Source: a virus. From it: 64,000 nucleotides of DNA. Where the stretch lies: positions 1 to 64,000 of the IMG/VR virus record IMGVR_UViG_3300021594_000641. One strand, written 5' to 3'. Under the pieces are notes generated by a model. The model was not told where the DNA came from. It saw only the letters and a list, made by a program, of their open reading frames with translations, and did not search any database. Shown piece by piece: positions 1 to 64,000 of the stretch (the stretch's first letter is position 1; the number at the start of each line of letters is the position of its first letter). Made by a program: the position numbers and the translations under genes.

Positions 1-86
1 TGCTCCAGCAGTCTGGAGTTTTCCCATATAAGGTTTTTGAACATCCTTTCCCAGTAGAAAGCTGGGTCATTGTCATCCTCACTCAT
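1..86 (-). CDS. Partial small hypothetical protein (3' end outside window)
   Basis: An open frame begins at the ATG at 86 and runs off the left edge, giving 28 codons that start MSEDDNDPAF. A strong ribosome site (GGAGGG) lies just upstream and the start overlaps the stop of the next gene, as is usual in this operon. It is acidic at the N-terminus. I do not recognise it; too little is visible to assign a family. Confidence 0.6.
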   Translation of the reverse strand, partial: MSEDDNDPAFYWERMFKNLIWENSRLLE

Positions 87-270
87 CACTCCCCTCCTTC
101 GCCCGGCAACGGGCCGATTGGTCGCCAGTAGTAAGATTTTCGGGATAAGGCAAACTAGGGTCCCAAGACCCGTAAGCCCAATACCCTACAACTTTACCGT
201 TCTCGTCCAAGGCAGCCATCTCAGAGACCGCTCCTCCTATAGTGTCTTTAACAACAAATCTAATCTGCAT
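79..270 (-). CDS. Small hypothetical protein, 63 aa
   Basis: I chose the ATG at 270 (MQIRFVVKD) because AGGAGG sits 8 nt upstream; a longer reading from 351 would have a poorer site and overlap the neighbour by 65 nt. The first 35 residues look like a small beta-rich domain (FVVKDTIGG, GKVVGYWAYG); the tail is charged. No family recognised. It is followed with an 8-nt overlap by the partial gene at the left edge. Confidence 0.6.
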   Translation of the reverse strand: MQIRFVVKDTIGGAVSEMAALDENGKVVGYWAYGSWDPSLPYPENLTTGDQSARCRAKEGSDE

Positions 271-286
271 AAACTTACCTCCTACC

Positions 287-550
287 TCAGTTGCTACCAG
301 ACCTGTCCTGAACGGCAAGGCTGTCAGCAAAAGCCCACAACTCAATGTCAAAAAAAGCAGAGTCGTGTTCCTCCATCGCTTTTCTGTGCTTGGCTATAGC
401 CGATATAAGTTCAGAGTTTTGAAGCCCAAGATACGTCACAGTTTCTACAAGGTTTTGTTTCTCCTCTTCCAAGGCGGAAACCCTTTTACGCAAACCGTCA
501 ATAACCCAGCCAGCCTCTCCGCCATCTGCGTCATAATTGTCTTTGCTCAC
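287..550 (-). CDS. Small coiled-coil hypothetical protein, 87 aa
   Basis: GTG start at 550 with AAAGGAGAAAG upstream. Residues about 15-45 form a predicted coiled coil (VIDGLRKRVSALEEEKQNL), followed by a second helix. Such short helical proteins are common in phage early operons and no function can be inferred. It lies 20 nt downstream of the radical SAM gene and is probably co-transcribed with it. Confidence 0.65.
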   Translation of the reverse strand: MSKDNYDADGGEAGWVIDGLRKRVSALEEEKQNLVETVTYLGLQNSELISAIAKHRKAMEEHDSAFFDIELWAFADSLAVQDRSGSN

Positions 551-570
551 AGACTTTCTCCTTTATAGGT

Positions 571-1695
571 TTAAAATATGTACCTGATCTGGCAGTAAGG
601 TAGGAATAAAGAAAGTATGGACTTTAAGTTATCTACGGCTTCTGCCTTAAAATTATTCTTGTATCTAAGGTTGACCATGCCGTTTTGAGACAACTTTCTC
701 TGTTGTATAACAGGAAGTCCAAATTTATTTTTGGACTTGTCGTTCTCGTCATCCCAGTGCCTCCAAAGGTACTTCTCTTCAGCTTGAGGATGCCATTGCA
801 TGTTTAACTCATGCAACTTTTCGTTGTGAGTTAAAAATATTACTTCAGCTTTTAGTTGCTCCTTTGCCTTAGAAGACAAAACGTCGTCGAGCTGTGTAAA
901 CAAATCCGCGTAGTCTCTTTGCCATCCTTCATAGAGTATTACGGGGCTAAGGTTTATGTGTACCTCGTACCCAGCGTCTACGAAATCGTTTATAGCGGAT
1001 ATTCGTTCAGCTATTGAGCTGGTACGAACATCAACTACTTTAGAAACGCTCTCAGGCATGAGGCTAAACCTAACCCTAGTTTTTAGCTGAGGGTCATACC
1101 CAAGAAGTTGCCTGTTTACAAACTTAGTGGCAAAGCTGGCTTTGCCGTTGGGGGTGCTGACAAAAGACTTGATCAAATCTTTTACGTTATCGCTTACAAG
1201 ATCATCGACAGAACAATCATTGTTCTCTCCGATATCCCAAGTCCAATAAACGGGGTCACACTGGGTGTTTTCAGGCGTAAGTATTTTTGCGCCTAGCTTT
1301 TCACACTTACGCCTTATGTGCGCTATAACTTTGCATATATTAGCGAAAACGGCTATAGGGTTAGCGTAGCCTTTACGCCTAGCTACGTAACAATAAGAAC
1401 AAGCCATGGCGCAGCCAGAGCTGTGAGACGGGGCGATCCAGTCCGTAGACCTGGAGTTGGGCCTAGAAGCTATAGCAGTCTTTACGCCAAGAACAAGAGT
1501 TTGAGCTTTTGTCTTGTTCCACTCTCTAACCATGTCTGGGTTATTGTTGAGTTCTTCGATACGCCAATGGCTATCTACAAGTATTTTGTTTTCTACGTCT
1601 TTGTACTTGTTGAATATTTCTTTTCCCCTAGGAAAGTTTAAAGCTTTAGCGTCATAGTAAAGGGTGTTGATATTCAAAAGGCTAGCGGCATCCAT
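571..1695 (-). CDS. Spore photoproduct lyase family radical SAM protein
   Basis: A 374-residue protein with the radical SAM cluster motif CAMACSYC (C95, C99, C102), which would bind a 4Fe-4S cluster and S-adenosylmethionine. The preceding APSHSSG and following YCYVARRKGYANP, and a later WTWDIGENNDCSVDD segment, match my memory of the SPL-family group found outside spore formers. Spore photoproduct lyase splits the UV thymine dimer called spore photoproduct; whether this phage protein repairs DNA lesions is inferred. The start at 1695 is chosen for its AAGGAG site; an upstream start at 1731 lies in the terminator hairpin. It is bounded upstream by a strong terminator, so it may have its own promoter. 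Confidence 0.82.
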   Translation of the reverse strand: MDAASLLNINTLYYDAKALNFPRGKEIFNKYKDVENKILVDSHWRIEELNNNPDMVREWNKTKAQTLVLGVKTAIASRPNSRSTDWIAPSHSSGCAMACSYCYVARRKGYANPIAVFANICKVIAHIRRKCEKLGAKILTPENTQCDPVYWTWDIGENNDCSVDDLVSDNVKDLIKSFVSTPNGKASFATKFVNRQLLGYDPQLKTRVRFSLMPESVSKVVDVRTSSIAERISAINDFVDAGYEVHINLSPVILYEGWQRDYADLFTQLDDVLSSKAKEQLKAEVIFLTHNEKLHELNMQWHPQAEEKYLWRHWDDENDKSKNKFGLPVIQQRKLSQNGMVNLRYKNNFKAEAVDNLKSILSLFLPYCQIRYIF

Positions 1696-1729
1696 GTCAG
1701 TGTCTCCTTGTAAAAAATAAACAAAAAAC

Positions 1730-1765
1730 AAAAGGTTGGTACTTAGCGATAAGTACCAACCTTTT
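1730..1765 (-). terminator. Rho-independent terminator
   Basis: Perfect 15-bp inverted repeat (AAAAGGTTGGTACTT and its complement) with a 6-nt loop. Read on the minus strand it is followed by a T-rich tract, so it would end transcription of the gene at 1783-2262 just before the radical SAM gene. Its A/T-flanked symmetry could also work on the plus strand. Confidence 0.85.
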
Positions 1766-1782
1766 GTACGTAAAAGTTTTAG

Positions 1783-2262
1783 TTACTGCGCCTCCTTCCG
1801 TAAACGCCTGATTTCTTCAATAAGCCTGGGTATAGCGGCTTTAGCCTCACATATGAACAACAGGTTGCTGTCATGGGTGTCAGCTGTATCCGCTAGCCTT
1901 GGAGACTGCAGCAAGGTTATCGCCACAGTCTTGGTGGAGTCCTGGTCATAGATATACCCGTCGTGTTGAAACCCTTTACCGGGGTCAACGCTTATCCAAC
2001 GGGCGTTCATGCACATGTCATCGTCACCAGCCCTGGGATACCACAGGCCTGGCGTTGTCTGGTTGTGCAGCTTTTCCAAAAGAACCAAGTAATCCTCGTC
2101 CATCTTGTCTCGATGAAATTGGATGTTAACCTGGTCTGTCTCTTCTGGTGTTAACTTTAAAAAATCATTGAAGTCGCCACTGACCCAGCCTTTAGCTTCA
2201 TCTTTACTAATTGGGTCGTCTACGTTGTATTCAACTTTCAAATAAAGCTTATCGTTGCTCAT
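1783..2262 (-). CDS. Phage hypothetical protein with C-terminal helical segment, 159 aa
   Basis: ATG at 2262 preceded by AGGAAGGG. The C-terminus (FICEAKAAIPRLIEEIRRLR) matches a short helical signature recurrent in Ead/Ea22-like phage proteins, whose function is unknown. The N-terminal two thirds are acidic with a region rich in Trp, Asp and Gly (GLWYPRAGDDD). It is followed by a strong terminator and preceded by a tRNA-like sequence on the same strand. Confidence 0.7.
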   Translation of the reverse strand: MSNDKLYLKVEYNVDDPISKDEAKGWVSGDFNDFLKLTPEETDQVNIQFHRDKMDEDYLVLLEKLHNQTTPGLWYPRAGDDDMCMNARWISVDPGKGFQHDGYIYDQDSTKTVAITLLQSPRLADTADTHDSNLLFICEAKAAIPRLIEEIRRLRKEAQ

Positions 2263-2318
2263 GCCAGACCCTTCCTGGTTCTGATTAAACCTTTTTGAAA
2301 GCCATAGAAACTTATAAA

Positions 2319-2431
2319 GCCCTGGAGGGACTCAAACCCTCATTTCCCCTTACGCACTGGGGGTGTCCTCGTTGCAACTATTAAACGGTGCGCACGCTTA
2401 TTTGCAACAGGCCTCAATTAGACGACAGGGC
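2319..2431 (-). other. tRNA-like sequence with a hairpin insertion
   Basis: On the minus strand GCCCTG (2431-2426) can pair with CAGGGC (2324-2319), and before the latter lies a convincing T arm (GAGGG, loop TTTGAGT, CCCTC). A tRNA-like D-arm start (TCGTCTAATTG) follows the acceptor strand, but its partner GGAC comes about 50 nt later. In between sits a perfect 7-bp inverted repeat GTTGCAA/TTGCAAC. The anticodon arm is weak (CCCC, loop AGTGCGTAA, GGGG), so no amino acid can be assigned. At 113 nt it is too long for a normal tRNA; it may be an interrupted tRNA, a decayed one, or a tRNA mimic. Confidence 0.45.
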
Positions 2432-2438
2432 GTTTTGG

Positions 2439-2630
2439 TTATTCTTCGGTAGCGCAGACTACCTTGCGCACCCGAAACTCAGAGCGGTACAGGCCTGTTA
2501 GCCGTTCCAAGTCCGACAGTGCTTTTTTCTCAGCATCTTCGGGGGAAGCCGCTTTTAAAAACAAAACTTTTTGAGGGTTTTGCACAAAAGGCATTCTTTG
2601 CCACACAACCTTCCATTCTAAGTCACCCAT
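2439..2630 (-). CDS. Small hypothetical protein, 63 aa
   Basis: ATG at 2630 behind an ideal AGGAGG. The sequence WKVVWQRMPFVQNPQ followed by AASPEDAEKKALSDLER looks like a compact beta-alpha fold similar to many small phage proteins whose central helix carries a DAE..A pattern. Function unknown. It starts 10 nt after the gene at 2641-2967 and ends immediately before the tRNA-like sequence. Confidence 0.7.
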   Translation of the reverse strand: MGDLEWKVVWQRMPFVQNPQKVLFLKAASPEDAEKKALSDLERLTGLYRSEFRVRKVVCATEE

Positions 2631-2640
2631 CAGGATCCTC

Positions 2641-2967
2641 CTAAAGCATAGAACAATACTCTGGCTTTAGACGCCATTCCATAAGCCGCCTTGCGTGATT
2701 TGAAACACGGGAAGACTTTAAGAATCGACCTGTGTGTTCAAACTCACAAGAACGGAATAAAGACCCCGCAGCTGGACCGAGGGTCTTTATTCCGTGTCTT
2801 TCAAAAAGAACTTCGCCAACATCGTCTGCGGTGCATGAACCTCTGCTTCGACATAGCTCCATGGCTATAGCTCTAGCTAGCTGAAGGGGAACAACGCTAT
2901 TAGCGGCTCCGGCTCTCATTCCTGAAATTTTTAAAGATTCAGAAACGCCAGCGTCGAACATAGTCAT
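2641..2967 (-). CDS. Hypothetical protein, 108 aa, possible winged-helix fold
   Basis: ATG at 2967 with GAGGTAAG upstream. The order of segments (ARAIAMELCRSRGSCTADDVGEVL, a turn, SLFRSCEFEHTGRF, then HARRLMEWRLKPEY) is what small winged-helix-like phage proteins show, where the last strand pair often reads as here. That is a fold-level guess without a named family. The protein is basic near its C-terminus, compatible with nucleic acid binding. Confidence 0.6.
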   Translation of the reverse strand: MTMFDAGVSESLKISGMRAGAANSVVPLQLARAIAMELCRSRGSCTADDVGEVLFERHGIKTLGPAAGSLFRSCEFEHTGRFLKSSRVSNHARRLMEWRLKPEYCSML

Positions 2968-3020
2968 GGTACTTACCTCACGCCAGGGTGTGCCCGTGAC
3001 ATGATAGTAGAAACAGCACG

Positions 3021-3578
3021 TCAGTCAAGCGCTCGGAAAAGTTGATTGATGGCTTCCTCAAAACCATCAGACGAAAAGTCTGACAAGATCTGCTCTTCTT
3101 TAACAGAAGGCAGGTACGTGTCTTCAGCTGGCGAAGACACAACGGCTTCTTGCTTTGGTGCCTCTGTTTTGCGGGGTCTTCCGCGCTTTCTGGTCAAAAC
3201 TGGGAGTTGAGTCGGTTTTTGTTTAGGGCTCGAGGAAGGTCGTGTTTTGCAAGACCCCGTGAGGGCCGCGTGCTTTGCCATAAGCAAAGATGCGAGCATG
3301 TCGTTCATTACGATGACATTCCTAAGACGAGAACCGTTTGGCTCCCTCAAGGAATGCAGCACAGGCTCTGGAAGCATGACTCCGCTGGATTTCAAAGCAT
3401 TGAACCTTTTGATGACTGCCGTCCTGGTCATGTGTAAAGCCTCCGCTACAGCCTCAATACCAAGGTCGTGGAATAATATCCAAGCCGCCGCAAAGATACC
3501 AACCGGCTTTGTCTTTTCTTTCTTATCTGGGTAATAACCAAGATAAAGACAAAGGTCTTGGTAAATCTTCTTACTCAC
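3021..3578 (-). CDS. Helix-turn-helix protein with AT-hook
   Basis: GTG start at 3578 with AAGGAGA. Residues about 36-66 (LGIEAVAEALHMTRTAVIKR) form a helix-turn-helix typical of DNA-binding regulators. Residues 130-137 contain RKRGRPRK, an AT-hook that binds the minor groove of A/T-rich DNA, followed by an acidic tail. It probably regulates transcription or organises DNA. It lies immediately downstream of the very AT-rich inverted repeat at 3633-3854, which is a plausible target and could make the gene self-regulated. The binding relationship is inferred from position only. Confidence 0.72.
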   Translation of the reverse strand: MSKKIYQDLCLYLGYYPDKKEKTKPVGIFAAAWILFHDLGIEAVAEALHMTRTAVIKRFNALKSSGVMLPEPVLHSLREPNGSRLRNVIVMNDMLASLLMAKHAALTGSCKTRPSSSPKQKPTQLPVLTRKRGRPRKTEAPKQEAVVSSPAEDTYLPSVKEEQILSDFSSDGFEEAINQLFRALD

Positions 3579-3632
3579 GTTCGTCTCCTTTCAAAAAGGG
3601 GATGAAAGACCTAATCCAAAAGATAGTAGTTT

Positions 3633-3854
3633 ATATACCCGGTATCATGTAGACCTTGTTCGTCTCTTTCTTCTTTTTAAGAAGAAAGAATACACCTAAA
3701 AAAAAATTTACTCTAAACAAGTTAACTTTCTAAACATTACTTATTTGATAAACATTAAATTAAAAAAGCATTTTTGAGTAAATTTTTTTTTGAGTATATT
3801 CTTTCTTCTATAAGAAGAAAGAAACGAACAAGGTCTACATGATACCGGGTATAT
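3633..3854. repeat. Large imperfect inverted repeat with nested palindromes
   Basis: The outer 31 bp (3633-3663 and 3824-3854, beginning ATATACCCGGTATCATG) are perfectly inverted. The match continues imperfectly inward to about 3713 and 3776, each arm ending in an A-tract plus TTTACTC. Each arm also holds its own hairpin of CTTTCTTCTT-type 10-bp arms with a 3-nt loop. The central 60 nt are nearly all A/T. The 349-nt gap between genes (3579-3927) contains no ORF. It could be a replication origin, a recombination site or a two-way regulatory region. Confidence 0.85.
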
Positions 3855-3879
3855 CTTAACATATACTTAGTTTAAACAA

Positions 3880-3920
3880 AATAACCCGCGTGAAAACTTT
3901 TACGCTCTCACGCGGGCTAT
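3880..3920 (-). terminator. Rho-independent terminator
   Basis: CCCGCGTGA (3885-3893) pairs perfectly with TCACGCGGG (3908-3916), and flanking ATA/TAT extend the stem. On the minus strand the hairpin is followed by TTATTTTGTTT. It ends the operon whose last gene is at 3928-4215, insulating it from the inverted-repeat region. Confidence 0.85.
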
Positions 3921-3927
3921 TGTTTGT

Positions 3928-4215
3928 TTACGACTCTAGAACTTCTAGAAACTTCCAGAGGACTTTCTTTAGGTCTTCGATCTCAGCGTCACCGTTCAAC
4001 CTTATTGAGACGGTGTCGACAGGGCTGGCTTTGAAAGCCGAGTTATCTGCAGGAGGAAAAGCCCGCACGTAAGAAGCTGCCGAAGACCCAGGGTGAAAGA
4101 TAAACGTGATCAACGTAGCAGAGTCTTCTCCGCCGGTCTTTCCGGTTGTCTGGATCCTTGCTCCTAGGACGTCTCCGTCAAAGTGCCCCTTCTTTATCAG
4201 CTGGTTTATCCGCAC
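3928..4215 (-). CDS. Hypothetical protein, 95 aa
   Basis: GTG start at 4215, with AGGAG 8 nt upstream. The segment ATLITFIFHPGSSAASYVRAFPP looks beta-rich, followed by a C-terminal helix (EIEDLKKVLWKFLEVL). No family recognised. It is the last gene before a strong terminator and its start overlaps the end of the upstream coiled-coil gene by 38 nt. Confidence 0.65.
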   Translation of the reverse strand: MRINQLIKKGHFDGDVLGARIQTTGKTGGEDSATLITFIFHPGSSAASYVRAFPPADNSAFKASPVDTVSIRLNGDAEIEDLKKVLWKFLEVLES

Positions 4216-4402
4216 TGCTGGGCTCCTTCCTCTTTAAACTTTTTTGCTTTGACTTTGGTAAAGTCACGGTCATTAGTACCTCGACCTTTACTTTTAACTC
4301 TTCTACCTCCTTTTCCAGAATTATTATCCTTGCCAGCGCCGAGTGTAACCTTTCTGTCGCATCCAGAGCCAACTTGGCTGCATCCAGGTTCGTCGTTGCC
4401 AT
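4178..4402 (-). CDS. Coiled-coil hypothetical protein, 74 aa
   Basis: ATG at 4402 behind AAAGGAAAG. Residues 8-45 are helical with a heptad pattern (ALARIIILEKEVEELKVKVEVL), and the tail is Lys/Ser-rich. Most of its length overlaps the C-terminal tail of the gene at 4206-4628 in another frame. Its better ribosome site and regular helix make it likely real, and the overlapping tail of the other gene is then the doubtful reading. Confidence 0.6.
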   Translation of the reverse strand: MATTNLDAAKLALDATERLHSALARIIILEKEVEELKVKVEVLMTVTLPKSKQKSLKRKEPSSADKPADKEGAL

Positions 4403-4628
4403 TTCTTTCCTTTATGACTACCACTTTGCTATCCGTTTCAACCCAGACAGTAGCCCCGCAAGACAGCGGTTTGTCAGGGCTGTACACAACGACAGAAGGG
4501 CCAAGTATAGCCACTTTTTTGGCGTATACGTTGGCCCCTTTTGACTTGACTGTTATTACTGGCTTACTTTCCCCTTTCTTCTTGTTTGACCTTATCACGT
4601 GCTGATTCACATGAATCTTGGTCACCAC
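4206..4628 (-). CDS. Conserved small phage protein (HVNQHVIRSNKK type) with long basic tail
   Basis: GTG at 4628 is 7 nt after AGGAGG; the next GTG at 4625 is equally possible. The first 70 residues (KIHVNQHVIRSNKK, VYSPDKPLSCGATVWVETD) belong to a small protein family I recall from many phages and metagenomic contigs, function unknown; there it usually ends soon after this region. Here the frame runs on for about 60 Lys/Gly-rich residues that overlap the gene at 4178-4402 out of frame. The tail may be an accidental extension after loss of an original stop. Confidence 0.65.
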   Translation of the reverse strand: MVTKIHVNQHVIRSNKKKGESKPVITVKSKGANVYAKKVAILGPSVVVYSPDKPLSCGATVWVETDSKVVVIKERNGNDEPGCSQVGSGCDRKVTLGAGKDNNSGKGGRRVKSKGRGTNDRDFTKVKAKKFKEEGAQQCG

Positions 4629-4816
4629 TTCAACTCCTCCTTGTCGCACTCGTCCAAAGCTTTTTCAAGCTTGTCTACCTTTTCCAAAAGAACCTCTATC
4701 GCGGCAATGGCTTCACTCCTGTAGTAGGCGTCTATAGACGGCCAGTTACCAGAATTGTCCACCTTGGCGTCTTTCAAACTTTGCAAAACTTTTTTTGGGT
4801 CTGTTCCTGCAGGCAT
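4622..4816 (-). CDS. Small helical hypothetical protein, 64 aa
   Basis: ATG at 4816 with AAGGAGGAA. The C-terminal half is an amphipathic helix or coiled coil (IAAIEVLLEKVDKLEKALDE). It overlaps the start of the next gene. No function can be assigned. Confidence 0.65.
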   Translation of the reverse strand: MPAGTDPKKVLQSLKDAKVDNSGNWPSIDAYYRSEAIAAIEVLLEKVDKLEKALDECDKEELKW

Positions 4817-4827
4817 GTGGTTCCTCC

Positions 4828-5130
4828 TTAAACTTTTAGCCCTACTTTACTGGCTACCTTCTCTAAGGTCTTCCAGTACTCGCCCTGCTTCTTCCTTATA
4901 CTTTTGTCCACCTCCTTGCCTATCTTGTTAACTGTCCTGTCATCAAAGTCCGCGTCCTTCACGGCTGTGACAGTTTCAGTCAAGTCTTCCATGACTGTAG
5001 GGTTCGCGCCAGAAAACACGACAACCGTGAAAGCTACTTTTATTTCACGGTTGTCGTGATACACCCAGGACTTTATTCCTTTCTTATTGTGACTGGTCCT
5101 GTGCAGTCTCTGCCACTTTCCGCTTAGCAC
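4828..5130 (-). CDS. Hypothetical protein, 100 aa
   Basis: GTG at 5130 preceded by AAGGAGA 6 nt upstream, inside the last 47 nt of the upstream 580-aa gene. The protein is basic with an N-terminal segment rich in His, Lys and Trp (RLHRTSHNKKGIKSWVYHD) and a beta strand pair before helices. No family recognised. The overlap implies translational coupling. Confidence 0.62.
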   Translation of the reverse strand: MLSGKWQRLHRTSHNKKGIKSWVYHDNREIKVAFTVVVFSGANPTVMEDLTETVTAVKDADFDDRTVNKIGKEVDKSIRKKQGEYWKTLEKVASKVGLKV

Positions 5131-6826
5131 GCAATCTCCTTTTAAGTATCAAAGTTTTGTTTGTTTTTAGTACCTGTATAAGTTCTTTATAAGCTTCCCA
5201 GTCGCTGTTTTCCATACCGATAACTAGCATAAAATACTCTATCTGTTTGTTCCTTTCAAAAATGTAACTAAATGGACGAGTGGAAACGACCTGCTTTATC
5301 AAAGGCTCAGCCGTGTCATAAAAAGTTTTTAGCCTTCTCGCCACAAGAACGGTCAACGTGTGCCTTTCTCCTTGTTGTTCTGAAGTGGCTGACGCTCCAT
5401 TACCTATACTCTCTTCAAACTTTTGAAGCTCTGTCTTTTTTTCTATATACTTAGATAAATTTTTTGATGCTCCTTCTATAGCTGCTTGCAAAATTCTTTC
5501 TTTAAAACCAAAACCAAAATCTTCACCATCGATCTCTGCGCAGCTATTGTCGTAAAAGCCTAAGCCGTCTCTAAGCCTTCTTTCTGCTTTTTCTAGTTCT
5601 TCTAGAACGCTTTCTCTAAACTTTGGATTCTCTTCAAACAATTTTTTTATTAAAATTCGTTCTTGCCTGTTGTTGTCTATAAACAAGTTGTGCAATAAAA
5701 ATATGCTCCTCTCTCCTTCTTGCTTCAACTTGCTGTGAACCAAATACCATCTAGCGTACGCCAGCGTACTTTCTTTGTTTTCTTTTTTTCCATTTTCTGA
5801 CAGCCAGGCTCTTCTGAAATAGAAAAGCATGTCATGCAACTCAGACTCTATACGGTTAATAACATTTTGTCTTTCTGTCTTGTAATTTTCAGGGACAGAG
5901 CAGCTGACTATTTTTTCTATGACTGAGTCCAAAATATTCTTGTCAAAGAAAAGAAAAACTTGGATAACCAAATGACTAAACACACAGCTGTGCCTAGTCT
6001 TTTCTATGTAGTTAAACAACGTGTTAAATTGTGCAAGAAAACTTGACCTGTCATCGTCGTTTTCTTTTACCCAAGCATATTTATCTAAAGCCTCTTTTAA
6101 CTCCTGCAGCTTTTCTTCAATAACCTGGTTTTGAAATTTAACTAAAACATTTGGTCTTATGCAATCAACACAGGTTATTAAAATTTTTAGTCCTTCTATG
6201 TCGATGTGGTTTTCTATTCCAAAAATTTCTCTTATTGCTTTTTCATCTCCAATCACTCCTTTGTTGTGAAGGTATTTATGCACATCCGACGTAGTTATAC
6301 CTCTGTATTTATACTCAAATCGACTATAGAAAAATTGTTTTATAAGAGACTCAAGGCCTGGCCATCTTTCTTTTATTACGTCTATGCCATATTCCACGGC
6401 CCCGCTTTCAAACTTTAAGATTACTTCTTCTATCTCCTCTAAACGACTTCCTGTTTTTTTGGCGTACTCTGTAGCCGCTTTTATAAGAGGCCAAGGAACG
6501 TCAAATACAGTTTCGTTTTTATCCATAACTTCCTTTATTCTTTTTACTATCTCTTCTTTTATGGCGTTTGACCCTTCTTTACCCATTCTTCTTAAAACAA
6601 ATTGATACAAACCTCTTGGTAGGTATTCATTCCTGTTTTCTTCTGTTGCCTTTGTCATACCTAAGAGCCTTAGAAAATCTTCTCCAGACATGATCATATT
6701 TTCAATAAACGTTTCAAACTCAAATATCCCCATTTCTTCAAATTTTTCTTCCATTACCTCCTTGGGTTTTTGCGCCTTCTCAAGCTTTTCCAGAAACTCC
6801 ATACCCTGGCTTGTTATCTCCAACAT
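5084..6826 (-). CDS. Large helical protein of unknown function, 580 aa
   Basis: ATG at 6826 with GGAGAG. The whole protein is rich in Glu, Lys and Leu and predicted almost entirely helical, with no catalytic motif, signal peptide or membrane segment that I can see. Stretches such as EEVILKFESGAVEYGIDVIKE suggest a helical-repeat scaffold. It is followed by a small basic gene and preceded by an equally anonymous 399-aa helical protein; the pair may form a complex. It shows the same AT-rich codon use as its neighbours. Confidence 0.7.
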   Translation of the reverse strand: MLEITSQGMEFLEKLEKAQKPKEVMEEKFEEMGIFEFETFIENMIMSGEDFLRLLGMTKATEENRNEYLPRGLYQFVLRRMGKEGSNAIKEEIVKRIKEVMDKNETVFDVPWPLIKAATEYAKKTGSRLEEIEEVILKFESGAVEYGIDVIKERWPGLESLIKQFFYSRFEYKYRGITTSDVHKYLHNKGVIGDEKAIREIFGIENHIDIEGLKILITCVDCIRPNVLVKFQNQVIEEKLQELKEALDKYAWVKENDDDRSSFLAQFNTLFNYIEKTRHSCVFSHLVIQVFLFFDKNILDSVIEKIVSCSVPENYKTERQNVINRIESELHDMLFYFRRAWLSENGKKENKESTLAYARWYLVHSKLKQEGERSIFLLHNLFIDNNRQERILIKKLFEENPKFRESVLEELEKAERRLRDGLGFYDNSCAEIDGEDFGFGFKERILQAAIEGASKNLSKYIEKKTELQKFEESIGNGASATSEQQGERHTLTVLVARRLKTFYDTAEPLIKQVVSTRPFSYIFERNKQIEYFMLVIGMENSDWEAYKELIQVLKTNKTLILKRRLRAKRKVAETAQDQSQ

Positions 6827-6829
6827 GGC

Positions 6830-8029
6830 TCACTCTCCTTTTTTGAATTTGACCAGGTGCCTGGCGTAAACTTCCGCCAGGCTAACACGACCAGACGCCA
6901 CTATCATTTTCTCTACGTACTCTGTTCCTCCTTTTGTGGCTTTGATGAATTTTTCAATTGTCCAACCAAATTGCCAGCGATAGAAAGCTGTACAATTATC
7001 AGCTTTCATGGCCTGGACCATCCAAAAGAAACATTCTTCTTTGTTTTCTTCTTTTATGTCGTGACCTTCCGCTATAAGATCAAACAAAGTTGACATAAAA
7101 GCATAAGGATGTTTTTCTAGTTCATCCCTGTACTCTTGCCAGTTTCCTTCTTTGCAATTTTCTTCATACCTTCCATAAAGCCACTCGTTAGTCAAAGAGT
7201 TGCTTCTAGGTATTTCTATCTCTCTCCCTTCTTCCCTAGCTTTTAGAATTTTATTCTTCCTAATAGCTTCTTCTTTTAAACCTTTTATAAGAACAGTCTC
7301 TATCCTTTCATTAGGCTTTCTTATAACTTTTACGTAATAAAAAAGAATTGCGGCTATTTTTTTGTCATAAACTTTGTCTTCATGATTTCTATAGCTTTCT
7401 AGATTTAAGCTAAGAACTATTGTTTCTAAAACACTTAGAAACTTGTTTTTAGCTTCGACGCTATTAATCGACTCAACGTAATCTTCCAAAAACTCTAGTA
7501 TAATTTCAGCGGCTTCTAGCTCGTTTATCTGTAGATTATTATTCCTAACCTCCAGTTGCTTACTTAAAAACAGCTCTGTTGTCCTTACAAGCTCTGCTTC
7601 TAACTCCTCCCATCTATCTTCATTTTCTGAGTTCTCGTCGGCATGTTTAAGAACCGAAGTGTATCGCGTGGCGTGCGCTACTGTACTCTTAAACGCTGTT
7701 TTATTATGAAACATTACTTCATAGTCAATTTCTCTAAGCTCTTTTATGATGAGGTCTTCTACAGGCTTAAACCTTTTATGCAAGATATAATTTGCATAGT
7801 CTGTAGCTATGTTTATAGACGTCAGAATTAATTCTTCGTAATGCGGATTTCCTACATAACTTCTGTTTTTATGGATTCGTCTATAGGCTTCGTACGCTGA
7901 CATGCCCTTGTCTGGTTTTTTAGCTTTAAATCTGCTTTCTCCTTCTTTGACAGCAACTTTTGGTTTGTACTTTTTAGCCTTATCTATGATCTGAGCCGCC
8001 TCGATCATCTTGTCAGCTACGTCTGTCAT
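6830..8029 (-). CDS. Large helical protein of unknown function, 399 aa
   Basis: ATG at 8029 overlaps the stop of the upstream gene (ATGA), with GGAGCAAG as ribosome site. The sequence is charged and helical throughout, with Trp/Tyr-rich patches in the C-terminal third (YGRYEENCKEGNWQEYRDE, FYRWQFGWTIEKF). It resembles helical-repeat proteins only in composition. It lies 3 nt from the 580-aa gene, so the two are surely co-translated. No enzymatic motif was found. Confidence 0.7.
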   Translation of the reverse strand: MTDVADKMIEAAQIIDKAKKYKPKVAVKEGESRFKAKKPDKGMSAYEAYRRIHKNRSYVGNPHYEELILTSINIATDYANYILHKRFKPVEDLIIKELREIDYEVMFHNKTAFKSTVAHATRYTSVLKHADENSENEDRWEELEAELVRTTELFLSKQLEVRNNNLQINELEAAEIILEFLEDYVESINSVEAKNKFLSVLETIVLSLNLESYRNHEDKVYDKKIAAILFYYVKVIRKPNERIETVLIKGLKEEAIRKNKILKAREEGREIEIPRSNSLTNEWLYGRYEENCKEGNWQEYRDELEKHPYAFMSTLFDLIAEGHDIKEENKEECFFWMVQAMKADNCTAFYRWQFGWTIEKFIKATKGGTEYVEKMIVASGRVSLAEVYARHLVKFKKGE

Positions 8030-8322
8030 TTCTTGCTCCTGTCCTTGGTTAGTTCAAACTCAATCCTTGCCTTGATCTTGTCTACAACTTTTGAGATAGT
8101 CTCGGCATTTGGTGACTCATCTCCTTTAGGGCTTTCTCCTGGAATGACCCCAAGCTCTCTTAAGATCGACATGCAAAAATTCAAATCGTAATAGAGCTCA
8201 AAAAGATACTTGTCAGTCTTGCCTGACCCTATAGTTCTTCTTAGATACACCTCCTTCAATCTTTCTCTTATGTTTGCCAGCCGTTTGAACGGGTCTTTTA
8301 TGTGATTACGACCTATCGCCAT
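8026..8322 (-). CDS. Helical hypothetical protein, 98 aa
   Basis: ATG at 8322 with GGAGCG a short distance upstream. It is basic at the N-terminus and helical (NIRERLKEVYLRR, ISKVVDKIKARIEFEL). Overlaps both neighbours slightly, so it is part of a coupled block from 8788 to 5084. No family recognised. Confidence 0.62.
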   Translation of the reverse strand: MAIGRNHIKDPFKRLANIRERLKEVYLRRTIGSGKTDKYLFELYYDLNFCMSILRELGVIPGESPKGDESPNAETISKVVDKIKARIEFELTKDRSKK

Positions 8323-8788
8323 CTTCGCTCCTCCACCAAAAAGGTTTTTCCCTGCCCTTCCAAGAAGCTATATTTTTCTTTCCTCCTATGTAATAAGCCC
8401 TGTATGCCTCTATTACACTTTCCCTTTTGTACTCGTCAGGCATAGCCTGAGGAGGTTCGGAGAAAGGGAACTCCGGAAGAAGAACCGACTGCTTTTTGCA
8501 ATCGTCTAGCACTTCTAAACACTTGTGTGTTTTTCCGTACCTGTATTGGTACTCAGAACACAAAGAAAACCCGAGAGCCACCAACCAATTAAAATTGGCC
8601 TGTGACTCTCGGGTCCATAAATTGCACGGATGGTTCTTATGAGCTTTTTTGTAGAGGGGCTTACCGCCGTGATACCACAGCGCCGTGCAAAGCAACTGCG
8701 CGGTTTCAAGCGGCATCTTGACTACATGTTTATCAAGATGCCACTTGGCGCATTCCTCTACGTCATAAGAAAGAACGAATATATTCAT
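8306..8788 (-). CDS. Conserved phage/bacterial protein of the MNIFVL-DKHVVKM type, 160 aa
   Basis: Begins MNIFVLSYDVEECAKWHL and DKHVVKMPLETAQLL, followed by HKNHPCNLWTRES, YRYGKTHK, QAMPDEYK and a final AYYIGGKK, all blocks I recall as strongly conserved in a protein seen in many phages and some bacteria. The invariant His, Lys, Asp and Trp residues suggest an enzyme, possibly acting on nucleotides or DNA, but I know no proven activity. The ATG at 8788 overlaps the previous stop; its ribosome site is weak, so translation is probably coupled. Confidence 0.75.
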   Translation of the reverse strand: MNIFVLSYDVEECAKWHLDKHVVKMPLETAQLLCTALWYHGGKPLYKKAHKNHPCNLWTRESQANFNWLVALGFSLCSEYQYRYGKTHKCLEVLDDCKKQSVLLPEFPFSEPPQAMPDEYKRESVIEAYRAYYIGGKKNIASWKGREKPFWWRSEDGDRS

Positions 8789-8958
8789 TCGTCTGTCGGC
8801 TTCATCTTCTCCTCCATGGTCTTCAAATACACCATCACAAATTCGTCAACCACTTGAGTGCTGTCAGAACCCTCGTATTTCTCCTTCATTCTCTTAAGCG
8901 TCTTAATCGCTTCGTCTCTGAGCTGCTCGTATGTCACAACCACTGTCAGCTTGACCAT
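8785..8958 (-). CDS. Small hypothetical protein, 57 aa
   Basis: The ATG at 8958 (MVKLTVVVTYEQL) is chosen for its TAGGAG site 7 nt upstream; a longer frame exists but overlaps the neighbour needlessly. One strand (LTVVVTY) is followed by a long helix. No family recognised. Its stop overlaps the next start (ATGA). Confidence 0.6.
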   Translation of the reverse strand: MVKLTVVVTYEQLRDEAIKTLKRMKEKYEGSDSTQVVDEFVMVYLKTMEEKMKPTDE

Positions 8959-8968
8959 ATAAACTCTC

Positions 8969-9241
8969 CTAGTCGCAACTAAGCCAACGATCCAGAACCA
9001 AAACAAAATTGTTGTTAGAGTCTTTCTTGTCCATAGCCTCGGACATGTATCCGCATGGCGGATACCAGCTCAAGAAAGCTTCTTTTATTTTCTCTTTGTT
9101 TTCTTCTACTCCTTGTCCCTGCATGGAAACTGTCGACTTTGAGCTGTCTCTGTACTCAAAAACCTTCCAGTCTTTTGTTTCTTCCGGCGTGAAAATTTCG
9201 TTGAGATACCCAAGGCTTTTCAACTGTATAGGTAAACCCAT
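8969..9241 (-). CDS. Hypothetical protein, 90 aa
   Basis: ATG at 9241 with GAAAGGAAAG. The protein contains a Trp-Tyr-Pro-Pro motif (FLSWYPPCGYMSEA) and ends in a hydrophobic strand (NNFVLVLDRWLSC). Function unknown; it may be a small alpha/beta domain. Confidence 0.6.
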   Translation of the reverse strand: MGLPIQLKSLGYLNEIFTPEETKDWKVFEYRDSSKSTVSMQGQGVEENKEKIKEAFLSWYPPCGYMSEAMDKKDSNNNFVLVLDRWLSCD

Positions 9242-9255
9242 GACTCTTTCCTTTC

Positions 9256-9456
9256 TTAAAACAACTCTGGAAAATTAGCCTTGAGCGTGTCGTCTGATAC
9301 ACTTTCAAGTCTGTCAGTTCCAACTAAGAAATCTTCCATCTTGTCTTCTGAAAGTTCTATTCCTGGCACCAACCTTTCTGTTTCAGAAATCTTTCTCCAA
9401 CATTTTTGTTTTGCCTCTAGCGCTTCTCTTAATAATCGAAGCTTCTCTTGGGACAT
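9256..9456 (-). CDS. Small helical hypothetical protein, 66 aa
   Basis: ATG at 9456 (MSQEKLRLLREALEAK) with AGGAGG 11 nt upstream. This start is favoured over an upstream TTG at 9504. Helical N-terminus, acidic C-terminus. It starts inside the last 74 nt of the deaminase-like gene, so coupled translation is likely. No function assigned. Confidence 0.6.
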   Translation of the reverse strand: MSQEKLRLLREALEAKQKCWRKISETERLVPGIELSEDKMEDFLVGTDRLESVSDDTLKANFPELF

Positions 9457-9838
9457 ACGATAAAAACCCTCCTGGGAAACTGTAGTAAAATTTGCTGCAG
9501 CCAAGTGCGGTCATCATCTTGGTGCAAGCAGCACAGGGCTTGCTTATTCGCAAATCCCCTTGTTTGTTCATCCTCACGTTCACTATTTGAAAAGGAGGTT
9601 TAACTGGAGACTTTCTATAAGCCGCCAGTTCTGAGTGCCACTTAGGTCTAAACCCTTTGTCCCAGTTTCGGTGATACCCGTAATGCCTGGGAGGTTCTTT
9701 CTTTGAGTTGGTTGCCCAACTTACCAAAACACCGTCTTTTATTACGAAACTGTAATGCGGGAAATTTTTTAGCTCTGGATGCTTACTTAATTTTTTTAAA
9801 CAAGTAGACAGTATCTTATCCACAAGTTTCTTCTTCAT
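9383..9838 (-). CDS. Cytidine/deoxycytidylate deaminase-like protein, 151 aa
   Basis: The ATG at 9838 follows AAAGGAA. The protein contains HSE (H68, E70) and PCAAC (C102, C105), the zinc-binding and catalytic signature of the cytidine deaminase superfamily, with the usual hydrophobic strand ahead of PCxxC and GCSKFYYS after it. In phages such proteins deaminate dCMP or free nucleosides to feed dTMP synthesis, but substrate cannot be read from sequence. The C-terminus is short and basic. A palindrome lies in its upstream region (9875-9910). Confidence 0.75.
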   Translation of the reverse strand: MKKKLVDKILSTCLKKLSKHPELKNFPHYSFVIKDGVLVSWATNSKKEPPRHYGYHRNWDKGFRPKWHSELAAYRKSPVKPPFQIVNVRMNKQGDLRISKPCAACTKMMTALGCSKFYYSFPGGFLSYVPREASIIKRSARGKTKMLEKDF

Positions 9839-9874
9839 AGCGTTCCTTTCTTTAAACACAAACTTAGCTAGGTT

Positions 9875-9910
9875 AAATCGCTTGTCTTTTTTGAAAAAAG
9901 TCAAGTGATT
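9875..9910. promoter_or_regulatory. Palindrome copy 1 upstream of the deaminase-like gene
   Basis: AAATCGCTTGTC, a T-run, an A-run and GTCAAGTGATT form a near-perfect palindrome. A nearly identical copy is at 10000-10036. Lying 37 nt upstream of the start codon at 9838, and containing TTGACT on the minus strand, it may be an operator or part of a promoter. Confidence 0.6.
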
Positions 9911-9999
9911 GGCTTTGCTAAGAAGTTTAGTAAAGAAAAGTTAACTAACTTGTTTTTAAATTTTTGTATAAAAAATTTACAAAAATTATAGCAAATGCC

Positions 10000-10036
10000 A
10001 AATCGCTTGACTTTTTTAAAAAAAGTCAAGCGATTT
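10000..10036. promoter_or_regulatory. Palindrome copy 2 downstream of the TnpB/Cas12-like gene
   Basis: AAATCGCTTGAC and GTCAAGCGATTT form a perfect inverted repeat around T and A runs. It can act as the terminator of the gene ending at 10072, or as an operator: on the minus strand a good TATAAT box follows 20 nt after it. The 167-nt gap 9905-10071 contains no ORF. Confidence 0.65.
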
Positions 10037-10071
10037 GAACTCATACAACTTTGCGTGACAGCGTGACAAAC

Positions 10072-11325
10072 TTATTGTATTAACACGGTTATACTAAAGT
10101 CGTTAGCAGCGTTAATTAGCCTGTTAAGCATGTTAGACCAGTTCCAATCGTACTGACCTATTGTCCTTTCGGCCTTGTTTATTACAATTGTTCCGCAGTC
10201 TTCCTTAACTGCCCAGTCTACCAATCTTCTTACCCAAGCCTTGTTGTAGTCTTCTATCACCCTTTCTCGGTTTAAAGTATTCCTGTCTCGTACAGCTTGG
10301 TGCCTAAGCCAGGCTCTCCTGTGTCCCCAAGGTCTTGTCTTACTACCGCAGGCTGACACCCTCTTGTCTAAAGCTTTAGACCTTTGTTGATGCTGAGCCA
10401 GCCAGGCCAGCACAGCCTCCTGGTCTATGAGTAAAGGCTTTATTTTTTTCTCTCCTTTCATTTCAGTCTTCGCTGAAATTAAATACTGTTTATTAGTTTC
10501 TAGCTTGTTGTTTATATCTATTCTTAAAGTGTTAGGCCTTTCTGTTGTATCCTTTTTGTTTCGCTCATAGGCTATTCTTAAACAAAGCTGGTCAGGCTTT
10601 GAATCCTTTCTCTTGTAATTTATGTCCACAGACAAAAACTTGTACTCTGGGTTCTCCTGGTTCCAACCTTCTTTTATTTTCCTCCATACCGCGTTCCTCA
10701 TGCCGTCAAGGTTGCCTATTTTGAAAGCAACCTCTCCAACGTCTTTACGCCAAGACAAAGTCAAAGTCCTTTTTACGAAAGCTTTTTTCTTCAAATGAGC
10801 CGCGAACATTGTTATTGGTACTCTCTCCATCCTAGGCTCTTTTCTAACGGCCTGAAGATGCAGAAAATTTCTTTTAGCGTTATAGACCGGATCGCCGGAT
10901 TTATAAGCTTTTGTCACCTTTTCCCTGACGTCATCAAACAGAAGCGATTTGGCGTTTCCAGCGTACAAGTCTTCAAGAACTACGCTCCTGAGCTCGTACA
11001 TAGTCATTCCGGACTTTCCTCCAAACAGGGATTTTAAAGTATCACTTGTAGCTTCCTTGTTTGGCACAAGGACTATGTTAGTGTCATCTCCGTTGGAGAC
11101 GTGCCGTATAGTAGCTCCCGACAGCAGAGCTTGACCGTATATGGCTGACACTTTCTTGCATACTTTTCTGTGGTCATCTATTGAAGTTATGACTCTTCTT
11201 TTAAGAGCGCGCTCAGCCTCAATTATTTCTTCCTTTGTGGCTTTATCGTCCACTTCAGGAACTACAAAAACATCGAGGCCGAGCGTCAAAATTACCTTGT
11301 TGCTGACAACTGTCTCAGTAGCCAT
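10072..11325 (-). CDS. TnpB/Cas12-like protein lacking RuvC-III and zinc ribbon
   Basis: ATG at 11325 with AAGGATT; 417 aa. The last 170 residues follow the order of a TnpB/Cas12 RuvC domain. There is a strand pair before RIDIN (D270, RuvC-I-like), a Lys/Arg-rich bridge region with GSKTRPWGHRRAW and paired helices (RNTLNRERVIEDYNK), then CGTIVIN (380-383) where RuvC-II normally has (V/I)(V/I)xE. After the helix that normally precedes the zinc finger it stops at residue 417. RuvC-III and the CxxC pairs are absent, and the expected RuvC-II Glu reads Asn383, with Glu386 three residues later. N-terminal residues 1-165 are mostly helical (REC-like). Probably RNA-guided DNA binding without cleavage, or a decayed nuclease. 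Homology is judged by eye; a related transposase fold is the main alternative. Confidence 0.6.
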   Translation of the reverse strand: MATETVVSNKVILTLGLDVFVVPEVDDKATKEEIIEAERALKRRVITSIDDHRKVCKKVSAIYGQALLSGATIRHVSNGDDTNIVLVPNKEATSDTLKSLFGGKSGMTMYELRSVVLEDLYAGNAKSLLFDDVREKVTKAYKSGDPVYNAKRNFLHLQAVRKEPRMERVPITMFAAHLKKKAFVKRTLTLSWRKDVGEVAFKIGNLDGMRNAVWRKIKEGWNQENPEYKFLSVDINYKRKDSKPDQLCLRIAYERNKKDTTERPNTLRIDINNKLETNKQYLISAKTEMKGEKKIKPLLIDQEAVLAWLAQHQQRSKALDKRVSACGSKTRPWGHRRAWLRHQAVRDRNTLNRERVIEDYNKAWVRRLVDWAVKEDCGTIVINKAERTIGQYDWNWSNMLNRLINAANDFSITVLIQ

Positions 11326-11335
11326 TGGAATCCTT

Positions 11336-11668
11336 TCAGTCAGTTACAGCCTTGAACCATAAGACCCCGGCTATTGCGATGGTCAAGGCTATCCATCCTT
11401 GCCACCCTATGCTCTTTTCTTGCAGCATCGCCGGTATTACTGCATATAGAGCTACGATTATTATGTCCCACGCCATCGAGAAGGCGATTATCTTATCCGT
11501 GTCGTTCATTGTCTTTACAGTGAAGACCCAGAGAAGAGAGGACATAATACTTACAGACATGCTGATAGGAAGAAAAAAGTTAGAGTCTCGAATCTCTTGT
11601 TTGTAAGTAGCCATTGAAGCAATGGAGTATATCAAAGTAACCATCAATAAACTCACTATTGCTACCAC
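11336..11668 (-). CDS. Small multi-pass membrane protein, 110 aa
   Basis: GTG at 11668 close behind GGGAGG. Four hydrophobic segments are visible (about residues 2-20, 30-50, 61-82, 88-106), separated by short charged turns. Composition resembles small transporters of the EmrE/EamA type or a holin, but no diagnostic residue supports either. It lies 10 nt upstream of the TnpB/Cas12-like gene and is probably in the same operon. Confidence 0.65.
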   Translation of the reverse strand: MVAIVSLLMVTLIYSIASMATYKQEIRDSNFFLPISMSVSIMSSLLWVFTVKTMNDTDKIIAFSMAWDIIIVALYAVIPAMLQEKSIGWQGWIALTIAIAGVLWFKAVTD

Positions 11669-11693
11669 AGCGCCTCCCAGCTTTTAAAAAGCA

Positions 11694-11712
11694 AAGGCTC
11701 GAAGCGAGCCCT
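11694..11712 (-). terminator. Rho-independent terminator
   Basis: GGCTCG, a 3-nt loop and CGAGCC form a short stable hairpin; on the minus strand a TTTGCTTTTT tract follows. It closes the gene at 11721-12104. Confidence 0.75.
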
Positions 11713-11720
11713 TACTGATT

Positions 11721-12104
11721 CTAAACTGAGTGGCCTTCCAACTCTATAGCTACGATCTGCTCAACTTTTCTAAGAGCCTCAGTCCTTACCCCGGCTTTTC
11801 TTGCCTGATCAGCAAGCTCTTTTGCTGTCTTAAGCAAATCGACCATTTGATCAGAAATATTTTCCATAACGCCTACAGACTCTTCCATTCTGTCTATCAA
11901 GCTGTTGTAACTGTCGGAATATTCCTTCAGTAGCAATTTTGTTTTTATTACTTCATCCACCAAGTACTGGACTGCTTTTTCTTCAGTCACGTCCCCTTGG
12001 TTGAAAGCCTCTACAGTCTTTTTTATCTCTTCGTGCTTCTTTAAGTCTTTGGCTTTTATTTTTTCTTCCAGCCCAGGAACTCTGTAAACAATATTCCTTG
12101 CCAT
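11721..12104 (-). CDS. Coiled-coil hypothetical protein, 127 aa
   Basis: ATG at 12104 (MARNIVYRVPG) with AAGGAGA. Apart from the first 15 residues it is one long helical protein with regular heptads (KKHEEIKKTVEAF, SLIDRMEESVGVMENISDQM). It is flanked by terminators on both sides and so is either monocistronic or reached by read-through from the tRNA genes. Unknown function. Confidence 0.65.
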   Translation of the reverse strand: MARNIVYRVPGLEEKIKAKDLKKHEEIKKTVEAFNQGDVTEEKAVQYLVDEVIKTKLLLKEYSDSYNSLIDRMEESVGVMENISDQMVDLLKTAKELADQARKAGVRTEALRKVEQIVAIELEGHSV

Positions 12105-12123
12105 ACTTGTCTCCTTGTAAAAC

Positions 12124-12153
12124 AAAAACCCCAGCTGCTACTAACAGCTGGGG
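12124..12153 (-). terminator. Rho-independent terminator after the tRNA cluster
   Basis: CCCCAGCTG pairs with CAGCTGGGG across a 7-nt loop, and the minus strand then reads GGTTTTTGTTTT. It ends the tRNA transcript directly upstream of the gene at 11721-12104. Confidence 0.9.
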
Positions 12154-12156
12154 CAT

Positions 12157-12230
12157 TACTCTCGGCGGGAATCGAACCCACAACCTGCGGAGTAGAAATC
12201 CGCTGCTCTATCCAGTTGAGCTACGAGAGC
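12157..12230 (-). tRNA. tRNA-Arg (anticodon TCT)
   Basis: Full cloverleaf: acceptor GCTCTCG/CGAGAGT, D arm GCTC..GAGC, anticodon stem GCGGA/TCCGC with loop TTTCTAC, T loop TTCGATT. Anticodon TCT reads AGA/AGG. No CCA is encoded. First removed from the 3' side of a three-tRNA cluster. Confidence 0.93.
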
Positions 12231-12232
12231 TT

Positions 12233-12306
12233 AAGCCACCGGAGGGACTCGAACCCTCAACCCCTGGTTTACAAAACCAGAGCTCTACCGTTGAGCTACA
12301 GTGGCT
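12233..12306 (-). tRNA. tRNA-Thr (anticodon TGT)
   Basis: Cloverleaf with acceptor AGCCACT/GGTGGCT, D arm GCTC..GAGC, anticodon stem CTGGT/ACCAG with loop TTTGTAA, and T arm GAGGG TTCGAGT CCCTC. Anticodon TGT reads ACA, a frequent codon in the AT-rich genes here. CCA is not encoded. Confidence 0.93.
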
Positions 12307-12309
12307 AAT

Positions 12310-12381
12310 TGGACTCGGAAGGGATCGAACCTTCGACCGGACGTATATAAGACGTCTGCTCTCCCGCTGAGCTACGAGTCC
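12310..12381 (-). tRNA. tRNA-Ile (anticodon TAT)
   Basis: Cloverleaf with acceptor GGACTCG/CGAGTCC, anticodon stem GACGT/ACGTC and loop CTTATAT, giving anticodon TAT that reads ATA directly. Most bacteria read ATA with a lysidine-modified CAT tRNA instead, so a true TAT tRNA is uncommon. ATA is frequent in the phage genes. Confidence 0.88.
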
Positions 12382-12386
12382 TTAAA

Positions 12387-12420
12387 ATAACGCAGGAGAG
12401 TTTAAGCTCTCCTGCGTTAT
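12387..12420 (-). terminator. Rho-independent terminator
   Basis: A perfect 14-bp inverted repeat (ATAACGCAGGAGAG and complement) with a 6-nt loop, followed on the minus strand by TTTTAAGG. It separates the secreted-protein gene at 12442 from the tRNA cluster. Confidence 0.85.
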
Positions 12421-12441
12421 CATCTGGTCAGTTAAACTGAC

Positions 12442-12816
12442 TTAGTAACGGCAGCAGGCGTAGAACATGCCGTTGCTGCCTTGGGCAATACCCACTTCAC
12501 GGGGTTGCCAGCGATTGCGGAAGCAGCAGTTCATCTCTGCTGCGTACGGCGTGGATCCGCATCCAACGCCTTCATAGCCAGAATTACCACCGAAGTGGCC
12601 AATCCTTAATAGGCTGGCCATGTGGTTGGCCACGCCTTGAGCTGTTGAAAACGTTCCAGCAGCTACTGTCCTTACTGGTCCTTGGTTAGTTCCTCCGCCT
12701 TGCCCTCCGTTCCCGCGACGGTTGAACAGTCCAAAAGGACCAGCCTGCACGGTTGAGGCAACAGTGGCGACCATGCCAGCGGCTAGGACAGTCTTCAAAA
12801 TCTTACTACGCATCAT
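12442..12816 (-). CDS. Secreted Cys-rich protein of a CAP-derived-like family, 124 aa
   Basis: The N-terminus has a basic start (MMRSK), a hydrophobic core (VLAAGMVATVAST) and AQA-like cleavage site VQAG, a typical signal peptide. After a Gly/Asn-rich linker (about residues 30-48) comes a compact domain: GVANHMASLLRIGHFGG, GYEGVGCGSTPYAAEMNCCF, REVGIAQGSNGMFYACCRY. This pattern of HxGG, EGVG, NCC and a C-terminal exported strand is one I recall from secreted proteins of Planctomycetota. Function unknown; likely acts outside the cell membrane, perhaps on the host envelope. The ATG at 12813 has the better spacing from AGAGG. Downstream of the second secreted gene. Confidence 0.75.
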   Translation of the reverse strand: MMRSKILKTVLAAGMVATVASTVQAGPFGLFNRRGNGGQGGGTNQGPVRTVAAGTFSTAQGVANHMASLLRIGHFGGNSGYEGVGCGSTPYAAEMNCCFRNRWQPREVGIAQGSNGMFYACCRY

Positions 12817-12836
12817 GCACCTCTCTTTTTTTAAAC

Positions 12837-13118
12837 TTACTTACCTGCAGGCACTGCGATGTCAGGACCGTGCTTTTGATGCACAGTCTTGACAGCTTCC
12901 TTTTTAGGTGAGGCTACTAGGCCTTCCTTGCCCTTTGTTACTGGACTGATTGATCCATCAGACCAGCGAAGAGCGGGCGTTCCGTCCTTCTGGACGATGA
13001 TCTCAACCTTCTCCGTATGACGAGCCTCTCGGCGCTCTTTAATCCTTTCAAAAACTCCGGCTGTCGCCGTGCTACCTACTACCAAAGCCGCGCTTGCTGC
13101 CAAAACGATTCTCAACAT
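12837..13118 (-). CDS. Secreted small hypothetical protein, 93 aa
   Basis: ATG at 13118 behind AAAGGG. Residues 1-20 form a signal peptide (LRIVLAASAALVVGSTATAG, cut near ATA-G). The mature part is basic and begins with a charged helix (VFERIKERREARHTEK), then a strand (VEIIVQKDGTPALRW). Only 20 nt upstream of the other secreted protein, so both are exported together. No family recognised. Confidence 0.72.
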   Translation of the reverse strand: MLRIVLAASAALVVGSTATAGVFERIKERREARHTEKVEIIVQKDGTPALRWSDGSISPVTKGKEGLVASPKKEAVKTVHQKHGPDIAVPAGK

Positions 13119-13487
13119 GTCAAAACCCTTTCTTAAGAAAACAAAAACAGGAACTTCCTGTCTTACTGAAAATACGAGTTTCTGAGAAACCCGTCAGACC
13201 CTTAACCATTACTGGTTCGCCTCTCCTGGCGTTGCGTTTCATATTGAAACACTCAGGCTTAAGGGTAAGCCTTTTGATTGATACCCCTAGAGGCCTAGGT
13301 TGGCAAGGCCTCTAGGGGTTTGATGCCTTTAAGTTGCTGCAGCATCGTTCCCGGTCCTGAAACGATTCTGGTGGTTAAGTGTCCTTAAGACGGTTGGAGT
13401 TATTACCATCAGACACTTCGTATGAGGTCTCGTACCGTTCCCTCCCTACCGCAGCAAAAGCTCCGACAAAGCTTTCCTCAAAGGCCA
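13119..13487. other. Structured non-coding gap
   Basis: No credible ORF in 369 nt. It holds short palindromes (AACCATTACTGGTT, GTTTCATATTGAAAC) and AGGCTTA-AGGG-TAAGCCT at 13255-13272, which recurs exactly at the right edge of array 1. It also holds the perfect 12-bp hairpin at 13284-13318. On the minus strand it follows the tRNA at 13488-13560, so it may hold the terminator and promoter for the secreted genes, or a small RNA. Confidence 0.5.
13284..13318. terminator. Strong hairpin, probable terminator
   Basis: CCCCTAGAGGCC and GGCCTCTAGGGG are perfect 12-bp arms around an 11-nt loop. A short T-run follows on the plus strand (GGGGTTTG) and a T-poor run on the minus strand, so direction is unclear; by context it ends the tRNA/array-1 transcript on the minus strand. 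Confidence 0.6.
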
Positions 13488-13560
<73 letters not shown>

Positions 13561-13578
13561 TTTTATTTTTACTGCCTT

Positions 13579-13793
13579 TCTCTTATCCACGCACACGTGG
13601 GTGAGACGCCCTGGTGGACCTGGCCGACTATTCGTCCGTACCCCTTATCCACGCACGCGTGGGTGAGACGATGAGTTGGACAACTCCAACATTCCTCAAA
13701 TCCCCCTTATCCACGCACGCGTGGGTGAGACGATGACGCGGATGAAGCTTGGCTGGAAACGGTTCCCCTTATCCACGCACGCGTGGGTGAGAC
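13579..13793 (-). CRISPR. CRISPR mini-array 1: 4 repeats, 3 spacers
   Basis: Repeats of 29 nt at 13579-13607, 13641-13669, 13703-13731 and 13765-13793, with three unlike spacers of exactly 33 nt. Read on the minus strand the repeat starts GTCTCACCC, has a palindromic core CCACGC-GT-GCGTGG and ends ATAAGGGG. The leftmost copy differs at four positions while the three right ones are identical, so the leader end is on the right. Length 29, hairpin position and a GATAA-type 3' end match type I-E repeats. No cas genes adjoin; the TnpB/Cas12-like gene lies 2.3 kb away. Confidence 0.88.
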
Positions 13794-13862
13794 CCTAAAG
13801 TCTCACCAGTCCATCCGGACATTACAGTTCGTTACGAACTGTTTAGGCTTAAGGGTAAGCCT
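13794..13862 (-). promoter_or_regulatory. Leader-like conserved element of array 1
   Basis: About 60 nt next to the last repeat are almost identical at all three arrays. On the minus strand they read, in order: a terminator-like AGGCTTACCCTTAAGCCT, the perfect hairpin ACAGTTCG-TAA-CGAACTGT, GTCC-GGAT-GGAC, then GGTGAGACT that pairs with the start of the first repeat. It abuts the stop codon of the glycosyltransferase gene. Confidence 0.75.
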
Positions 13863-14399
13863 CTAACGTATGAAGTTATAGTAACAAAGATATTTGTCAA
13901 GTTTGGTGCAACCTACTTTGTCGTATATTTTTTCTGCGAGTATTCCGTCAGCCGCATACGCGCTTTCATGAAAACGAAAGTTCTTCAAAATTTCCCAACG
14001 AATCATAAAGCAAGCCGTGTCTATTATGTTAACCCTTGGCTCAGTCACTGGCTTTAGTCTTATTTGTCCGTTCTTATGCAACTGACCCCAAACTATAAAG
14101 TTATTATTTTTTAAATGATCAGAGACCCCTTTCAGCCATTCTGGATGTACCACGTTGTCATCGTCCAAAAAATACACCCAGTCTGAGTCATCCGCCTGTA
14201 GATTTTCCATGACGTAGTTTCTAGTCATGTTTCCAAAATTTCCAGAATACGGCGACTTTACAATCTTGGCTTTTTCTACTATTACTTCTTTTTCTACTTT
14301 GGCGTCCAAGCCTATCCACCAAAGACAAGTCTCTGGTATAGATTTTTTTATTATCTCTAAGTTCTCAGGCCTAGAGCATGGTGTTATGATATGTATCAT
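13863..14399 (-). CDS. GT-A fold glycosyltransferase (GT2-like), 178 aa
   Basis: The N-terminus MIHIITPCSRPENLEIIKKSIP is the typical first strand and helix of family 2 glycosyltransferases. FLDDDN (about residues 97-102) supplies the DxD-like metal and nucleotide-sugar site, with GNMTRNYVM ahead as in related enzymes. At 178 residues it is a minimal catalytic domain. It may decorate phage or host surface sugars. The ATG at 14399 has a poor ribosome site, and its stop abuts the leader of array 1. Confidence 0.78.
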   Translation of the reverse strand: MIHIITPCSRPENLEIIKKSIPETCLWWIGLDAKVEKEVIVEKAKIVKSPYSGNFGNMTRNYVMENLQADDSDWVYFLDDDNVVHPEWLKGVSDHLKNNNFIVWGQLHKNGQIRLKPVTEPRVNIIDTACFMIRWEILKNFRFHESAYAADGILAEKIYDKVGCTKLDKYLCYYNFIR

Positions 14400-14422
14400 T
14401 TTATTTACTAGCCTAAATGAAG

Positions 14423-14459
14423 CTGCAGGGACTAAGCTAATTAAACTTAATCCCTGCAG
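14423..14459 (-). terminator. Hairpin, probable terminator
   Basis: CTGCAGGGA..TAAG pairs with CTTA..TCCCTGCAG over a 9-nt loop. There is no T-run, so termination would be weak; it lies between the coiled-coil gene (14476) and the glycosyltransferase. Confidence 0.5.
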
Positions 14460-14475
14460 TTCACGCTAGTCCATA

Positions 14476-14823
14476 CTAGAACTCAGTCTGAGCGGCCTCC
14501 TCAAAATGTGACAAAGTTTTCTTGACCTGTGCTACCAGATTAAGAACTTTCTGGTTAACCTCATCCTGGGCTACTATGCCCTGTAGGATGTTAATCTTTG
14601 ATTCAAGCCGATCTAGGTCTGCTTGAATCGATTCAAATTTTTTAAGCTTCTCTTCCAAAGCTATAAACTTCCGAGAAAGATTGGTGTAGTCTTGCTCGGC
14701 CTGCTCAACTTTTAGCTTGAAGTTGTTCTCAAGAACTACTAAGTTCTTTGAGTTAAACGCGCAAGCTTCTGAGAGGTCTGATAGCCTCTCCAAAGTTTCT
14801 TTGCTCTTTTTTGTTCCAAACAT
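14476..14823 (-). CDS. Coiled-coil hypothetical protein, 115 aa
   Basis: ATG at 14823 overlaps the previous stop (TAATG) with GGAGG upstream. Nearly the whole length is coiled coil (KLKVEQAEQDYTNLSRKF, ALEEKLKKFESIQADLDRLE). It may be structural or bind the HTH protein encoded just upstream. No function assigned. Confidence 0.68.
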   Translation of the reverse strand: MFGTKKSKETLERLSDLSEACAFNSKNLVVLENNFKLKVEQAEQDYTNLSRKFIALEEKLKKFESIQADLDRLESKINILQGIVAQDEVNQKVLNLVAQVKKTLSHFEEAAQTEF

Positions 14824-15179
14824 TAGCAGCAGCCTCCATTATTTTTGAGCATTTCCTTTTTGACCTGCACAAATTGTTTAATTTTGTTCAGGTACTGCTC
14901 GTATTCCTTCTTTCTCATTTCATTGCCTTCTCTCACGGCTCTAGGGATAACACCTCCAATACGTGAGTTGAGAAGGTTCTTCCTCCACCGAATTTGGTGC
15001 TTTGGCCATTTCAAAATCTTTGCTGCTTCAGAATATTTGAAGCCAGCTTTGAACCAAGCGTTGATGAGTTTTACCTCCCAACGCATTTCTGAGCCTCTCA
15101 TCTGAGGCAAGTTTATTTTTGCCTCTACTTTCAGCTTGTAAGCTGACTTGTAAACTGACTTGTACGTAGCCTTGTACAT
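14823..15179 (-). CDS. Putative HTH protein with Tyr-Lys repeat N-terminus, 118 aa
   Basis: ATG at 15179 with GGAAGGAT. It opens with MYKATYKSVYKSAYKLK, four repeats of YK spaced four residues apart, an unusual basic amphipathic helix. Residues about 34-70 (LINAWFKAGFKYSEAAKIL, KWPKHQIRWRK) resemble a helix-turn-helix. The C-terminus is a charged helix ending NNGGCC. It may bind DNA; the family is not recognised. Confidence 0.65.
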   Translation of the reverse strand: MYKATYKSVYKSAYKLKVEAKINLPQMRGSEMRWEVKLINAWFKAGFKYSEAAKILKWPKHQIRWRKNLLNSRIGGVIPRAVREGNEMRKKEYEQYLNKIKQFVQVKKEMLKNNGGCC

Positions 15180-15199
15180 AGGATCCTTCCCTCTCTCAA

Positions 15200-16624
15200 T
15201 TAGTCAAGTTGAAGACGCCGGTTGGTCGTGACTTGCACCGCTGTGGTCAAGCCACTTCGATTGTTAATGAGGCGCATGGAATTGCGCAACTCATGCATAT
15301 AGTTCAGTTCGACAGTTTGCGTTATGCCCGCAATCGTGTCGTTAACGTGAACTACGTCCCGAGTCTCTTCTGTGCTGATTAGCAAAGAAAAGAACTCGAA
15401 GTCCATTCGTTTACGCCCTTCAGAGGCGATAAACGTAATAGGTCTAAAGTCTTCGTCAAGAAGCATGATAAACACTTCGCCTGACGGTTTTCCCATCTCA
15501 GCGAAAATTATCGACCGGTCTCCAGATTTCTTGACGTCAACATTAAGAAGCCTGCTTTCTCCGAAACTACACAAAGTCATGTCTGGCTTTGGCAATTTCT
15601 TTTTTATGAACCTAGACTTTCCTTCAAAAGTTTTGATAGGGTCTAGCTTTTTTATTTCTTCTAGAAAACTTAATCTGCTTTCTGCAAACTTAATATCCCA
15701 ATCATTATAAACATGCAGAAACTTATCAGTCGCTAGGTAAAGCTTTTTACCTGTAAAAGCAAAATCTCTTACCTCCCCTCCTTCCTCTTTGTCTAGATAA
15801 AAAGAAAGTCGGTAGCCAGACTTGCTGTTATATTTTGAGCTATACTCGTGGAAATAAATCTGGTTGTCAAACGCTACAGCCTGACTGACCCCTCCTGACT
15901 TTACACGTACTGTGTAATCAAAATTCAACATCTCTCTTTGCGTTACAGCGTAAGTAGAAGAAACTCCTTTTACGCTGTTGCCGGCTATTACTCTGTCCCT
16001 AGAGGATGTCTTAATGCTTTTAAACTCAACAACCCCGGACACTCCAGTGGTCTGGTCTGTAAAGACTGAGGCTGTTCTCAAAGTGCTGTGACCCGTTTCA
16101 GCTCCTGAAGAATCAAAGCCAATATACCTATTGTTCCAATCCCCTTCGTTGACCAGACCGGCTCCTCGAAAACATGAAGTTATAAGGGTATGGAACTCTA
16201 ATTTACTTTTTGTCCATTCTTGGACATACTCTGAAGGAAACATTACTTTTGACATGTCTTTTTTTGCCACCGACATGTTAGTTGGCGACAAAAACAACAG
16301 CACCATGTCAAAACCGTCTTCAGGGTTTGTCGGCTCAACTATAGCTATAATCTGCCGGTTGTTCTCAAAATTACTGCTTTGTATCAAAGACAGTATTTTG
16401 TTCTTTAATGCTACAAAGTAATGGATCTCGCCAGTCTCTATGTTTCCAAAATGTACCCTGTTGTCTCCACGCATAGAGACAGCGCAGTTTACTTTTGGCC
16501 ATGGTGAGAAAGCCTGGTAGCTCAACCGGGTCTTGTTTCCAGGACCAGGCAACTCTTTCCTAAAAACTAGAAGATTATCTAGCTTGGTGTTGCCCGTTTT
16601 AGTCTCAAATTTAATTGCTCTCAT
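15200..16624 (-). CDS. Hypothetical protein, 474 aa, beta-rich
   Basis: ATG at 16624 with AGGAGC, starting inside the last 14 nt of the upstream gene. Alternating short strands and turns (YQAFSPWPKVNCAVSMRGD, SRSIIF-like, KLYLATDKFLHVYND) suggest a beta-propeller-like or layered beta protein. No signal peptide, catalytic motif or transmembrane segment is visible. It lies outside the virion operon and its role is unknown. Confidence 0.65.
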   Translation of the reverse strand: MRAIKFETKTGNTKLDNLLVFRKELPGPGNKTRLSYQAFSPWPKVNCAVSMRGDNRVHFGNIETGEIHYFVALKNKILSLIQSSNFENNRQIIAIVEPTNPEDGFDMVLLFLSPTNMSVAKKDMSKVMFPSEYVQEWTKSKLEFHTLITSCFRGAGLVNEGDWNNRYIGFDSSGAETGHSTLRTASVFTDQTTGVSGVVEFKSIKTSSRDRVIAGNSVKGVSSTYAVTQREMLNFDYTVRVKSGGVSQAVAFDNQIYFHEYSSKYNSKSGYRLSFYLDKEEGGEVRDFAFTGKKLYLATDKFLHVYNDWDIKFAESRLSFLEEIKKLDPIKTFEGKSRFIKKKLPKPDMTLCSFGESRLLNVDVKKSGDRSIIFAEMGKPSGEVFIMLLDEDFRPITFIASEGRKRMDFEFFSLLISTEETRDVVHVNDTIAGITQTVELNYMHELRNSMRLINNRSGLTTAVQVTTNRRLQLD

Positions 16625-16934
16625 TGATCTGCTCCTTCAGAGACCTTATCCTCTCAGCCAGCTCTCCTGCCAGCTTGTCGGTTCTATACAGCATCTCTTC
16701 AAGATGCTGTACTTGATGTGACAGCATTTTAGTTGTCTGCTGGGTTATTGCCATAAGGCTACCAGGAGCTATGCTGTCTCCTTCCCGGCTAACCATAAAC
16801 CCAAAACCCAAATCGTTGTTAATCGCTTTCCACGACGTTATAACTGCCACCGTGTCTAGATATTCATCAACCGAAAAAGCCGCCTCCACCGCTTGATGGA
16901 TCATCTCCGCTACTTTCTGCGCCGGTAATGACAT
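16611..16934 (-). CDS. Hypothetical protein, 107 aa, helical C-terminus
   Basis: The ATG at 16934 has AAGGGAG upstream; a GTG two codons earlier is less well spaced. The N-terminal half is mixed alpha/beta (VDEYLDTVAVITSWKAI), the C-terminal half a coiled coil (KMLSHQVQHLEEMLYR). It starts within the 3' end of the upstream membrane-protein gene, implying coupling. Confidence 0.6.
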   Translation of the reverse strand: MSLPAQKVAEMIHQAVEAAFSVDEYLDTVAVITSWKAINNDLGFGFMVSREGDSIAPGSLMAITQQTTKMLSHQVQHLEEMLYRTDKLAGELAERIRSLKEQINESN

Positions 16935-17250
16935 TACCACTCCCTTCTAGGTTTTCTTCAAGTATGTCCAGGAACCTTGCGGCTGTTCTTGCCGCCAGCC
17001 ACCACGGCGGCATAAGCCACCATGACGGCATAAGCGGCAAACAACATAAGGTAAGCCAAAGAGAGGAGTGGTAGCTGAAGCAGAACTTACAAGTGAGTAA
17101 CTCACCTAGTTTTCTGCTTAGCCACCAACTCCCCTCTTCTCGGATAAGCTCAGCCCAAGCTCTGTACCATGAAAATATTGAACCTAAAAACCAGCAGTCT
17201 ATTATGGCTTTAGACCCAAAAGCACACAGAACAAAAGCTAGGGCTAACAT
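16867..17250 (-). CDS. Small membrane protein, DUF1360-like, 127 aa
   Basis: ATG at 17250 with AAAGGAT. Hydrophobic N-terminal helix (MLALAFVLCAFG), then ELLTCKFCFSYHSSLW, which resembles the CxxC-x-S/W region of DUF1360 proteins, then two Trp-rich membrane segments (about residues 63-90). The C-terminal 30 residues are Gly/Ser/Asp-rich and lie in the region shared with the next gene in another frame. Function unknown. Confidence 0.6.
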   Translation of the reverse strand: MLALAFVLCAFGSKAIIDCWFLGSIFSWYRAWAELIREEGSWWLSRKLGELLTCKFCFSYHSSLWLTLCCLPLMPSWWLMPPWWLAARTAARFLDILEENLEGSGNVITGAESSGDDPSSGGGGFFG

Positions 17251-17261
17251 TCTTATCCTTT

Positions 17262-17699
17262 CTAGACAGCGCTCTTAGCGCCGTCTCTCACATCCTGATA
17301 CAGGTGCTCCCGCGATCCGACAAATATTCTTTCGTGAGACTCTGGCTCAGGGGCCAAAAGTAAATCGTACACCCTGAAGTTGTAAAGAAAAAATTCATAG
17401 CTGCACATCTTTATCCACGCGTTCTTCAACTCGTCAATAAAGCTATCCCAGCTTATCTTTTTGTCTTCTGTCAGGTCAGAGCAGATTGTAAATATATCTG
17501 CTTTTGACGCTGTTGCAAACATCTTCCGCATAAAGATGTCAGCCCAGGAGACGCGGATTTGAAAAAGATTGTCTAGGATATCTTCCGCCTCTTCCTTTTC
17601 TTTGATGGCGTTGGTGACGTGTCGGAGCATCTCGTCAACGCCAATGGTGTAAGACACCCTTGTGTTGTACTCCTTAACTGTGTCGCTAGCTTTAATCAT
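17262..17699 (-). CDS. Hypothetical protein, 145 aa
   Basis: ATG at 17699 overlaps the TGA of the 59-aa gene, with AGGAAG upstream. The protein is helical and acidic (MLRHVTNAIKEKEEAEDILDNL) with an aromatic C-terminal half (MCSYEFFLYNFRVYDLLLAP). No family recognised. Confidence 0.62.
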   Translation of the reverse strand: MIKASDTVKEYNTRVSYTIGVDEMLRHVTNAIKEKEEAEDILDNLFQIRVSWADIFMRKMFATASKADIFTICSDLTEDKKISWDSFIDELKNAWIKMCSYEFFLYNFRVYDLLLAPEPESHERIFVGSREHLYQDVRDGAKSAV

Positions 17700-17875
17700 T
17701 GCTTCCTGATTCCTTTCTTGTTGTCGTATTTTGGAACTTCTTTAGAAACGAAGTTCCCGGCCATGAAAATCATAACCCATGCCGCTAATGGAACCATTAC
17801 CGGCACCCCGACTTTTGTCATGACTAAAAACAGTCCGACAAGCATCAGGTTCAATGCTGACAAACAGCCGCCCAT
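17696..17875 (-). CDS. Two-helix small membrane protein, 59 aa
   Basis: Short frame translated by hand: ATG at 17875 with CAAGGAAAG upstream and a TGA that overlaps the next ATG. It begins MGGCLSALNLMLVGLFLV and continues VGVPVMVPLAAWVMIFMAG, two membrane segments, and ends in a basic tail (KYDNKKGIRKQ). Position, overlap and ribosome site support it as real. It could be a holin-like or membrane-anchoring protein. Confidence 0.65.
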   Translation of the reverse strand: MGGCLSALNLMLVGLFLVMTKVGVPVMVPLAAWVMIFMAGNFVSKEVPKYDNKKGIRKQ

Positions 17876-17887
17876 AGACTTTCCTTG

Positions 17888-18091
17888 TCATGAGGGCCAA
17901 ACCGTAGATTTTCCTCTGTCTGGAACAGGGAAGCCTTGGGTATAACCAATCTTCTCAGCCGACGGGAAAGGGGGGTCTAGTGGATATTCTCTAATGCGAA
18001 GTGCATTGAGATTCACTGTAGGCATGGGCCTACGATAAGTAGGCACAATACCCCGCCTCTCGAGGAATCTTTTCGGTGATTTTGATACCAT
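17888..18091 (-). CDS. Small Pro-rich basic protein, 67 aa
   Basis: ATG at 18091 with CAGGAGG 7 nt upstream. Residues are rich in Pro and Arg (RFLERRGIVPTYRRPMPT) with little predicted structure. It is the first gene on the minus strand from the bidirectional promoter region at 18104-18134. Function unknown. Confidence 0.6.
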   Translation of the reverse strand: MVSKSPKRFLERRGIVPTYRRPMPTVNLNALRIREYPLDPPFPSAEKIGYTQGFPVPDRGKSTVWPS

Positions 18092-18103
18092 GGTCAGCCT
18101 CCT

Positions 18104-18134
18104 GTATAATGCTTAATCGCTTAAGCTATTATAC
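18104..18134. promoter_or_regulatory. Symmetric bidirectional promoter region
   Basis: GTATAATGCTTAA and TTAAGCTATTATAC form an inverted repeat around TCGC, with a single bulged base. TATAAT-like -10 boxes therefore face both ways between the divergent genes at 18091 (minus) and 18138 (plus). The central TTAA palindrome could be an operator. -35 boxes are not clear on either side. Confidence 0.55.
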
Positions 18135-18137
18135 AAA

Positions 18138-20006
18138 ATGAGGCCAAGAGAAACATCAATGATTGATCAAGCTAAACTTAGAGATCAAGTCATAGAAAAA
18201 ATCGATGACATGTCTGAGCTTGATCGCTTAGAGCTGTTTCTAAAACTTGTAAAGGACGGGCACTTTCCTAACTTTGCTCCTCTTCTTCCATTAGTGCTTA
18301 CCTTAGACGGAAAGCCTTACAGTTTGGAGAACCATTTTCAGTTTGAAACCTTGTTTTATACAAGGATGCCAAAGGCTATGGTTCTGAAGACTGGCCGTCA
18401 GGTGGGCAAGTCTACCGTAGGCAGCGCCCACGGCGTTATAACTTGCACGTCAATCCCTTACTTCCGCACACTCTATGTAACTCCGTTGTTTGAACAGGTG
18501 CGACGTCTTTCAAACAACTACGTTCGACCCTTTGTCGAACAGTCTCCTATCCGGAATCTTTGGATCGGAAACAGTACTGAGAACTCAGTGCTTCAGCGAT
18601 CGTTCCGGAATTATTCAATGATGCAGTTTTCTTTCGCCTCTCTTGACGCCGATAGAGTGCGCGGTGTACGCGCAGACAAGATCGTCATAGACGAGGTTCA
18701 AGACATAGACCAAGACCATATCCCTATCATCAAGGAAACGATGTCAGCGTCTCCTTGGGCCTTGAGCCAATTCTCTGGAACTCCCAAAACTCCTGAGAAC
18801 ACTATCGAAGGATTATGGCTTATGTCTTCTCAGGCAGAGTGGTGCATACCCTGCCGAAACTGCAAGAAGTTAAATGTATCGGCAACAACCCACGATCTAG
18901 AAAAGATGATAGGCCCGTACCGAGACGACATTTCAGAAGCTAATCCTGGCACGGTTTGCGCCAAGTGCCAAAAAGTAATACACCCAAATGACGGTCGCTG
19001 GATACACAAGTACCCGGAGCGAAGGTTTAGATTCGCCGGATTCCATGTTCCGCAGCCAATCATGCATATCCACTATTCTGAACCTTCCAAATGGACAGAG
19101 CTAATAGCCAAGAGAGAAGGCTACGGCAACTACACTCCTGAAAAGTACATGAATGAAGTACTGGGAGAGAGTTGCGGAGTTGGTGTTCAGCTTGTCTCTA
19201 TGGATGAACTGCAAAAAGCCTGCGTTCTAAACCATGAAAACAAACCCAAGCAACCAGAAGATTGTATGCAAGATCTTGCCAAGTACAGGTATAGAATTCT
19301 TTCTGTGGACTGGGGAGGCGGCGGAGAAGAAGGCATAAGCCTGACAGTAGCTACCGTGATGGGCATAACACCTACGGGAGTTGTACATGTCATTTGGGCC
19401 AGACGCCTAATGACTCCACACGATCACCTAGCCGAGGCTAGACAATGTCTACATTATTTCAATCTTTTTAAATGCCACTTTGTATCTCATGACTTTACAG
19501 GCGCTGGCGTCTTGAGAGAGACTCTCTTGTGCCAGGCCGGAGTAGAGTACAAGAGGCTTATACCTATAAGGTACATAAGAGCGTCTGCCGCTAAGATAAT
19601 GACTCACATCAAACCTACCTCGATAAACCCCAGAAGTTTTTATCAGGTAGACAAGACACGGTCTCTTCTAACCACCTGCGCGGCTATTCGCTTGATGCGA
19701 ATTAGATTTTTTAAATATGATTACAAATCCACAGACGACCCAGGCTTGATTCATGACTTCCTAGCTTTGACAGAAAGGAAAACAGAAACAAGACTGGGGT
19801 CTGACGTTTATACTATCGGGCGAAACCCTCACCTTAGTGATGACTTCGCCCAAGCAGTTAATATAGGATGCTGCGCCTTGTGGCACATGACAGGCGCTTG
19901 GCCTAACTTCAACGTTCCTGAAAAGTTTCAGCTTTCCGAGGAGGTCGAGAACCATTTACAAAACGGTTCATGGTCTCCTGTCGAGTCCGAGGACGGTCCA
20001 GGCTAG
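18138..20006 (+). CDS. terL: Terminase large subunit
   Basis: Motor of DNA packaging. The 622-aa protein has Walker A GRQVGKS (86-92) in the form seen in phage terminases, and Walker B IVIDEVQ (182-188). A CPCRNC/CAKC zinc-ribbon insertion (C236, C239, C242, C274, C277) follows. The RNase H-like nuclease begins at LSVDWGGG (D391), where the first catalytic Asp lies. Length and order fit a full terminase. Start is either the ATG at 18138 or the ATG at 18159; neither ribosome site is strong. It is one of only two plus-strand genes in the window and is transcribed from the symmetric promoter at 18104-18134. No small subunit gene was recognised next to it. Confidence 0.92.
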   Translation: MRPRETSMIDQAKLRDQVIEKIDDMSELDRLELFLKLVKDGHFPNFAPLLPLVLTLDGKPYSLENHFQFETLFYTRMPKAMVLKTGRQVGKSTVGSAHGVITCTSIPYFRTLYVTPLFEQVRRLSNNYVRPFVEQSPIRNLWIGNSTENSVLQRSFRNYSMMQFSFASLDADRVRGVRADKIVIDEVQDIDQDHIPIIKETMSASPWALSQFSGTPKTPENTIEGLWLMSSQAEWCIPCRNCKKLNVSATTHDLEKMIGPYRDDISEANPGTVCAKCQKVIHPNDGRWIHKYPERRFRFAGFHVPQPIMHIHYSEPSKWTELIAKREGYGNYTPEKYMNEVLGESCGVGVQLVSMDELQKACVLNHENKPKQPEDCMQDLAKYRYRILSVDWGGGGEEGISLTVATVMGITPTGVVHVIWARRLMTPHDHLAEARQCLHYFNLFKCHFVSHDFTGAGVLRETLLCQAGVEYKRLIPIRYIRASAAKIMTHIKPTSINPRSFYQVDKTRSLLTTCAAIRLMRIRFFKYDYKSTDDPGLIHDFLALTERKTETRLGSDVYTIGRNPHLSDDFAQAVNIGCCALWHMTGAWPNFNVPEKFQLSEEVENHLQNGSWSPVESEDGPG

Positions 20007-20231
20007 ATCAAACATCTCGCTGTTCTTTTCTGCTTCTTCATAAAAGCAGTTAAAACAACAAGCGTATATAATCATTTTTTCTTTTTTTACTTTTTTTGCA
20101 GAGCTAGGAAAAATTTCTTTTTTGCAAAACGCGCAATGGCAAGGTTCTTTTGAATTTAAAAGAACATCTATTTTTGAAAACCACATTCGGAAGACTTTAA
20201 CTTTCTTCCTTTTTGTTTCCATGTAGCTCAT
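19968..20231 (-). CDS. Small zinc-finger hypothetical protein, 87 aa
   Basis: ATG at 20231 with AAGGAAAG. Contains CHCAFC and, 25 residues later, CCFNC, a four-Cys zinc site. Basic N-terminus (METKRKKVKVFR). The 3' end overlaps the end of the terminase gene on the other strand by 39 nt. Unknown function, possibly nucleic acid binding. Confidence 0.65.
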   Translation of the reverse strand: MSYMETKRKKVKVFRMWFSKIDVLLNSKEPCHCAFCKKEIFPSSAKKVKKEKMIIYACCFNCFYEEAEKNSEMFDLAWTVLGLDRRP

Positions 20232-20469
20232 TATTCTTTCCTTCGGCAGCATCTTTCTTCTCCTCAGTCTCTATTAGTTTCTCGATAAGCCACTTGGCTT
20301 TTTTCAAGTCGATTAACTTTCCTTTCTTAGGCCACCTCCATAAGTACTTTGTTATGTTGCCCCAGATGAAACCCCTGTACTCGTCCGAGGTCATCATGTT
20401 CCTTATAGAATCAAGGCAAGTTATTCCTTCACTTCCCTTATAGTGATCTGGGTTTTCTGGCCTGCTCAT
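20197..20469 (-). CDS. DUF3310 family protein
   Basis: ATG at 20469 (MSRPENPDHYKG). The order DHYKG, GITCLDSIRNMM, DEYRGFIWGNITKYLWR, KKGKLIDLKKAKWLI is that of DUF3310, small phage proteins sometimes described as nucleotide kinases without direct proof. The tail is charged. It overlaps both the primase stop and the next gene, so all three are co-translated. Confidence 0.82.
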   Translation of the reverse strand: MSRPENPDHYKGSEGITCLDSIRNMMTSDEYRGFIWGNITKYLWRWPKKGKLIDLKKAKWLIEKLIETEEKKDAAEGKNNELHGNKKEES

Positions 20470-23099
20470 ATTGATATCCTCAGGATTCTGCTTTCTGTTG
20501 ATTTCATTACCAGGTCCCACCACGCTGGAGAAACTGCCCAGTAATCTTTTTCTAAAGATTTGTCTATGTCAGCTCCTACGCCTTCAGAGTCTAAAGCCTG
20601 CTGAATCTCTGTACCTACAAGTATTTCAAACGTACCGTAGATTCCAGCAGAGTAAAAATTTTCTTTTTTTATTTTAATTGCCGTAGCTGACTTTATTACC
20701 GAGCCACGGACTGATTCATTTATGTAACCTGACTCAACGGCAGCAGAACATAACTTAAAGAAAGCTTTTGTTATATTTTTGTTTCTAGAGTCTTTTGAAC
20801 TATAGACAATTGTTTCTCTAGCTTGTTGAATTACTTCCGAGCATACAGCTGACTCGTTTAACCATTCTTCAAATAAGCTAAAAACGGTTTCAAGCAGTGT
20901 TTCTTTTCTGTCAAACTTTAAACCGTATTTTGTTAACAACCATTTAGTAAAGGCGGGAACTATTTTACTTATTTCTTTTTCTTGTTTATGCACTAAGGCG
21001 CTTACGTTTACATGCATACAATCTAAATCTTGAGATAGCAGCATGGAAGCGGCTTCTAGTTCTGACGTTTCCATCATGTACGGTTTCTTTTCGTTACTAG
21101 CCATCCACTTTTGCAAAGACGTTTGAATGTCTTTTCTTTTTCTATAAGACAGCACTTCTGTCCACCTTACCTTTATCTTTCTATTTTTGCCGTGCCTAGC
21201 TTCTTTACAGCCAAGATACGACAAAGGTAAGTCTGCAGCGTCTGAACCTCTTCCGTAATAAAGCATTTTTCTATAGTCTTCTCGCAGAGCCGGGGCTAGC
21301 ATGTTCGACAGCACGAACGCGGCCATCGCCCATATGCTTTTATTTGTTTCAATTTTAGTAGTCAAACGGTCAAAGTCTTCAGACGACATAAACAAACTAG
21401 ACTGAGTGAACACATCCGTAGGTATTTCTTTTTTTACCTTAAGAAGACCATGATTCTTACATAAGTTGCCCTGAGCGTCCAAAGCCATCCTGGCAAACTG
21501 GAAAACTTTTTGATCTGAGTACCAGCCTATGGTTGAAGTTCTGTTTATTACTTTGGGGTCATTAAACTTAAGAGCTATCTCCCAGCTTTTTGACTCATAA
21601 CTCTTATCGTAAAGACAAACTTTTTTAAACCGTTTCAAAACAGTACTAGCTATGAACTCCAGAATCTTGTCCTGAAGTTTTTTCTTAGGCACAAAAACCT
21701 TTACTCTTTTTTTCCTGAACCTAACATAGCCAGAATAAACTGAGTAGTTTTTGGAGAAGTTATACACTTCGTATATTTTTAAAGTTCCCTCGCATATGCA
21801 GTTGTTTCCTGACCACCAGCCCGTTTCTTTTTCTTGTATCTCTTCACCTCTCACTGTTATTGTTTTTCCTACTTGGTTCCTTATGCTTTTTAAAACACTT
21901 TTTATTTTTGGATAAACTTCTTTGTTAATAGCCTTCTCTTCTTCCAGGCTAAACTCCAACTGTCCTATGACTGATTGAGCCAAGTACAAGTTATCCTGTT
22001 CTGCCCACTTCTCGATAACGTCTATTGGCTTTATGGCATTATCAGAGGCAAACCTACACCAGCTCTTAGGACTCATCTTCCTAAAAGCCGATTCACTGGT
22101 CAAAGGATTGGGCTCGTCTATACGGACGTCTATTTTTGAATTGTGTATTGCTTTCAAAGTTTTTTGACTTACCTCTGGGTTCCAGATTACAAGTTTGTTT
22201 GATAACAATTTTAATAAAAATTTTATTTTAGTAACGTCAGATATGGCTACTAATGGAAGTATATCTTTTGAATCTCTAAAATTAGAAGCGTGCATCATCA
22301 AAGCTTTTTCTAAATTTTCCACCAAAACCAAATTACTTTCCTTGGAATACTTGATTATCGAATCAAGGAAAGACAACGAGCAGCAATCGTCGTATATTTT
22401 TCTGTGAGATAAAAACTTTCGGCTTGTTCTAAGCTGTCCGTCGACATAGCCGTAAAACACAAATTCTCTTATTCTTCCTGGAAGGTCATAGAAAGGAACT
22501 ATTACTACGTTCTTCCAGCCTCCTACAAAAGGTCTATGCGCTCCGGTTAGCTTTTCTTCAAAACCGTGAGATACCGCTATAGCTCTTTCAGTGTCTTTCT
22601 TTGAAGCAAACCCCATTAGTTTGCCCATGCCTTTTTTCCATGTTTCAACGTTGCTAGGCAACGGGATTCTTAGTTCTCTTAGACAGTCTCTTAGATCTGG
22701 GTTTTCGTAATGCATCATATTGCTGGTAGCAGCTTTCCAAAATTCATTATGTTTTTTTCTTTGATCTAAGCATTTATGTTTGTATATCTTGAATAGATCT
22801 TCGTAGTAATAGTATTTTTGAATTACGTTCTTAACCAGTAGAAGGTCTGAAGCTACTCTGTCTTCTACTTGCCACACCTGGCTTGCTATATTTATTGGAT
22901 CTCCTGAGTTGCCACAGCTGATACAATGGAACCAGTGAGATTTGTAAAAACTGTCTGGATATACCGTCATTGTTTTCTTACAATGGCAAAACGGACAGGT
23001 TAGACTAGTTGGTACAGAGTCTTCAGAGATATCCAGGTCTAGAAGGGATATTAAAGACTTAAAGTCGATAGCTTCCAATATCGAAGAGGTAGGACGCAT
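20466..23099 (-). CDS. Large primase-like protein with CHC2-type zinc finger, 877 aa
   Basis: N-terminal zinc finger: CPFC (35-38) and HCISC (59-62) with GNSGDPINIAS after it, the hallmark of DnaG-type primases, which make RNA primers for replication. Residues about 195-320 look like a catalytic core: NVVIVPFYD, then a Toprim-like stretch with NLVLVENLEKAL (E261). The usual DxD of Toprim is not evident (KLVIWNPEV at 303-310). The C-terminal 500 residues show no recognised helicase motifs. Start at 23099 has a weak ribosome site; it directly abuts the start of the plus-strand gene. The role as a primase is fairly likely; which catalytic residues are used is unclear. Confidence 0.75.
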   Translation of the reverse strand: MRPTSSILEAIDFKSLISLLDLDISEDSVPTSLTCPFCHCKKTMTVYPDSFYKSHWFHCISCGNSGDPINIASQVWQVEDRVASDLLLVKNVIQKYYYYEDLFKIYKHKCLDQRKKHNEFWKAATSNMMHYENPDLRDCLRELRIPLPSNVETWKKGMGKLMGFASKKDTERAIAVSHGFEEKLTGAHRPFVGGWKNVVIVPFYDLPGRIREFVFYGYVDGQLRTSRKFLSHRKIYDDCCSLSFLDSIIKYSKESNLVLVENLEKALMMHASNFRDSKDILPLVAISDVTKIKFLLKLLSNKLVIWNPEVSQKTLKAIHNSKIDVRIDEPNPLTSESAFRKMSPKSWCRFASDNAIKPIDVIEKWAEQDNLYLAQSVIGQLEFSLEEEKAINKEVYPKIKSVLKSIRNQVGKTITVRGEEIQEKETGWWSGNNCICEGTLKIYEVYNFSKNYSVYSGYVRFRKKRVKVFVPKKKLQDKILEFIASTVLKRFKKVCLYDKSYESKSWEIALKFNDPKVINRTSTIGWYSDQKVFQFARMALDAQGNLCKNHGLLKVKKEIPTDVFTQSSLFMSSEDFDRLTTKIETNKSIWAMAAFVLSNMLAPALREDYRKMLYYGRGSDAADLPLSYLGCKEARHGKNRKIKVRWTEVLSYRKRKDIQTSLQKWMASNEKKPYMMETSELEAASMLLSQDLDCMHVNVSALVHKQEKEISKIVPAFTKWLLTKYGLKFDRKETLLETVFSLFEEWLNESAVCSEVIQQARETIVYSSKDSRNKNITKAFFKLCSAAVESGYINESVRGSVIKSATAIKIKKENFYSAGIYGTFEILVGTEIQQALDSEGVGADIDKSLEKDYWAVSPAWWDLVMKSTESRILRISI

Positions 23100-24251
23100 A
23101 TGGTTACTCGCTTAGACCAACAAGGCGATGCAAACGGCCAAACACTGCACAAGCTGATCAAGCTATACGACGCGCCAGATTTTGTTAAGTCAGCGTCGTC
23201 TGACTCAATCAACTACACGTCTGAAGAACGAAACCCTAACGTTTTTGCAGACGTTACCGCCTTGTCTTTTCCTTGTCACACCGCTCCAGCCACTTACGTC
23301 TCAATGCTCTACTGCCTTGAGAATCAGGGCCAGCTCGGTAAGAAAGCATCTCATATACAAGGTAGAATCGTCAAGGCCGCAGAGTACTTCGGCATCAAGA
23401 AGCACATAGACAGTCTTCTTGAAAAACACGCTCAGATTCACTCTGTCAGCCTTGACGCTCTACCAGATGACATCTTTGCTTTTGTTGTTGAATATGAAAA
23501 CGGAGTAAAGGAAAGGCACCTTCCTTTACGTAATTCATCAGAGACAAAACAAGCTTGTGAGTATCTTAGAAAATATCGCGGAGAGTTTGGCTACTACGAT
23601 CGTGTTAAAATCGCTGAGCGTATTCTCAAGAAAGGCGACATTTCTGAAATCAGTTCAGAAGACCAAGACTATTTGTACAAGCAGGCCGGAGCTGCCGTAG
23701 GTACAGCTAAGAAAGCGGCCCGAATGCTTCTAGACAGGGCTATGTGCCTAAAGACCTTGGGTAAAGATATTGATCTTCAAGCCGGTCTAGCCAAAGCAGC
23801 CCAAGCTTGTTTACAAGACAAGAACTCAGTACACAGCATAAGTGGAATGAGAAAGATAGCCTCTATAATTGACAGAGTCGATAGAGACTATAAGTTGAGC
23901 AAGTTTGAAACTTTAGGCAACGCTGAAGACCTGTTTGTTTTCACAATCAAGCAGGCCAGCGAATTTGCCGAAGATCACGTTCAGCTAACTTCAGGGTCTG
24001 TTTACAAAAAAGCAGACCTTGAGAAGATTTCAGCTGATGCAATAAAAGACCTCCTGGGAGATTCCTTTTTGGACAGGGTCTCCGCAGGAGGTCTTATTCT
24101 TGACGCCGAGAAATTTGCCGAGGAGCTTAGAACGCTACCCAGGCGAGACGCTCAGCTGTTTGACAAACTGGCAGAAAGCGCCAGGCTGTCTCCTGTTGTA
24201 AAGCAAGCAGAGTCTATAAGAGAGCTTGCTGCTATGTACAAGGCTAAATAA
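23100..24251 (+). CDS. Hypothetical protein, 383 aa, possibly virion-associated
   Basis: ATG at 23100 behind GAGGTAGG inside the primase gene on the other strand. Mostly helical, with a conserved-looking N-terminal block (DAPDFVKSASSD, FPCHTAPATYVSMLYC) and long helices later. No catalytic motif. As it shares the terminase strand it may belong to the head/packaging set, for example as an internal or scaffold-related protein. That is inference from strand only. Confidence 0.6.
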   Translation: MVTRLDQQGDANGQTLHKLIKLYDAPDFVKSASSDSINYTSEERNPNVFADVTALSFPCHTAPATYVSMLYCLENQGQLGKKASHIQGRIVKAAEYFGIKKHIDSLLEKHAQIHSVSLDALPDDIFAFVVEYENGVKERHLPLRNSSETKQACEYLRKYRGEFGYYDRVKIAERILKKGDISEISSEDQDYLYKQAGAAVGTAKKAARMLLDRAMCLKTLGKDIDLQAGLAKAAQACLQDKNSVHSISGMRKIASIIDRVDRDYKLSKFETLGNAEDLFVFTIKQASEFAEDHVQLTSGSVYKKADLEKISADAIKDLLGDSFLDRVSAGGLILDAEKFAEELRTLPRRDAQLFDKLAESARLSPVVKQAESIRELAAMYKAK

Positions 24252-24501
24252 CCTTGGACATAAATATCGGAGTGGCGTCTCCAACGAAAGACCCTACTAT
24301 GTTGAACTCATAGTATTCTAGGGCTTCCTCTCTGGACATGCCGTTTTTTTCTTGCAGTATACTTATGACTTTTTCTTCGTCATAAACAACTGCAGTTTTA
24401 TTGAACTGCCTTCCTATGCCTATGATGGCTTGGTCAAAGCCGTCGGCAAACAGAAGAAGTTCTCCGGCGTCAGACGCCCATTCTTCTATCTGCTCCCTCA
24501 C
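24244..24501 (-). CDS. Conserved small phage protein, 85 aa
   Basis: GTG at 24501 overlapping the previous stop, with AGGTGAAG upstream. The end reads MSREEALEYYEFNIVGSFVGDATPIFM, and the middle contains the motif GFDQAIIGIGRQF. I recall this arrangement as a small protein widely conserved in phages and plasmids with no assigned function. Its 3' end overlaps the plus-strand gene by 8 nt. Confidence 0.75.
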   Translation of the reverse strand: MREQIEEWASDAGELLLFADGFDQAIIGIGRQFNKTAVVYDEEKVISILQEKNGMSREEALEYYEFNIVGSFVGDATPIFMSKVI

Positions 24502-24674
24502 TCTTCACCTACAAGCTCTTCCACTTGCTCGATGAGGCCATCGTCTTCTAGACCCTCCGACAGCTCAAGCACCATATCCCTAAGTTGGTGCGTGTGTCCT
24601 AGAATCTTTTCTAGGGCGTCTTTGTCTCCCTCCCTAGCAGCTTCGCACAGAGCTTCAAATTCAGAGTCATTCAT
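24498..24674 (-). CDS. Small acidic hypothetical protein, 58 aa
   Basis: ATG at 24674 (MNDSEFEALCEAAREGD) with CGGAGG upstream; the longer reading from 24746 is rejected. Acidic and helical. It overlaps the GNAT gene and the next gene at its two ends. Unknown. Confidence 0.6.
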   Translation of the reverse strand: MNDSEFEALCEAAREGDKDALEKILGHTHQLRDMVLELSEGLEDDGLIEQVEELVGEE

Positions 24675-25146
24675 CGCTAACCTCCGTGTTATAGACAAAT
24701 CCGTATCCATCATTGCCTGGACCGAACTTGTCTTTCTTGATGTCAACGCCTTTGAAATTCAAACTCCTGAAAAATTTCTGAGCTTGAACATTCAACTCAG
24801 GCACAAGCACTGAGATCGACGTTTTGATTCTGAAACGCTCGTAGGCGTCTACCAGAAACTTAACCATGGACGTGCCGCCACCGTTCCTCCTGAAAGGGTG
24901 GTCTACGTGCAACAGAACTATGGTTATGTTAGGTACACTATGCTTGTACATAAGCATACCTACAATCTCTCCGCCAAACTCAAGGCAGAGAGTGGAATAA
25001 CCTGAACCTTTCCTCAGGCGGTTCATAAACCTGGAGATAGTCTTCTTTTTCCTCATTACTTCCGAGTACATAAACAACAGTGCCGCTTTGTCAGCGTCAT
25101 CGTTGTTTATGAATCGGACTTTTAAGTCCAGAACCTCCTCTACCAT
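24667..25146 (-). CDS. GNAT family N-acetyltransferase, 159 aa
   Basis: The order VRFINNDDADK, GEIVGMLMYK, ITIVLLHVDHPFRRNGGGTSMVKFLVD (acetyl-CoA loop RRNGGGTS, 86-93) and SVLVPELNVQAQKFFRSLNFKG is that of GNAT enzymes, which transfer an acetyl group to an amine. The substrate is unknown; in phages they may modify host proteins. ATG at 25146 with GGTGACG. Confidence 0.82.
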   Translation of the reverse strand: MVEEVLDLKVRFINNDDADKAALLFMYSEVMRKKKTISRFMNRLRKGSGYSTLCLEFGGEIVGMLMYKHSVPNITIVLLHVDHPFRRNGGGTSMVKFLVDAYERFRIKTSISVLVPELNVQAQKFFRSLNFKGVDIKKDKFGPGNDGYGFVYNTEVSDE

Positions 25147-25391
25147 TTTTCGTCACCAAACCTATTCTGCTCAAGCCAAGCCACCTCAGCGGACAAGGCG
25201 TCGGCACGGTTGTCAAACGGTCCCAGAATAGGACCGCCGACCCTAGACAGGTCGGCGGTCCATTTTCCAGAGTCCGTTGGTTCCACTTCAGAGGCCCTCT
25301 TTATTTCTGACTTACCTTCCGCCATAAGACATCGAAGGGTGTCGTCATAAATAAATTTCAGGCCGCCGTCGGGTCGGACTTCTATCAACAT
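25140..25391 (-). CDS. Conserved small phage protein, 83 aa
   Basis: ATG at 25391 with GGGGAT. The blocks KWTADLSRVGGPILGPF and ALSAEVAWLEQN, which I recall as one small protein shared by many phages and conjugative elements, suggest a DNA- or membrane-associated accessory role, but none is known. It overlaps the GNAT gene. Confidence 0.7.
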   Translation of the reverse strand: MLIEVRPDGGLKFIYDDTLRCLMAEGKSEIKRASEVEPTDSGKWTADLSRVGGPILGPFDNRADALSAEVAWLEQNRFGDEKW

Positions 25392-25397
25392 TTAACT

Positions 25398-25583
25398 TTA
25401 TCCCCTTGTGTGTATACGGCTGTTCTCTTCTTTCTCGTAAAATTCTTTCTTTAGGGCAGACCCAGTTGTCTTGCCCAAAGCCTCCTGCAGGCTGTCTGTC
25501 AGACCCTGACAAGAGGAGCCTTTGACGCCGTTGACGTCAAACTCGACTTGCCCGTCACGACCGATGTTCACAATAATTTCCAT
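25398..25583 (-). CDS. DUF2997 family protein, 61 aa
   Basis: ATG at 25583 with GGAGGAC. The pattern IIVNIGRDGQVEFDVNGVKGSSCQGLTDSLQEALG fits DUF2997: a strand pair, GxxCxxLT, and a short helix. These occur next to DUF1257 (Ycf35-like) genes in cyanobacteria and some phages, as here. Function unknown. Confidence 0.8.
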   Translation of the reverse strand: MEIIVNIGRDGQVEFDVNGVKGSSCQGLTDSLQEALGKTTGSALKKEFYEKEENSRIHTRG

Positions 25584-25595
25584 GACAATGTCCTC

Positions 25596-25964
25596 CTAGC
25601 GGGAAAACCTTAGTTGAATAGTCCCATCCTGGTTGAGCTGTCGACCCAGAAGCCGTAGGCCTTGCTGCTGAGCCTTGTTGACAGTGACAGCCTCAGCATA
25701 CCCTTGCTGAAGTGCGTGCATCTTGGAGATGTCTCCCCAAGAGCCGTTGTAATTGTCATAGGCGACTGTTCCGTCCTCCTTTACAACCAACGGATATGAC
25801 CATCCTGGAATGTCAACCCTTGTTAGATTCTCTCCTCTCTCAGTGTTCTCAAATAAGCGTACCTCTTTCAGGCCGGTTGTTACCTTGTAACCCAAACCCT
25901 CAGCGACCTGCCGCAGAGTGTCCACGTCCTTGATCTCAGTCTTAACCGTTGCCGTGTGGCTCAT
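25596..25964 (-). CDS. DUF1257 (Ycf35-like) protein, 122 aa
   Basis: ATG at 25964 (MSHTATVKTEIKDVDTL) with AAGGAAGG. The blocks SHTATVKTEIKD, LRQVAEGLGYKV, GWSYPLVVKEDGTVAYDNYNGSWG and YAEAVTV match DUF1257 proteins, plastid Ycf35 relatives of unknown role. The neighbours DUF2997 and a Ycf46-like AAA+ ATPase repeat the known cyanobacterial gene set. The trio might remodel or repair a target complex. Short spacing supports one operon. Confidence 0.85.
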   Translation of the reverse strand: MSHTATVKTEIKDVDTLRQVAEGLGYKVTTGLKEVRLFENTERGENLTRVDIPGWSYPLVVKEDGTVAYDNYNGSWGDISKMHALQQGYAEAVTVNKAQQQGLRLLGRQLNQDGTIQLRFSR

Positions 25965-25980
25965 CGGAATCCTTCCTTTC

Positions 25981-27147
25981 TTAATCCAAAGACAAAGTAC
26001 GAACGAACCCACCAAAGGCTCGCTCATGGGTCTCAACGGCGGTCAACTCTTCCCGCACGTTCTTCAGTGAAGCAGACATGGCTTTAGCCATGTCAGAGTT
26101 GCTGTTCAAGTCTTTAAGGTTTATACCCTCAAGACTATTACGGATGTTGGCTAACCTCTGCTGGAGGTCGCCAGTCGCCATGAACGAAAAGGCTTGCAGC
26201 TTGTCGTAAGCCTCTTTCACTGCATTGAAAGAGGAGCTACGAAGCTTAGCCCCATTGTTCAAGGACTCTTCAAGGTGGGCCAAAGTCTGAGCAAACTCAG
26301 TCAATGGCTCCTGGACCATTTTCTTGACTGCTTCTCCGATGGCCTCGCTAGTGGCCCTCTGAGCTTCAGTCAACCACGCCGAGCCCGCTGTGAGGTCTGA
26401 GAGAGCCTCACCCGCGTTCTCGTTGCACACCTCTTTGATGGCAGCAGTCAGGTCAGGCAAAAGCCTTTCCATCATGCTTGAGTCGCCAGCTGTCAGGCCC
26501 ATACCTTTTATCTTTGCAGATATCAAGGTATCGAAGTTAGACGGGAGGCCTCCTCCCATCGGAAAAAGGATTGCCGAAATCTTGTGGCGATTTACAAACT
26601 CTTCGCCAGATACGAGGAAGCCTTTAAGCACCTCGTACTCTACCGGAAAGTCTGTTTTTATCCTTTCCACATGCTGCTCCCACATAGGCCGCAGCTCTTC
26701 GGCTTTCGCCCGGTATTCCTGGCGAACCTCTTCTATCGAGGATAGTACCTGCTGAACAGGTCTTACCCCATGACGGTTTGGCGCTACTGGAATCAACCAG
26801 GAGCCGCCAACAAAAGGAGTACCTACCGTGAGTAGGTTCCTGGCACGGGCTCCTATCCGCGCCATTTGGTTTCTGAGATTCTGCGGCAAGACTTTGAATC
26901 TTGCGCCGGCAACCAGGTCTTTTGGTACTACCTGGTCGCCGGATCTGATCTCAGCATCCGGGATAATCTTCTCCATAGGCGGAGACTCTACGGTAACTTT
27001 TACCGCAAGAAACCTTTCCCTCAGAGAACGGAGCATAACCGAAGATGGATACCTAGAAATATCTACAGATATTTCAGGCGTCTCCACCCTTATTCCGGTT
27101 GCCGTTGCCGTGGCTGCCTCTTCTGCAGTTTCAATTTCTTCTGACAT
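25981..27147 (-). CDS. Partner protein of the AAA+/DUF1257 cluster, 388 aa
   Basis: ATG at 27147 with AGGAGGA. The N-terminal 90 residues resemble a mixed beta domain (IRVETPEISVDISRYP, VPKDLVAGARFKVLP), followed by long helices (SSIEEVRQEYRAKAEELRPMWEQH) and an Ala/Ser-rich helical tail. No catalytic motif. Position between the AAA+ gene and DUF1257 suggests it is a substrate or scaffold of the ATPase. A hairpin at 27160-27192 lies in front of it, so its expression may be set by read-through. Confidence 0.68.
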   Translation of the reverse strand: MSEEIETAEEAATATATGIRVETPEISVDISRYPSSVMLRSLRERFLAVKVTVESPPMEKIIPDAEIRSGDQVVPKDLVAGARFKVLPQNLRNQMARIGARARNLLTVGTPFVGGSWLIPVAPNRHGVRPVQQVLSSIEEVRQEYRAKAEELRPMWEQHVERIKTDFPVEYEVLKGFLVSGEEFVNRHKISAILFPMGGGLPSNFDTLISAKIKGMGLTAGDSSMMERLLPDLTAAIKEVCNENAGEALSDLTAGSAWLTEAQRATSEAIGEAVKKMVQEPLTEFAQTLAHLEESLNNGAKLRSSSFNAVKEAYDKLQAFSFMATGDLQQRLANIRNSLEGINLKDLNSNSDMAKAMSASLKNVREELTAVETHERAFGGFVRTLSLD

Positions 27148-27159
27148 GTCTTCCTCCTG

Positions 27160-27192
27160 AAAAAAACCAGGGCAGCGATGTGCTGCCCTGGT
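27160..27192 (-). terminator. Rho-independent terminator inside the AAA+ cluster
   Basis: CCAGGGCAGC and GCTGCCCTGG with a 5-nt loop, then a run of six or more T on the minus strand. It lies between the AAA+ gene and the 388-aa gene, so only part of the transcripts may continue. Confidence 0.88.
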
Positions 27193-27206
27193 GTCCTGTC
27201 AATCAA

Positions 27207-28850
27207 TCAACGAACCAGGTTGGGGTCTCCTATCTCCGCAGACAAACTGCGGGTTTTGACTTGAGCCGATTCGGCTCTGCGTCGAGAAACCGGAAGGGCG
27301 TGCTCTTTGCCGAACTTTCGGATTTGAGCAATACCTTCAGGGTTTCTTCTGGTCAAAGGAACTATTCCTTTGAGCTCGGTAACCAGAAGCTCTGGATCAA
27401 AACGCCAACGGTTCTCCTCAGAGATAGCCATGGCCTTGAACACGACGTTCCTCACGCCTTGCTCGATCTCAGCACCGACAAATCCGTCGGTGACTGATAC
27501 TACTTTATTCCAGTTAGACTCGGTGAAATGGTCAAACTGGATGTTTCGTTTCCTCATGTGGATCTCGCAAATTTTCCTCCTTTCTAAATCTGCAGGAGTA
27601 TCCACGAAGAACACTTCGTCGAACCGGCCAGAACGAAGCAGCTCGGGAGGCATACCGTCCACTCTGTTCATGGTCATTACCACGAACGTTTTGGACTTCT
27701 TCTCGGCCAACCATGTTAGTAGGTTGCCGAAGATACGCCGGGTAACGCCGCTATCACCAGAGCTTTCATGCGCATTGCCGAAAGCCTTGTCGGCCTCGTC
27801 AATTAGCAAGACACAGCCGTTCATCGCGTCTACCTTCCTGAGGGCATCGCGCATACGAGCCTCGGACTCACCAACAAGCGAGTTGAAGATAGCGCCTACG
27901 TCAAGGCGTACCAGGGCGATACCTAGCTTCTGCCCGATGACAGAGCCGCAGACTGACTTGCCAGAACCGGGCACGCCGACTAGGGCACAACCCTTCGGCT
28001 GCTCGATCTGGAATTCTTCCGCCTTGGCCGTGTAAGCGATCAGGCGGTAGTTCAGCCAGTCCTCGAACTCTTCATAGCCAGCCAAGTCCTCCAGCTTGGC
28101 GATCTTGTCCCTAGAGGTGTAAGTAAGGGTCTGGCTCTTTTTAAGCAGCTGGCCCTTCGTTTCTTCGATGTACCTAAGGGCTGGGGAAGCCAAGCCCCTT
28201 GACCTAATGAAAGCCTCGCTCAAAGCTTGGTGGGCCTCGGAGCCTGTAAGACCGCCCAAAGACGTCAGCAGCTGATAATTAAAGTCAGCTGTTGTGTCCA
28301 CAGCGCTGGAGTCTCCGCCAGCTTGTATCTCCTCCCTCACTTTGTTTACAGTCAGCTGAAGTTCATCAGCTGTCGGGTAAGGCATCTCTACCTGCTTAAC
28401 GTAAGGCAGGCAATCGGGGTTGAAATTAGACTCCGTGGGAGTCATGATGACTACCAGCCTTGTCGTGCCTTTGCTGATAAAGGCCGACTCAGCTACCGCC
28501 CTGTTAAAGGCTGACACTACCGCTGGGTTTGAACCCAGCTCGTAGTGGAAGTTTAACAACACGATGATGGCATTAGCCTTAGAGTCCACCGGGTCGTTCC
28601 GGTTTGGATCGGCTATTGCCTGTACTGCTTGTACAGGGTTCATCAAGTTGTTTTGACCGAAACCCCTAGCCGCGTCCCATATAGCCAGAAACCATTTCTT
28701 GTTCTCTTTGTTGGTAGCCTCCAGTTCTTGTGTTAGTTCCCGAAGCATGTGAATAGCCTCGGCCTGTTGACCTCCTACTATCAAGTGCAGGGCCTGCACG
28801 TTCGCCTTGATGTAAACCTTGATATCCTGAGCCAGCTTAGTCACGCTCAT
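27207..28850 (-). CDS. AAA+ ATPase, Ycf46-like, 547 aa
   Basis: ATG at 28850 with GGAGG. A 280-residue N-terminal domain resembles Ycf46 sensors (WDAARGFGQNN, ANAIIVLLNFHYELG, RLVVIMTPTE). It is followed by a classic AAA+ core: Walker A GVPGSGKS (292-299), Walker B LLIDEAD (348-354), sensor 1 at N395 and an arginine finger in RSGRFDE (406-412). Such ATPases unfold or remodel proteins as hexamers. Its C-terminus (TRSLSAEIGDPNLVR) is basic. It is the first gene after array 2's terminator and heads the AAA+/DUF1257/DUF2997 cluster. Confidence 0.88.
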   Translation of the reverse strand: MSVTKLAQDIKVYIKANVQALHLIVGGQQAEAIHMLRELTQELEATNKENKKWFLAIWDAARGFGQNNLMNPVQAVQAIADPNRNDPVDSKANAIIVLLNFHYELGSNPAVVSAFNRAVAESAFISKGTTRLVVIMTPTESNFNPDCLPYVKQVEMPYPTADELQLTVNKVREEIQAGGDSSAVDTTADFNYQLLTSLGGLTGSEAHQALSEAFIRSRGLASPALRYIEETKGQLLKKSQTLTYTSRDKIAKLEDLAGYEEFEDWLNYRLIAYTAKAEEFQIEQPKGCALVGVPGSGKSVCGSVIGQKLGIALVRLDVGAIFNSLVGESEARMRDALRKVDAMNGCVLLIDEADKAFGNAHESSGDSGVTRRIFGNLLTWLAEKKSKTFVVMTMNRVDGMPPELLRSGRFDEVFFVDTPADLERRKICEIHMRKRNIQFDHFTESNWNKVVSVTDGFVGAEIEQGVRNVVFKAMAISEENRWRFDPELLVTELKGIVPLTRRNPEGIAQIRKFGKEHALPVSRRRAESAQVKTRSLSAEIGDPNLVR

Positions 28851-28870
28851 CGAACAACCTCCATGAAAAT

Positions 28871-28898
28871 AAAAAACGGGAGGAACCTTCCTCCCGTT
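28871..28898 (-). terminator. Rho-independent terminator after array 2
   Basis: AACGGGAGGAA and TTCCTCCCGTT with a 2-nt loop, and then TTTTTTATTTT on the minus strand. It would end a leftward array-2 transcript before the AAA+ gene, which is good support for minus-strand transcription of the array. Confidence 0.9.
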
Positions 28899-28933
28899 AC
28901 CCAGTAAAACACCTTACCGAGGATCAACCCGCA

Positions 28934-29084
28934 CCCCTTATTCACGCGAGAGTGGGTGAGACGATCTAGGGGCGTCCACCACACAAATGCTCTCACCCTT
29001 ATCCACGCACGCGTGGGTGAGACGCCTTGAGTATTAGGTCCTCAAAGCGCTTTTTCCCCTTATCCACGCACGCGTGGGTGAGAC
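28934..29084 (-). CRISPR. CRISPR mini-array 2: 3 repeats, 2 spacers
   Basis: Repeats at 28934-28962, 28995-29023 and 29056-29084, the same 29-nt unit as array 1. Spacers are 32 nt each and unrelated to those of array 1. The leftmost repeat has several changes, the middle one differs at its first base, and the right one is perfect. The leader is therefore at the right, and a terminator lies at 28871-28898 beyond the distal end. Confidence 0.87.
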
Positions 29085-29145
29085 CCTAAGGTCTCACCGT
29101 CCATCCGGACATTACAGTTCGTTACGAACTGTTTAGGCTTAAGGG
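29085..29145 (-). promoter_or_regulatory. Leader-like conserved element of array 2
   Basis: Matches the array 1 and array 3 elements over about 60 nt, including ACAGTTCG-TAA-CGAACTGT. It overlaps the last codons and stop of the gene at 29139-29738 by 7 nt, so the element adjoins or enters coding sequence. Confidence 0.75.
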
Positions 29146-29738
29146 TTGTCTCCTGTTCTAGAAGACTGCATATCGTAAACAGCGTTGAACATTTCTGGGT
29201 CATCGCTGTAATCGTATTTTACTTTCTCAAGTATCTTACTGAACTCTTCTTTCATGCCAACCTTTAAAACATCAGGCGGAGTAAGTAAACCTTCTGATTT
29301 TAAAGTTTGGGCGATGTAGTTAACTATGTCTTCAGAGAAGGGATTTTCTTCGTCGTCCTCTGGAGGACTTATGAGCATACCTTCTGACATTCCCCACGCT
29401 ATCTCAGCCGAGTCAGCTGGGTCGAAAACTGCTGGGTCGTAAGAGTCTCCAGCTAAAACGTTACAAAGAGCTATAAAGTCAGGCAGAGACTTATAGAAGC
29501 TATCTGTGGTCAAAATGGCTATTCCAGCCATAAGCCTATCAAATACACTTCTTTCTACCTTTACTCCGAAGTCTTGTTCTATCTCTGACTGGATCGTCAT
29601 AGGATCCCAGTCGAGACCTTCCGTCCCGTATGTGTCTATGAACAAAGCCAAAAGAGTCGTGGCAAAACTGTCTGGGTTTTGCCACACCCTTTTTCTAGCT
29701 TGAAAGCTATCAGACACATTAGAACGGGAGTCGTCCAT
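29139..29738 (-). CDS. Conserved hypothetical phage protein, 199 aa
   Basis: ATG at 29738 directly at the previous stop (TAATG). Blocks such as LLALFIDTYGTEGLDWDP, SVFDRLMAGIAILTTDSFYKSLPDFIALCNVL and SAEIAWGMSEGMLI recall a family seen in large phages, usually next to structural genes. Its C-terminal 60 residues are acidic. Function unknown; structural or assembly role is possible. Confidence 0.7.
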   Translation of the reverse strand: MDDSRSNVSDSFQARKRVWQNPDSFATTLLALFIDTYGTEGLDWDPMTIQSEIEQDFGVKVERSVFDRLMAGIAILTTDSFYKSLPDFIALCNVLAGDSYDPAVFDPADSAEIAWGMSEGMLISPPEDDEENPFSEDIVNYIAQTLKSEGLLTPPDVLKVGMKEEFSKILEKVKYDYSDDPEMFNAVYDMQSSRTGDNP

Positions 29739-30007
29739 TAGAAGCCCGCTTGGATTGGGAAGTGAGCCCTACATTTCTTAACAGGAGAATTTTTGAAAGC
29801 TTCTCCAACCAAAACATTACCAGAGTCGTCTACCCACTCAACCCAGGGAGAGCCGTTAAAGCCCGGTCTGTTCAACCCTAGCTTAACAGCATGATCCAGA
29901 GCAGCTTGTCTAGCTTGGAGGCTGTAAACCTGCTCAAGGTTGTCTCCCTCTACTGCAACCTCTGCCCGATCTCCGGTTCTTTGGCTGGCCGCTTCTGCAA
30001 TCTTCAT
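29738..30007 (-). CDS. Hypothetical protein, 89 aa
   Basis: ATG at 30007 (MKIAEAASQRTGDRAEV) with AAAGGAAAG. It contains an N-terminal helix, a central LQARQAALDHAVKLG and WVEWVDDSGNVLVG. No family recognised. First gene left of the array 3 region; a promoter may lie in 30008-30161. Confidence 0.6.
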   Translation of the reverse strand: MKIAEAASQRTGDRAEVAVEGDNLEQVYSLQARQAALDHAVKLGLNRPGFNGSPWVEWVDDSGNVLVGEAFKNSPVKKCRAHFPIQAGF

Positions 30008-30215
30008 AACTTTCCTTTCTTTTATAAAAAACAAAAAGACAGCTTTATATTACTAACAACGTTATGTTTTGCCAATAGCTAAGCAAATAGCCTCGGTTAC
30101 CCACACCGTTAAAGTAGGCGTGGGAAGGTTTACTTTTAATATAAAATTAAATTAAATTTTTAGTTTTAAAAGTTTAAGTTCTGAACAAGCCAGGACTTAA
30201 ACTTTTAAAACTTAT
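30008..30215. other. Non-coding region with 18-bp inverted repeat
   Basis: No ORF is supported. An 18-bp perfect inverted repeat, AGTTTTAAAAGTTTAAGT (30162-30179) and its complement (30195-30212), surrounds a 15-nt loop and is flanked by a very A/T-rich stretch. On the minus strand it lies just beyond the distal end of array 3, so it could end that transcript, or act as an operator/promoter for the gene at 29738-30007. Confidence 0.6.
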
Positions 30216-30490
30216 ATACTCACGACCAGGGTCGCGAGGGTGAGACCCTGAGGCCCCACGCTGCCGGATTTCATCCACCCCTTATCAACTCACGCGTGGT
30301 TGAGACAGGTGAGCATGGATGGTGAAAGGCCGGACTATCCCCTTATTCACGCACGCGTGGGTGAGACTCCTCAAAAGCGCCATTTCGCGATTTTCCAGGT
30401 CCCCTTATCCACGCACGCGTGGGTGAGACGATGGTAGAACCTCACGCAACTCGCCCTAATACCCCTTATCCACGCACGCGTGGGTGAGAC
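30216..30490 (-). CRISPR. CRISPR mini-array 3: 5 repeats, 4 spacers
   Basis: Repeats at about 30216-30246 (badly degraded), 30278-30306 (degraded), 30339-30367 (one change), 30401-30429 and 30462-30490 (perfect). Spacers are 31, 32, 33 and 32 nt and unique. Decay increases away from the right-hand leader, the usual pattern of older spacers. The distal unit also resembles a decayed leader copy (see findings). Confidence 0.87.
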
Positions 30491-30552
30491 CCTAAGGTCT
30501 CACCGTCCATCCGGACATTACAGTTCGTTACGAACTGTTTAGGCTTAAGGGT
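30491..30552 (-). promoter_or_regulatory. Leader-like conserved element of array 3
   Basis: Identical to array 2's element over about 60 nt, with hairpins GTCC-GGAT-GGAC and ACAGTTCG-TAA-CGAACTGT and the junction hairpin GGTGAGACC-TTAG-GGTCTCACC that includes the start of the first repeat. About 58 nt of A/T-rich sequence separate it from the next gene at 30611; no clear -10 or -35 was found. Confidence 0.75.
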
Positions 30553-30610
30553 AAAAACAAATTACAACTATATCAACATCGTATTATGACAGAACTTTGT
30601 TATTTATTAA

Positions 30611-30910
30611 CTAAAGAGTTGTTTGTACTATTTTTCCGTTGTCCGTCCTTTGCAGTATCCTTATCTTGTCTGCTCCTATGTGTTCTTTGAACTTAGCCAG
30701 ACTCTCTCCTCTAAGGTTCGATATAACTGTCTTTACTTTTGAGTAGTCAGCGATTTTATCCCTAGCCCTCATTGCGCAAGGTTTGCAGCCAGGCTTTGAA
30801 GACTTAGAGGCTGCCGCCAGCTTTATGCTAGGCAAGTCAGCCAGCAGCTTAGGGTTAGACAGAATTGAAGCTATAAGGGCTTCTTCTATGATTACTATTT
30901 TTTCTGCCAT
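30611..30910 (-). CDS. Hypothetical protein, 99 aa, CxxC motif
   Basis: ATG at 30910 with AGGTGTAAG. Hydrophobic-helical N-terminus, then GCKPCAMRARDKIADY, a CxxC motif, and a C-terminal alpha/beta segment (VISNLRGESLAKFKEH, KIRILQRTDNGK). The CxxC could bind zinc. It is the last gene of the virion operon and precedes array 3. Confidence 0.65.
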   Translation of the reverse strand: MAEKIVIIEEALIASILSNPKLLADLPSIKLAAASKSSKPGCKPCAMRARDKIADYSKVKTVISNLRGESLAKFKEHIGADKIRILQRTDNGKIVQTTL

Positions 30911-30917
30911 CTTACAC

Positions 30918-31385
30918 CTAGCCTATGGAAGAAGACGAGTCTGCTGGAGGAGGGTCTCCAATTTTCAAATTATCAGAAGGCTCCATTACGTCCATGATAT
31001 TTAAAGTTGATACCAGGTTTGTTACTTCTTCTACTAAAATTTGCCAAGCGTCTTCGGCTACTGACTGGGACCTGAACACAAGGTCTACATAGTCCAATCT
31101 GCAAAACTGAGGAAAACCTTCAGGGTTTGGCTCGTCCTCAGGATACTCTTCTATATCTGAAGGAGAACAAACTCCGTCAAAGGCCAGTCTGTAAGTTGCC
31201 TCCCTTGCGTTCAAATCTTCCTTGGCGTATCTAAATATTTTATTGGGTATGTTGTTACCGCCGTAAGCTTCTACCTTGAACCTAAAGCCGTCTATGCTGT
31301 TTGCGTTAGTCCTTGTTTGTGTGTACCTCTTCAAATAGAGTCCACGACCGTAGTCGCCTATTGAAATGCTGCTGCTATCAGGCAT
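30918..31385 (-). CDS. Putative virion protein, 155 aa
   Basis: ATG at 31385 with AGGTGA. The sequence mixes short strands (GRGLYLKRYTQTRTN) with a Pro/Asp-rich stretch and a helix (DAWQILVEEVTNLVSTLN). Its position in the operon suggests a structural or accessory role. The C-terminus is low complexity (DPPPADSSSSIG). No family. Confidence 0.6.
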   Translation of the reverse strand: MPDSSSISIGDYGRGLYLKRYTQTRTNANSIDGFRFKVEAYGGNNIPNKIFRYAKEDLNAREATYRLAFDGVCSPSDIEEYPEDEPNPEGFPQFCRLDYVDLVFRSQSVAEDAWQILVEEVTNLVSTLNIMDVMEPSDNLKIGDPPPADSSSSIG

Positions 31386-31392
31386 GATTCAC

Positions 31393-33399
31393 CTATATGT
31401 TAAAGATAGGCTGGTTAGCGCCTCTTCTAGCGGTGCTTGACCAACATACTATTTTTTTGTCACCGTTCCAGCTTTTAAGATTATATCCATTTTGCCAGAC
31501 TTGTTCACCTATGCAAATGTCTCCACCGTTGTGAGACAGCCTTTCGTCGGGCACGTCGGCTTTCTTTAAAGCTTCTGTCTTCAAAGCCCAGAAGCTGCCG
31601 GTAACAAAAAATATCTTGTTGGCATTCACAGACTCTTTTCCTGACTTGTCTCTGAACTGCCTTCCTTTGTACCACTTTCCTTGCTTGATCCAATTAGCGT
31701 GTCTATCTTGTAAAGCGTAATGATAGATAGGTCCTAGCATACCAAAGTTAGAGTCTGCTATACTTGTAGAATTTATTACAGAGCATAGCTTGTCAAACCA
31801 CAGCGGGTCTGTGTCGCACATGGTATCGTCATCAAACCATAGAACCCATTTTGTTTTTATTGGAAACTTTTCGTCGTGGAACATTTCTCTCATGCACGGG
31901 TATTTGAATTTATTTTTGTCCGAACTGTAAATGACACTGACTACTCCATCGTTGAATAGTTTTTTGCAAAGCTCTTGGGTGTCAAGACAAACGTTGTTGC
32001 AGTAAACCCTGAGCTCTACAGAATCTCTGGTAGTCGTGTTTTGAATTGCTGTAAGACACCTTCTGTGCATGTCAGGAAAGTTTCCATAGAGCAGAACAAA
32101 CATTGTTATCTTTCCGCCTATGTGCGGAGAGTCTACGAGCCTGGTACCGGCGGATTGTCTGACCACAGGTCCGTTGAAAGCATCAACCATCAAGTTAGTT
32201 CTTGGAGACGCCAGCTCTGGGGTCACTAGCTTTGGAGGACCTGTGTCTATTGTTTCCTTCTTGTTTACCGCCAAAGACAATTCAGTCACTGCGTAAGGTG
32301 TTTCATTTATGGGCATGTCCAACATCTGTTCGCTCATGGTAGGTTCGCCTCCTTCCCTTAAAACGAACAAGCTGAACCTTTCCTCGCCTTGTTTAAAAGT
32401 TATAGGCTGGGTTACATCTGGAAGCACCATACCCTCCAATAACGGCAAAGTGCCGTCTAGGTAATAACTCAAAACAGAACCTACCACTTTTTCAACAGTT
32501 ATCATGTCCATGCACAGCGGAACCATCTGACCTTTTTCCGCCTGCACTGGATACGAGCAAAAACTTCTGTCTCCTTCAGCCCTTTGTACTTTATTTTTCC
32601 AGCAGCCTTTCTTGGCGCAGCAGTCAAGCTTTCCTATGGTGTGAAGATATCTATGGCTTACAGGCAACAAATTTTGAACCGGCACCAGAGCGGGATTTCT
32701 TTGGTGATACGCTTCCCACCACCATTCTTCCCTGCCAGCACCTGTTACTACGCAAGGCTTTCCAAAGGCTGCGGCTATGTGCATCGCTGAAGTGATTGTG
32801 CAAATAACTCCGTCTGCGCTGTTTATCAGACGCATCATTTGTCTGATGTCTGTTTTTCCCACCATGTCTAAAACGTTGTTCAGTTTAGGGTGAGCGTGTG
32901 TAGGATGACTTCCTTTACCGCCTACCTGAACAAACTTTATTCCAAAGGGCCTTAAAGAATCCACAACCTTCTGGCACCTGTCGTATATCCAGTGCTTTGT
33001 TGTAAAGTCGTTCTTACCCCCAGCCACTATTACCCAATAGCGTCCTTCTATCAAAGACTCTTGCTCTTCTTCGTTTAAATGTAAATCTGGATGAGGCTGA
33101 AGCAGAGACACTTTTATGTTAGTTTGTTTTTCAAAATCTTTATGGAAAGAGCTTATGAAATGAGTATGTTCTGTAGCCGCTTTTTTTATGTAAGCTCCGT
33201 ACGTTAGGTTTACTATCCTGGCGTTCTTCTTGTCAGGCATTGGCTTAACGTAAGGATTGTTAAGCCACACGTCTCTAAACGTAGTGTCTACATTTATGTG
33301 AAATCTTCCTGGGTAACTCTTCTCAAGATCGCGTGCAAGGGCGGTCATTACGACTATGTCGCCTAAAGCCCTTTGGTGCCTTAATATGATCTTTTCCAT
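31393..33399 (-). CDS. Two-domain glycosyltransferase: GT9-like plus GT2-like, 668 aa
   Basis: ATG at 33399 with AAAGGC. Residues 1-350 resemble GT9 heptosyltransferases: ALGDIVVMTALARDL at the N-terminus, YWVIVAGGKNDF, then LINSADGVICTITSAMHIAAAFGKPCVV near residues 190-220. A linker follows. Residues about 430-668 match a GT-A enzyme with FDDDTM (DxD) and VTGSFWALK. GT9 enzymes add heptoses to lipopolysaccharide; here the double domain may build a sugar chain on a virion protein or on the host. It lies at the end of the fibre gene set. No signal peptide. Confidence 0.82.
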   Translation of the reverse strand: MEKIILRHQRALGDIVVMTALARDLEKSYPGRFHINVDTTFRDVWLNNPYVKPMPDKKNARIVNLTYGAYIKKAATEHTHFISSFHKDFEKQTNIKVSLLQPHPDLHLNEEEQESLIEGRYWVIVAGGKNDFTTKHWIYDRCQKVVDSLRPFGIKFVQVGGKGSHPTHAHPKLNNVLDMVGKTDIRQMMRLINSADGVICTITSAMHIAAAFGKPCVVTGAGREEWWWEAYHQRNPALVPVQNLLPVSHRYLHTIGKLDCCAKKGCWKNKVQRAEGDRSFCSYPVQAEKGQMVPLCMDMITVEKVVGSVLSYYLDGTLPLLEGMVLPDVTQPITFKQGEERFSLFVLREGGEPTMSEQMLDMPINETPYAVTELSLAVNKKETIDTGPPKLVTPELASPRTNLMVDAFNGPVVRQSAGTRLVDSPHIGGKITMFVLLYGNFPDMHRRCLTAIQNTTTRDSVELRVYCNNVCLDTQELCKKLFNDGVVSVIYSSDKNKFKYPCMREMFHDEKFPIKTKWVLWFDDDTMCDTDPLWFDKLCSVINSTSIADSNFGMLGPIYHYALQDRHANWIKQGKWYKGRQFRDKSGKESVNANKIFFVTGSFWALKTEALKKADVPDERLSHNGGDICIGEQVWQNGYNLKSWNGDKKIVCWSSTARRGANQPIFNI

Positions 33400-33408
33400 T
33401 TAAGCCTT

Positions 33409-33855
33409 TCAAGACACCGGCTCGTACTTATCGCATTCCGTGCATACGGCTATATCTTTATAGTCACCAGCGCGCCTACATTTTTCAAACAAATTACACT
33501 TGTGCGTTACTGCGCCATTGCAACCGCAGCTTGAAGCTTTTTCTAGCGGTGGTCCTAGATGTACGCAAGGCACTCTAAGCCTTTGAATTTTTTCGTTAGC
33601 TGTTCCTTTGACGTTTATAGTTTTGGGTACTGGTACAGGGTTAGTGTAAGAGCTGCTAAGCTCAACGGGATGTCCCACCATTTCTGGATGGTTTTCTTGA
33701 ATGTATTTAATCAATTCTGCTTTGTAGGGTATGAAAGAAGCGCTAATCTTTAAAAAGTCCAAGCTGACGCTTCCAACAGGTGTCAGCTTGCCGTCGATTA
33801 CTCGCATCTTAACGTTGTGCTCTGCGCACTTAGCTAATATTTCTTGAGGTGTCAT
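33409..33855 (-). CDS. TubC-N-like and Cys-rich protein, 148 aa
   Basis: ATG at 33855 overlaps the stop of the upstream gene (ATGA) with GGAG upstream. Residues 1-52 (TPQEILAKCAEHNVKMRVIDGKL, PYKAELIKYIQEN) look like the TubC N-terminal docking fold of nonribosomal peptide synthetases, which some phage proteins carry. Residues about 95-148 hold eight Cys (CVHLG, CGCNG, HKCNLFEKCRRAG, VCTECDKYEP), probably zinc sites. It may help the neighbouring glycosyltransferase, but this is context only. Confidence 0.68.
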   Translation of the reverse strand: MTPQEILAKCAEHNVKMRVIDGKLTPVGSVSLDFLKISASFIPYKAELIKYIQENHPEMVGHPVELSSSYTNPVPVPKTINVKGTANEKIQRLRVPCVHLGPPLEKASSCGCNGAVTHKCNLFEKCRRAGDYKDIAVCTECDKYEPVS

Positions 33856-35279
33856 CGGCACTCCATTTGGTACGTTTGACCTTCTGTCGGATACGGTGAA
33901 AGTGTAGCAGGGTCTGGAGGAGACGGACAAGAGCACGTGTAACCCATGTTACTGTGACAATTAGACGAATCCAAAACCCAAGCCTCAAACAAAGAACTGA
34001 AAACGTAAGTGCATATACCAGAACAGATATACTGGTTAACGCTTACGGCATTAGTACCAAAATTTCCGCAACTTGGAGTTGTGCCTGTGCCCGTGTAGCA
34101 CAATTCTGGAAGAATGTCTGGGTTAGGAAACTTCATCGCGTAGATAAATACGCGAGCTTGTAACATAGCAAAATCAACTTGCATAACGTATGGAGTAGCG
34201 TCAGAAACAACAGTTACGGAGCTAGCTACCTCGTAGGCGTATGGGAAACTCGTAGCCCTAAGCACAAAGCACAAGCTACCGTTACCAACATCTTTAGCTA
34301 TAATCTCATAGCCTGCGCTAGAAAACACTCCTAACTGCACTTTTTGATAGACAGTATCGCCTTCACCTGGACAACCTAAATTAAAGTAGTTGTCTAAGAC
34401 TAAAAAGTGATCTGCCGTGACACTGTTTTGTCCCGTCTTCTTGCCGTAAAGGCAATTACACTTTAGTTGCGCGCCTGAGCTGGCGCAGCCGCTGGTGTAA
34501 GTATCTCCGTTTTTTAGTCCTGGAACCGTCCACCAAGGAGGAGGCCCAACACAAGCGCAGTTGTTGTAGAACAAAGCTCTAAAGCATGTAAACATCCTGG
34601 TGCCGTCAAAAAACGAGCAGACAGGACCCGTCACAGACAAACCAGGCAAAGACTCCACTTCTGGCCCACAGCCTTCAAACCAAGGAGACGTTCCAGCGTT
34701 TATTTTTACGAATCTAAGATCGCCGTGGCAAACTACAGAAGATGGACTGACTGGTATAAAATCACTAGCGTAGCTTCTTCCGCAAGGTAGACACAGGTCG
34801 GCATCTTTTCTAACTAACGAAGTACTGACGTTAAAATAAGGTTGCCAGTACGAGCCGACTAAAACATTGAATTGCAGGTCTACCTGCGCTGTCGTGTTGT
34901 TTATCTGAGTAAACTTAGCCAAAATTTCTAAGAGAATAGAGCCGCCATCGCTGGTAGGCCTGGAACTTCTCTCCGCTCTACCTACCCAAATGTTAGCTGC
35001 GTACTCTTCACCTTCGCCTACAGGTGGGCAGGCTAGTTGTATTTCTGTTTCTTCAAAACCCCAAAACCAACTAGGAGACGGATAGTTGGAGTTCTCGTTA
35101 ACATATGTTTGATTGCCGGTGTTCAGACGGCAGGGGACGGTATAGAACGAAAAAGATATTCGGCCTGTTTTCATAGGCCAGCCAGCATTGCACAAAGAGC
35201 ATTCAAGAAAAGTACCGATTACTTCGTAGTAATCTTGTTTGCACAGATTGTATGCTACGGACTGAGTTTCTTGCGGCAT
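33852..35279 (-). CDS. Cys-rich putative tail-fibre/adhesin protein, 475 aa
   Basis: ATG at 35279 overlaps the previous stop. Very rich in Cys, Ser, Gly and aromatic residues, with predicted beta structure throughout (GRISFSFYTVPC, VGSYWQPYFNV). More than thirty Cys suggest disulfides or metal binding outside the cell. No recognised domain. It is one of four large proteins of similar composition in 33852-38356 and is likely part of a receptor-binding or spike structure. Confidence 0.62.
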   Translation of the reverse strand: MPQETQSVAYNLCKQDYYEVIGTFLECSLCNAGWPMKTGRISFSFYTVPCRLNTGNQTYVNENSNYPSPSWFWGFEETEIQLACPPVGEGEEYAANIWVGRAERSSRPTSDGGSILLEILAKFTQINNTTAQVDLQFNVLVGSYWQPYFNVSTSLVRKDADLCLPCGRSYASDFIPVSPSSVVCHGDLRFVKINAGTSPWFEGCGPEVESLPGLSVTGPVCSFFDGTRMFTCFRALFYNNCACVGPPPWWTVPGLKNGDTYTSGCASSGAQLKCNCLYGKKTGQNSVTADHFLVLDNYFNLGCPGEGDTVYQKVQLGVFSSAGYEIIAKDVGNGSLCFVLRATSFPYAYEVASSVTVVSDATPYVMQVDFAMLQARVFIYAMKFPNPDILPELCYTGTGTTPSCGNFGTNAVSVNQYICSGICTYVFSSLFEAWVLDSSNCHSNMGYTCSCPSPPDPATLSPYPTEGQTYQMECR

Positions 35280-36520
35280 TACGGCACCAGATAGGCAGCG
35301 AAGTTACCCATGCTTATAACTCTTTCTACAGTTTCGTTTGAGTTTAGAATTTTCAATTTTAAACGCGCTCCCCAATCACCTCTAGGTGAACCGCAAAGAA
35401 AATAGGTTTTGTCTGGAAAACATATGCCCCTAATCTGCGGATTCCAGGTGTTTCCAATAGTGTTGTTCGGCCTCCAGAATCTTTTAGAACATATCCTTGG
35501 AGACTTAAGAGAACCAGGGCTTGCAGGGCTAGCTACCATATAAATGTGAACGTCAACGCTGTGAGCGTCCTTCCATCGCTTAACTGGCGGTTGAGGGTTT
35601 TCTGAAGATGTCCAGTCTATAGGCAGGTTTCCTGGGTCTGCCGCTGTCTGCGCTCCTTGGTCATTAGCTCCAACATAAAAGTTATTATTGAAAAAAATCA
35701 TATGACAAAGCCCGATGTACTGCCCTAAAGGCGTTCCGCTACTGTTGTAAGCGGTTATAGGCGTACAAAACGGTATCAGCCCTTTACCTGTGGGCAACCA
35801 GGTAGTAACTGGTGTCGCGCCCGAGTCTTCCCACCAGTCAGTTGCTTGAAAAGGTTGTGGTACGTCTGCATTCGTCCATATGTGTTTTGCTGGATAGCTG
35901 AATCCAAGGCTGTCTTTAGGACAGTTTGGTTCGCCGTCCGTAGTCATGTCCGTAACGCCTTCATCCGTAAAACACCAGTTAAGGTAGTTAGAATACTGCG
36001 CATCGCAAGACGTTCTTCTTTTAACTGTGTAATAAGCGTGATAGTTAGCTATACCAGGACCAACAGCGTACATTGGCGGGTCAAGCGGGTTTTCTATTTC
36101 TGGAGGGTGCGCGGCTGCTGAGTTAAGCTGTGGTGGGCTAAAAGGCGGGTGAGTTCTTCTAAACTTCCATTTGTCCAAGTCTGCGCTTGAAAAACGCAAA
36201 GTCGGCAAACTTTTAACTCTGTAAGGATTATGCTGATTTATTAAGTTTTCTCCAGAATGCCCGTAGACTGCTCCTGTTTTTTCGCTACCTATTCTCGAAG
36301 AGAGCGGAAGAAACAAGTCTTGTATGTAGCCGCTTTCAAGGGACTCAGGGTAAAACTGAGCTGAAGCACAGTTTCCTAAGTTATAAACTATAGGGTAGCT
36401 GCCTGTTTGAGAGCTGTGAAAAACATGTACGGTAGCTGTCTTGAAAGGTTCACAGACATATGACTGCTGAGAACCCCCACCACATTTGGCTAACAGTCTA
36501 TGTGCTGATCTGCCTCGCAT
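35279..36520 (-). CDS. Putative tail-fibre/structural protein, 413 aa
   Basis: ATG at 36520 with GGAGT. Pro/Trp/Gly/Asn-rich and beta-like with many Tyr-Trp-Cys clusters (YHAYYTVKRRTSCDAQYSNY). It overlaps the next gene at its stop codon (TAATG). No family. The composition suits an exposed virion protein. Confidence 0.62.
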   Translation of the reverse strand: MRGRSAHRLLAKCGGGSQQSYVCEPFKTATVHVFHSSQTGSYPIVYNLGNCASAQFYPESLESGYIQDLFLPLSSRIGSEKTGAVYGHSGENLINQHNPYRVKSLPTLRFSSADLDKWKFRRTHPPFSPPQLNSAAAHPPEIENPLDPPMYAVGPGIANYHAYYTVKRRTSCDAQYSNYLNWCFTDEGVTDMTTDGEPNCPKDSLGFSYPAKHIWTNADVPQPFQATDWWEDSGATPVTTWLPTGKGLIPFCTPITAYNSSGTPLGQYIGLCHMIFFNNNFYVGANDQGAQTAADPGNLPIDWTSSENPQPPVKRWKDAHSVDVHIYMVASPASPGSLKSPRICSKRFWRPNNTIGNTWNPQIRGICFPDKTYFLCGSPRGDWGARLKLKILNSNETVERVISMGNFAAYLVP

Positions 36521-36533
36521 AAATCAACTCCTA

Positions 36534-37547
36534 TTAACCTTCAGGAGGTGGTGGTTCTTCTGTAGTGGTTGTAGTGGTAGGTTCCTCAGTTGTAGTAGTT
36601 GTAGTTGTAGTGCCGCAGTTGTTTAAACAGTTCTGCATTGTTGAGTATCTTTGACTACTACTAGACGGTGTTCGCATAAAGTAATCACAGCCAACCACAG
36701 ATTGCTGCAAGGTCGGGTTGTAATAATTGTGGCAGTAAAATCCAGGACCTTGATTAATGTAACAAGCGGCTAAACAAGCTTCTTGAGTTGGATAAGCGTC
36801 CTTCGTTGATCCCGATGGTCGGGCGTCTGATTGAACACAGTTACCAGACACACACCACCACGGGTTAGGCGTATTACCGCCTCCTGCGCAAGCCGAATTA
36901 CAGTCGCTTGTTGATGCGTAAGGACCGCTCAAAACCGTCACAACACCGCTAACCCCTGGGAAAAACCAAGAGGTAACGCAGCCATACGTATCACTTTGCT
37001 CGTAGCGTACGCACCAGGTGGGTGGGCGGTCGTTGGGTCCTGGCTCGCAGGCGCCCGTGACGTAACCTCCCCACGAGGTTATTTCAAAAGGCATTTGGCA
37101 TATGCCGTTGTTGACTATTCCACTCATGTTGAATGTGACGTTTCCAGACCCATCAGTAGAGCACGAGCCTGTAACAGACGTAGCATTAGTTACTTTCCAT
37201 CTGTCAGTAAACGCTGAACCAGACAGGCTAGAGCCTTTACAAATGGGATAAAAGTCGTTTGCAGTGCTGGCTATAAACAAGCCAAAACTGTTTATGCCTG
37301 GAGCTGAGTAACTTATGCTTGGGCACGGACTCGTACGCCACAATGTCACAGGAGTTTCGCTTAATGGCCAATTTAACGAAGACTGACAAAATGAGTTAGG
37401 AAAAAAAGGATTAATGCTTGTAGCTGGGCCTATAGTGCCACTGAAATACAGAGGAAAGTCACAACAAAAACCGCAGCATAACCTAGACTGAGGAGCCGCG
37501 GTATCTAATGCTTCGGAACCTGTGCAATTAAAAGACTGCGTTGTCAT
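36534..37547 (-). CDS. Cys-repeat and Thr-rich fibre-like protein, 337 aa
   Basis: ATG at 37547 overlaps the previous stop as ATGA. Several repeats of the form WxCVSGNCVQ, GPYAS(T)xxxC, ACYxNxxxGF recur, each with spaced Cys, ending with YSTMQNCLNNC. The end is a Thr/Glu/Pro-rich linker (TTTTTTTTEEPTTTTTTEEP), typical of glycosylated or flexible cell-surface stalks. Likely a receptor-binding or adhesion protein exposed on the virion. Confidence 0.65.
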   Translation of the reverse strand: MTTQSFNCTGSEALDTAAPQSRLCCGFCCDFPLYFSGTIGPATSINPFFPNSFCQSSLNWPLSETPVTLWRTSPCPSISYSAPGINSFGLFIASTANDFYPICKGSSLSGSAFTDRWKVTNATSVTGSCSTDGSGNVTFNMSGIVNNGICQMPFEITSWGGYVTGACEPGPNDRPPTWCVRYEQSDTYGCVTSWFFPGVSGVVTVLSGPYASTSDCNSACAGGGNTPNPWWCVSGNCVQSDARPSGSTKDAYPTQEACLAACYINQGPGFYCHNYYNPTLQQSVVGCDYFMRTPSSSSQRYSTMQNCLNNCGTTTTTTTTEEPTTTTTTEEPPPPEG

Positions 37548-38356
37548 GATTGGTACTGCACAATCAGTTGGTTGCCCTGACAATAAACACCAGTAACTAT
37601 AGAACCATAATAGGTTTGAGGGCAACAGGCCATAGGTGTCTCTGTGCCGTCGCTGCCGTCCGCTCCGTCTGAACCATCGTCTCCTTTTATATTTGTATCA
37701 CGAGGCCCCCAGTTTCCATTCTTTTTCTTATAAACATCACCTCTACCAACATTTCCGTAAACTCCTGACCCTAGATAAGTTTCTCCTCTGTTTAGGTAAA
37801 AGTCGTTGTCTCTACCTATTGAGTTTGACGGAGGACCGTAACCGGATAGCCAGATACTTGGCTTGGGCACACCAAATTTAAAAGTAAGTACGCTGCCACA
37901 CTTGTCTTCAGACGGATACTTATCTCTTTTCTTAACAGAGGCTGTAGGTATCTCAGCAGCTGGTAGAGAAGAAGCTGAAGCTTCAAAGTCAAAATCTGGA
38001 CAAGGCAGCGATAGGCTTATCTGAAAATCATTGTCGTATTCGCATATGGACGAGCTAGAACTTTTATCAAGATTTACTATGAATCTTGGATTTGTAGCTT
38101 TCTTGGAGTATTCAATCTTTGACCCTGTGACGTTTAGATTGACTCTAGGGCAGGGTCCGTCCAGACCAGGCAAGCCTGCAACTCCGGCTGGCCCTACAGG
38201 GCCTATCTGCGGAAGGTCTATGTCTAAAACAGGGCAGTCCATTATAGGGGGCGGAATAAACGGTATTTCGCAGTCATCAACATAGGCAAAGGCATCAGCC
38301 GGTATTGCTGCTATGGATGAGATGCTGCATTTGCTTGTGTCAAAAATAGCTGGCAT
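37544..38356 (-). CDS. Collagen-like tail-fibre protein, 270 aa
   Basis: ATG at 38356 with GAGGAAA. Contains collagen-type Gly-X-Y stretches (IGPVGPAGVAGLPGLDGP near residue 52, and GDDGSDGADGSDG near residue 232), which form triple-helical stalks in phage fibres. A Cys-rich C-terminus follows the second stretch. Overlaps its successor by 4 nt. Confidence 0.75.
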   Translation of the reverse strand: MPAIFDTSKCSISSIAAIPADAFAYVDDCEIPFIPPPIMDCPVLDIDLPQIGPVGPAGVAGLPGLDGPCPRVNLNVTGSKIEYSKKATNPRFIVNLDKSSSSSICEYDNDFQISLSLPCPDFDFEASASSLPAAEIPTASVKKRDKYPSEDKCGSVLTFKFGVPKPSIWLSGYGPPSNSIGRDNDFYLNRGETYLGSGVYGNVGRGDVYKKKNGNWGPRDTNIKGDDGSDGADGSDGTETPMACCPQTYYGSIVTGVYCQGNQLIVQYQS

Positions 38357-38376
38357 GTCTGGTTTCCTCAGGATAC

Positions 38377-39393
38377 TTACGCAGGGCAGCCAGCTAGTCC
38401 GTGACTGTCGCCTGATATGATTATCGTGTGCGCGTCGTTTCCTGGTTTTACCTCAACTCCTTGTCCGCCCACTATCCGCACTACCTTACCGCTAACTCCG
38501 TTTATTGATTGAAATATTTCTTTGCAGGCGGGTCCGCCTGTGTAGAACAAGCCTCCGTCTGGAGAAACTTCTTCTGGATAAAATTTAAACTCAGAACAAG
38601 GCTCTCCTTCTCCTGCGCCTACTTCTCCACCTATTGTCATGGAATTATCGTTAGAGTTTAACCTGAGGGTGCAGTTGAATCCTGGTTTTATTTTAACGTC
38701 TCCAAACAAGCACTCAGACTGCACATACACTAAATCGTCTACAGGCTCTACGTTGTCGCATCCAGCGACATTTGTTACCACGGTCCTAGACCTGTTAGCC
38801 ACGTTTATTGTTCTAACGTAGCCATCTGACAAATTTTGAATCAAAGCAGGCTCTACGTATATACCTTTAGTATTGTCAGCTACGGATTCTCCGTCAGGAG
38901 CCGCGTCAGCATAAAGAATAAAATTTTCTCCAGACTTGTGCAGCAAACCGTCATACACGGTTTTCCAAGTCAAAATAGTAGTGGGTATAAAAGAAAGATC
39001 GGCATAAGCCAGCTTTCCTATAACCATGAAGCCTTCCCATTTCACATCGTCGTTGCAGTACCCTTCCACCTGCGACTGCGTAAGATACTCTTCAGAAACA
39101 ATCTCGTTTGAAAATTGAGTAGCGTATTCAGGATCGCCAGTTCTGAACCTAAAAACCAAAGACTTACCAACTAATCCTGGAGCATCGCATTTAAAATGAA
39201 AAGTATAGTCGTCAGAAACTTTAGTTATTTGGTACAGCCATACTTTATGCGTTCCTGGAACAAACCCAGAGTTAGCCCGCATGGTACAGCCAAAGTCCAC
39301 TATGGCTTTGTTTGATAGAACAAAAGCTCCAGAGTCCTTTACAAAAGGATAAGCCCTAAACTCGTTATCAGAATAAAAACCTGCTCTGCTCAT
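38377..39393 (-). CDS. Putative fibre protein of the YPL/F family, 338 aa
   Basis: ATG at 39393 overlaps the previous stop (TAATG) with GGGAGG. N-terminus GFYSDNEFRAYPFVKD (first block) and a later SINGVSGKVVRIVGGQGVEV with GDSHGL. It shares the opening N-x-(F/L)RxYP(L/F)-x-D block and the NG-type repeat with three other genes here (39393, 40176 and 44645). Beta-rich, Cys-containing. Likely virion surface protein. Confidence 0.7.
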   Translation of the reverse strand: MSRAGFYSDNEFRAYPFVKDSGAFVLSNKAIVDFGCTMRANSGFVPGTHKVWLYQITKVSDDYTFHFKCDAPGLVGKSLVFRFRTGDPEYATQFSNEIVSEEYLTQSQVEGYCNDDVKWEGFMVIGKLAYADLSFIPTTILTWKTVYDGLLHKSGENFILYADAAPDGESVADNTKGIYVEPALIQNLSDGYVRTINVANRSRTVVTNVAGCDNVEPVDDLVYVQSECLFGDVKIKPGFNCTLRLNSNDNSMTIGGEVGAGEGEPCSEFKFYPEEVSPDGGLFYTGGPACKEIFQSINGVSGKVVRIVGGQGVEVKPGNDAHTIIISGDSHGLAGCPA

Positions 39394-40163
39394 TAGTTTC
39401 CTCCCAGCTGCTGACCGGCCAGTTCGATTCTTATCGAGTTTCCTCCGGCTTCTGGGTAAATCCTAAGAATAGTGTCTGCTGCTATTTCGTTATTAACAGA
39501 TAGCTGGAAGTCTCCGTAGCTGTTTGGCGGTATGTTATTTATTGTCTTTACAAAATTAGGAGTTGTGAAGAACTCTGTGCTTGAGCACAGCTTTCTTTTA
39601 AAGAGCGGATCACCTATCAAATCTATTCGTATAGAGTCGTCAGTGTCTTGCCTGACAGCTACTCCATTTTCTCCAACAAGCCAGATGTCGCCTGTAACCA
39701 CCGACCCGTCTGGAAGCAAAAATCCACTAACGTGATTTTGTGGCATAGGTATTACGGTAGAAGCCACAAACTCGGCGTTTATACCAAAGTCATGATCTCC
39801 GCTTTGCCAACTTTGAAAAACAGACAGTCTTTGTTCATCACTAACTATTATTCCCGCAGACCTTCCGTGTTTGTCGTAGAGAGGAACTTCTCCCACATCT
39901 CCAAGAGGGTCGAATGTTCCTGTTATTAAAACAGTGCCTGACGAGTTTCCTATAGTTAATATAACTTCCCGTATTTGAACTGATATTTTTTTAAGATACA
40001 TAGGAGACGCTAACCCAGCAGGGTATATGGCAGCGTCCAAAAAAATATCTTTGGGTAGGTCGTATCCGGTGTCTGCTTTAAGGCTTGAGGAGTCAGAAAA
40101 CGGATATCTGGTATCAGCCAGCTCGTCCCTATACTCAAGACCAAAGACTCTTTCTACTGACAT
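39393..40163 (-). CDS. Putative fibre protein of the YPL/F family, 256 aa
   Basis: ATG at 40163 with CGGAGA. Opens YRDELADTRYPFSDSS followed by LPKDIFLDAAIYP, then a KTINNIPPNSYGDFQLSVN block, like its neighbours. No catalytic motif. Part of the paralogous set discussed in the findings. Confidence 0.7.
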   Translation of the reverse strand: MSVERVFGLEYRDELADTRYPFSDSSSLKADTGYDLPKDIFLDAAIYPAGLASPMYLKKISVQIREVILTIGNSSGTVLITGTFDPLGDVGEVPLYDKHGRSAGIIVSDEQRLSVFQSWQSGDHDFGINAEFVASTVIPMPQNHVSGFLLPDGSVVTGDIWLVGENGVAVRQDTDDSIRIDLIGDPLFKRKLCSSTEFFTTPNFVKTINNIPPNSYGDFQLSVNNEIAADTILRIYPEAGGNSIRIELAGQQLGGN

Positions 40164-40175
40164 GGCTGTCTCCGG

Positions 40176-42410
40176 TCATGCCTTCTCAATGTGAAAATAA
40201 GAAAACAGGGCAGGGCTCTTGTCTGACCCTACGCCAGAAACACCAACAGCTTTACCGTAAAGTGACGTTTGCGTAGTGACGGTCATCAGCCTTTCTGCTG
40301 AGGATGTATCTTCAAGAGCTACATTTATTTTTGCAGACTCGCTGTCTTCTCCAGGCTTTACTGACACAGACAGCCTGTACCATTTGTTCTTTTCTATCTT
40401 TATTTCAGAGGACGAACTTATTGGGTAAGCAGACTCCCCCGATATCTTTGAAATATTTACCTTTCCGTTCTCTTGGTCTAGTTCTACAAAAATGAACTCG
40501 TTATTTTTTGTTTCCAAATTAAACTTACTGTTAAGGACTATTCCGGCGTTGCTGCCTTCTTCAGGTATCAATATTTCTGAAGATATTAGTAAATTACTTG
40601 AAGATGTGTAACCGCAGTCGTGCCACAATGCTGAATTGAAATAAGTTGTGCTCAAAGCTCTATAGACAGTCTCCATAGACAAGAACCCAGAGTCTATCTC
40701 TGGAGGCTTTACTGTGTTGAATTCTCCTGAGTCTATGTACCACTTATCCGCAGTGTCATTGTTGAAATACAAAGTCACAGGTAAATCTTGACAGTCAAGA
40801 GTTATTACAGAAACACTTTCGTCTAACAAAGCGGCAGGTGTTGGAGTTGTCGTAGGCTTAGGTTCCCACTCTATGCTCATCTGGCCAGCAGGGTCGCAAG
40901 GCTTGGTCATGTCTGCAATAGCCGGGCAGTCATTATGAGTTGATAGCCTGACAGAAAGAGAAGTGCTGTGGTCATTTATAGCGTAAAGCTCAACTTTAAA
41001 AGTGCTGTTAGATTTAAAAGCGGTTCCTCCAAATTTTTGATTTATTTCTGTACTCTTTCCGTATTCAAGTTTAACTTTTTTAGAAGTAAAAATAAGCCTT
41101 TCTTTTAATGAGTCAAACAAGACTCTGTAGACCTTAACGTATATACGAACTTTTTTATATATTTCCAGAAGAGTCCCAGACGGTAGACTTACTTTAAAAT
41201 AAAAAAACCAATTACTTACAGGTAAATTAAAATCATGAGGAATAGGGTTAGGATCGCAAGGCACGTTAGAACAAAACTGTAGAAAAGGGACATCCCCGCA
41301 ATCAGTGTATGTATGTACATACGTTTCTAACTTTATTTCTTTTTTGGGGGCTATAGCTTTTTCGTAATAGCTTGGACCTCCCGGACAACAACAGTCTGCC
41401 CCAGGAGGACAGTCGCATCCGTGATAGCTTACTCTGCCATATTCGCCTATATGCCCAAAAGGCCTACCGGGAAGAAGTGGATAATAATGTCTGACTAGTT
41501 CACACTGAGGGTCTTTACTTCCTCCAAAATCTCCTGCGTCATCTGGAAGTCTGTTGGTAGCCGCGCAAGTATCTATAAGACCCAGCGGGTAATCTACGGC
41601 TATTCCTCCTATTTCATTTTCATCTTCATCAACATATTTGGCTGTTTCAAAAGGTTCTTCAAATATTATGTTTATATTCCCTGCGCAGTCTGGCACAGCA
41701 GAGTTTATGAACTGAATACCTTCCTTGTTGCACGTGTTGCTTTCAGGTCTTCCAGAGCAACTACCTCTGTACTTATCAAATACGTTAGTGTTAGGGTCTT
41801 CTTTCAATGCGACGACTATGGCTTGCCTTTCTATCCCGTCTATTAACTTTGTTTGTTTTGTTATTGATACATTGGTTCCTTCCTTTAGCTCTATCAGACC
41901 TTTAAACAATATGGAGCTATTTACTTTAGACAAAGAAGTCACGGGAAAGTTAGAATAGAACCTAGAAGTTTTTGGATTCAAAGACGACTGGCTAGAACTA
42001 CTAAACCTTCCGCTATACTCAGTGTTGGTGCCTTCTCCAAATACTATCCAGCCGCCAACTCCTTCGCTGAGAGGATTGACAGAATAAGGCTTACCTATCT
42101 GAAGAGGTTTTTTTACAGTCACGGCACAAACAGGAGAATACGTTTCTACGGCTACAGGTTGATCTGTGTCTGAATAGTTGGCCGGATGCTTTACTGCCAC
42201 AAGAGTAACTGTTACTAAAGTTTTAGTTACGTTTACGCCGCTGACCATTACCAGTGAGCCTAAAGACTTCGGCAGCCTAAGATTTATATCTGTAATTATA
42301 GTGTCAGACATGTTGACGCCGTTGTCGTCAACGCCCGTGACTCCATCGTCCAGAGGATACTGCCTGGTCGAATTAAGGTTATACCAGTTGTTGTTTACAA
42401 CCGAACCCAT
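40176..42410 (-). CDS. Large fibre protein of the YPL/F family with LamG-like end, 744 aa
   Basis: ATG at 42410 with AAGGTG. First block NWYNLNSTRQYPLDDG; then a beta-rich middle with a Cys-rich stretch (CDCPPGADCCCPGGPSYYEK). The C-terminal 180 residues (WYIDSGEFN, LISSEILIPEEGSNAGIVLN, KWYRLSVSVKPGED) look like a LamG/concanavalin-type carbohydrate-binding jelly roll. It probably binds host sugars. Confidence 0.7.
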   Translation of the reverse strand: MGSVVNNNWYNLNSTRQYPLDDGVTGVDDNGVNMSDTIITDINLRLPKSLGSLVMVSGVNVTKTLVTVTLVAVKHPANYSDTDQPVAVETYSPVCAVTVKKPLQIGKPYSVNPLSEGVGGWIVFGEGTNTEYSGRFSSSSQSSLNPKTSRFYSNFPVTSLSKVNSSILFKGLIELKEGTNVSITKQTKLIDGIERQAIVVALKEDPNTNVFDKYRGSCSGRPESNTCNKEGIQFINSAVPDCAGNINIIFEEPFETAKYVDEDENEIGGIAVDYPLGLIDTCAATNRLPDDAGDFGGSKDPQCELVRHYYPLLPGRPFGHIGEYGRVSYHGCDCPPGADCCCPGGPSYYEKAIAPKKEIKLETYVHTYTDCGDVPFLQFCSNVPCDPNPIPHDFNLPVSNWFFYFKVSLPSGTLLEIYKKVRIYVKVYRVLFDSLKERLIFTSKKVKLEYGKSTEINQKFGGTAFKSNSTFKVELYAINDHSTSLSVRLSTHNDCPAIADMTKPCDPAGQMSIEWEPKPTTTPTPAALLDESVSVITLDCQDLPVTLYFNNDTADKWYIDSGEFNTVKPPEIDSGFLSMETVYRALSTTYFNSALWHDCGYTSSSNLLISSEILIPEEGSNAGIVLNSKFNLETKNNEFIFVELDQENGKVNISKISGESAYPISSSSEIKIEKNKWYRLSVSVKPGEDSESAKINVALEDTSSAERLMTVTTQTSLYGKAVGVSGVGSDKSPALFSYFHIEKA

Positions 42411-44176
42411 TACGGCACCTTGAGGTACGTAGTGTTTGAAATTATTCCTTTAGGTATCACAGTTCCGTTTGTTCTAGCTGTCAGCTGTATAGTCACAAAA
42501 TCAGAATCAGTTATAGGATGCCCAGGAGTGTGCGGTATTTTATAATCCGCGTACAGAGGACCGCTGTAAACTATTTCTTGTTTTCTTTTGTAATTAGTCG
42601 CGTAATAGTCCGTGTTGTTCTCATACTTCACATGCAATGACTTCATGTTCACAGAGTAAGGGTTAGGATCGTCGACTAGTTTTATTGAGAAGCTGCCTAT
42701 ATCTGTAAAGGTAGTACTGTTTAATGCCCCAGCAGCTCCTGTTGTGCTTTCAGACGGTATGTAGGTAACGATTCCCTTGTCGGCAAATCTTGCTTGATCT
42801 ATGAAACCTATCCAAGCTCCAAAGTTTCCTCCTATTAGTCCTATGAAAGCTTTAGTGACAAAGTTTCCGTTAGGAGCGTCTAGTAGAGGAATTTCTCCTA
42901 TCCAAGTAAGGTCTTGGCTCTTGTAGAAAGATATATCGAATTTTACTTGAGCCAACCTTTGTTGGTTTATGGCGTTCCACTCCACATAATGGTTTGGCCA
43001 CTCTCCTCCTATGGAATAGCTAGTAGGTTTGTTGCCTTTACCGTCATATATAAAAAGGCTGTCTGGATTAATTCTTCCAACCAAGTCAGTCGACCCTGAA
43101 AAGTCTAAGTTTACTTTTACTGTACTTTTGCAAGCTTCTGAAGAGTTACACAGACCAAAAGCCACTTTGGCGCAAACGCTGTCTTTGAACCTGTACGGTA
43201 TTACAGATATGCTCAAAGGGCTGTAGCTGTCTCTACATAATTTAAATTGCTCAAGCCTGGCCACATTAGACGAATGATTAGTCCGAACTCTAGCCGCTGC
43301 CTCGCTTATTGTTTTATATATCTCATGAACTTTCTTTAGAGCTCTATACGTGTTAACGAAATCGTCGCAAGAACAACAAGGCAGGCAGTTGTTTCTAAGG
43401 CTGAATCCGTTGTTGTTTCCTATAAGTATTTTCTTGTTTTCTCCTGTTCCAGATGTTGTGCCAGTTCTTGCTGTCCAAAAGCAGTCTTTAGCTTGAACCA
43501 CGAAATTCCCATTAGCGTCTGGTCCAACACCGTTTATTCTTTTCAACTCAGCGTAAGTATCTACGCATCCTGGGTATTGTCCTTGCCCGTACCCTGGCAC
43601 AGCTTCAATGTATACTTTGTTTACCCTAGCTTTTCCTGCGGTTGTTACTGTTTCGGTATTATCTAGTTTGAAGTTATAGCCTGCTACAAACTCAACAGCG
43701 TTTTTTATAGTGTTACCGTTTACTATCAGACTAGTTACAGTTTTTGGTAAAAGCTCAGAAACCCTTTCGTCCAATATCGCGTTTTCTGGCTCTATGAATG
43801 AAGGGTAAGAAATTACGTCTTCCAAGTCATGTTGGCCATTATGCTGCACTATTCTGCATATTGCGTCTTCTGCTTTCCACTCGTGAATTGTAAAACGGTC
43901 TGACCAAGTATCTACTCTATATTCAGTCTCATCTGATACGAATACCGTAGAGCCGTTAGCGTCTACTACCCAGACCTCCGCTCTTTCTTCTGAAGGAGGC
44001 TGAGTTATATTTAGTACTGTTTTTATTTTTAAAGGTAAGACCGCGCTTTCTACGTTATGACACAAGTACATATCGGCCAAAAGCCGTGGCATCTCTGCGA
44101 CTTCATGAATAAATGGAAAGTGCTGCCCGTAAGGGTTAACGGCTATTCCATATCCTCCTTCCGCAACGACGCCCAT
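42410..44176 (-). CDS. Putative tail-fibre/adhesin protein, 588 aa
   Basis: The ATG at 44176 is chosen because it sits 5 nt after GAGGAG and overlaps the HNH stop (TAATG); an upstream TTG at 44209 is less likely. It contains the block RINGVGPDANGNFVVQ shared with the YPL/F family and a Cys-rich segment (NCLPCCSCDDF). The C-terminal half (CKSTVKVNLDFSGSTDLVGRIN) looks like repeated beta sandwiches. Probable virion surface protein. Confidence 0.68.
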   Translation of the reverse strand: MGVVAEGGYGIAVNPYGQHFPFIHEVAEMPRLLADMYLCHNVESAVLPLKIKTVLNITQPPSEERAEVWVVDANGSTVFVSDETEYRVDTWSDRFTIHEWKAEDAICRIVQHNGQHDLEDVISYPSFIEPENAILDERVSELLPKTVTSLIVNGNTIKNAVEFVAGYNFKLDNTETVTTAGKARVNKVYIEAVPGYGQGQYPGCVDTYAELKRINGVGPDANGNFVVQAKDCFWTARTGTTSGTGENKKILIGNNNGFSLRNNCLPCCSCDDFVNTYRALKKVHEIYKTISEAAARVRTNHSSNVARLEQFKLCRDSYSPLSISVIPYRFKDSVCAKVAFGLCNSSEACKSTVKVNLDFSGSTDLVGRINPDSLFIYDGKGNKPTSYSIGGEWPNHYVEWNAINQQRLAQVKFDISFYKSQDLTWIGEIPLLDAPNGNFVTKAFIGLIGGNFGAWIGFIDQARFADKGIVTYIPSESTTGAAGALNSTTFTDIGSFSIKLVDDPNPYSVNMKSLHVKYENNTDYYATNYKRKQEIVYSGPLYADYKIPHTPGHPITDSDFVTIQLTARTNGTVIPKGIISNTTYLKVP

Positions 44177-44682
44177 TACTTCTCCTCGTTTGTATACCTC
44201 TTGAGCCAATTACAGTTAGCGCACAGCAGCTGATAGTTTTCAGGATTCTTGAGCACCTTTCTATACCTTTGCAGAGAGTTAGCATTCCTTCTTTCCTTGG
44301 AGCCTCCTCCGGCTATGTGGTCTATGTGCAGCACGTCTCTTAACGATATTCCGCAAGACTTGTTTGCACACTTTCCTCCCAACAGCTCTATGACTTTTGC
44401 TCTCTCTGCCGCGCTCCTTTCCCTGAACGACTTACTCTCTACCCTTCTTTTTTCTTGCCTAATTTTTTTAAAGTCTTCCAGCTGCGTTCTCTTTAAGATT
44501 GCCCTGCTCCTGTCTGACATGCCTCCTCTTCTTTTTGGTATTTTCTTTATGCTCAAGCATACTTTGCATGTCTTCTTGTAATTGATTACTCCCCTGTATG
44601 TAAAAGTATCAAACTCAGACAGCGGTTTTTCTTTATTGCATACATTACAACGGGGCGCTGGAACTTTCGCATCCTGTGTCAT
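44176..44682 (-). CDS. HNH endonuclease, 168 aa
   Basis: ATG at 44682 with GGGGAG. Residues 105-158 have the HNH order: CANKSC, HIDHIAGG (119-126) and YQLLCANCN (150-158), with zinc Cys pairs. A further CxxC pair (RCNVC, TCKVC) is at the N-terminus. Basic and helical, the usual build of phage homing HNH nucleases. It starts inside the last 38 nt of the upstream fibre gene and shares its stop with the next. Likely a mobile element in the tail operon. Confidence 0.85.
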   Translation of the reverse strand: MTQDAKVPAPRCNVCNKEKPLSEFDTFTYRGVINYKKTCKVCLSIKKIPKRRGGMSDRSRAILKRTQLEDFKKIRQEKRRVESKSFRERSAAERAKVIELLGGKCANKSCGISLRDVLHIDHIAGGGSKERRNANSLQRYRKVLKNPENYQLLCANCNWLKRYTNEEK

Positions 44683-45613
44683 TTAGCTTGCTCCCCAGGA
44701 CTGTGGTAGTCATGGCTGTCACGCTACCATCAAGCCTGCTGATGTAGTTACTTAGACTCAGGGCAGAATTTTGCAAAGACTGCAAGTCATTTGTTACGGC
44801 CTCCAGCTCTTGACAACCACAACAAGGTTTTGAGTAAAGATCGTTTACTTGAAGCCCGTTAACTTTTGCGTCTAGGCTTACATTCGTGTCAGTCTGGAGA
44901 GTAAAGTTTCCTTCTGGAGTAGGCGCTATTCCGTTTATTGTTCTTATGCAAGGAGATTGAGATGCTTCATCGGTACAGACGCAGTCTTTTGTAAGACCCT
45001 CTCCGCTAACGGCATCAAATCTTATTTTTGGAGCATCTGTTCCTTGCTGAGAATAGGTTAAGGATACATTCGTTCCAGCTATAAGTTCTATTGCCCCAGT
45101 AAGCTTTTCTGATCTGTCGTTTCCATTCACTAAAGTTATTGAAGTGACGCCTCTTATTATTGGCCGGATACAGTCTGTATCTAGCTTACCGCCAGAGTAG
45201 TCAAAAAAGTATTGCCCAGCAGGCAGAGCTTTTATTTCTTCTAGTTTTCCAAAAACTATTTTACCAACAGAGTCTGAATAACTATCTATTCCTACTAACG
45301 CGTAGCTCTTGTTTTCTGTATGCGCGGAAAAAGCCATAGACGTGCTGGCTACGGCGGTTACTGAATTGTTGCTTCCTAAGTATCCCAAAACCAAAGTAAG
45401 CCCTGTGCTGAACATGGACATGGAGTAAATAAAGAAATTTTCAGGAACTACGTTTACGCCGGCATTTACAGGAAAGTATAAAGATAAAATTATCGTGTCT
45501 GGGATACGAAATGACGAGCTCTGATCTAGCTTTGTGGCGCTGTCAGCTAAAGGATAACTTCTTAGGGCATTGGCATTTAGCCACTCTAAACCCCATACTG
45601 CTGGTGATGGCAT
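44645..45613 (-). CDS. Putative fibre protein of the YPL/F family, 322 aa
   Basis: ATG at 45613 with AAGGTG. Opens WLNANALRSYPLADSA, then IPDTIILSLYFP, and later RTINGIAPTPEGNFTLQTDTNV, all blocks repeated in its paralogues. The end carries a CCGCQELEAVTNDLQSLQN coiled coil. Virion surface protein by context. Confidence 0.7.
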   Translation of the reverse strand: MPSPAVWGLEWLNANALRSYPLADSATKLDQSSSFRIPDTIILSLYFPVNAGVNVVPENFFIYSMSMFSTGLTLVLGYLGSNNSVTAVASTSMAFSAHTENKSYALVGIDSYSDSVGKIVFGKLEEIKALPAGQYFFDYSGGKLDTDCIRPIIRGVTSITLVNGNDRSEKLTGAIELIAGTNVSLTYSQQGTDAPKIRFDAVSGEGLTKDCVCTDEASQSPCIRTINGIAPTPEGNFTLQTDTNVSLDAKVNGLQVNDLYSKPCCGCQELEAVTNDLQSLQNSALSLSNYISRLDGSVTAMTTTVLGSKLNDTGCESSSAPL

Positions 45614-45621
45614 TTGGCACC

Positions 45622-47418
45622 TTAAGCTGAGTACAACACGGCTACGGCATCAATTATTCCTATCTCTCCCAAATACCCGTCTGTAGCACTTCTCTCTACA
45701 GTAAACAGTACTTCAGCCGACTCTGTTACCACAATAGCCGCAGTTTCAACTTCCTTGTATTGTCCTGAGGTTATTGTCACAGAGACGCTGCCGTGAATAG
45801 TGTCAGAGGTTGGAAGAGCCGTGGCAGCCACAGGCCTGGGCAGTAGCCTATAAGATACATTTAGACTTGGAGAGCCTGAAGCGTCTCCATATAGCCACAG
45901 TCTTAGTTTTATCCTAGGGTTGGTTGGAAAGTTGCTAGCGCCAGGCATTCTAAACTTATACCTGACTGATGATGTTTTTTCGGCTTGAAACCCTAGGTAC
46001 ATTATTTCAGATTCATATCTTTCCTTAGCGTCTATTACTCTGACTACTTGAGGAGTTATGAATCTTTCAAGGCCTTCAACATCAGCACGTATGCTGACTA
46101 CCCCTTGGTGAACTGTGTCTGAGTCTCCATTTACAAAAGAGTGAGTGCTGGTGATGACCACAGAGTCGTCAGCGGCTATTAGCCCTTCTGTGACGTAACC
46201 CCTTTTAAACTTATTGTTAACTATGTTTTTTAGCGCCAAGCTACCAGATACATTTTCCTGGTCTATCTGATAAGTGCTATCAAACTTTAATATTACGTCG
46301 CCAGCGGTGACGTTGTTTCCGTCTTGATCTACTACCCTTATTGGAGTGGCGTCGTTGTAAGGCCTTATGCTTGTTACTACAGAGCTGTCGTTACCGTATC
46401 TAACTTTAGAAAAATAAAGTACAAGCTTGCTCTCAGCGTTTCTTGGACACTCTGGGTAACTTGTAGCGCTTTGAACAGAAGAAGAGCTGTAGTATTCTTG
46501 CCACGGAGCCTCTCCGTTACAGTTGCTCATCCACCATATGCCATTCCTGTCGACAATAACTAAACCGTTAGGTCCGGTAGGCACCTCTAATCCAAAATTT
46601 TGTAACGCTGCTCCTATCTCTAAATCCATAAAAACAGTCAACGACGCACTAGATTCAGGAAGAGGCGGCCAGAGTGGAGCCAGCTTTGTGTCCTTATCTA
46701 GGTTATAACCGAAAGCCGATCCGTACGGAGCCAGGCCATTAAAAACTTCATGGTCTGCTGGCAGCCAACCCATTAAGTCAGGGTCTGGAGATGTGATTAC
46801 AGCCCTATCCGCTCCATTAACGTTTTGTACGGTAGCCGTACCGGCTGGCTTCATGTAAAGCTCAGCCTTGTAATGAACATGCGCCTCTAAAAGATTTTTA
46901 GATTGAATGCTTACGTAAACAACGCCATTTCCGTCAGCGTACAGTACTGATATTGATAAGCCTGGAGACTGTTTTAGTATTTTTCCAGCTTCCTGTCCTG
47001 ATAAATAATACCTGCCTGGAGTTACAGACCCTACTACCGCTGGAGATATGTCTAACGATACTTTTCCTGAAAGAACAAGCGTGGCAACAGTAGCTGAAGC
47101 CTTGCTGTACACAACTCCAACAACTTCAGTTCTGGAGGTTGTTTCGAACGAGCCGTTTGTTGTTGAGTAGACCTCAGCCAGAGCTTTCTCAAACCTCTGG
47201 TTGGCCACATTCCAATAAACAGCGTTGCCTACAACAACGGTCTCGTCCACGGCCACATCAAACGCAAACGTAGCTTGTCCGTTGTCTATGGCGTCTATTC
47301 TATCTTTAAGATATACAGTCCTATCTGCCAAAGACCTGTCTGGACGCCCAGAGATATTTGCGTCTACGCGTTCGCCGTCTTGAATAAATTTTACGTTGTC
47401 TGTCCAGTTTCCAGCCAT
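45622..47418 (-). CDS. Putative tail-fibre protein, 598 aa
   Basis: ATG at 47418 with GAGGTGA. N-terminus GNWTDNVKFIQDGERVDANISGRPDRSLADR is of the kind seen in tail-fibre proteins, followed by beta-rich repeats and a region of Ser, Val and Asp repeats. No enzymatic motif. At this point in the operon it is likely one of the trimeric fibre proteins. Confidence 0.72.
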   Translation of the reverse strand: MAGNWTDNVKFIQDGERVDANISGRPDRSLADRTVYLKDRIDAIDNGQATFAFDVAVDETVVVGNAVYWNVANQRFEKALAEVYSTTNGSFETTSRTEVVGVVYSKASATVATLVLSGKVSLDISPAVVGSVTPGRYYLSGQEAGKILKQSPGLSISVLYADGNGVVYVSIQSKNLLEAHVHYKAELYMKPAGTATVQNVNGADRAVITSPDPDLMGWLPADHEVFNGLAPYGSAFGYNLDKDTKLAPLWPPLPESSASLTVFMDLEIGAALQNFGLEVPTGPNGLVIVDRNGIWWMSNCNGEAPWQEYYSSSSVQSATSYPECPRNAESKLVLYFSKVRYGNDSSVVTSIRPYNDATPIRVVDQDGNNVTAGDVILKFDSTYQIDQENVSGSLALKNIVNNKFKRGYVTEGLIAADDSVVITSTHSFVNGDSDTVHQGVVSIRADVEGLERFITPQVVRVIDAKERYESEIMYLGFQAEKTSSVRYKFRMPGASNFPTNPRIKLRLWLYGDASGSPSLNVSYRLLPRPVAATALPTSDTIHGSVSVTITSGQYKEVETAAIVVTESAEVLFTVERSATDGYLGEIGIIDAVAVLYSA

Positions 47419-47426
47419 TACTCACC

Positions 47427-47993
47427 TCACTTGAATTTTTCAATCCAGCTAACGCCTATTTGGCTGGAAGCCTGCTTGGCTACCTGGTTTGCAGTAGCGT
47501 AATATTTTCTAGCGAATACTACGTCTCTAGTGCTGTCACTCCAGGAAGGAGTGGCCACAAGGGCAAGACCGTATACTTTGCTGTTCGAGCCATTTGAAAA
47601 AGTTTTGCCGTGTACTCCTTGAGTACCGGCTGTCTGGGCTAAGAAAGTTAATTGATTGAAAGCTATGCCGTGATACCCTGAGGCCAAGCCTTTGGCCGGA
47701 CTTGAAAGCAGAGGCACTCTTAAAAAATCTTTTGTTGCCGACATGTACAAGGTGTCGTAATATTCTTTTCCTTCGTCTCTCGTGTAGCTTGGAGTTGTTG
47801 GAGTTCCAGAAGTGTTCTCAAACTCTACATACATGGCTGAGATTTTATAGTCCGGGTTTCCGTCACCAAAAAGATGACAAGCTATTTCGCCCCAGCTCCA
47901 CTGTATTTGGTTGCTTTCAGTAGATCGGATAGTCCACAAGCCGTGCTTGTTGATATCGTAAAGTGATACTGTTCCCTGCACTTCTGCGTTCAT
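47427..47993 (-). CDS. Putative tail/fibre-associated protein, 188 aa
   Basis: ATG at 47993 (MNAEVQGTVSLYDINKHGLW) with GAGGTG 11 nt upstream. Beta-rich with several Trp and Tyr (IQWSWGEIACHLFGDGNPDYK). The 3' end reads SSQIGVSWIEKFK. No family recognised; structural by position, between the baseplate-like 498-aa gene and the fibre genes. Confidence 0.62.
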   Translation of the reverse strand: MNAEVQGTVSLYDINKHGLWTIRSTESNQIQWSWGEIACHLFGDGNPDYKISAMYVEFENTSGTPTTPSYTRDEGKEYYDTLYMSATKDFLRVPLLSSPAKGLASGYHGIAFNQLTFLAQTAGTQGVHGKTFSNGSNSKVYGLALVATPSWSDSTRDVVFARKYYATANQVAKQASSQIGVSWIEKFK

Positions 47994-48006
47994 CGCTACA
48001 AGCACC

Positions 48007-49503
48007 TCACAGCAAATTTCCCCGCACAACGCGTGCGACTATTGTGTCTGACACATCGGTTGTGGTTATTTCTGTTTCAAAGGTTGTTCCCATACCTGTG
48101 AACGACCCTATCTCTTCAGTATCCTCGTAATCAGCTTGCAGCACTTCTTCTTCAATGTCTTGCAAGTCTATTAGAAGAAACATGGTTGTGTGAGGCGGTA
48201 TCAGGTTTCTTAAATAAGTAATATTTTCTATTCCAGCGAAACCTGGCCTAACCGATCCTGCCTTTATTTTTACCAAAAAAGCGCCGTTTCTTAAAACGTT
48301 TTCGGCCAAAAATTTCAAAGGGTTGATTACTGAAGGTACGTTAGTGGGTCCTGGCTCTCCGTATTTCACAGGCCTATTATCGAATGCGTCTGCAAGGGTC
48401 ATGGCCATAGCCAAGCCCCTCTTGTGCGTGTCATCCCAGAAAGCTTCCACATCAAAAGGATGCCCGCCAAGATAAAAGCTCATCTTGGCTTTTCCATTAC
48501 TGTCGTACTCAAAATCTACCGGCACTTCTTCGTTATTAAATCCTATGTCGCCTATGTATTGTATTCCCATGTATCTTTTTGAAAGGTTTAGACCCTTCAA
48601 AGATTCTGGCACCTCTCCTCTGTTAAACTCATGCACTAAAATTCCATCAGTCATTTCCTGGTCTACTCTTAACGAGTCACCGATAGAAACAACGGCTTGA
48701 GAATTTTTGTTAAACTTGTAAACATTTTTATTTGTAATGACAAGTAAGTTATTTCTGTCGTAAGTTATGTCTTCTACGGTTTCATTTCCTTTTGCCAGAG
48801 GTATGCCGGTAGTGGCGGCTATCCCGTCCAAAGTTTTTCCCATGGACGTGCCTAAAACCATTGAATCGTATACGTTGTTCAACAAATCTTTGTATGGCTG
48901 ACTAGACTTAGCCCACAGTCCTATAACGTAGCCAAAATGGCTGTACAGGTATTCTTTGTCTATTCTTGGCAATTGAAGCCATAAAACTATCTCTTCGTCT
49001 CCTTCTGTGGTTTGATGCGCAAAACTGTCATTATTGAAAGGGTTCTCAGCGAAGAATAAACGATGATTGGCTGAGTCTATATAAAAATCAAGGTTTCTAA
49101 ATAGAACAGTTGAAGGGCTGGATATTCTATTTGTGATTATGGGGCAATCTACTATTTCTTCAGGCAGAGGATAAAAAAAAGAAAATCCTGAAGACCTTCT
49201 TCCGTAACTGGCAGCGGTTGTTCCGTAATAGCTTTCTTCGCCATAATTATTAGCCAGGCCGGATATTACTGACTTTTTCATAGTCAGCTCTAACCAGTAT
49301 TCTTTTCTAAATACTGGAATGTCCAATCTGCTTCTGCAATCTATGGCTTCTTGAAGCCTTTCAAAAGTTTGCTTTGTTAGATTGCATCGTCCTTTTAATG
49401 CTTCGGCCAGGTAGTCGTTGCCGGTATAAACTTCCTCCCAGAATCCTCCAAGGAGTCGGAGGATCTGACCCTTGTCATCCAGCTGGGTAGGAAAATTTAT
49501 CAT
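48007..49503 (-). CDS. Putative baseplate/tail protein, 498 aa
   Basis: ATG at 49503 with AGGTAAA at 11 nt. Mixed alpha/beta; opening residues (LGGFWEEVYTGNDYLAEALKG) look like a helical docking segment. A later block GFSFFYPLPEEIVDCPII is beta-rich. Position after the protease and the J-like gene fits a baseplate-to-fibre connector. The function is inferred by location. Confidence 0.62.
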   Translation of the reverse strand: MINFPTQLDDKGQILRLLGGFWEEVYTGNDYLAEALKGRCNLTKQTFERLQEAIDCRSRLDIPVFRKEYWLELTMKKSVISGLANNYGEESYYGTTAASYGRRSSGFSFFYPLPEEIVDCPIITNRISSPSTVLFRNLDFYIDSANHRLFFAENPFNNDSFAHQTTEGDEEIVLWLQLPRIDKEYLYSHFGYVIGLWAKSSQPYKDLLNNVYDSMVLGTSMGKTLDGIAATTGIPLAKGNETVEDITYDRNNLLVITNKNVYKFNKNSQAVVSIGDSLRVDQEMTDGILVHEFNRGEVPESLKGLNLSKRYMGIQYIGDIGFNNEEVPVDFEYDSNGKAKMSFYLGGHPFDVEAFWDDTHKRGLAMAMTLADAFDNRPVKYGEPGPTNVPSVINPLKFLAENVLRNGAFLVKIKAGSVRPGFAGIENITYLRNLIPPHTTMFLLIDLQDIEEEVLQADYEDTEEIGSFTGMGTTFETEITTTDVSDTIVARVVRGNLL

Positions 49504-50591
49504 TATGCATGTTTACCTGGCTTAGCGTTAATATCCATGGCCAGCTCTACTATAACCCTCGAGCCTTCACCAAAGAGTTGCCTAAATTTAAGCTTGCTGG
49601 CGCTTACAAAGTCTTTTTCTTCTATGACTACTTGAGTGCAGTTTTTCTTTTTTACTAAAGCTACTTTAGGCTCTTTTAAAACCAGCCTCTTAGGGTTTAA
49701 AAGACCCCAGCCATAGTCATTGTCAAATCCGTTTGTTCCGGCATCTGTAGCGCTGGCTTTGACTGCTTCTATGAAATCTCTTGAAGACTTCAAAGAGCGA
49801 GACTTTTTCTTCCGGTCATACTCTAAAGCCAAAGCGGCTACGCCTGCAACAAAAGGAGTAGCCATAGAAGTACCAGAAAGTTTGGCGTAGTTCTTAGGAG
49901 GGTATGCTGACAAGATGTCTACCCCAGGGGCCGCTACGTCTACTTGCGGACCTCTGCTTGAGAACTTAGCTATTCTGTTGTTAGAGTCTACAGCGGCTAC
50001 GGATAGAACCGTCTCATACCTTGCCGGGTATCCAACAGTTTCAGGGTCAGGGCCTTCGTTACCAGCAGCTGCGATTAGGATAACTCCTTTACTAGCCGCG
50101 TATTTCAAAGCTGCTTCAATGTCAGGGCAAGAAGACGGAGAGCCAAAACTCATAGAAATTATGTCAGCCTTTTGAGACACGGCCCACTTGATACCAGCGA
50201 CTATATTTTTGGTAGAGCCTCCTCCTGAGTCAGACAAAACTTTTCCAACTATAAGGCAGGCATCAGGAGCCACTCCTACTATTCCTACCCCATTCTTCTT
50301 AGCCGCGATTACTCCACAGCAGTGTGTGCCGTGTCCGTTTGAATCTCCAGGGCCTACAGGACTTTTTGTAAAATCTTTATGGGCGCATATCTGTTCTTTT
50401 AAATCTGGATGCAGCATGGCGCATCCGGTGTCCAGAACGGCAACCTTTATACCTTTGCCTGTGGCGTGCTGCCACAATTCAGGTATGCCAAAAGCCGTTA
50501 AACTCCAGTCCATAGTTTCTGAGCACGTCGATACGAAATGCTCAACCGAAAAGGATGGAATTTTAAAATCTGGAACACCGGGCCTAGCCAT
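49503..50591 (-). CDS. Subtilisin-like serine protease (S8), 362 aa
   Basis: The full catalytic triad is present: VAVLDTG (D54), NGHGTHCCG (H87) and SGTSMATPFVAG (S242), with AAGNEG (N178) as oxyanion residue. Length is typical of a mature subtilase domain plus a C-terminal 60-residue tail. There is no signal peptide and no obvious pro-domain, so it is made in the cytoplasm. Its place between a holin-like gene and baseplate genes suggests processing of a tail protein or action on the host during entry; both are inferences. Its stop overlaps the next start (TAATG). Confidence 0.9.
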   Translation of the reverse strand: MARPGVPDFKIPSFSVEHFVSTCSETMDWSLTAFGIPELWQHATGKGIKVAVLDTGCAMLHPDLKEQICAHKDFTKSPVGPGDSNGHGTHCCGVIAAKKNGVGIVGVAPDACLIVGKVLSDSGGGSTKNIVAGIKWAVSQKADIISMSFGSPSSCPDIEAALKYAASKGVILIAAAGNEGPDPETVGYPARYETVLSVAAVDSNNRIAKFSSRGPQVDVAAPGVDILSAYPPKNYAKLSGTSMATPFVAGVAALALEYDRKKKSRSLKSSRDFIEAVKASATDAGTNGFDNDYGWGLLNPKRLVLKEPKVALVKKKNCTQVVIEEKDFVSASKLKFRQLFGEGSRVIVELAMDINAKPGKHA

Positions 50592-50601
50592 TTTGCTTAT
50601 C

Positions 50602-50922
50602 TCACTTTTTGGTAAGCCAGATAGTAATCAACTTAACTATCACGGGCAGCAACCAAAGAGGAATGGCTTTGGCGGAATGACCGCCGTCCAACACGCCTTG
50701 CAGCGCATCGGCAACCTTCTTCTTGGTAACTCTTCCTTCAGGAACCTTGTTTTGCAGGGTTACTTGGGAATCACCAAAAGTTTCAACTAGCCATTGGGCT
50801 ACCTTAAGCCCCAAATTAATAGCTTTCCACTTATCGAATCCGTCCTTGCTATTGAGAAGGTCGATGAACTCTTTTATGAGTTCTGTTGGAATAGCCACCT
50901 TGGTCTCAAACTCTGCTGACAT
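50602..50922 (-). CDS. Small protein with C-terminal hydrophobic helix, 106 aa
   Basis: ATG at 50922 with GGGAGG. N-terminal amphipathic helices (LIKEFIDLLNSKDGFDKWK) and a C-terminal membrane-like helix (PLWLLPVIVKLITIWLTKK). It could be a holin or a membrane-associated assembly factor. It lies 10 nt upstream of the protease gene. Confidence 0.62.
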   Translation of the reverse strand: MSAEFETKVAIPTELIKEFIDLLNSKDGFDKWKAINLGLKVAQWLVETFGDSQVTLQNKVPEGRVTKKKVADALQGVLDGGHSAKAIPLWLLPVIVKLITIWLTKK

Positions 50923-50998
50923 AACTAACCTCCCTATTCTGCAGCTAAAGCTGCTTTACAATCCTAGCACAGCCAGCAAACGATTTCTAGCCTTGTTA

Positions 50999-52651
50999 TT
51001 ACGCTAATGAAGTATCAGAGTTTTTAATGTAAATACCTATGTCGTCTGGACTTAGAATAAAAACAACAGTTTTAGCCGATATCATGTTTTCATGATCTTC
51101 AGGAATTATTAGTGATTCAAAGCTTCTTAAGTATTTTTTTGTTAAGTCAGACTTTTGTATTGCGCCAAACATTTCTATAGCGCTAACCGTTTGGTTTTGA
51201 GCCAAATAACTATGAATGGTGGACTGGAGTATTGAAGCCGATAGTTTTCCGCAAAACCCCAGCTTGTTAACTCTATTAGCTAAAGCGTTTTTAATTGCTG
51301 ATTCGTCTATGTTAGAGTCGGTTGACTTTTTAAATATTGTAAAAGATAACTTTAGATCGCACGGTATTGCAGCTTTTACTAGAACGTCTCCTCCGGCAGG
51401 CCTAACATCACGACTGCTCAAAAAACTCTGTATGTTCTGTAAAAGATTCATTCCCCGAGCGTATATTGAATATTCAGCAGTAGCGCCTTCTGTTAAGCCA
51501 GGCGCAGTCTCTAAGTCTATAAACCTTATAATTGCAGTTTGATAAGGAGAATAGGCAGCCTCCTTGCTATTAACTATGTCAGGCACAAAAGAAGAACCGT
51601 CTTCGGATATGTCGTAACCTCTGATGTCTTCGTACACCCCTAAACCTGTTTCTGAAGCACTGTCTACCACAGTTGCTTTTATTATTTTTTCTATGTTGTA
51701 AAACCCAGGCACGTCATTCCTGGATATGGATACTTGCCACAAGCCTCCGCCGCCTTCTCTTCCTATTAGAGTAGCCGTCTTTGTTATTTTTCTTGAGGTT
51801 GGCAGCTGTTGGCTTCTTATATAAACATCAAGTCTGTTGCCAGTAGCCGTGGGAAGAATGCTGTGGTAGCGAATTTGTTCTGGATCACCAAATCCTATAG
51901 TCGATACGTCTAGAACCGTTTTGAAAGAAGTGTTTTCTTTTATGCAAGATTCTATTGTTGCCCTGTTTGACAAATCCCTAGCAGATATCCCTGTCTGAAG
52001 TCTCTTTACAAAATCTGAGTTAGACTCATAATCTGAACCGCCTGAAAAGTCAGACTCTGCATAGGCAGTTAAGAAGTAAGGTATAGCCGAGTCTGACTCT
52101 AAAGAAGTGTTTCTTTTTATGTTTGCCGTTACAGAATTAGTAGTAGACACGGCGTCGATCACATAATAGTATGTGCCGTCTCCAACAGGCTTTATAAGCC
52201 TGTCGTTGAAATTAACTACCTGGTCTGCAGAAGTCCTAGCGAAGAAAGACTGCAGAGGCGCATAAGTGTTACCCAGAGATGAAAAGGTATTTGATGTAGA
52301 CACACTAGACGGTACTAGCGCGCTTATCACTATGACTATTTTTCCTGAAGCCGGAGAACCTTCAAACCTTACTGCTCTAAAGTTTGAGGCCAGTTGATCA
52401 ACAACGTCGTCAACAGCGAGAGTTGGGTCGTTGTTTATAGCTAGAAGAGAGCCTGACTTCCTAAGCCTGTCAGCATACTCGTCCTGAGCTGTTTGCAGTA
52501 TTGCCTCAAAATGAAAAAGGATATCGTGCAGAACGCCTCTCTTGCTGTCTATGCTTGGGGCGTACTCAGTAATTTTTTGCGCTATGTAAGCGTGCGCCTG
52601 GTTTACGGCATCTGAGTTTAAAGTTGTCAGATCAGGTAAAGTTATAGCCAT
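50999..52651 (-). CDS. Baseplate J-like / gp6-like wedge protein, 550 aa
   Basis: ATG at 52651 overlaps the previous stop, with CAGGTAT. The N-terminal helix (SDAVNQAHAYIAQKITEYAPSID, TAQDEYADRLRKSG) and the segment SDFSGGSDYESNSDFVKRL, AIESC-type helix and a C-terminal ENMISAKTVVFILSP fit baseplate J proteins, which build the ring of contractile tails. Its partner gp25-like gene lies directly upstream. Confidence 0.8.
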   Translation of the reverse strand: MAITLPDLTTLNSDAVNQAHAYIAQKITEYAPSIDSKRGVLHDILFHFEAILQTAQDEYADRLRKSGSLLAINNDPTLAVDDVVDQLASNFRAVRFEGSPASGKIVIVISALVPSSVSTSNTFSSLGNTYAPLQSFFARTSADQVVNFNDRLIKPVGDGTYYYVIDAVSTTNSVTANIKRNTSLESDSAIPYFLTAYAESDFSGGSDYESNSDFVKRLQTGISARDLSNRATIESCIKENTSFKTVLDVSTIGFGDPEQIRYHSILPTATGNRLDVYIRSQQLPTSRKITKTATLIGREGGGGLWQVSISRNDVPGFYNIEKIIKATVVDSASETGLGVYEDIRGYDISEDGSSFVPDIVNSKEAAYSPYQTAIIRFIDLETAPGLTEGATAEYSIYARGMNLLQNIQSFLSSRDVRPAGGDVLVKAAIPCDLKLSFTIFKKSTDSNIDESAIKNALANRVNKLGFCGKLSASILQSTIHSYLAQNQTVSAIEMFGAIQKSDLTKKYLRSFESLIIPEDHENMISAKTVVFILSPDDIGIYIKNSDTSLA

Positions 52652-53127
52652 TAGATAATACCTGCCGTTACTTTTATGGGTAGAGTCAACTTTCTTGAAA
52701 AACCCATCAAGTTAAATAACGAGACGTTTAAAACCAAAGACACTCCAGGTCTTACGGCAAAACTATCTAAGTGAGCGTCTCTATACCTGTCTTCTGGGTC
52801 GTCTGTCTCTGACTCTTCTATAAGCAGATTAGTTGCTACCTGTGACCTAGCTTCAGCAAAATAAGTATTTACAGCCAAGTCGTTTCGTATGAATCCGGCA
52901 GAGAAATTGTTTATGAAAGAAGATCCTCTGTTTGGCAGATAGGGTATTGAACCTCTTGGCGTCAAGAATTCTATAGTCCATCTTTGCGCCAACTTTTCTA
53001 TTCCAGTACAGATGTAGCCGCTATTGGTATTGTCCGACAACACTTGGCTCAGCTGTCTGTTTGCGGCAGAAGGCTGAAAAGCCAATATGTCTATGGTCTT
53101 ACCGACATAGTCAGCGACTGTGCTCAT
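52651..53127 (-). CDS. gp25-like baseplate wedge candidate, 158 aa
   Basis: ATG at 53127 with GAGGCC at 10 nt. The segment IEFLTPRGSIPYLPNRGSSF followed by helices and a beta C-terminus (VRPGVSLVLNVSLFNLMGF) resembles gp25/lysozyme-like wedge proteins of contractile tails, where this gene normally precedes the J-like gene, as here. The assignment rests mainly on position and the Pro-Arg-Gly pattern. Confidence 0.65.
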   Translation of the reverse strand: MSTVADYVGKTIDILAFQPSAANRQLSQVLSDNTNSGYICTGIEKLAQRWTIEFLTPRGSIPYLPNRGSSFINNFSAGFIRNDLAVNTYFAEARSQVATNLLIEESETDDPEDRYRDAHLDSFAVRPGVSLVLNVSLFNLMGFSRKLTLPIKVTAGII

Positions 53128-53129
53128 TC

Positions 53130-53564
53130 TTACTGGCCTCTAGCGAGCTTTTCGTTTGCGTACTCTATGGAAGACTCTCTCAACACATACTTTGCCGCGT
53201 TCTTCCTTCTATTAGCCGCAAATAGCTCAGCCCTTATTGAGTTAGCGTGCCTTGTTCTAAACGCTCTGTCCATGGCAGCCATGTAGTCGTTTTGAAACCT
53301 TAAAACCATAGACGAGGCTTTTGTTCCTGGATCGTCTATGTCTAAAGCTTTTGAAAATAAAGAGTTTGTATGCTCCCTGTTAAAAGCGCTTTTCATTCCA
53401 GATACATCAGACATGTCTCCTTCCCAGCTGCCAGACATCCACACCCTGCCAACTCCCGTCAGGCTAGCCTCGTAACATTTCTGGTTTTGTTCTGACAACT
53501 TATCTATTTGATTAACCAAGTCCTGGCTAATAGAGCCCACGTTGGTGCCTGTTTTTGAAGACAT
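53130..53564 (-). CDS. Hypothetical protein in the tail operon, 144 aa
   Basis: ATG at 53564 with GAGGAT. Mostly helical (ISQDLVNQIDKLSEQNQKC, GKMVLRFQNDYMAAMDRAF-like) and basic at the end (EYANEKLARGQ). The middle helices resemble a helical bundle. Possible chaperone or tail assembly factor. No family. Confidence 0.62.
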   Translation of the reverse strand: MSSKTGTNVGSISQDLVNQIDKLSEQNQKCYEASLTGVGRVWMSGSWEGDMSDVSGMKSAFNREHTNSLFSKALDIDDPGTKASSMVLRFQNDYMAAMDRAFRTRHANSIRAELFAANRRKNAAKYVLRESSIEYANEKLARGQ

Positions 53565-53571
53565 GCTATCC

Positions 53572-54405
53572 TCACATGAGTCTTATGTCTGATTGCTTGT
53601 CTAGTTCAGCTTGAATCTTTTTCTTTCTAATGCTTACAGCTGCTGGCGTCACTCTAAGTTTTTTAGCTATAGCTTCATTAGACAACACAGGACTTCCGAA
53701 CATTCCAAAAGCGCCTTCCATAATTATTTTATCAGTATCAGATGCTCCATAATAAACTAACTGCCTCCACCCATCCGCGCTGCTGGTATCCTTCATTAGC
53801 CTTACGCCTGGATCGTTGAAGTCTTCGCTTTCTGATCCGGCCATAGGCTTCAAAACTGTTCCTTCGCTAGAAGGCATCCTTAACTTTCTTACGTACTCAA
53901 TTCTTTTTGGAGAAAGCCCTGTCTTGTCAGCCAGCTCACTTAAAGACGGGTGTCTTCCCAATTCTTCTTTTAATTCATCCTCTGCTTTGAAAAGACCTAC
54001 GTAGTCTAACTGCACTTGTTCAGGAATACTTATTATCTGATTGCTTTGCAGAGTAAATCTTTTCAATCCTTGCAGCTGATTAAACACAAATGTTTTTAAC
54101 TTAGTCTTTGACGGGTCGTACCTGTGAAGAGAGTCTATGACTATTTGTTTAGCCTTGCTCCCAACCATAGGGTTTGACGAGCTTCCAGCGTAAGTTTTAA
54201 CGGCTGTATCTATTACGGGTTTCAAAGCCTTTAAAACTCTGTCGTTGTTAGCTATGTCAGGATTTCTTTTCCAATCTTCATATATTTTATTATATTCAGG
54301 CTCAAGGCTTATAGTCGGCTGAGCGGGCGCAGTTCCAGGAGGCCTAGGTCCGCCTGTTGGCTGACTAGGGTTACCTACTCCAGGTATGTTGTACATCCCA
54401 GGCAT
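53572..54405 (-). CDS. Phage RNA polymerase sigma factor-like protein, 277 aa
   Basis: The ATG at 54405 (MPGMYNIPGV) has GGATGG and leaves no overlap. Residues about 85-120 (YDPSKTKLKTFVFNQLQGLKRF) resemble the end of region 2, 126-175 (SIPEQV, LSELADKTGLSPKRI) match region 3, and about 240-275 (VLSNEAIAKKLRVTPAAVSIRKKKI) region 4 with its HTH. This is the order of sigma-70 family factors. Embedded in the tail gene operon, it probably redirects host RNA polymerase to late phage promoters. The N-terminal 30 residues are Pro/Gly-rich. Its promoter recognition is unknown. Confidence 0.85.
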   Translation of the reverse strand: MPGMYNIPGVGNPSQPTGGPRPPGTAPAQPTISLEPEYNKIYEDWKRNPDIANNDRVLKALKPVIDTAVKTYAGSSSNPMVGSKAKQIVIDSLHRYDPSKTKLKTFVFNQLQGLKRFTLQSNQIISIPEQVQLDYVGLFKAEDELKEELGRHPSLSELADKTGLSPKRIEYVRKLRMPSSEGTVLKPMAGSESEDFNDPGVRLMKDTSSADGWRQLVYYGASDTDKIIMEGAFGMFGSPVLSNEAIAKKLRVTPAAVSIRKKKIQAELDKQSDIRLM

Positions 54406-54416
54406 AGGTCCATCCT

Positions 54417-56066
54417 TTAAACAAGAGAAGTACCGCTCCAAACCGTATCATAAAGCGGATTGGAATCAAAAACTAGATCCGTGTCGTTATTCTCTGATTC
54501 TGTCCTTACGCTACTTAAAGAAAATGAAGTCATTGCCGTAGCTGAAGTTGAATCAAGGATAAGATTCACTTCATTGACCATACCTAGAAAGTCATTAACG
54601 TTAGTAGTATCGTTTTGTATGCCTCTTGCTCCTGAAGCTTCAATCTTAACTATGGAGCCTGGAGATATATCCATTCTAAACTTTCCAGAAAAGGTGCCGG
54701 CTCTAAATTTAAGAACTTCATTGCCATAAGACAGTTTGGCGAACCTAGCGGCTGTAGACTCTATAGCTTGTAGGTTATTTTTTATTCCATCGTTATTTAT
54801 TTCAGGAGCAGACCCGTCTATTCTAACTTGACCAGGTCCTTGTTTAGTTGCTTCAGCTGGATCTACTATGTTGTCTAGCCAAGTAGGTCTCTTGTGTATT
54901 ACGAAAGTTCCTGTTCCCTTATCTGATTTAAAGTGAGCAGCTCCTAATAACCTTTCTCCTAAAAAAGCTCCAGCTTCGCTAACGTGGCTTACTGGCATTA
55001 GCACGCCTCGTATAAGCCTAGGCATTGATGTAGTTATATCAAAGTTAGTTATTTCTGTAGCTTTTACGGTTATAAGAGAATTTTTATAATTTGGAAGTTT
55101 GGGCGTCAGTACAGCTCTAGACACTAGAGGAACTACATTGAACATGAAAGAAGCGCCCGCAGACACCAGTATGTCCCAAAAAGTTTGACCGTCTATTCCG
55201 CCTATGGCTGTTTTCTTTAAAGTGTTTACTATATTTATTTGAATTTGTTGAGACGTAGCAGTTTTTGAAGATAAGCTCAAAGCCACATATCCGTCTTCTC
55301 CTGGCTTTAAAAATCTTTCTACAGCTTTAAGCCCTATGTTGTTTACATCCGTATTAGCGGGAACGGCAAACAACGCGGCTAAGTCAGGAGGTAAGCTGCT
55401 AGTAGCTGTATAAAAGTCGTTTTGACCGATTATTACACTTCCAGCTATTCCATTGAAAAACCTATACAGGCCCTTAGCCCATAAGTCAGAAGGGGTCTCG
55501 CTTATTGAAAAATACTTGTCAGCCCTGTTACTGAGCACTCCAGCGCTTGAAGCTCTTGTTTCACAAGGGAATAAATGAGTGAAAGGAGTTCCAGGCTGTA
55601 GTTCTGGCGTAAGAGCTGTAGAAGCTGTCATGTCAGACAGCCAGTGTTCTAAAGATATAGTGTATTCTACGCTAGCAGAGCCTCTTCTATACCCAGCTCC
55701 AGAAGTATAACCTTCAAAAGCAACAAAATATCCTATGTCAGTTATCTTGTCTTTTGTAACGTCTAAACCAGCTGACTCGTATCCCTTATTCAGTTTTACA
55801 AAAACTTTAGCTTTTTTCTTGTAAGTAAGGTTTTGAAATACCTCATGTATCTTTGCCGTCTTACTGGGGTTCGACATGTCCAAACCCATGGACACGCCGC
55901 ATGACGCTGTAGGTATTCCGTTCAAAGAATAATTAGCCGTAAACCTTATTATGTCTAATTGAACTAAGTTAGGCGCTGGAGCAGCTCCGCCTATGGGATA
56001 GTCAGCCAAGTCTATTTCTAAGTAAGCTTCAAATAGTACTTGTTGAATTGCTTGATTACTTGACAT
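54417..56066 (-). CDS. Baseplate hub-like/tail structural protein, 549 aa
   Basis: ATG at 56066 overlaps the previous stop. Beta-rich with an N-terminal barrel-like start (FEAYLEIDLADYPIGG, VQLDIIRFTANYSLNG) and hub-type features such as GFSAYYIS-like strands. Phage hub proteins (gp27/D type) have this build, but no specific motif confirms it. Neighbours (spike, sigma factor) fit a hub position. Confidence 0.6.
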   Translation of the reverse strand: MSSNQAIQQVLFEAYLEIDLADYPIGGAAPAPNLVQLDIIRFTANYSLNGIPTASCGVSMGLDMSNPSKTAKIHEVFQNLTYKKKAKVFVKLNKGYESAGLDVTKDKITDIGYFVAFEGYTSGAGYRRGSASVEYTISLEHWLSDMTASTALTPELQPGTPFTHLFPCETRASSAGVLSNRADKYFSISETPSDLWAKGLYRFFNGIAGSVIIGQNDFYTATSSLPPDLAALFAVPANTDVNNIGLKAVERFLKPGEDGYVALSLSSKTATSQQIQINIVNTLKKTAIGGIDGQTFWDILVSAGASFMFNVVPLVSRAVLTPKLPNYKNSLITVKATEITNFDITTSMPRLIRGVLMPVSHVSEAGAFLGERLLGAAHFKSDKGTGTFVIHKRPTWLDNIVDPAEATKQGPGQVRIDGSAPEINNDGIKNNLQAIESTAARFAKLSYGNEVLKFRAGTFSGKFRMDISPGSIVKIEASGARGIQNDTTNVNDFLGMVNEVNLILDSTSATAMTSFSLSSVRTESENNDTDLVFDSNPLYDTVWSGTSLV

Positions 56067-56941
56067 TATCGTTGCTCTCTTTCTTCTTCAATTTTATAAG
56101 CGAGAGCTAGTGACACGGCAGCAACTCTATTTACGAACGAGTCGTCTTTAAACCATCTGGTTTTAAACTCTTCGTACTCAGGGTATTTTCCAGAGAATAT
56201 GTAATTTAAAGATTCAAGCGGCAGAGCGTCTAAGTTAGCTACGACTGAGGCTATGTTTATTAAAGGTTTTGAAAAAACGTCTAAATTCCAGGTAGTATAA
56301 TCGTACTCTCTTATCTTAACTGTCAAATCTGATTGTCTTAATGGTATAGCTTCAGATAACCCATTTTGAAAAGTTACAGTTCTGTTCTCTTCACTTACAG
56401 GAGCAGTCAAGCATTCTATGGTCATATAGTCAGAAGATTGGTAATACAAACGCCACTTATTTAAAGCTATGCCTTTGCCGTCATTAGGCTTAAAGTTTCC
56501 TGTGATAAATATAGCCAGGTCTTCTTCGTTATTTGCTCGTAAGAAATTTTCTTCGTTAGAGCTAAATACAAATGTGTTTTCTTTCTTTGTGTACGTTCCT
56601 TTTTTAGCCGTATTGTTTTGAATCTTGGTTACTTCTACTGAATCAAAACCCTTTATAAATTCTGACGCCTCGTAAGGGTCGTAAGTTATTCTTGAATCAA
56701 ACTTAGTAACGTGTTGGGAAAGGTCACTGGTATCCAGGCATCTGACTATTTCAAAAAGCCTGTAGTTCAAATAAGCTCTATCCGGTTCTTTTCCAAAAAT
56801 TGTCTGCCAAATGTTCTTACACAGGCCTGACATCTTTGCCGGTCTAAACCCTTCAGGCACGTATTCTTCTAGAGGGAAGTCTTCTCCAAAAGAGTTACTT
56901 CCAGACTGGTTTAACAACAATGTTCTTATGTGGTTTATCAT
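56066..56941 (-). CDS. Tail structural protein, 291 aa
   Basis: ATG at 56941 with AAGGCGC. Mixed alpha/beta, N-terminal helix LLLNQSGSNSFGEDF and a beta-rich middle (NKWRLYYQSSDYMTIECL). No family recognised. Overlaps the next gene by 1 nt, so it is co-translated. Confidence 0.6.
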   Translation of the reverse strand: MINHIRTLLLNQSGSNSFGEDFPLEEYVPEGFRPAKMSGLCKNIWQTIFGKEPDRAYLNYRLFEIVRCLDTSDLSQHVTKFDSRITYDPYEASEFIKGFDSVEVTKIQNNTAKKGTYTKKENTFVFSSNEENFLRANNEEDLAIFITGNFKPNDGKGIALNKWRLYYQSSDYMTIECLTAPVSEENRTVTFQNGLSEAIPLRQSDLTVKIREYDYTTWNLDVFSKPLINIASVVANLDALPLESLNYIFSGKYPEYEEFKTRWFKDDSFVNRVAAVSLALAYKIEEEREQR

Positions 56942-56950
56942 GTCCGCGCC

Positions 56951-57601
56951 TTAAACCTGATTTGTTGTCTTGTCTTGGATGTAATACATGGTCAGATTGA
57001 ACGACCCAAGCATTTGTCTAGGATCCGTGATGCTTTGATTCAAGCTGCACAAGAAACATTTAAAGACTACGGTTTTGCCTCCTACAGAAGTAAGAGTTAG
57101 CGTGAGAGGATAATTGTAAGTTGAAATTCTGTAGGCTTGGTAGAACTCGTATACCCTATGGAAACCTGTAGTTGCAGCGGCAGTCGCGCTATTAGCGCAA
57201 CCTACTAAAAAGCATATACCGCTAACGCTCATCTGCCCTATTTTTTCACCGAAGGTGTATATGTAGTGCGTATTTCTCAGCGACGGCATGAACTGAACGT
57301 TGCATTCTTCATTTAAGTTTATTCCTGTGACGACAGAGGCCATTGTTCCAAACGCGCCTTCATTGCTAGAAAATACTACGTTGTTGTTTCCTCCTCCTCT
57401 ATCTGCTGTGATCGTTATAGTTAATACTTTGTCTTTTTCAGATACTGATCCTTGCATTACGCTACCTGGAGAACTAATAAATATATCTCCAGAAGGCTGA
57501 GCCTCTAAAAGACCTAGCAAAGTTTCAGCTACTTGTGCTTCTCCAGCAAGTACCTCTTCTATACCTCTTTGATTTATTTGGGCAGCGTCTAGAACAGCCA
57601 T
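56951..57601 (-). CDS. Tail structural protein, 216 aa
   Basis: ATG at 57601 with GAGGAT. Beta-rich (GSVMQGSVSEKDKVLTITITADRGGG, YPLTLTLTSVGGKTVVFKCFL). Located just downstream of the tape-measure candidate, as tail-tube or connector proteins often are. The compact size fits a tube-like domain. Family not recognised. Confidence 0.6.
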   Translation of the reverse strand: MAVLDAAQINQRGIEEVLAGEAQVAETLLGLLEAQPSGDIFISSPGSVMQGSVSEKDKVLTITITADRGGGNNNVVFSSNEGAFGTMASVVTGINLNEECNVQFMPSLRNTHYIYTFGEKIGQMSVSGICFLVGCANSATAAATTGFHRVYEFYQAYRISTYNYPLTLTLTSVGGKTVVFKCFLCSLNQSITDPRQMLGSFNLTMYYIQDKTTNQV

Positions 57602-57611
57602 GGCTTTATCC

Positions 57612-60600
57612 TCACATAGCTCCTAGTTGAGCGTTTTCTAGATTTAGAGTTACTACTCCAGTGGATAACGCCAGTGAGCCAGTCAGGCCTCCAGACATTT
57701 GGAATTTTTGAGCAGACGCTGTGGTGGTAGCTGCTTTTTCTTGTTCTTTTAGTTTATTTAAATAATCTGTTCCCACCGACCTTCCTTCCATCTTCAATTT
57801 TATTAACTGATTTTCTTTTCCTCCCAGCTCTTTTAACGCCGACTTCTTTTCTTCGTCGCTGCCTTTTTCTATAGCGTCCAGCTCGGCATCGGATAGCTTG
57901 TCTTTGTCTCCAAAAACTTTGCTAACCAAATAAGCTTCTCTAGCCAACCGGCCTTTTGAAACCGGGTTCAAGTCTGTCCATTCTTTGCTACTTTTATCTA
58001 TATCCTGCAGCAAACTTTTAGCCGCTTTGTTAGACACTTCCTTAGGGTCTGCTTCCATCTCTCGCATCAGATGGTCTATAGCGCTATCTCTTTCTCCTTG
58101 CTTTCTTATTTCTTCAGCTGTGCTGGCTGTTCCCTGGCTCTGCATTTGTCCAACAGCTGACGCCTCTCCTTCGGCAGTTCTAAGCATAGCTTCAGCCGCT
58201 CTTCTTCCTATTTCTCCGCTAGCTTCTCCTAGCCTTGAGTTAGGATCATTTATAGACCTTATCAAATTATTTTGAGCATTAACTAGTTGTTTAATTCCTA
58301 CTCTAGCTTCTTCTTGTTGCTTTTGCGTTAAACTGCTTTTAAACCCAGCTTCTAGAGACTCTACGTTGTAACCTCCCTCTTGAGCTCTCTTTCTTAGCCT
58401 GCTTTCTACGTCTCTATACTTATTTTGTAATTTTTTCCTTTCTTCCAAAGACGCTGGGTCTGTTTTTTCTCTAAGAGCCGCATCGGCTTTAAGTATGTTT
58501 TCACGCTCTGCTAAATCAGCTGCTGCCTCTGCCTTTTGCGCGTCTGTCGCCCCTATTTCTTTTAGTATGTCTCCAATACTTCCTTTCTTTATACCAGACA
58601 AGTTTTTTTCTGCTCTTTCTACTTCAGACACTAAAGGCGCAAAAGCAGCTGTGCCTGCGTCGGTCTTGTTAGCATTTAAATAATCTTTTCCGGTAACGGC
58701 TTTCTCTCGGTCTGAGCCTGTAAATATCTTGGCTATCTTATCCAAAGCGGCTGCAGTCCCTGACAGCCTTTCCTGCGCTTCTTCTCTCTTTGCTTTAGAC
58801 AGAGTAGTTCTAGCGCCCACAGTTCCTTCAGTAAACGATCTAGCCAAAGTGTTTATAAAGTCTACGCTTCCTCCGCTTTTTCTTTGTATTGAAGATATAA
58901 CGTTATTAACTGCAGCTGGGCTTACTGTTGCTGCGTTATCTTCTAGTACAGACAATACTCCTGCATCTACTTTACTTAAAGCTTCTGCAAAATTTGTGCT
59001 AGCTCTTGTTCTTAAATACCTAGAAATATTGTCTATAGATTTTCCTTGAATGTTCTTGGCGTATTCTTCTGGAGATACTCCGTATTTTTTCATTAAACCT
59101 TCGTCTTGAACGTCCTTCAGCTTTCCAGCATCTTGAATTAAATCTGATGTAGAAAACCTGGCTTTTATAGTACCGTCAGCTTCCAAGAACCCTGAGAAGG
59201 CTTGAGTAACGTATTGAAGCTGAGAAGCTGGTATTTCTCCTATGCCTCCTCGAATCAAATCTTTCAGGTTAGCTTTGGGTCCAGCGTTCATCAAAAGGTC
59301 TGCTGCCCTTTGCATAGCAGTTCCGCGACCAAGCCTTGAAAAAGCTTTTTGAACATTAGCTTCAGCGTTTCTTACGCCTTCTTCTGCTCTGATCGCGTCT
59401 GCTGCTCTGGCGTTGTACTGAACTAGGAACGCGTTTCCGCTTTCATACCTGTTGTTTCTTGCAAAAGTGTCTATGTTTAATCTTCCAAGCGCCATTGAAG
59501 ATTTAAATGTGTCTACTTGGTCTTGTTTTATTAAGCCAGCCTTCAATGCCTCATCTGCCAAAAATCCAAAATCTCCTTTGTTATATCTCTGCAGCTGATC
59601 ACTATTCATGTTCATAACTTGCCCAGCGACGAAATCGCTAAGCTGTTTTGACTTTGCAGTTATTGCCTCTGTTTCTTGCTTTGTAGTTCCTTCTCCAAAA
59701 AGTCTATTGGTAAGAATGGCGTTAGCAAGCTGGCTAGATACTCTACCCTGAGCTTCTCTTCCCTGGAACAGGGAAGCTACTTTTCCTCCAATGTTGTATT
59801 TCTCTGTGTATTCTTGAAGACCTTTATCGTTAGCTTTAAAAGCGTTAAATTTTACGATGTTGTTTCCTAGCTTTGATTTTATTTCATCTTCGCTAAGCAT
59901 GACATCTGGGCCTGATGCCGTTTTTAGCTTTTGAACATAAGAAGATAATTCTGGACCGAGATCTATGCCTGCTTCTTGCATGGCTATCAAAGCAGAGTGA
60001 TTCTTGGCAAGATCGCTGCCTGCTGCGGAGGCTTGCGCTCTCATCTCGGTCATTGCCATGTTTTGCTTGGTAGGCATTCCAAAACCTTGGACGCCGCCAA
60101 ATAGTTCTCCTCTTACTGAAGCTCCAGTAGCTGCGGCTATGCCTATTTGAGGAGCCAGGTTTCTGTTCAAACCCATCTGGTCAGTAAGTTGACCGGCGTT
60201 TGCCATGAGCGTAGTCATGGCTTGCATACTCATGCCCGCTCTCTTGGCGGCAAGACCCGCATTCCTTACAAGCATCTCTACTTCTTGAGGAGACTTCGAG
60301 GCTAATCCGTTTTGAGTAAGCAGCTCCAGGGCATTCATCAACTGACCTATTGGAGCGTCCGGTTGACCGGCTTCCCCAAATATGTCTTTCATAGCTGAAA
60401 TAGCCCCAGCCATTCCTTCTAGCTTTTGAGATATTCTTTCAGCTTCAAATCCTTGTACTTTTGTGCTGAACTCAGTACTGGACATCTTAAGCAAATCATC
60501 TACAGACTTTCCTGTAGACGCTGCCATGGCCTGCATGTTTACTCCGCCACCGCCCATCAGTCCTCTTGAAACCATCTCAGAAAACATTGAACCAGCTTGT

Positions 60601-61241
60601 CCAGCGGTTATTCCGCGCATCCTAGACACGTCCGCTGTTTCTCCAAACAGCCTGTCAAATACTTGCTGCTGTATTCCTTTGAAGTTTTCCTTACCCATAC
60701 CCAACATTCCTGAAGTTGGGTCCATGGCAAACCTAGCGCCTTCAGCCATCCTCTGGGCCATGATGACTGCAGAACCTCTTGACCCGTGCAAACGGTCAAA
60801 GAAGTCAGGATCAGCCATGGCAAAAAACGGCATCATTGCCGACAAGTCTCTAGACATTGTCGCAGCGCCGGCTCTTTCTCTGTCTCCAAAGTTAGCGCCT
60901 GTAAGATTGGCCGCGCCTTGAAAAGCTTTTAAATAAGCTCGTTGATCTTGAGCTGCGGCGGCTCGCATAGCTTCTTGCTGCATCGCAAATGCTGCATTGT
61001 TTTGCAGTTGCGTGTGCAAGTTCATTGTTGGATTGAATTGCCCGAACACGCCTCCCTGCATGTTGAACACGCTAGGGATTATGCTCTGAACAGCGCTGTT
61101 GACCATCATTGCCATGGGGCCTTGAATACCAAGGGCTCCGGCAATGTTGAATGTAGGTACGGGCTGTATTGGAGGAGCGGCGAACAGATTTGAGTTCTGG
61201 GCCGCTAATCCGAAAAACCCTTGGTCTAATGGTCCAGGCAC
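57612..61241 (-). CDS. Tape-measure protein candidate, about 1209 aa
   Basis: Very long protein, rich in Ala, Met and Gln, with long helices throughout (AFAMQQEAMRAAAAQDQRAYLKAFQ). The N-terminus has an unusual Gly/Pro/Phe stretch (GALGIQGPMAMMVNSAVQ). No lysozyme or transmembrane domain is obvious. Length and position before the tail genes support a tape measure. The start is a GTG at 61241 with GAGGTAA 8 nt upstream; a TTG at 61247 is nearer and the alternative. Probable scaffold for tail assembly. Confidence 0.75.
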   Translation of the reverse strand: MPGPLDQGFFGLAAQNSNLFAAPPIQPVPTFNIAGALGIQGPMAMMVNSAVQSIIPSVFNMQGGVFGQFNPTMNLHTQLQNNAAFAMQQEAMRAAAAQDQRAYLKAFQGAANLTGANFGDRERAGAATMSRDLSAMMPFFAMADPDFFDRLHGSRGSAVIMAQRMAEGARFAMDPTSGMLGMGKENFKGIQQQVFDRLFGETADVSRMRGITAGQAGSMFSEMVSRGLMGGGGVNMQAMAASTGKSVDDLLKMSSTEFSTKVQGFEAERISQKLEGMAGAISAMKDIFGEAGQPDAPIGQLMNALELLTQNGLASKSPQEVEMLVRNAGLAAKRAGMSMQAMTTLMANAGQLTDQMGLNRNLAPQIGIAAATGASVRGELFGGVQGFGMPTKQNMAMTEMRAQASAAGSDLAKNHSALIAMQEAGIDLGPELSSYVQKLKTASGPDVMLSEDEIKSKLGNNIVKFNAFKANDKGLQEYTEKYNIGGKVASLFQGREAQGRVSSQLANAILTNRLFGEGTTKQETEAITAKSKQLSDFVAGQVMNMNSDQLQRYNKGDFGFLADEALKAGLIKQDQVDTFKSSMALGRLNIDTFARNNRYESGNAFLVQYNARAADAIRAEEGVRNAEANVQKAFSRLGRGTAMQRAADLLMNAGPKANLKDLIRGGIGEIPASQLQYVTQAFSGFLEADGTIKARFSTSDLIQDAGKLKDVQDEGLMKKYGVSPEEYAKNIQGKSIDNISRYLRTRASTNFAEALSKVDAGVLSVLEDNAATVSPAAVNNVISSIQRKSGGSVDFINTLARSFTEGTVGARTTLSKAKREEAQERLSGTAAALDKIAKIFTGSDREKAVTGKDYLNANKTDAGTAAFAPLVSEVERAEKNLSGIKKGSIGDILKEIGATDAQKAEAAADLAERENILKADAALREKTDPASLEERKKLQNKYRDVESRLRKRAQEGGYNVESLEAGFKSSLTQKQQEEARVGIKQLVNAQNNLIRSINDPNSRLGEASGEIGRRAAEAMLRTAEGEASAVGQMQSQGTASTAEEIRKQGERDSAIDHLMREMEADPKEVSNKAAKSLLQDIDKSSKEWTDLNPVSKGRLAREAYLVSKVFGDKDKLSDAELDAIEKGSDEEKKSALKELGGKENQLIKLKMEGRSVGTDYLNKLKEQEKAATTTASAQKFQMSGGLTGSLALSTGVVTLNLENAQLGAM

Positions 61242-61243
61242 AT

Positions 61244-61663
61244 TCAATTACCTCGCGAGTATGCCTGTTTAAGTATTTCCTCTACAGCTGCCTTGAACTT
61301 TGGATCCTCCATTCTTTTCATGCCTTCCTTGTATTGCTCAATCAAACTCAGGTTATTAGGCCTGCTATCACTTTCAATATTCTTTTCTTTCCAAGGCAGA
61401 GTCAATTCTTCAAATAGCTCTATTGCGGCTGTGGAGTTCTCCCAAGCCTTTCCAAACAATTCGGAAGACGAGGTGGAAAGGGCAGCTATGAATCTATGCA
61501 AATATAGCTTGGCCATCTCTGCATTTTTCAAAGCCCTATACTGCTTCGATATAAGAAGCAGCCTTGCGTCCCATTTGCGATCAAATAGCCTTGTTTTCGA
61601 GAAGTCGATAACTCCTTCGGTTGCAAGGCTAACCAAAAGAGAGGCTATCCGATCGCTTTCCAA
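61244..61663 (-). CDS. Tail assembly chaperone-like protein, 139 aa
   Basis: TTG start at 61663 overlapping the end of the previous gene by 19 nt; no better start is visible. Helical throughout (LISKQYRALKNAEMAKLYL, YKEGMKRMEDPKFKAAVEEIL). In the position where tail phages keep small assembly chaperones just upstream of the tape measure. No frameshift signal was identified. Function from position only. Confidence 0.58.
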   Translation of the reverse strand: MESDRIASLLVSLATEGVIDFSKTRLFDRKWDARLLLISKQYRALKNAEMAKLYLHRFIAALSTSSSELFGKAWENSTAAIELFEELTLPWKEKNIESDSRPNNLSLIEQYKEGMKRMEDPKFKAAVEEILKQAYSRGN

Positions 61664-62706
61664 AAATCCCGTGATTCCGCCATAGTCTGCAGTTTATCAC
61701 ATAGGGACTGGAACTCGGTATAGAGATGACTAATTGTGTTACGCATAACTTCGTTAGGCATTATCTGACTAACTAAGTCATCAAATAACGGAAACAACTT
61801 AGTATCCGGAATTTTATAAGAGTCTTCTGGAACGTCTATTTCGTCTATAGTTGGTACTTCAATGATATCTTTTTCTGTCTCTATCCTTTCAACAGCCATT
61901 ACGCATCTGTAAGACATCAGCGTTCTCCAGTAGAAGCTGGTGTCTCCAATAATCTTAGATTGAACGTCTTTTTGCGCGTCTACCACTAGCTGCTTGTAAG
62001 CCAGGTCTGACTCTTTGGTAGTCAAAGACCTAAAGGTGACGATCATCCTTCCGCCAAAGATGCTGTATTTCTTTTTAAATCTGACATCGCCCAAAAGGCA
62101 TTGGACAAAATTTACTTTGTCTTCTTCGTTTATTTCAACTAAGTCTTCTTTGGCCAGGTCCCAACCGCAATGCGGACAGGCCTTTGGTTCTTGTTTTGTT
62201 ATTCCTGACTCAGACTTATTTTCGTCTACAGGCGGAGCTGGCTCTTCTACAGGAACAGCCGGAGCAGCCTTTGCCGCTTCTACAGCCTGAGGCTCTGGTA
62301 AGTCGTCTACTACAAACGTATCGTTTATTGTTTCTTTAAAGTTAGCGGAGTCTAAAGCTGCTGCCGGGTTCTTAGCTGCGTTTAAAACTTCTGTTACTTT
62401 TTTACGTTGCTCCTCCGACAGCTGGCTAATGTCAACTGGCTCTGGAAGTTTCATGTTCTGTCTTGGAACTTGAGGCAAAGCTTCAGGAACAGCTTCGCTT
62501 ATTCTCTGAGCTATGTTTGCCGGAAGAGTAGAAGGGTCTGCAACTACTCCGAGCTTCATCAGCCCGTCTCTTTCCATTTCAGTCAGAACTGTACCTGGAG
62601 GCATACTTCCTGGCGAGTCAGGAAGCTGGCTTATCGTAGGTTTGGCTGGTGGAGGAACTGGAGGAAGTTTTTTAAAAGATCCAACCCGTTTGATCGGTTT
62701 ATCCAT
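61645..62706 (-). CDS. Tail assembly/structural protein with CxxC, 353 aa
   Basis: ATG at 62706 with AAAGGGC. The N-terminal 120 residues are Pro/Ala/Glu-rich and disordered. A CPHCGW motif lies near residue 177. The C-terminus is mixed alpha/beta (GRMIVTFRSLTTKESDLAYKQ). No clear family; it resembles chaperone or tail-associated proteins of large phages. It overlaps the chaperone-like gene. Confidence 0.62.
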   Translation of the reverse strand: MDKPIKRVGSFKKLPPVPPPAKPTISQLPDSPGSMPPGTVLTEMERDGLMKLGVVADPSTLPANIAQRISEAVPEALPQVPRQNMKLPEPVDISQLSEEQRKKVTEVLNAAKNPAAALDSANFKETINDTFVVDDLPEPQAVEAAKAAPAVPVEEPAPPVDENKSESGITKQEPKACPHCGWDLAKEDLVEINEEDKVNFVQCLLGDVRFKKKYSIFGGRMIVTFRSLTTKESDLAYKQLVVDAQKDVQSKIIGDTSFYWRTLMSYRCVMAVERIETEKDIIEVPTIDEIDVPEDSYKIPDTKLFPLFDDLVSQIMPNEVMRNTISHLYTEFQSLCDKLQTMAESRDFWKAIG

Positions 62707-62716
62707 GATCGCCCTT

Positions 62717-64000
62717 TCACTGAATCACTGGGTAGTTTCCGTTTGGAGACTCTGGACTTTCTTCTTCTATCGTAGCAGACGCGTATTCTTCTCCAGGCTT
62801 CTTTGCCATAAAGCCGTTAGATCCTTGTGCAGTGTACAGTTTGCTATTTAATTTTCTATAGCTAGTTCCAAGCCAAGCGTCTCTTCCTGGATACGGATAA
62901 GTCTCGTTTGAGTTTGTTACTACAGGCTTTTCTTTCCACTTATACGCTGTAAGCCCTGAAGCCCTAGCTCTTTGCGCCCATCGGCTCTCGAACAGCATGA
63001 ACCCTTCTGCTTCGCATTGCTTTGTTGTTCTAAAAGAAAAACCTGCTCCTTCAGCTACGCCTATTCCCTTATAAACTCCGTCAGCAAAATGATTTGAAAA
63101 GTTTTGAATCTTTTCTTCTTTTAAACCAGCGCCTAGATTCGATATGTCGTCCGCGTATTGATTTAAGATGTCCTTACCTTTCTGGTCTATTTCCCCGACA
63201 TATTGAGTTCCGGCAGTAGTAGCTATATGACCATTATTTATTTGAACTGAGCTCTGAAATACGCCGCCTCCCAAAAAGTCTCCTCTGCCTGTCACGTACA
63301 GGCCTCCAGAGATGTATGTGTTGTAAGCTGTGTACTGGTTAGTGGCTATCAGTTGATCTCCAGGACCAAAGTTGTCTGATATGTAAGAAGAAACATAATT
63401 GTTTATAGCTTGGCAGCTGGTAGTTATTGAGTTTGACGCTTCAAACGTCATTTTCCCGTTTCCGACAGTGCCAGCTCCTGACTTTATGTAAACTTCTCCG
63501 GCAAACACAGCAGCTTGATTTGCTGACTTTATTATCACACCATTTGATACGGTATCCGTGCCTATTTGCCCAAAGTCTTGAGTATCTCCTTCTCCTCGGC
63601 TTTCCAGAAGAAGTCCGCCTGTCTTTGAGTTTCCAGCTAGAAGCTGCATGTTCTTTTCAGCTTTTAGCCTAACATCGTTTTCTGAAGCGGATATTTCTAC
63701 AGACTTCCTTGCCCTTACTACAGTGTCTTTTCCAGTCAGAGCCACTAGGTTTCTTCCAGGCCTTAGCTGTATATCCCCAGGACAGCTTATTTCTATACTG
63801 CCTCCTCCCATTCTTATTTCTTCGCCGCCAGGGCCTGCAATAACTACAGTACCGTCCCTAAGTATCGATATAAAACTTAAAGACGGATGGTAGTTTGCTG
63901 AAAACCTGTGGTCTACATCTTTTTCTTTAGCCTCTGGCCTAGGCAAGTAATGATTAGAAGAAAGGTTGGATATAGCGACAGCACTTTCTTTCTCCGGGTC
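62717..64000 (-). CDS. Beta-helix spike protein (gp5-like), 5' end outside window
   Basis: Open frame continues to the right edge without a stop (DPEKESAVAISNLSSNHY ahead of LPRPEAKEK), so the start lies beyond 64000. The segment IRMGGGSIEISCPGDIQ, VRARKSVEISASENDVRLKAEKNMQLLAGN and SNGVIIKSANQAAVFAGEV repeats with the short-strand pattern of VgrG/gp5 C-terminal beta-helices, which pierce the host envelope. 427 residues are visible. The C-terminal 90 residues are aromatic and charged (GRDAWLGTSYRKLNSKLYTAQGS). It is the first tail gene seen from the right. Confidence 0.75.
   Translation of the reverse strand, partial: DPEKESAVAISNLSSNHYLPRPEAKEKDVDHRFSANYHPSLSFISILRDGTVVIAGPGGEEIRMGGGSIEISCPGDIQLRPGRNLVALTGKDTVVRARKSVEISASENDVRLKAEKNMQLLAGNSKTGGLLLESRGEGDTQDFGQIGTDTVSNGVIIKSANQAAVFAGEVYIKSGAGTVGNGKMTFEASNSITTSCQAINNYVSSYISDNFGPGDQLIATNQYTAYNTYISGGLYVTGRGDFLGGGVFQSSVQINNGHIATTAGTQYVGEIDQKGKDILNQYADDISNLGAGLKEEKIQNFSNHFADGVYKGIGVAEGAGFSFRTTKQCEAEGFMLFESRWAQRARASGLTAYKWKEKPVVTNSNETYPYPGRDAWLGTSYRKLNSKLYTAQGSNGFMAKKPGEEYASATIEEESPESPNGNYPVIQ

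What the first reader, a model, noticed from the sequence alone, without database searches (positions are those of the whole stretch)
49503..50591. Complete subtilisin-like protease inside the baseplate genes, without signal peptide
The triad D54/H87/S242 and oxyanion N178 are intact. Subtilases are usually secreted; here the protein is made in the cytoplasm and lies between a hydrophobic-tail small protein and tail genes. It could be a virion-borne protease that processes a tail protein or helps penetration.
Basis: partly seen in the sequence, partly recalled or inferred. Interest (0 to 1): 0.65.

Follow-up and report, generated by a model that had tools for sequence, protein, structure and literature searches.

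The report
Conserved subtilisin-type protease in tail genes
A large uncultured lake phage carries an intact, intracellular-type subtilisin gene locked in the middle of its tail-baseplate genes, a position kept in three distant relatives, which suggests a dedicated late-infection job for this protease, possibly together with a second, papain-like protease.

Summary
Observation confirmed. Window 49503-50591(-) encodes a 362-aa peptidase S8 with D54/H87/N178/S242 intact and no signal peptide, inside a baseplate operon. The record is a 189,675-base IMG/VR virus with no close relative among sequenced phages. New evidence: (1) three diverged relatives keep the subtilase in the same slot, between a small protein with a hydrophobic C-terminus and a ~495-aa baseplate-region protein. 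The four subtilases form one clade under purifying selection, so the position is old and not a chance insertion. (2) The missing signal peptide is ordinary: it belongs with hundreds of phage subtilases built like intracellular subtilisins, with a short N-terminal pro-peptide around a LIPY-like motif. (3) Two relatives carry a papain-like protease and a signal-peptide protein beside it. The window phage has both 67 kb away, and a separate 60-kb phage group carries a small-protein/S8/signal-peptide-protein/C1 cassette outside tail genes. (4) C1 relatives point to Planctomycetota hosts. "Virion-borne" is possible but unproven; a lysis-type envelope protease fits at least as well.

The parts
49503..50591 (-). 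Subtilisin-type protease (peptidase S8), 362 aa
   Evidence: Pfam PF00082 4.6e-63; PHROG 3677 6.2e-90; model pLDDT 90.6; PDB hits all subtilisins incl. intracellular ones
50544..50567 (-). Pro-peptide motif F9-K-I-P-S-F-S-V16, equivalent of the LIPY/F inhibitory motif of intracellular subtilisins (degenerate)
   Evidence: Column-matched to LLPY/LPPY/LIPY of other phage S8; model shows beta bridge 9-10, break, strand 15-20; motif role from PMC6220982
50430..50432 (-). Catalytic Asp54 codon
   Evidence: invariant in 32 sequences
50331..50333 (-). Catalytic His87 codon
   Evidence: invariant
50058..50060 (-). Oxyanion Asn178 codon
   Evidence: invariant
49866..49868 (-). Catalytic Ser242 codon
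   Evidence: invariant
49527..49655 (-). C-terminal extension (residues 313-355), predicted small strand-helix-strand unit
   Evidence: strands 318-324 and 345-351 around helix 330-340, pLDDT 73-79; extension also in L015, L027, L029
50602..50922 (-). 106-aa partner protein: helical, hydrophobic C-terminal segment IPLWLLPVIVKLITIWL; directly upstream of S8 throughout the clade
   Evidence: 62% id in L015, 31-36% in L027/L029, same slot; predicted helices 13-24, 31-49, 67-80, 91-104
48007..49503 (-). Downstream 498-aa protein of the baseplate cluster, start overlaps S8 stop (TAATG)
   Evidence: homologue follows S8 in L015, L027, L029
50999..52651 (-). Baseplate J-like protein
   Evidence: Pfam PF04865 1.5e-8, phrog_6 baseplate wedge 1.7e-13; syntenic in L015, L027, L029
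52651..53127 (-). Small baseplate protein
   Evidence: phrog_975 baseplate protein 3.6e-4; syntenic
45622..47418 (-). Tail-fibre-like 598-aa protein (N-terminal FIQDGERVDA..SGRPDR motif)
   Evidence: motif recalled, no database hit; syntenic, 40-52% id

Best explanation
The gene encodes a phage protease of intracellular-subtilisin type. Shown: an intact S8 enzyme, a short N-terminal extension with a degenerate LIPY-like motif, a small hydrophobic-tailed partner gene upstream, and a slot in the baseplate operon kept since the common ancestor of four diverged large phages. Inferred: it is made late, with the tail proteins, as a zymogen whose pro-peptide blocks the active site, then is activated and acts on host envelope proteins. 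The most likely route is that of an endolysin without signal peptide: it accumulates in the cytoplasm and reaches the envelope when the membrane is breached, perhaps with help from the 106-aa protein. It would work beside the phage's papain-like protease, against a host with a protein-rich wall, most likely a planctomycete.
For: Conserved slot in L015, L027=L028 and L029 although neighbours are only 27-60% identical. The four S8 form one clade (99/81), dN/dS about 0.08 with saturated dS. Pro-peptide motif aligned across 32 S8 and an ISP-like N-terminus in the model; ISP pro-peptide inhibition is published (PMC6220982). A small protein with hydrophobic C-terminus stands directly upstream in this clade and in unrelated phage groups. 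A papain-like C1 with invariant Q/C/H/N and a signal-peptide protein lie beside S8 in L027/L029; the window phage has both at G000 117091-119266. In about 60 C1 loci of a 60-kb group the order small protein-S8-SP protein-C1 is constant wherever the upstream DNA is present. No M23, NlpC/P60, SLT, Amidase_2, Phage_lysozyme, M15_4 or CHAP was found in the four phages. Host hint: strong C1 relatives in about 13 of 392 planctomycete genomes versus only the seeded one of 396 Bacteroidota, and the C1s of the window phage and L029 are closest to planctomycete copies among the sequences compared. Planctomycete walls contain cysteine-rich YTV proteins (PMC8567305).
Against: Planctomycetes also have peptidoglycan (PMC4432640, title and abstract), and a diverged lysin could have escaped the seven family searches. 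The strict ISP motif is not met in the window protein. The small partners of the different phage groups are not detectably homologous, and the window partner's hydrophobic stretch is short for a membrane span. Host assignment is indirect. Neither late timing nor membrane passage was tested. Baseplate placement fits a virion protein equally well.
Confidence: 0.38

Rival explanations
1. Virion-borne protease: S8 is incorporated in the baseplate and digests host surface protein, or processes a tail protein, during entry or assembly.
For: Fixed position between Baseplate_J and the next baseplate-region gene in four phages; S8 is among the best conserved proteins of the cluster; it overlaps the next gene by one base; C1 also joins the cluster in L027/L029.
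Against: Related enzymes in other phages lie outside structural modules. The ISP-type pro-peptide suggests control of a free cytoplasmic enzyme. No tail-binding domain is recognised; the C-terminal unit is small.
Confidence: 0.3
2. Cytoplasmic takeover protease: like bacterial intracellular subtilisins it degrades host or superfluous proteins for amino acids or takeover; its place in the tail operon only sets expression level and time.
For: ISP-like architecture without signal peptide; phage homologues often next to nucleotide-metabolism genes; the best PDB sequence hit is an intracellular serine protease.
Against: Does not explain the constant late-operon slot or the recurring secreted or membrane partners: trypsin-like protein with N-terminal hydrophobic segment upstream in L054/L062, C1 plus signal-peptide protein elsewhere.
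Confidence: 0.22
3. Head or tail maturation protease that cleaves structural precursors inside the infected cell.
For: Late structural operon; no confident other prohead protease (only a weak match at G000 76780-78258, phrog_18299 E=0.0032).
Against: Not next to capsid or portal genes; known prohead proteases are of other folds (S21/S77/S78, own knowledge); the weak head-protease match is another candidate for that job.
Confidence: 0.07

Closest known systems
Intracellular subtilisin proteases (ISP; B. clausii 2X8J/2WV7, Planococcus ISP PMC6220982)
   Same: S8 catalytic domain, no signal peptide, no large I9 pro-domain, short N-terminal extension with a hydrophobic-Pro-aromatic motif about 40 residues before the catalytic Asp
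   Different: Strict motif [LVI]-[IFLV]-P-[YFH] is not matched (window KIPSF); extra C-terminal strand-helix-strand unit; phage baseplate operon; dimer and metal sites untested
Phage subtilases of PHROG 3677 (Moorella phage MTATph1, Bacillus phages SP-15, Goe3, FADO)
   Same: Phage S8 of the same intracellular build, 39-42% identity over the alignment for MTATph1, SP-15 and Goe3
   Different: Those lie with replication, nucleotide-metabolism or early genes, not in the baseplate cluster; the window clade forms its own branch
Small protein-S8-SP protein-C1 protease cassette of 60-kb phages (e.g. L095, L088; Pirellulaceae MAG contig L106)
   Same: Small protein with hydrophobic C-terminus directly before an S8; a papain-like C1 and a signal-peptide protein in the same genome
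   Different: Cassette is contiguous and follows helicase/HNH genes there; in the window phage C1 and SP protein are 67 kb from S8; S8 clades are separate

Membership tests
Peptidase S8 (subtilases) | Asp/His/Ser triad with oxyanion Asn in canonical motifs | tested here: met
Peptidase S8 (subtilases) | Subtilisin fold | tested here: met
   pLDDT 90.6; Foldseek E down to 1.4e-32 to subtilisins
Intracellular subtilisin proteases (ISP) | No secretion signal and no I9-type pro-domain; short N-terminal extension | tested here: met
   54 residues up to and including the catalytic Asp, no hydrophobic stretch
Intracellular subtilisin proteases (ISP) | LIPY/F motif [LVI]-[IFLV]-P-[YFH] | tested here: not met
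   window F-K-I-P-S-F; aligned to but not matching the strict pattern; so called ISP-like, not a strict ISP
Intracellular subtilisin proteases (ISP) | Pro-peptide bound across active site, dimer, Na/Ca site | not testable with these tools
   model suggests a beta bridge at 9-10 and strand 15-20; coordinates not available
PHROG 3677 phage protease | Profile match | tested here: met
   6.2e-90 over residues 20-312
Virion (baseplate) protease | Gene fixed in baseplate cluster | tested here: met
   four diverged phages
Virion (baseplate) protease | Protein present in virions | not testable with these tools
   needs proteomics
Holin-endolysin type lysis cassette | Small membrane protein adjacent to a signal-less enzyme | tested here: inconclusive
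   106-aa protein with 17-residue hydrophobic C-terminus; model helix 91-104; no holin family match
Prohead protease | Prohead-protease fold and capsid-module location | tested here: not met
   subtilisin fold, baseplate location

The most novel reading that the evidence does not exclude
Phages of bacteria with protein-rich walls (Planctomycetota) use a protease pair, an intracellular-type subtilisin zymogen plus a papain-like enzyme, with small hydrophobic and signal-peptide partners, in place of or beside peptidoglycan lysins. In the window's clade the subtilisin became a permanent part of the baseplate operon.
Probability: 0.2. Interest if true: 0.8.

Novelty: new variant of a known kind. 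Interest (0 to 1): 0.5.

Why it matters
A clade in which one is permanently wired into the baseplate operon, with a second protease in the same phage, gives a concrete and testable system for what such enzymes do. If the protease pair attacks the envelope of planctomycetes, it would be a route of phage lysis or entry that relies on proteolysis rather than murein cleavage. One search of the paper library by name found no planctomycete-phage study.

Tried and rejected
DNA near-matches and tblastn of neighbouring baseplate proteins in sequenced phages: none. C1 in sequenced phages: none. Idea that the S8 slot is a chance insertion (moron): rejected by synteny and the tree. Idea that the small hydrophobic partners are one family: no profile similarity, and fold search of the 106-aa model gave nothing. 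Baseplate_J search of 50 S8-bearing viral records: 5 carry it, and only this clade has it beside S8; in L040 and L046 it lies tens of kb away, so the baseplate link is specific to this clade. Host signature through the 278-aa signal-peptide protein: no match in 7 genomes. Planctomycete chromosomal C1 loci carry no S8 or matches to other window-phage proteins nearby, but one (L208) has a lipoprotein-like SP protein and small membrane proteins next to C1. Literature for a virion-borne subtilase: none found in the held library.

Full report
OBSERVATION. D54, H87, N178 and S242 lie in VLDTG, NGHGTH, AAAGNEG and SGTSMATP. Pfam Peptidase_S8 matches over its full length at 4.6e-63, PHROG 3677 'protease' at 6.2e-90. 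An AlphaFold2 model from 32 related phage sequences has mean pLDDT 90.6 and the top Foldseek matches are subtilisins. No signal peptide is visible in the sequence. The gene lies in one run of minus-strand genes: Baseplate_J (50999-52651), a 106-aa protein, S8, a 498-aa protein whose ATG overlaps the S8 stop by one base, a 200-aa protein and a tail-fibre-like 598-aa protein.

THE VIRUS. The window is part of a 189,675-base IMG/VR virus record. Neither the DNA nor the baseplate proteins tested match any of 50,697 phage records. A 65-kb IMG/VR contig is the same virus, identical over more than 20 kb except one mismatch or short gap and one 144-base in-frame indel in the tail-fibre-like gene. That the sample is from a lake is my recollection of the IMG sample number, not a tool result.

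CONSERVED SLOT. L015 (59.7-kb contig) keeps the whole order, with S8 at 57.6%, the 106-aa protein at 62% and Baseplate_J at 57% identity. L027 (identical to L028; 190 kb) and L029 (181 kb) are a second subclade: neighbours 27-60% identical, S8 52-53%, again between the small hydrophobic-tailed protein and the 498-aa homologue. A maximum-likelihood tree puts the four S8 in one clade (99/81) split into the two expected pairs. Between L027 and L029 the S8 dN/dS is about 0.08, with saturated dS, so only the direction is meaningful. The gene is therefore an old, selected part of this cluster. Among 50 S8-bearing viral records searched for Baseplate_J, 5 had it and only this clade has it beside S8.

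WHAT KIND OF SUBTILISIN. The best sequence match in the PDB is an intracellular serine protease, and other intracellular subtilisins are among the hits. Most phage S8 collected (76 inspected) begin with a short extension holding a motif such as LLPY, LPPY or LIPY about 40 residues before the catalytic Asp. This resembles the LIPY/F pro-peptide motif [LVI]-[IFLV]-P-[YFH], which binds across and inhibits the active site in bacterial ISPs (PMC6220982). The window protein has F-K-I-P-S-F in the aligned columns: hydrophobic, Pro, aromatic, but the strict pattern is not met. The model has a beta bridge at 9-10, a break, and a strand at 15-20, resembling the ISP description. So the protein is ISP-like, probably a zymogen (inference). 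This explains the missing signal peptide without special assumptions.

A SECOND PROTEASE. In L027 and L029 a block between Baseplate_J and S8 encodes a 257-aa protein with a signal peptide (by eye), a 311-aa papain-like protein and small proteins. The papain relationship rests on Pfam PF00112 for the window phage's own copy (1.2e-7; only 0.013 for L029) and on invariant Gln67, Cys73, His227 and Asn247 in 11 sequences. The window phage has its copy at G000 117091-118002 and a 278-aa signal-peptide protein at 118430-119266. In an unrelated group of about 60-kb phages the order small hydrophobic-tailed protein, S8, signal-peptide protein, C1 is constant. Of 86 C1 loci, 60 have S8 close upstream. 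All loci at 51% identity or more to the L095 C1 have it except two at a contig end; those at 46% or less, apart from one truncated at a contig end, have none (near-duplicates are included). There the cassette follows helicase and HNH genes, not tail genes. In two other large phages tested, a trypsin-like protein with an N-terminal hydrophobic segment (PF00089) stands directly before S8. Several phage groups thus pair an intracellular-type subtilisin with a second protease.

HOST. A scan of 84,980 species genomes with the C1 alignment gave 9 contigs, 4 of them from Planctomycetota MAGs. In 392 planctomycete genomes 17 matched, about 14 of them strongly (E below 1e-13), including the seeded one; in 396 Bacteroidota only the seeded genome matched strongly. 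The C1s of the window phage and L029 are closer to planctomycete chromosomal copies than to the 60-kb phage copies; the comparison set was limited to the sequences held here. Planctomycetota is the likely host phylum, not a proven one. Their walls contain cysteine-rich YTV proteins (PMC8567305), but they also have peptidoglycan (PMC4432640).

MECHANISM. Shown: intact enzyme, conserved position in a tail operon, small partner, second protease in the genome. Inferred: zymogen control, late expression, envelope target. Seven murein-hydrolase families (M23, NlpC/P60, SLT, Amidase_2, phage lysozyme, M15_4, CHAP) gave no match in the four phages; that is suggestive only, since diverged lysins would be missed. 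Lysis genes within tail operons are known from other phages such as P2 (own knowledge), so the slot does not distinguish a lysis role from a virion role. I rate envelope or lysis proteolysis 0.38, virion-borne 0.30, cytoplasmic takeover 0.22, structural maturation 0.07.

NOVELTY. The enzyme is a new member of a known phage protease family. New here are its fixed place in a baseplate operon of a large-phage clade without sequenced relatives, and the recurring two-protease theme. I rate it a new variant of a known kind.

Noticed in passing
53572-54441 (-): A sigma-factor-like protein (Sigma70_r3 1.9e-6) sits inside the baseplate cluster and is kept there in L015, L027 and L029 (42-59% id).
   Followed up: partly
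45622-47418 (-): Tail-fibre-like gene differs from the otherwise almost identical contig IMGVR_UViG_3300008116_000449 by one in-frame 144-base segment (48 codons) near its 5' end.
   Followed up: partly
42410-44209 and 44645-45613 (-): Two neighbouring structural-region proteins share a 220-aa stretch at 24.5% identity, a possible tandem duplication, also seen in L015.
   Followed up: no
G000 117091-118002 and 118430-119266 (L008): Papain-like C1 protease and a signal-peptide protein with a proline-rich linker, next to each other outside the window.
   Followed up: partly
L054, L062 and about 15 further loci: A trypsin-like protein with N-terminal hydrophobic segment lies directly upstream of an intracellular-type subtilisin in large phages (two confirmed by Pfam, others by eye).
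   Followed up: partly
L208 9551-10860 (planctomycete chromosome): C1 protease next to a lipoprotein-like helical protein and small membrane proteins in a bacterial chromosome without recognised phage genes.
   Followed up: partly
L030 9704-10969: A phage subtilase with an N-terminal membrane anchor or signal, unlike the rest of the set.
   Followed up: no
L008 2228-5611 (+): Ribonucleotide reductase-like gene interrupted by an intein (Intein_splicing 3.1e-12).
   Followed up: no
571-1731 (-): Spore photoproduct lyase-like radical SAM gene in the phage (Pfam 1.9e-37).
   Followed up: no
L007 7003-8907 (-): Protein with a match to phage RNA polymerase beta subunit (phrog_3015 3.4e-8).
   Followed up: no
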